This document shows, in pieces, positions 1-11,196 of a DNA stretch of 11,196 nt (position 1 is the first letter of the stretch; each line of letters opens with the position of its first letter). This DNA comes from JBFLYE01 sp040756715 [NCBI: bacterium] (lineage in GTDB: Bacteria > UBA9089 > UBA9088). The position numbers were made by a program, and so were the translations under genes. The notes beneath the pieces are model-generated. The model searched no databases. It saw only the letters and a list, made by a program, of their open reading frames with translations, and was not told where the DNA came from. The DNA is taken from assembly GCA_040756715.1 (NCBI GenBank), contig JBFLYE010000120.1, forward strand, positions 1 through 11,196, in the 5' to 3' direction.

Positions 1-7
1 TTCGGGA

Positions 8-134
8 CACCCCTCTAGGAGAGGGGAATGGGGGGAAGAAGAGGAACATGGGAAATTCCCCTCTTTCAGAGGGGTGGCAGACCGTAAGGTCTGACGGGGT
101 GTTGAAGGGGTATCAGGCGAAGCCTGAGGGGTAG
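8..134. repeat. Cluster of REP-like GC-rich hairpins, partly as an inverted pair
   Basis: Four short perfect stem-loops lie in about 120 bases. CCCCTCT/AGAGGGG occurs at 10-26 (loop AGG) and again at 58-74 (loop TTC). CAGACC/GGTCTG with loop GTAA is at 78-93, and TCAGGC/GCCTGA with loop GAA is at 113-127. The first two are inverted copies of each other with similar flanks (CACCCC... then GGGGAAT, against ATTCCCC... then GGGGTGG), giving a convergent BIME-like pair. The last two are each preceded and followed by GGGGT-type motifs. This matches the general design of bacterial REP elements, many of which are mobilised by RAYT (IS200/IS605-like) transposases; none is encoded here. The hairpins are seen directly; the REP label is inference. 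The left end may be cut by the window edge. Confidence 0.6.
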
Positions 135-427
135 TTTACAAGCGAAAACAGCACATTCTCAACTTCTTTCCTTTGACCCAACCAAGCTAAGACCAACAGC
201 CATAGAAACTTTAAATAGCAATGCCTATCTTCTCTCTTAAATAACAGAAGGAAGCATCAATATAAAAACCACCTTCCTTGATTTAATGTAAGAAGGATAG
301 AATTAGAAAAAAATGAATAAGAATATTTCTCCAATTTTCCTTTTTCTCCCTTTCTCCTTATTTACACAAATTTCAGATGGCTAAAGTGTTACAAAATGCA
401 AAAACTACAATGCAATAGACATATAAC
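135..427. other. Non-coding stretch downstream of the LOG-family gene
   Basis: I see no convincing gene, tRNA or rRNA segment here. The stretch is AT-rich and contains a weak inverted pair (AGAAGGAAG near 245, CTTCCTT near 270-278) with a loop of about 18 bases and no clean T run, so it is not a convincing terminator. The leftward gene ending at 428 must stop transcription here or further left. Confidence 0.5.
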
Positions 428-904
428 CTAAACGCATTGCAATTTAGCCTTTGCAATGGCTTGCGAAACAGCAGATTTTGGGGAATTTGCTTTGATGAGT
501 GGAATCTCTGCAAGCTCATAGGAGAAATCCCAGGTATATAAGCCAATAATAGGCTTTTTAAATTGTAGGCCATAGGCTATCTCAGATAGTGTCCCATAGC
601 TTCCATCAATGGCAATAATTGCACAAGATGATAGGACAACAATTATATTTCTTGCATAGCCAATGCCTGTTACAATGGGAATATCAACATATGGATTAGA
701 AGAAGCCGCATCAATGCCTGGTAGAATTCCAATCGTTAATCCCTTTTCCTCTTTTGCCCCTTTACAGGCTGCCTCCATTATCCCAGAAAGCCCTCCACAG
801 ATAAGGATACAATTATTCCTTGCTATTTCTTTTCCTGTTTCATAGGCAAGGGAAAGGATTTCGCCTTTTGGATTTTCACCACCAATAACACCAATTCTAA
901 TCAT
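428..904 (-). CDS. TIGR00725 / LOG-like Rossmann-fold nucleotide-binding protein
   Basis: A 158-residue protein of the SLOG/LOG-like superfamily (TIGR00725 type), related to the lysine-decarboxylase-like and DprA Rossmann proteins. Visible features are the N-terminal strand and turn IGVIGG (residues 4-9), the glycine-rich loop GGLSGIMEAA (37-46), GYARN (82-86) and DGSYGTLSE (100-108). The last corresponds to the PGGxGTxxE nucleotide-binding motif of LOG cytokinin-activating enzymes, with GSYG in place of GGxG. The length is normal for TIGR00725. Family members bind nucleotides or nucleotide-derived ligands, but the substrate of this subfamily is not established, so no reaction is assigned. 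The start overlaps the stop of the FlgM-like gene (ATGA, 901-904), which points to translational coupling and co-transcription. The family call is confident; the function is not. Confidence 0.85.
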   Translation of the reverse strand: MIRIGVIGGENPKGEILSLAYETGKEIARNNCILICGGLSGIMEAACKGAKEEKGLTIGILPGIDAASSNPYVDIPIVTGIGYARNIIVVLSSCAIIAIDGSYGTLSEIAYGLQFKKPIIGLYTWDFSYELAEIPLIKANSPKSAVSQAIAKAKLQCV

Positions 905-1260
905 TCCGGGAAGAACATATTGGTTATGCTTTCTATGATTCTTTTGTTTATCCTTGGAGTATCTATTCCCCCTTTAAGCAATTTTACAGCCTCATCTATC
1001 TTTTCTTCCCTTATGTCAGGAATATCTTTTACTAAGGAAAGAACCTTAGAAAGGTAGTATGCTGTTTTTGCTCCCTCAGAGATTGTTGCCTCGTCATAGC
1101 CAGAGGATATAGATGTTTCTCCTAATGTTGGCATAGTATATGTTTTTTTGGGAGAAGATAAAACTTGAGAGAAAGAGAGAGAAACCTCCTCCTTTTTCTT
1201 TATAGGGCTTCCTAAAACCTCTTTTGGTTTAAGCTCTCCATTTATTTTTGAAAAATCCAT
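901..1260 (-). CDS. flgM: FlgM-like anti-sigma-28 factor (probable)
   Basis: A 119-residue protein with a low-complexity, probably disordered first half. The C-terminal half fits FlgM: ISEGAK (60-65) followed by VKDIPDIREEKI (77-88) and a second helix ending in ESITNMFF. FlgM holds the flagellar sigma factor FliA inactive until the hook is complete, using a C-terminal region led by just such a 'VKxxPDIREEKV' segment. The protein is a little longer than typical FlgM (about 90-100 residues) because of its N-terminal part. The start is supported by a good Shine-Dalgarno (AGGAG at 1271-1267, 6 bases before ATG). A near-consensus sigma-28 promoter lies just upstream, which is how flgM is often controlled, so two independent clues agree. 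No other flagellar gene is in the window. It could still be a FlgM-fold protein acting on another partner. Confidence 0.68.
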   Translation of the reverse strand: MDFSKINGELKPKEVLGSPIKKKEEVSLSFSQVLSSPKKTYTMPTLGETSISSGYDEATISEGAKTAYYLSKVLSLVKDIPDIREEKIDEAVKLLKGGIDTPRINKRIIESITNMFFPE

Positions 1261-1278
1261 ATTATTCTCCTTTTTTAT

Positions 1279-1306
1279 TTATCGGCATTTTTTCAAAATA
1301 ACTTTA
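1279..1306 (-). promoter_or_regulatory. Sigma-28 (FliA/SigD)-type promoter for the FlgM-like gene
   Basis: On the minus strand, TAAAGTTA (1306-1299) is followed after 12 bases by GCCGATAA (1286-1279). The FliA consensus is TAAAGTTT-N11-GCCGATAA, so 15 of 16 box positions agree and the spacer is one base longer than usual. Transcription would start near 1272, leaving a very short leader that still includes the AGGAG ribosome site at 1271-1267. Spacer and leader are slightly atypical; the match to both boxes is the main support. Confidence 0.6.
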
Positions 1307-1355
1307 AGAAAAATTTTTGACAAAATAAAATTTTGTGGAAGAAGTGAAGCGTTTA

Positions 1356-1395
1356 TTAAGGAAACAGCAAAGAAAAGGCCTCTTTGATGTTTGAT
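1356..1395. repeat. Duplicate of the radA 3' end (distal copy of a 40-bp direct repeat)
   Basis: Positions 1356-1395 match 1920-1959 at 39 of 40 bases (the difference is C at 1380 against T at 1944). The second copy is the final coding part of radA, beginning exactly at its TAA stop. Translated leftward, this copy reads NIKEAFSLLFP followed by stop. Weaker similarity continues across a 5-base insertion, with GTTGGTATATCA here against ATCGGTGTATCA in radA. The two copies flank the DUF4258/DUF2283 pair. The repeat is seen directly; the idea that it marks an insertion or recombination junction is inference. Confidence 0.9.
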
Positions 1396-1412
1396 CTGAT
1401 ATACCAACAAAC

Positions 1413-1643
1413 CTAGTGAACTAGAGATTGGGAAATACTTTCTTCTATTCTTCTTTTAAGCATTGGAGCCAGTAGTCTTGAAACTCCCAATACTTCAACA
1501 CCCATAATCTCACCTCTACCTCCATATTCTACTTTTACTCCTTCTTCTAGCTCTTTAGAATCTATGGCTACTCCCTTTTTGAAGGATATATATAAAACAT
1601 CTAGCTCTTCATCATACCATAGCTTCATCTTATTTTTATCCAT
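1413..1643 (-). CDS. DUF2283 family protein, probable antitoxin partner
   Basis: A 76-residue protein whose core has the signature of DUF2283: a tryptophan-tyrosine start, then DEELDVLYISF, a short acidic segment, and a final strand with IMGVEVLGVSRLL. DUF2283 proteins are small, single-domain and often next to DUF4258 genes in arrangements read as toxin-antitoxin pairs; DUF2283 is usually taken as the antitoxin. Its ATG lies 19 bases inside the end of the DUF4258 gene and is preceded by a strong GGAGG (1655-1651) seven bases upstream, so the pair is one coupled unit. It ends shortly before the distal radA-end repeat. Family membership is clear; the antitoxin role is inferred from context only. 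Confidence 0.85.
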   Translation of the reverse strand: MDKNKMKLWYDEELDVLYISFKKGVAIDSKELEEGVKVEYGGRGEIMGVEVLGVSRLLAPMLKRRIEESISQSLVH

Positions 1644-1906
1644 CTTTTTGCCTCCTTTTTATTTATCTCTTTTTCTATATTCTTACAAGGATATATGGTC
1701 ACCACTTTTATTTGTTCACCCTCTTTCACAAAAGGGATTACTAAATAGGTCTCTGTTCTTGCCATTTCTACCTTTCCTATTGCTACCATACTTTTAGTGA
1801 TAATATCATAAAAAAGAAAATCGGGTTTTTCAATCACCTTCTCAATTAAACTTTTACCAATTTCCCTCTCTTCAATTTTTAAAAGAGCATGTTTAGAAAA
1901 AAGCAT
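1625..1906 (-). CDS. DUF4258 family protein, probable toxin component
   Basis: A 93-residue protein matching DUF4258: FSKHALLKIEEREI near the N-terminus (the usual H...R.I pattern), IEKVIEKPD, a beta-rich middle (MARTETYLVIPFV), and VVTIYP followed by RW near the C-terminus. DUF4258 proteins resemble the RelE/BrnT-type fold and commonly pair with DUF2283, so a toxin role, perhaps as an RNase, is plausible; no catalytic residue can be proven here. It starts 13 bases after the radA stop, using AAAGGTG six bases before ATG as ribosome site, so transcription probably continues from radA. It is the first gene of the cassette lying between the two copies of the radA 3' end. Confidence 0.82.
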   Translation of the reverse strand: MLFSKHALLKIEEREIGKSLIEKVIEKPDFLFYDIITKSMVAIGKVEMARTETYLVIPFVKEGEQIKVVTIYPCKNIEKEINKKEAKRWIKIR

Positions 1907-1919
1907 TTTTTACACCTTT

Positions 1920-1959
1920 TTAAGGAAACAGCAAAGAAAAGGCTTCTTTGATGTTTGAT
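1920..1959. repeat. Proximal copy of the 40-bp direct repeat (genuine radA 3' end)
   Basis: This is the last part of the radA reading frame (NIKEAFSLLFP and TAA on the minus strand), matched at 1356-1395 with one mismatch. The segment between the copies, 1396-1919 (524 bases), holds little beyond the DUF4258/DUF2283 pair. Because the copy attached to radA keeps an intact frame, a cassette entering here would leave radA undamaged. Confidence 0.9.
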
Positions 1960-3239
1960 ACACCGATTAGCTCTATTTGCTTCTCCTTTATCTTATCTAA
2001 ATTTGATTTGGGAAGAAAGCAGGAAGAAAATCCAAGCTTTGATGCCTCCTCTATCCTCTTTTCTATATTTGATATGCCCCTTATCTCACCAGAAAGGCCA
2101 ACCTCTCCCACCAGGGCTATCTTCTCATCTATTGGCTTTTCCTTAAATGATGAGACAATGGCAGAGCATATTCCAAGGTCTATTGCAGGCTCAGAGCTTC
2201 CTATTCCACCTGCAATATTGACAAATAGGTCATAGGTTGAAAGGTTATAGCCCATCCTCTTTTCCAAAACAGCCAAAAGGAGCAAAATCCTGTTATAATT
2301 TACACCCAATGTATCCCTCCTTGCCATTCCATAGATGGTTGGCGTAGCAAGGGCTTGAATTTCAATAAGAATGGGTCTGCTTCCCTCAACTGTGCAGGAA
2401 ACAACAGAGCCAGATGCACCTTTTGGTCTTTCTGATAAGAATGCTAAGGATGGGTTTTTTACCTCAGAAAGCCCCTTTTCTTCCATTAAGAATACGCCTA
2501 TCTCATTGGTTGAGCCAAACCTATTTTTGTAAGCCCTTAAAATTCTAAAAATATGATTTTTATCTCCCTCAAAATAAAGCACTGTGTCAACCATATGCTC
2601 AAGGAGCTTAGGCCCTGCAATTGAACCCTCCTTTGTTACATGACCAACAATGAATATGGGGATATTCCTCTGTTTGGCAATGCCAGAGAGAAAGCTTGTG
2701 CAGACCTTTATCTGAGAGACCGTTCCAGGGGCAGATGGTAGGCTTGGGTGGTATATTGCCTGGATTGAATCAATGACAATTACCTTAACCTCTATTTTCT
2801 CAAGCTGGTCTAAAATATGGGTAATCTTGTTGTAGGATGAGATGTATAAATTTTCTGATGAGATAGAAAGCCTATCTGCCCTTATCTTTATCTGTTGGTA
2901 AGATTCCTCTCCACTTACATAAAGCACCTTATTTTCCTTTGCGAGCTCTCCTGATACCTGAAGAAGAAGGGTTGATTTTCCAATCCCTGGGTCTCCTCCA
3001 ATAAGGACTAAAGAGCCCAAAACTATTCCTCCTCCCAGCACAGAATCAAACTCAGAAATTCCAGATTTTATCTTCTCTTCTTCCTTGATCTCTATTTCTG
3101 GAAGCTTAAATAAAAGGGGGGATTCCTCCTTTCTATATTCTTCTACTACCTCTTCTGTAAAGGTATTCCATTCTCCACAGCCAGGGCACCTTCCAAACCA
3201 TTTGGAGGAGGAATAATCACAGGACAAGCATCTATACAT
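1920..3239 (-). CDS. radA: DNA repair protein RadA (Sms), branch-migration ATPase
   Basis: A full-length 439-residue RadA, a RecA-related motor that processes recombination intermediates. Domains in order: a four-cysteine zinc finger (C4, C7, C18, C21, in the pattern CxxC...CPGC); the RecA-like ATPase with Walker A GDPGIGKS (82-89) and a Walker B strand VIVIDS (153-158); the RadA-specific KNRFG motif (238-242); and a C-terminal Lon-protease-like domain. The C-terminal domain ends in KEAFSLLFP. The start is fixed by an in-frame TAA directly before the ATG; there is no Shine-Dalgarno, but a sigma-70-type promoter ends 7 bases upstream, so the mRNA is probably leaderless. The DUF4258/DUF2283 genes follow directly, and the last 40 bases of the gene are duplicated beyond them. 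Confidence 0.97.
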   Translation of the reverse strand: MYRCLSCDYSSSKWFGRCPGCGEWNTFTEEVVEEYRKEESPLLFKLPEIEIKEEEKIKSGISEFDSVLGGGIVLGSLVLIGGDPGIGKSTLLLQVSGELAKENKVLYVSGEESYQQIKIRADRLSISSENLYISSYNKITHILDQLEKIEVKVIVIDSIQAIYHPSLPSAPGTVSQIKVCTSFLSGIAKQRNIPIFIVGHVTKEGSIAGPKLLEHMVDTVLYFEGDKNHIFRILRAYKNRFGSTNEIGVFLMEEKGLSEVKNPSLAFLSERPKGASGSVVSCTVEGSRPILIEIQALATPTIYGMARRDTLGVNYNRILLLLAVLEKRMGYNLSTYDLFVNIAGGIGSSEPAIDLGICSAIVSSFKEKPIDEKIALVGEVGLSGEIRGISNIEKRIEEASKLGFSSCFLPKSNLDKIKEKQIELIGVSNIKEAFSLLFP

Positions 3240-3246
3240 TTAAAGT

Positions 3247-3275
3247 ATTTTACCATAAAATTATTGGATTGTTAA
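3247..3275 (-). promoter_or_regulatory. Sigma-70-type promoter of radA, placed for a leaderless mRNA
   Basis: On the minus strand, TTAACA (3275-3270), a 17-base spacer and TAAAAT (3252-3247) differ from consensus by one base in each box. Only 7 bases separate the -10 box from the radA ATG, so transcription should start at or next to the start codon. This agrees with the lack of a Shine-Dalgarno. Confidence 0.6.
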
Positions 3276-3278
3276 GTT

Positions 3279-3294
3279 TTTTGGCAAACCAAAA
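3279..3294 (-). terminator. Weak hairpin after leuS, possible terminator
   Basis: On the minus strand, TTTTGG and CCAAAA form a 6-bp stem with loop TTTG about ten bases after the leuS stop, extendable by AAG/CTT across a mismatch. It is AT-rich and followed by AACTTAAC, not a T run, and the radA -35 box starts almost at once. It may weaken read-through from leuS into radA, but it is not a strong intrinsic terminator. Confidence 0.25.
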
Positions 3295-3304
3295 GGCTTG
3301 TCCT

Positions 3305-5659
3305 TCAGCTAACCACAACATTCACAAGCCTTCCTGGGACAAGGATTATATCCTTAATCTCTCCCTTAATCTTATCCTTTATCTCATCCATTGCCCTTTT
3401 TTTTGTTTCATTAGGGCTTAAATTAGAGGGAATGGTAATCTTTCCCTTAAGCTTCCCATTTATCTGGATTATGATAGTGCTCTCTTTTTCCTCGATTAAG
3501 GCTTCATCGTAGGATGGCCAGGGTTCATCCTCTATCCTTCCTTCAAAATGCTCCTTCCAAAGGTAAGATGAGATATGCGGGGCAAATGGAAAGAGAAGGA
3601 CCAGAAATGTTTTGAATATATCCTTCGTGAGCAAGCCATCTTCTATTTCATTGAGAAATTCCATAAGGTGGGCTATGGCTGTATTAAAATGGAATCTCTC
3701 TATATCCTCCGATACCTCCTTTATTGTCTTATGTATCAAGGCATAAAATCTTTCTTCTGATCCTCTGATCCTCTGATCCTCTGACCCTCTGACTTTTATT
3801 TTATATATTCTATTTAAAAACCTAAAGCATCCCGCTATGCCCTTATCATTCCATTCAAGCTCCTTTTCTGGTGGTGCGGCAAATAGAATAAAGAGCCTTG
3901 TGCTATCTGCTCCATATTCCTCTATAATTTTATCTGGGTCAACCACATTGCCTTTGGATTTTGACATCTTCGCACCATCCTTTATAACCATTCCTTGTGC
4001 CAATAAGTTTTTAAATGGCTCATCTATTGAGATAAGCCCCAAATCCTTCATTACCTTGGTAAAGAACCTGGCATACAAAAGATGCAAAATGGCATGTTCA
4101 ATCCCTCCAATGTATTGGTCTACGCTCATCCAATAGTCTGCCTCTTTCTTTAGGACAGGAAGGTTATCGCAATTGGGTGTAAGATACCTCAAGAAATACC
4201 AAGAGGAATCAACAAATGTATCCATTGTATCTGTCTCCCGCTTGGCATCCTTTCCACAATTTGGGCATTTGCAATTTAAAAATTCATCAATTTCCCGAAG
4301 GTTTTGCCCCGGCTTTGTATCCAAAGGAAGCTCTACCGGAAGGTCTTCTTCAGGAACAGGAACTATGCCGCATTGAAAGCAATATACAATGGGAATGGGT
4401 GTTCCCCAATACCTTTGCCGAGAGACAAGCCAATCCCTGAGCCTGTAGTTTATGGTTTTTCTTCCCATTCCATTTTTTTCCATCCAATCTGTTATTGCAT
4501 CAATTGCCTCTTTGCTTGACATTCCATTAAATTGACCAGAATTAACCAAAATCCCTTCCCCTTCATACGCCCCTTCCCTTTCCTGACCTCCGACCCCTGA
4601 CCCCTGAGCCCTGACTACCATTTTTATTGGAAGCCCATATTTCTTTGCAAAATCAAAATCCCTTGAGTCATGAGCAGGAACAGCCATAATCGCACCTGTT
4701 CCGTATTCCATCAAGACATAATTTGCAATCCAGATGGGTATTTTTTCCTGATTTACGGGATTTATGGCATACAGGTCTGTAAATATTCCCTCTTTTTCCA
4801 TTTTGTCAGGCGATACCCTAGTTTTTGCCCTTTCTACAAATTCCCTTACCTCCTTTTTCTCTATCTCCTCTACCAATGGGTATTGCGGCGCTAATGTCAA
4901 ATAGGTTGCTCCAAAGATTGTATCTGGCCTGGTTGTAAATACAGGGATTATTTTTCCTCCCTTTTCCTCTTTAAAGAATATCTCGCACCCAATGCTCTTT
5001 CCAATCCAATTCTTCTGCATAGTAATGACATTTTCAGGCCATTTCCCAAGCAATTTTAGATCATCTAAAAGCCTTTCTGCATATTCGGTAATCTTAAAAA
5101 ACCATTGCTCTAAGCTTTTTGTGGTAATAAAAGAATTGCATCTCCAGCAATCGCCGTTTATAACCTGTTCATTTGCCAAAACAGTCTTGCATTTAGGACA
5201 CCAATTTACATCCTCCTTTTTTCTATAAACCAACCCCTTTTGATATAGCTTTAAAAATAGCCATTGATTCCATCTATAATATTCCCTATCGCAGGTTGCA
5301 ATCTCCCTTTCCCAATCATAGGAAAGCCCAAGCCTTTTAAGCTGGCTTTTCATATAGCTGATATTATCCTTTGTCCATTTAGCAGGGTGTATGTCCTTTT
5401 CAATTGCAGCATTTTCAGCCGGTAAGCCAAATGCATCCCATCCCATGGGATAGAGGACATCAAAGCCCTTTAATCTTTTATATCTTGCAATTGTATCGCC
5501 TATGCAATAATTCCTGACATGGCCAATGTGGATTTTTCCCGAGGGATAGGGAAACATCTCCAGCAAGTAGAATTTTTCTTTTCCCTTTTTTCTAAAAAAA
5601 CCCTCTTTTTCCCAGAATTCTTGGATTTTTTTTTCTATTTCAAAAAATGGGTATGTCAT
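3305..5659 (-). CDS. leuS: Leucyl-tRNA synthetase
   Basis: Charges tRNA-Leu with leucine and edits mischarged tRNA. The 784-residue protein is shorter than E. coli LeuRS (860) but complete. It has the class I HIGH motif (44-47), a zinc site (CPKC 154-157, CWRC 171-174), the CP1 editing domain with TTRPDT (242-247) and GTGAIMAVPAHDSRD (320-334), a second cysteine cluster (427-430 and 463-468), the KMSKS motif (564-568), an anticodon-binding helical domain, and the C-terminal segment ending in PGRLVNVVVS. Two surface loops are encoded by short tandem repeats: residues about 349-362 (7-bp units) and 623-637 (8-bp units). The start overlaps the stop of the four-helix gene (ATGA) and has no Shine-Dalgarno, so translation is probably coupled. 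It is the last gene of the rplM operon. Confidence 0.97.
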   Translation of the reverse strand: MTYPFFEIEKKIQEFWEKEGFFRKKGKEKFYLLEMFPYPSGKIHIGHVRNYCIGDTIARYKRLKGFDVLYPMGWDAFGLPAENAAIEKDIHPAKWTKDNISYMKSQLKRLGLSYDWEREIATCDREYYRWNQWLFLKLYQKGLVYRKKEDVNWCPKCKTVLANEQVINGDCWRCNSFITTKSLEQWFFKITEYAERLLDDLKLLGKWPENVITMQKNWIGKSIGCEIFFKEEKGGKIIPVFTTRPDTIFGATYLTLAPQYPLVEEIEKKEVREFVERAKTRVSPDKMEKEGIFTDLYAINPVNQEKIPIWIANYVLMEYGTGAIMAVPAHDSRDFDFAKKYGLPIKMVVRAQGSGVGGQEREGAYEGEGILVNSGQFNGMSSKEAIDAITDWMEKNGMGRKTINYRLRDWLVSRQRYWGTPIPIVYCFQCGIVPVPEEDLPVELPLDTKPGQNLREIDEFLNCKCPNCGKDAKRETDTMDTFVDSSWYFLRYLTPNCDNLPVLKKEADYWMSVDQYIGGIEHAILHLLYARFFTKVMKDLGLISIDEPFKNLLAQGMVIKDGAKMSKSKGNVVDPDKIIEEYGADSTRLFILFAAPPEKELEWNDKGIAGCFRFLNRIYKIKVRGSEDQRIRGSEERFYALIHKTIKEVSEDIERFHFNTAIAHLMEFLNEIEDGLLTKDIFKTFLVLLFPFAPHISSYLWKEHFEGRIEDEPWPSYDEALIEEKESTIIIQINGKLKGKITIPSNLSPNETKKRAMDEIKDKIKGEIKDIILVPGRLVNVVVS
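3757..3793. repeat. 8-bp tandem repeat tract inside leuS
   Basis: Three copies of CTGATCCT, one of CTGACCCT and a partial CTGAC stand head to tail on the plus strand. They encode a hydrophilic loop of period eight residues (VRGSEDQR, then IRGSEER) at LeuRS residues 623-637. Because the unit is not a multiple of three, loss or gain of one unit would shift the leuS frame; only steps of three units (24 bases) are neutral. Confidence 0.9.
4580..4615. repeat. 7-bp tandem repeat tract inside leuS editing domain
   Basis: On the minus strand the units TCAGGGC, TCAGGGG, TCAGGGG, TCGGAGG and TCAGGAA follow one another. They encode a glycine/glutamine-rich loop (VVRAQGSGVGGQE) at LeuRS residues about 348-360, just before the 'NSGQFNG' segment, where family members vary in length. 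It resembles the 8-bp tracts in base composition (TCAGGG/TCAGAGG cores) but has period seven. Confidence 0.8.
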
Positions 5660-6093
5660 AAAGAGTCTGGAGTCTGGGAGTCTGGAGGTTGGGAATTTCT
5701 TAGATAATTTGAAAAAGCTTGGATAAGTCGCGATACCTCTTCTGCACTGACATATATATTTTGAAACTCCTCTTCTGAAATATATTTTTCATCAAATGTT
5801 ACATAGAGATGCGATTGGAGTTCTGCGACTGAAGCATGAGCTATACCAAGAAAATTTATGAATTCTTTATCGGTGCGCCTTGCAAATCCTTCAGCAATAT
5901 TTGCCATTATTGAGATTGCAGAATTTCTTAATTGGTTTTTTAAACTAAAATCTTTAGTGAAATGTGAATTTTTTGTAATTTTATAAATTTTATTTGTTAA
6001 TTCTCTTGCCTTCTGCCAAGCCCGAATATCCTCAAATTTCTCAATCTTCCCCTTGACCCTCTGACCCTCTGACCCTCTGACTCTCTGACCCAT
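5656..6093 (-). CDS. Four-helix bundle (S23/IVP-like) protein inside the ribosomal operon
   Basis: A 145-residue protein of the four-helix bundle family (the 23S rRNA intervening-sequence protein family). Conserved blocks are FEDIRAWQKARELTNKIY (20-37), LRNSAISIMANIAEGFAR (55-72) and EFINFLGIAHASVAELQSHL (77-96). The biochemical role of the family is unknown. It lies between rpsI and leuS, starting on the last base of the rpsI stop (TAATG) and ending in an ATGA overlap with leuS. Residues 1-16 (GQRVRGSEGQRVKG) and the C-terminal tail (SQPPDSQTPDS) are both encoded by 8-bp tandem repeats, so only about residues 17-133 look like the ancestral protein. I kept the ATG at 6093 because no internal ATG precedes the conserved core. 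An insertion into an essential operon is inferred from context. Confidence 0.88.
   Translation of the reverse strand: MGQRVRGSEGQRVKGKIEKFEDIRAWQKARELTNKIYKITKNSHFTKDFSLKNQLRNSAISIMANIAEGFARRTDKEFINFLGIAHASVAELQSHLYVTFDEKYISEEEFQNIYVSAEEVSRLIQAFSNYLRNSQPPDSQTPDSL
5663..5686. repeat. 8-bp tandem repeat at the 3' end of the four-helix gene
   Basis: Three head-to-tail units (GAGTCTGG, AGTCTGGG, AGTCTGGA on the plus strand), followed by a decayed fourth, encode the proline/aspartate-rich tail PPDSQTPDS. The tract ends just before the leuS start codon. Its unit differs from the tract at the 5' end of the same gene but has the same period. Confidence 0.8.
6053..6092. repeat. 8-bp tandem repeat at the 5' end of the four-helix gene
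   Basis: Five units close to CTGACCCT (TTGACCCT, CTGACCCT twice, CTGACTCT, CTGACCCA) run from just inside the gene to its start codon at 6093-6091. They encode GQRVRGSEGQRVKG. The unit is nearly the same as in the leuS tract at 3757-3793, although the two sites are over 2 kb apart. The tract touches the rpsI stop codon, so unit changes alter the start of the four-helix frame. Confidence 0.9.
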
Positions 6094-6488
6094 TACCTCT
6101 TTGAGAATTGGAACCTTCTTCTTCTTCCATAGAGGCCATATTTTTTTCTCTCATGGATTCTTGTATCCCTTTTAAGAAGACCTGCTTTATTAAGGATAGG
6201 TTTTAATTCCTCATTTTTTTTTGCCAATGCCCTGGCAATCCCCTCCCTTATTGCTCCAGCCTGGCCAGATATGCCACCACCTCTAATATTTACATAACAA
6301 TCAAATTTTCCAAATGTTTGTGTGGCATAGAATGGTGCGAAGACAAAGGGTTCAAGTGCTTTTGCCCTTCCACCAAAATATGTATTAAAATCCCTTTTGT
6401 TTATTTCTATCTTCCCATCACCAGGAATAAGCCTTACCCTTGCTCCTGCCTCTTTTCTCTTTCCAGTTGCCTGAACTTGTTCTCTCAT
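6093..6488 (-). CDS. rpsI: 30S ribosomal protein S9 (uS9)
   Basis: A 131-residue S9 of normal length. It shows the family core GGGISGQAGAIREGIARAL and the basic C-terminus ending FSKR, whose last arginine reaches the P-site tRNA in ribosomes. The N-terminal part (ATGKRKEAGARVRLIPGDG) is also typical. It overlaps rplM by four bases (ATGA at 6485-6488), the conserved L13-S9 pairing of bacteria, and its stop overlaps the next start by one base. The gene looks intact and free of repeats. Confidence 0.97.
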   Translation of the reverse strand: MREQVQATGKRKEAGARVRLIPGDGKIEINKRDFNTYFGGRAKALEPFVFAPFYATQTFGKFDCYVNIRGGGISGQAGAIREGIARALAKKNEELKPILNKAGLLKRDTRIHERKKYGLYGRRRRFQFSKR

Positions 6489-6916
6489 CTAACTTCTAAT
6501 ACTTGTGGTTTTTGGGCAAGATGTGGATGTAGCCCATCTTTATATACCTTAAGCCTCCTTATCATCCTTCTTCCTATGATATTTTTAGGAAGCATCCCCC
6601 AAACTGAAAGCTCAACTATTTTACACGGATTTTTTGCCTTAAGCTCCTTGAAGCTTAATGTCTTAAGACCACCAGGATAGCCTGAATGTTTTCTATATAA
6701 CTTATCTTTTTCTTTCTTTCCAGAAACCTTAATTTTTTCTGCATTCAAAACAACCACAAAATTTCCATTATCAATATGGGGTGTCCATCCTGGTTTTTCC
6801 TTTCCAAGAAGGATGCGAGAAGCATTTGCTGCCACTTTACCAAGTATCTTATCAGAGGCATCGATAATAAACCAATCCCTTTTTATATCCCCTTTCTTTG
6901 CAAATGATGTTTTCAT
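6485..6916 (-). CDS. rplM: 50S ribosomal protein L13 (uL13)
   Basis: A 143-residue L13, full length. Visible landmarks are WFIIDASDKILGKVA near the N-terminus, DNGNFVVVLNAEKI in the middle, HSGYPGGLK, GMLPKN, and a C-terminal LKVYKDGLHPHLAQKP. L13 is an early-assembly protein of the large subunit. It heads the operon rplM-rpsI-four-helix-leuS. The ATG has no Shine-Dalgarno; a consensus sigma-70 promoter ends ten bases before it, so the 5' leader is only a few bases long. Confidence 0.97.
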   Translation of the reverse strand: MKTSFAKKGDIKRDWFIIDASDKILGKVAANASRILLGKEKPGWTPHIDNGNFVVVLNAEKIKVSGKKEKDKLYRKHSGYPGGLKTLSFKELKAKNPCKIVELSVWGMLPKNIIGRRMIRRLKVYKDGLHPHLAQKPQVLEVR

Positions 6917-6926
6917 AATTTCAAAA

Positions 6927-6956
6927 ATTATATTTTAAAGATTAGAAATATGTCAA
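6927..6956 (-). promoter_or_regulatory. Consensus sigma-70 promoter of the rplM operon
   Basis: On the minus strand, TTGACA (6956-6951) and TATAAT (6932-6927) are both perfect consensus boxes, with an 18-base spacer. The predicted start is near 6920, giving a leader of about 4-5 bases before the rplM ATG at 6916. It lies back to back with the rpmD promoter, the two -35 boxes being 14 bases apart. Confidence 0.75.
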
Positions 6957-6970
6957 TTAAATAATTTAAC

Positions 6971-7000
6971 TTGACGAGACAGAATTTAAGAACATAGAAT
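6971..7000 (+). promoter_or_regulatory. Sigma-70-type promoter of rpmD-rplO-secY, placed for a leaderless mRNA
   Basis: TTGACG (6971-6976), an 18-base spacer and TAGAAT (6995-7000) each differ from consensus at one position. Six bases separate the -10 box from the rpmD ATG at 7007, so the predicted start is the A of ATG or the base beside it. No Shine-Dalgarno is present upstream of rpmD, in agreement. Confidence 0.65.
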
Positions 7001-7006
7001 ATTTTT

Positions 7007-7189
7007 ATGAAGAATTTAAAAATAAAGCTTATAAAATCAAGAATTGGAATTTTCCCAAAGCATAAAAAGACATTGGATAGCCTTGGTTTAAGAAAAATGG
7101 GAAGGGAGGTTATAAAGCCAGATAATCCGCAAATTAAAGGGATGATAAGGAAGGTTTCTTATTGCTTGGAGGTTAAAGATGCTGAATAA
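7007..7189 (+). CDS. rpmD: 50S ribosomal protein L30 (uL30)
   Basis: A 60-residue L30, the usual bacterial length. It has the signature KIKLIKSRIGIFPKHKKTLDSLGLRKMGREV, found here at residues 5-35, followed by MIRKVSYCLEV. It is the first gene of a three-gene unit, overlapping rplO by 11 bases. In most bacteria rpmD follows rpsE within the long spc operon. Here it directly follows its own promoter and a divergent rplM, so the operon has been split. The ATG has no Shine-Dalgarno and is probably translated from a leaderless message. Confidence 0.95.
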   Translation: MKNLKIKLIKSRIGIFPKHKKTLDSLGLRKMGREVIKPDNPQIKGMIRKVSYCLEVKDAE

Positions 7190-7607
7190 ATTAAAAAGAC
7201 CAGAGGGTTCTTATAAAAAAAGAAAGAGGCTGGGAAGGGGAGAGGCATCAGGTCATGGTGGAACATCTACAAAGGGAACAAAGGGTCAGCTGGCAAGGAA
7301 GGGAGGGAAACAACCAGGATTTGAGGGTGGACAAACACCCCTTAAGATGAGGCTTCCCAAGAGGGGGTTTCATAATCCAAATAGACGAGAATATCAAATT
7401 GTAAAGCTTTCATCCTTAAATAAATTCCCTGAAAATACAGAGATTACAAAGGAAGTGCTTTTTAAGGAAAATCTTATTAAGGATATTAAAAAGCCAGTAA
7501 AAATATTATCCGAGGGAGAAATAAATATCCCCCTTTCCATAAAGGTTGACGCCATATCAACCTCTGCACTTTCAAAGATAGAAAAATCTGGCGGAAAGGT
7601 TCTATGA
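7179..7607 (+). CDS. rplO: 50S ribosomal protein L15 (uL15)
   Basis: A 142-residue L15. The N-terminal half is the typical glycine/lysine-rich extension (RLGRGEASGHGGTSTKGTKG, residues 18-37), followed by KQPGFEGGQTPL and RLPKRGF; the C-terminal half carries the globular domain ending in SALSKIEKSGGKV. It helps organise the large-subunit rRNA core. The start is supported by a strong GGAGG at 7168-7172, six bases before ATG, in contrast to the leaderless first gene. It overlaps secY by four bases (ATGA, 7604-7607). Confidence 0.97.
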   Translation: MLNKLKRPEGSYKKRKRLGRGEASGHGGTSTKGTKGQLARKGGKQPGFEGGQTPLKMRLPKRGFHNPNRREYQIVKLSSLNKFPENTEITKEVLFKENLIKDIKKPVKILSEGEINIPLSIKVDAISTSALSKIEKSGGKVL

Positions 7608-8917
7608 ATCCATTAGAAGGTATTGGCAAGCCATTTAAGATATATGAGCTAAGGAAAAGAATCCTATTTACCCTTGGCTTGCTTGCGGTTTATAGGATTG
7701 GCTCATTCATTCCCACCCCAGGTGTAAATGCCTCTGCATTCCAGGCATACTTTCAAGGCTTAAAAGGAAGTATGGCAGGATTAGCAAATCTCTTTACCGG
7801 TGGAGCATTGGAAAGATTTTCCATATTTGCCTTAGGGATTATGCCATATATTTCAGCATCAATTATTATGTCCTTGATGGCACACCTTGTTCCATCTTTA
7901 GAGAAAATACAAAAGGAGGGAGAAGAGGGAAGGAGGAAGATAAACCAATACACAAGATACCTCACCGTCCTTATTGCCCTTATTCAAGGCTCTGGAATAA
8001 GCATATGGCTTGAAAGCACCCAATACTATGTTCCCATTGTTGTAGCACCTGGCATCGCCTTTAAGCTTATGACCGTTCTTGTTATGACAACGGGTGCCCT
8101 TTTTATTATGTGGCTTGGTGAGCAGATAACCGAAAGGGGAATAGGAAATGGCTCATCCATCCTTATCTTTGCCAATATTGTTGCCAGCGTTCCACAAGGG
8201 TTTGCCCTTACAATGCAAGGGATTTTTAGTGGAGAGATGAATATCCCTGTCGGAGTTATCCTTGTTTTCATTGTTGGGTGTATTGTTGCCGGCGTGGTTA
8301 TTATGATTCAAGGTCATAGAAAGGTATCTGTCCAATATGCAAAGAGGATGATTGGAAGAAGGATGTATGGAGGTCAAAGCTCATATCTTCCGATGCAGAT
8401 AAATATGGCAGGCGTTATTCCCATAATATTTGCCTCATCAATCCTTACATTTCCAGCCACCATAGGTGCATTTCTTGGCAGGGGTGGTCTTTTTGATTGG
8501 CTTCTTTATATTCCAGCCTGGATAAGGGAAGGGGTTTCAAACCTTCTTTATGTTGCTCTTACCATATTCTTTACATATTTCTATATCTCCATTATCTTTA
8601 ATCCAAATGAGGTGGCTGATAACTTAAGAAAATCTGGAGGATTTGTTCCAGGGATTAGGCCAGGAAGACAGACATCAGACTATCTCCATACAATCCTTAA
8701 CAGGGTAACCTTTGTGGGTGCCATATTCCTTGGCATTATTGCCATACTTCCAACCATTGTCCTATCATTCCTCCATGCACCATTTTATTTTGGCGGAACA
8801 ACCATTCTAATTGTGGTCGGGGTTGCCCTTGATACCTTGCGTCAGGTAGAATCATACCTTATGATGCATCATTATGAGGGATTTCTTAAGAAGGCAAGGA
8901 TAAGAGGAAGGTTTTAA
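7604..8917 (+). CDS. secY: Protein translocase channel subunit SecY
   Basis: A 437-residue SecY, full length, forming the inner-membrane protein-conducting channel with SecE and SecG. Hydrophobic segments fit the ten-helix topology. Landmarks are YRIGSFIPTPGVN (30-42), the plug and TM2 region ALERFSIFALGIMPYISAS (68-86), GEQITERGIGNGSS (162-175), the cytosolic loop RRMYGGQSSYLPMQINMAGVIP (252-273), and NPNEVADNLRKSGGFVPGIRPG (353-374) in the loop that meets the ribosome and SecA. It ends in the basic KKARIRGRF. Translation is coupled to rplO (ATGA) with GGAAAGG upstream. The usual followers adk, map and infA are absent; a non-coding region and thrC come next. Confidence 0.97.
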   Translation: MNPLEGIGKPFKIYELRKRILFTLGLLAVYRIGSFIPTPGVNASAFQAYFQGLKGSMAGLANLFTGGALERFSIFALGIMPYISASIIMSLMAHLVPSLEKIQKEGEEGRRKINQYTRYLTVLIALIQGSGISIWLESTQYYVPIVVAPGIAFKLMTVLVMTTGALFIMWLGEQITERGIGNGSSILIFANIVASVPQGFALTMQGIFSGEMNIPVGVILVFIVGCIVAGVVIMIQGHRKVSVQYAKRMIGRRMYGGQSSYLPMQINMAGVIPIIFASSILTFPATIGAFLGRGGLFDWLLYIPAWIREGVSNLLYVALTIFFTYFYISIIFNPNEVADNLRKSGGFVPGIRPGRQTSDYLHTILNRVTFVGAIFLGIIAILPTIVLSFLHAPFYFGGTTILIVVGVALDTLRQVESYLMMHHYEGFLKKARIRGRF

Positions 8918-9098
8918 ATGAGGAATTTTTTTGTTAGCTAACAGATATTTTATAGTTAATTCCATAACGCTTTACAAAATGTATGTGTTTAGATAATCTT
9001 AAGGAAAACTTTATAAAATTATGAATTTTGAATGTTGAATTTTGAATTAAAAGGGAAAAAATTTTATAAAACTTAACCTTTTTCAATTCAAAATTCAA
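8918..9098. other. Non-coding region between secY and the inverted-repeat arm
   Basis: No gene is evident. The stretch holds a 12-bp perfect palindrome (TGTTAGCTAACA, 8932-8943) soon after the secY stop and most of the AT-rich hairpin listed separately. No GC-rich stem with a T run is seen, so a classical terminator for secY is not identified. Confidence 0.5.
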
Positions 9099-9111
9099 AA
9101 TTTAGAATTCA
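9022..9111. repeat. AT-rich imperfect hairpin built from GAATTTTGAAT units
   Basis: Two 14-base units (TGAATTTTGAATGT at 9022-9035, TGAATTTTGAATTA at 9036-9049) are followed by their inverted counterpart. TGAATTTTGAATT (9036-9048) pairs perfectly with AATTCAAAATTCA (9085-9097), and the outer units pair at 11 of 14 positions (9022-9035 with 9098-9111). Inside, AAAAGG (9049-9054) can pair with CCTTTT (9077-9082). The right part runs into the 95-bp inverted-repeat arm. It could be a fold-back repeat element or a weak bidirectional transcription barrier. Confidence 0.6.
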
Positions 9112-9193
9112 AAATTTCTTAAAAGGTGGATGAATTTTTAACAGATAAACACAACCCTATCTATTTTTGCACTAAGTAATGGAAGATACTATA
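9099..9193 (+). repeat. Left arm of a perfect 95-bp inverted repeat
   Basis: Positions 9099-9193 are the exact reverse complement of 11102-11196, 95 of 95 bases by reading. Symmetry breaks at 9194 (G), where the partner would require A. The arm ends just before the likely thrC start codons (ATG at 9197 and 9206) and contains the more upstream ATG at 9179. The loop between arms is 1908 bases and holds thrC and the MNT and HEPN genes. The outer limit is unknown, since the right arm reaches the window edge. Confidence 0.95.
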
Positions 9194-10435
9194 GTTATGG
9201 AATGGATGAAAGGGCTTAAGTGTAAGGAATGCGGACGGGAATATCCAAAAGCCGCATTGTATATATGCGAATTCTGCTTTGGACCACTTGAGGTAATCTA
9301 TGATTATCCTGAAATAAAAAAGGTTATCTCCCGTTTCTCTATTGAGAAAAGCCGAGTATATAACCTTTGGCGGTATAAGGAGCTTCTTCCTTTAGATAAA
9401 GAGCCGCAATGTGGTTTAAACTCAGGATTTACACCACTTATTAAGGGAAATAACCTTGCAAAGGCACTTGGTGTGGATTGCATTTACATAAAGGATGATT
9501 CTGTTAATCATCCAACCTTCTCATTTAAGGATAGGGTTGTTGCTGTTGCCCTATCAAGGGCAAAGGAGCTTGGATTTGAAACCGTTGCCTGTGTATCAAC
9601 GGGAAATCTTGCTAATTCTGTTGCTGCTCAAGCAAGGTCTGCAAATCTCTCTGCATATATCTTTATTCCCGCAGATCTTGAAATGGGCAAGGCGATAGCA
9701 TCTTTAATCTATAACCCAATTCTTGTAGGAATAAAGGGAAATTATGACCAGGTGAATAGGCTTTGTCATGAAATTTCAGCAAAATACAATTGGGCATTTG
9801 TAAATATCAATATAAGGCCATACTATGCAGAGGGTTCAAAGACAATTGCCTATGAAATAGCGGAGCAGCTTGGGTGGAAAGCACCAAAGCATATTGTTAT
9901 CCCAGCTGCTTCTGGCTCTTTAATTACCAAGATTTACAAAGGATTAAAGGAGTTTGAAATGCTTGGTTTAATTTCTAATGTTAGGACAAGGCTACATATT
10001 GCCCAGGCAGAAGGATGCTCCCCAATTGTTTCTGCTATAAAGGAGGATTCGCCATTTATCAAGCCTGTTATTCCAAAAACAATCGCAAAATCCTTAGCAG
10101 TTGGAAACCCAGCTGATGGATACTATGCCTATAATGTTGTAAAGACATCGGGTGGATATGGAGAGGTTGCTACAGATGATGAAATTGTTGAGGCAATGAA
10201 GCTATTGGCAGAAACAGAAGGGATATTTACAGAAACAGCGGGTGGTGTAACCCTGGCGGTTTGCAAGAAATTGATTGAACAGGGAAAAATTCCAAGTGAT
10301 GAGGAGATTGTTATATGTATTACAGGAAACGGCTTAAAAACCCAAGAGGTTATAGCAGATAAAATTAAAAAGCCAATAATTATTGAGCCAAGCTTAAGGT
10401 CATTTGAGAAGGAGGTAGTAAAAAATGAACCTTGA
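9179..10435 (+). CDS. thrC: Threonine synthase with N-terminal zinc ribbon
   Basis: Converts O-phosphohomoserine to threonine using pyridoxal phosphate. Up to 418 residues: an N-terminal rubredoxin-like CKEC...CEFC pair (C15, C18, C30, C33), then the fold-type II PLP domain with NHPTFSFKDR (PLP lysine K117), the STGNLANS substrate loop, and a C-terminal CITGNGLK segment. This is the short archaeal/bacterial class. The start is uncertain. The ATG at 9179 lies inside the inverted-repeat arm and has no ribosome site. ATGs at 9197 and 9206 give MEWMKGLKC or MKGLKC, closer to where the zinc ribbon begins, and lie just outside the repeat, so one of these may be right. The 3' end overlaps the MNT gene by 11 bases. 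Confidence 0.94.
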   Translation: MEDTIVMEWMKGLKCKECGREYPKAALYICEFCFGPLEVIYDYPEIKKVISRFSIEKSRVYNLWRYKELLPLDKEPQCGLNSGFTPLIKGNNLAKALGVDCIYIKDDSVNHPTFSFKDRVVAVALSRAKELGFETVACVSTGNLANSVAAQARSANLSAYIFIPADLEMGKAIASLIYNPILVGIKGNYDQVNRLCHEISAKYNWAFVNINIRPYYAEGSKTIAYEIAEQLGWKAPKHIVIPAASGSLITKIYKGLKEFEMLGLISNVRTRLHIAQAEGCSPIVSAIKEDSPFIKPVIPKTIAKSLAVGNPADGYYAYNVVKTSGGYGEVATDDEIVEAMKLLAETEGIFTETAGGVTLAVCKKLIEQGKIPSDEEIVICITGNGLKTQEVIADKIKKPIIIEPSLRSFEKEVVKNEP

Positions 10436-10733
10436 GTTTTATTCGGAAAAAAGATTAAAAGGGGAAATTTTAGAAATTATTGGTAAATATTTAAACCTTG
10501 ATGATTATAAGATTTTTTTCTTTGGTTCAAGGGTTTCGGGAGATAATTTCCTGCGTTCGGATATTGATATTGGTATTGAAGGAGCAAAAGAACTTCCCAT
10601 TGAGGTAAAATTTAAAATTGAGGAAGATATAGAGAGGCTGCCAACATTATATAGGTTTGAATTTGTTGATTTCAAAAGGGTTTCAAATGATTTTAAAAAG
10701 GAGGCATTAAAATTTGTTGAATATATTAGATGA
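10425..10733 (+). CDS. MNT-type minimal nucleotidyltransferase (MntA-like antitoxin candidate)
   Basis: A 102-residue minimal nucleotidyltransferase of the polymerase-beta superfamily. It has the complete GSX10DXD signature: G34-S35, then D46 and D48 (SDIDIGI), with a possible third carboxylate in FEFVDF (78-83). In studied HEPN-MNT pairs, MntA adds AMP units to the partner HepT and silences its RNase activity. The ATG is preceded by a strong GGAGG (10411-10415) and lies 11 bases inside the end of thrC; its stop overlaps the next start (ATGA). The motif and pairing are seen; the antitoxin function is taken from the family. Confidence 0.9.
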   Translation: MNLEFYSEKRLKGEILEIIGKYLNLDDYKIFFFGSRVSGDNFLRSDIDIGIEGAKELPIEVKFKIEEDIERLPTLYRFEFVDFKRVSNDFKKEALKFVEYIR

Positions 10734-11134
10734 ATTTTGTAATTTATAAAGATTTTGAAAAAGCGATTAAAAGATTAAAAGAGGTTTTAAAATTAGAAAA
10801 AACAGAGATTACAAGGGATTCCGCAATTAAAAGATTTGAGCTTTGCTTTGATCTGAGCTGGAAATCAATTAAGGTTTTTGCCAAAGATCAAAGGGTAGAA
10901 TGCTATTCACCTAGGGAGTGTTTTAAGGTTGCTTTTCAATTAAGCTTAATAGATTATGATGAAGCCTGGTTAAGAATGATTGACGATAGAAATTTAACCG
11001 CCCATCTTTACAAAGAGGAATATGCTGATGATGTTTATTCAAGGCTACCTAAATATTTAAAAATGTTTAAAAAATTAAGAGAAAATTTAAAAGGGGGTAA
11101 TTATAGTATCTTCCATTACTTAGTGCAAAAATAG
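10730..11134 (+). CDS. HEPN-domain partner of the nucleotidyltransferase (HepT/HI0074-like)
   Basis: A 134-residue helical protein of the HI0074 'nucleotidyltransferase substrate-binding' family. Conserved blocks are RDSAIKRFELCFDLSWKSIK (29-48), SPRECFKVAF (60-69), and LRMIDDRNLTAHLY (81-94). The last contains R87-x4-H92-x-Y94, the RX4HXY HEPN motif in which Arg and His form the RNase site and Tyr is the AMPylation target in the studied HepT. It starts by ATGA overlap with the MNT gene. The final 10-11 residues (from about residue 124, SIFHYLVQK included) are encoded by the right arm of the 95-bp inverted repeat and look foreign to the family. A toxin role is inferred; some HI0074-like pairs have no shown toxicity. 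Confidence 0.9.
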   Translation: MNFVIYKDFEKAIKRLKEVLKLEKTEITRDSAIKRFELCFDLSWKSIKVFAKDQRVECYSPRECFKVAFQLSLIDYDEAWLRMIDDRNLTAHLYKEEYADDVYSRLPKYLKMFKKLRENLKGGNYSIFHYLVQK

Positions 11135-11196
11135 ATAGGGTTGTGTTTATCTGTTAAAAATTCATCCACCTTTTAAGAAATTTTGAATTCTAAATT
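11102..11196 (-). repeat. Right arm of the perfect 95-bp inverted repeat, cut by the window end
   Basis: Exact reverse complement of 9099-9193. It overlaps the last codons and stop of the HEPN gene (to 11134) and then continues as non-coding DNA to the last base. Because identity has not ended at 11196, the true repeat may be longer; the next bases expected from the left arm would be more GAATTTTGAATT-type sequence. Confidence 0.95.

What the first reader, a model, noticed from the sequence alone, without database searches (positions are those of the whole stretch)
1356..1959. A two-gene DUF4258/DUF2283 cassette sits between two copies of the radA 3' end
The last 40 bases of radA, starting exactly at the stop codon, recur at 1356-1395 with one mismatch. 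Between the copies is a 524-base segment containing just the DUF4258-DUF2283 pair, whose ribosome site begins directly after the radA stop. This layout resembles integration at a gene's 3' end that rebuilds the gene (attL/attR-like), or homologous capture of a cassette that carried a piece of another radA. No recombinase is present, so the pair would be a very small mobile unit moved in trans. The distal copy shows a 5-base insertion and further decay upstream, which suits an old remnant.
Basis: partly seen in the sequence, partly recalled or inferred. Interest (0 to 1): 0.8.

Follow-up and report, generated by a model that had tools for sequence, protein, structure and literature searches.

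The report
Toxin-antitoxin pair carrying a gene tail
A small two-gene toxin-antitoxin-like unit sits directly after a DNA-repair gene and is followed by a second copy of that gene's last 40 bases; the same layout, ending at the stop codon, occurs at other genes beside related pairs in unrelated microbes, which suggests that such pairs can spread together with a copy of a host gene's end.

Summary
Observation confirmed: radA's last 40 nt recur once, at 1356-1395 (39/40), with only a DUF4258-DUF2283 pair between the copies. The DUF4258 protein models as a RelE/BrnT-like fold.

The architecture recurs. Among about 108 related cassettes with a usable same-strand upstream gene, seven others have that gene's tail repeated after the cassette, the repeat ending at the stop codon (-2 to +4 nt): moaA, mreB, cysN-like, radC, hsdS, a sugar transferase, ribBA. 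None of 683 other gene ends does. The copies differ mostly synonymously (36 synonymous, 19 nonsynonymous sense codons), and three of eight pairs use different stop codons. So in the diverged cases they are most likely two once-functional gene tails, not an in-place duplication.

Best reading: the cassette arrived joined to a donor copy of radA's end and recombined there, leaving the old tail downstream. No shared att core or integrase was seen. Limits: no true empty site was found; the window's own copies (one synonymous difference) cannot alone tell import from in-place duplication; 26 extra loci gave no further case.

The parts
1920..3239 (-). radA (Sms/RadA), host gene; stop codon 1920-1922
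   Evidence: TIGR00416 577 bits, cut-off 403; intact 439-aa frame
1920..1959 (-). proximal gene tail (functional radA 3' end); repeat extends to 1917
1913..1919 (-). ribosome-site-like AAAGGTG between radA stop and DUF4258 start
   Evidence: read from sequence
1625..1906 (-). DUF4258 protein, 93 aa, candidate BECR-fold toxin
   Evidence: PF14076 25.9 bits; AlphaFold pLDDT 91.7; VIA-align top rows BrnT, RelE, YoeB, best Z 7.0
1413..1643 (-). DUF2283 protein, 76 aa, candidate antitoxin; overlaps the DUF4258 gene
   Evidence: PF10049 45.5 bits; model pLDDT 82.6
1396..1412 (-). 17-nt spacer between DUF2283 stop and the distal tail
1356..1395 (-). distal gene tail: orphan copy of the last 40 nt of radA, 39/40; extended repeat 1353-1395
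901..1260 (-). flgM-like gene downstream; homology with the congener's flgM block runs from 455 to 1316 and stops there
   Evidence: FlgM Pfam hit only weak, 14.6 bits, below the cut-off

Best explanation
A two-gene cassette (DUF4258 candidate BECR-fold toxin, DUF2283 candidate antitoxin) entered the chromosome joined to a donor copy of radA's 3' end. Recombination in the radA sequence put donor tail and cassette in front of the old tail, leaving the recipient's own last 40 nt downstream as an orphan. radA stays intact and the cassette starts 13 nt after its stop. Shown: the repeat, the gene content, the toxin-like fold model, the stop-bounded tail repeat at seven other genes with none at 683 control gene ends, and mostly synonymous divergence between copies. 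Inferred: the order of events, that the proximal copy is the incoming one, and the joining step (homology at the tail with illegitimate or microhomology joining at the other end, or a single crossover by a tail-plus-cassette circle). Toxin and antitoxin activity are inferred from fold and layout.
For: Repeat and cassette. Only two copies in the genome. Seven other cassettes with tails ending -2 to +4 nt from the stop at unrelated genes; 7/108 against 0/683, p=7e-7. Mismatches by codon position 14/6/48; 36 synonymous against 19 nonsynonymous sense codons, p=1e-5 against the in-place-duplication expectation. Stop codons differ between copies in 3 of 8. The window's one mismatch is GAA/GAG, synonymous. 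BECR-like model.
Against: No empty allele with matching flanks for any of the eight loci. In the window itself there is one difference only, so import from a near-identical donor and in-place duplication cannot be told apart there. About 94% of cassettes with an upstream gene show no tail, and 26 additional loci gave none. radA's 3' end is not more divergent from G001 than the rest of the gene. The stop-edge criterion was set after the first cases were seen. Native against incoming tail was not tested with a tree. In L288 nonsynonymous changes equal synonymous ones (9 and 9).
Confidence: 0.55

Rival explanations
1. Fossil of a larger integrative element (phage, ICE or satellite) that used an integrase at radA's 3' end, as e14 does at icd; everything was lost except its addictive pair and the two att-like tails.
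For: e14 at icd leaves a 165-bp duplicated tail with 12 exchanges and two conservative amino-acid changes (PMC11148124, passage), the same kind of footprint. A toxin-antitoxin pair would resist deletion (inference).
Against: No integrase or other element gene between the copies in the window. Eight cassettes sit at eight different genes with no shared core. The distal tail lies -1 to 38 nt after the DUF2283 stop in five of eight, which would need deletions that hug the pair each time.
Confidence: 0.18
2. In-place target duplication on insertion, as proposed for restriction-modification systems (insertion with long target duplication), or by staggered-break fill-in.
For: Long and variable duplications are reported for RM systems (PMC3874152, PMC1643837, PMC3031569, passages). 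G003:C22 (24/24) and the window (39/40) have nearly identical copies.
Against: Predicts neither the edge at the stop codon nor synonymous divergence and changed stop codons in the orphan copy.
Confidence: 0.17
3. Product of genome rearrangement or misassembly: a junction that happens to join a duplicated radA end to the flgM region.
For: radA and flgM are not neighbours in G001, G002 or G003. Local direct repeats are common in these genomes: 7 of 72 gene-matched and 30 of 859 sliding controls score 18 or more.
Against: Stop-bounded tail repeats are absent from 683 control gene ends but present at related cassettes in independent assemblies.
Confidence: 0.08

Closest known systems
Prophage e14 at E. 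coli icd / icdC (phage 21 likewise, recalled)
   Same: Insertion near a gene's 3' end; gene tail on both sides; the differences leave the protein nearly unchanged (PMC11148124, passage).
   Different: e14 is a whole prophage with an integrase gene and one fixed target; here there are two small genes, no integrase, and a different target gene at each locus.
Insertion with long target duplication of restriction-modification systems (Nobusato 2000, Furuta 2010; not readable here, seen only through citing passages)
   Same: An addictive gene pair between long, variable direct repeats (PMC3874152, PMC1643837, passages).
   Different: There the repeat is described as a target duplication; here the repeats end at a stop codon and the copies have diverged as coding sequence.
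Displacement of T6SS effector-immunity modules by homology-facilitated illegitimate recombination (model)
   Same: Conserved gene part as homology anchor, new module joined to it, old 3' end shifted downstream (PMC5361080, passages).
   Different: There the module swaps the functional 3' part of the effector gene itself; here an unrelated pair rides behind a core gene whose protein is unchanged.
DUF4258 toxins of type II toxin-antitoxin modules
   Same: Sequence family and predicted fold; small overlapping two-gene operon. DUF4258 is listed among BECR toxin families with unknown activity (PMC11980606, passages).
   Different: The partner here is DUF2283, which that text does not mention (0 occurrences); it lists DUF4258 order as A/T, while here the toxin-like gene comes first.

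Membership tests
Type II toxin-antitoxin module with BECR toxin | Toxin of the BECR (RelE/BrnT/ParE) fold | tested here: met
   43 of the 50 VIA-align rows listed are labelled toxin or toxin-antitoxin chains, best Z 7.0 (BrnT); Z under 8 may also reflect a common arrangement; Foldseek best E only 0.09; PF14076 just above cut-off
Type II toxin-antitoxin module with BECR toxin | Two small adjacent or overlapping genes kept together | tested here: met
   overlapping frames; DUF2283-like frame downstream in 80 of 80 related toxin loci
Type II toxin-antitoxin module with BECR toxin | Toxin arrests growth and partner neutralises it | not testable with these tools
   needs expression tests
Integrase-type element at a gene 3' end (e14/icd type) | Gene tail on both sides, host gene restored | tested here: met
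Integrase-type element at a gene 3' end (e14/icd type) | Integrase gene within the element | tested here: not met
   only the two small genes lie between the copies
Integrase-type element at a gene 3' end (e14/icd type) | A family-wide att core | tested here: not met
   eight target genes with different tails
Insertion with long target duplication (RM type) | Long variable direct repeats around an addictive pair | tested here: met
   24 to 113 nt
Insertion with long target duplication (RM type) | Repeats arise by copying the target in place | tested here: inconclusive
   argued against by synonymous divergence in the diverged cases; not decidable in the window (1 difference)
Transposon or IS-borne unit | Transposase within the unit | tested here: not met
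   no other gene-like frame assigned between the copies
Transposon or IS-borne unit | Terminal inverted repeats | not tested
   inner ends only compared by eye, no convincing pair seen
Integron gene cassette | attC site | not tested
   considered only; no attC model was run

The most novel reading that the evidence does not exclude
DUF4258/PBECR2-DUF2283 toxin-antitoxin pairs spread as tail-plus-cassette units: each carries a copy of its target gene's 3' end down to the stop codon, which serves as homology anchor and repairs the gene it enters. Core genes can then be colonised without damage and without any recombinase, and each new host gene becomes the vehicle.
Probability: 0.3. Interest if true: 0.8.

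Novelty: new variant of a known kind. Interest (0 to 1): 0.62.

Why it matters
How small toxin-antitoxin pairs enter chromosomes without any visible mobile element is an open question. A recurrent footprint, a gene tail ending at the stop codon on both sides of the pair with synonymous divergence between the copies, gives a searchable signature of that entry, links it to gene-tail replacement by phages and to displacement of effector-immunity modules, and makes it testable in strain collections and in transformable laboratory strains.

Tried and rejected
Dispersed repeat: rejected, two copies only. radA-tail repeats elsewhere: 29 other radA loci checked downstream against 100 shuffles each; three (L024, L027, L029) exceed the 95% level and none exceeds the largest shuffle (two had under 220 nt downstream). 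Empty site through radA-flgM or ribBA-cupin synteny: gene order is not kept, so no test. Carriers: the window's DUF4258 protein found nothing in viral contigs or plasmids; PBECR2 nothing in viral contigs, plasmids or phages. Higher divergence of radA's 3' end against G001: not seen.

'Any flanking direct repeat': 12 of 58 other Desantisbacteria cassettes and 18 of 74 GTDB cassettes score 18 or more, against 30 of 859 sliding windows, but 7 of 72 gene-matched controls also do, so the excess over matched genes is modest. Several of these repeats look like dispersed elements; the case rests on the stop-bounded class alone. Dropped before counting: L262 (repeat -22 to +20; codon positions 4/1/1), L383 (-38 to +56), G012:C94 (stop-ended 45-nt repeat, 37/45, 1745 nt apart with another gene between); 27 cassettes without an upstream gene and 4 with too short a flank; L058 (negative slice in my script); N-masked contigs (8 of 40 control stretches dropped). 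The first codon count used hand-set lengths, among them a shortened mreB tail; it was redone with the full aligned codons, which is the one cited. Of the further places, 26 were fetched and tested; already held and very partial ones were left out.

Literature: no held paper has both DUF names, DUF2283 with toxin-antitoxin or DUF2283 at all; 8 hold DUF4258 (passages of one read); 5 hold toxin-antitoxin, direct repeats, target duplication and insertion together, and none of the five titles is about this pattern; none has Desantisbacteria with toxin-antitoxin. Papers seen as passages only: PMC11980606, PMC2654758, PMC3874152, PMC1643837, PMC11148124, PMC3031569, PMC5361080. Nobusato 2000 was not looked up; Furuta 2010 is not held.

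Full report
What is there. On the minus strand radA (1920-3239) ends at 1920-1922. Thirteen nt later begins a 93-aa DUF4258 gene (1625-1906), overlapped by a 76-aa DUF2283 gene (1413-1643). Seventeen nt after its stop the last 40 nt of radA occur again (1356-1395), 39/40 identical. The flgM-like gene, with a sigma28-like promoter (my reading), follows. The tail occurs only these two times in the held genome. The single mismatch is GAA/GAG, both Glu.

Organism. The one congener held, G001, has radA at 91% nt identity, but the match covers radA alone, and the flgM block (455-1316) lies on another contig. G001 has no match to the window's DUF4258 protein at E 0.01, and no cassette follows its radA in the 216-219 nt held. 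The distal copy shares all four bases at which G000's radA tail differs from G001's, so the duplication looks younger than that split, or the donor was a close relative.

The pair. DUF4258 scores just above its Pfam cut-off. An AlphaFold model from ten sequences has pLDDT 91.7. Foldseek gives only weak E-values, best 0.09; in VIA-align 43 of the 50 rows listed are labelled toxin or toxin-antitoxin chains (BrnT, RelE, YoeB, ParE, YafQ, HigB), best Z 7.0, a level the tool warns can also reflect a common arrangement. DUF2283 is modelled as a small beta unit with a C-terminal helix (pLDDT 82.6; no fold search run). Among toxin relatives from other genomes two of six score on both PBECR2 and DUF4258, three on PBECR2 alone and one on neither. 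All 80 PBECR2 loci fetched from GTDB genomes (the best 80 of 206) have a DUF2283-like frame directly downstream. I take the pair as a type II toxin-antitoxin module; activity is untested.

Generality. I pooled 61 DUF2283 places of the phylum (window included) with 78 PBECR2-DUF2283 loci (the 80 less two already in the phylum set): 139 cassettes, of which 108 had a usable same-strand upstream gene. Tail repeats ending at the stop codon: L316 moaA (90 nt), L314 mreB (91), L255 cysN-like (57), L271 radC (40), L274 hsdS (34), G003:C22 ribBA (24) and the window (43). L288, a sugar transferase (113), surfaced in the control scan because its cassette starts about 0.7 kb after the stop. Genes are named from Pfam or NCBIfam hits; cysN is my reading of an EF-Tu-like GTPase beside a cysD-like gene. 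The right edge lies -2 to +4 nt from the stop in all eight. The same kind of scan over 685 other gene ends gave 23 repeats, of which only the window itself (as L001) and L288 are stop-bounded, so 0 of 683. Without the window this is 7 of about 108 against 0 of 683, p=7e-7. Twenty-six further PBECR2 loci gave none; with the 22 of them that have an upstream gene, 7 of 130, p=2e-6. Upstream genes were accepted from 110 codons (50 at a contig edge) for cassettes and from 130 for controls.

What the copies say. Over the eight pairs mismatches fall at codon positions 1/2/3 as 14/6/48. Of 55 changed sense codons, 36 are synonymous, against about 22% expected for neutral change and 36% for in-place duplication with one constrained and one freely decaying copy (p=7e-12 and 1e-5). 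L288 is the weakest here (9 and 9), though most of its replacements are conservative. In L314, L271 and L274 the two copies end in different stop codons, and similarity falls to near background within 10 nt after the stop, G003 being longest with 7 of 10. The simplest account is that both copies were functional gene ends in separate lineages (orthologues; for L288 and L274 perhaps paralogues). A target duplication in place predicts neither the stop-codon edge nor this divergence.

Mechanism. The cassette arrives attached to a donor gene's 3' end and recombines with the recipient gene there. One end joins by homology; the other joins 20-111 nt before the recipient's stop, leaving that tail as an orphan. 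[quoted passage not shown] RM systems are said to insert with long variable target duplications (PMC3874152, PMC1643837, PMC3031569, passages). Integration of a tail-plus-cassette circle by a single crossover would give the same end product and is not excluded. The distal tail begins -1 to 38 nt after the DUF2283 stop in five of eight, so the unit is often no more than tail plus two genes.

Limits. No empty allele with matching flanks was seen for any of the eight, and which tail is native was not tested. The window's own pair is too similar to tell import from in-place duplication; its reading leans on the other seven. The footprint marks about 6% of cassettes, because it decays or because other routes are commoner. 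One other layout is visible in G016, where an 80-nt dispersed repeat flanks a PBECR2-DUF2283, a PIN-domain and a HicA-HicB pair. The stop-edge criterion was set after the first cases were seen, though controls were scored by the same rule.

Verdict. Observation confirmed; the capture reading is the best supported (0.55), the integrase-fossil and in-place-duplication readings remain open; the architecture recurs across phyla. I rate it a new variant of a known kind, gene-tail replacement on insertion, carried by a minimal toxin-antitoxin-like pair.

Noticed in passing
L330, L331, L334 (G016 C19, C183, C167) and L332 (G003 C175): One 80-nt dispersed repeat (with a promoter-like end) lies on both sides of three different toxin-antitoxin-type pairs in genome G016 (PIN plus small ORF, HicA-HicB, PBECR2-DUF2283), and one copy lies near a MazF-like gene in G003.
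   Followed up: partly
window 1279-1306: Sigma28-like promoter upstream of the flgM-like gene (minus strand TAAAGTTA 1299-1306, GCCGATAA 1279-1286; consensus recalled); similar stretches recur at many places in G000-G004.
   Followed up: partly
window 9065-9193 and 11098-11196: Dispersed repeat before thrC: 124/129 identical to the start of G000:C19, and an inverted 99-nt copy (99%) forms the end of this contig.
   Followed up: partly
window 3748-3803 and 6044-6099: Runs of an 8-nt unit (TCTGATCC / TCTGACCC) inside leuS and at the start of the 23S rRNA intervening-sequence protein gene.
   Followed up: no
window 10425-11134: Nucleotidyltransferase plus substrate-binding (HepT-like) pair whose first gene overlaps the end of the threonine-synthase-like gene (thrC name is my reading).
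   Followed up: no
L190 (G000:C19) about 273-331 and 914-972: A second DUF4258-DUF2283-type pair in the same genome lies between 59-nt direct repeats, about 83% identical, that are not an obvious gene end.
   Followed up: partly
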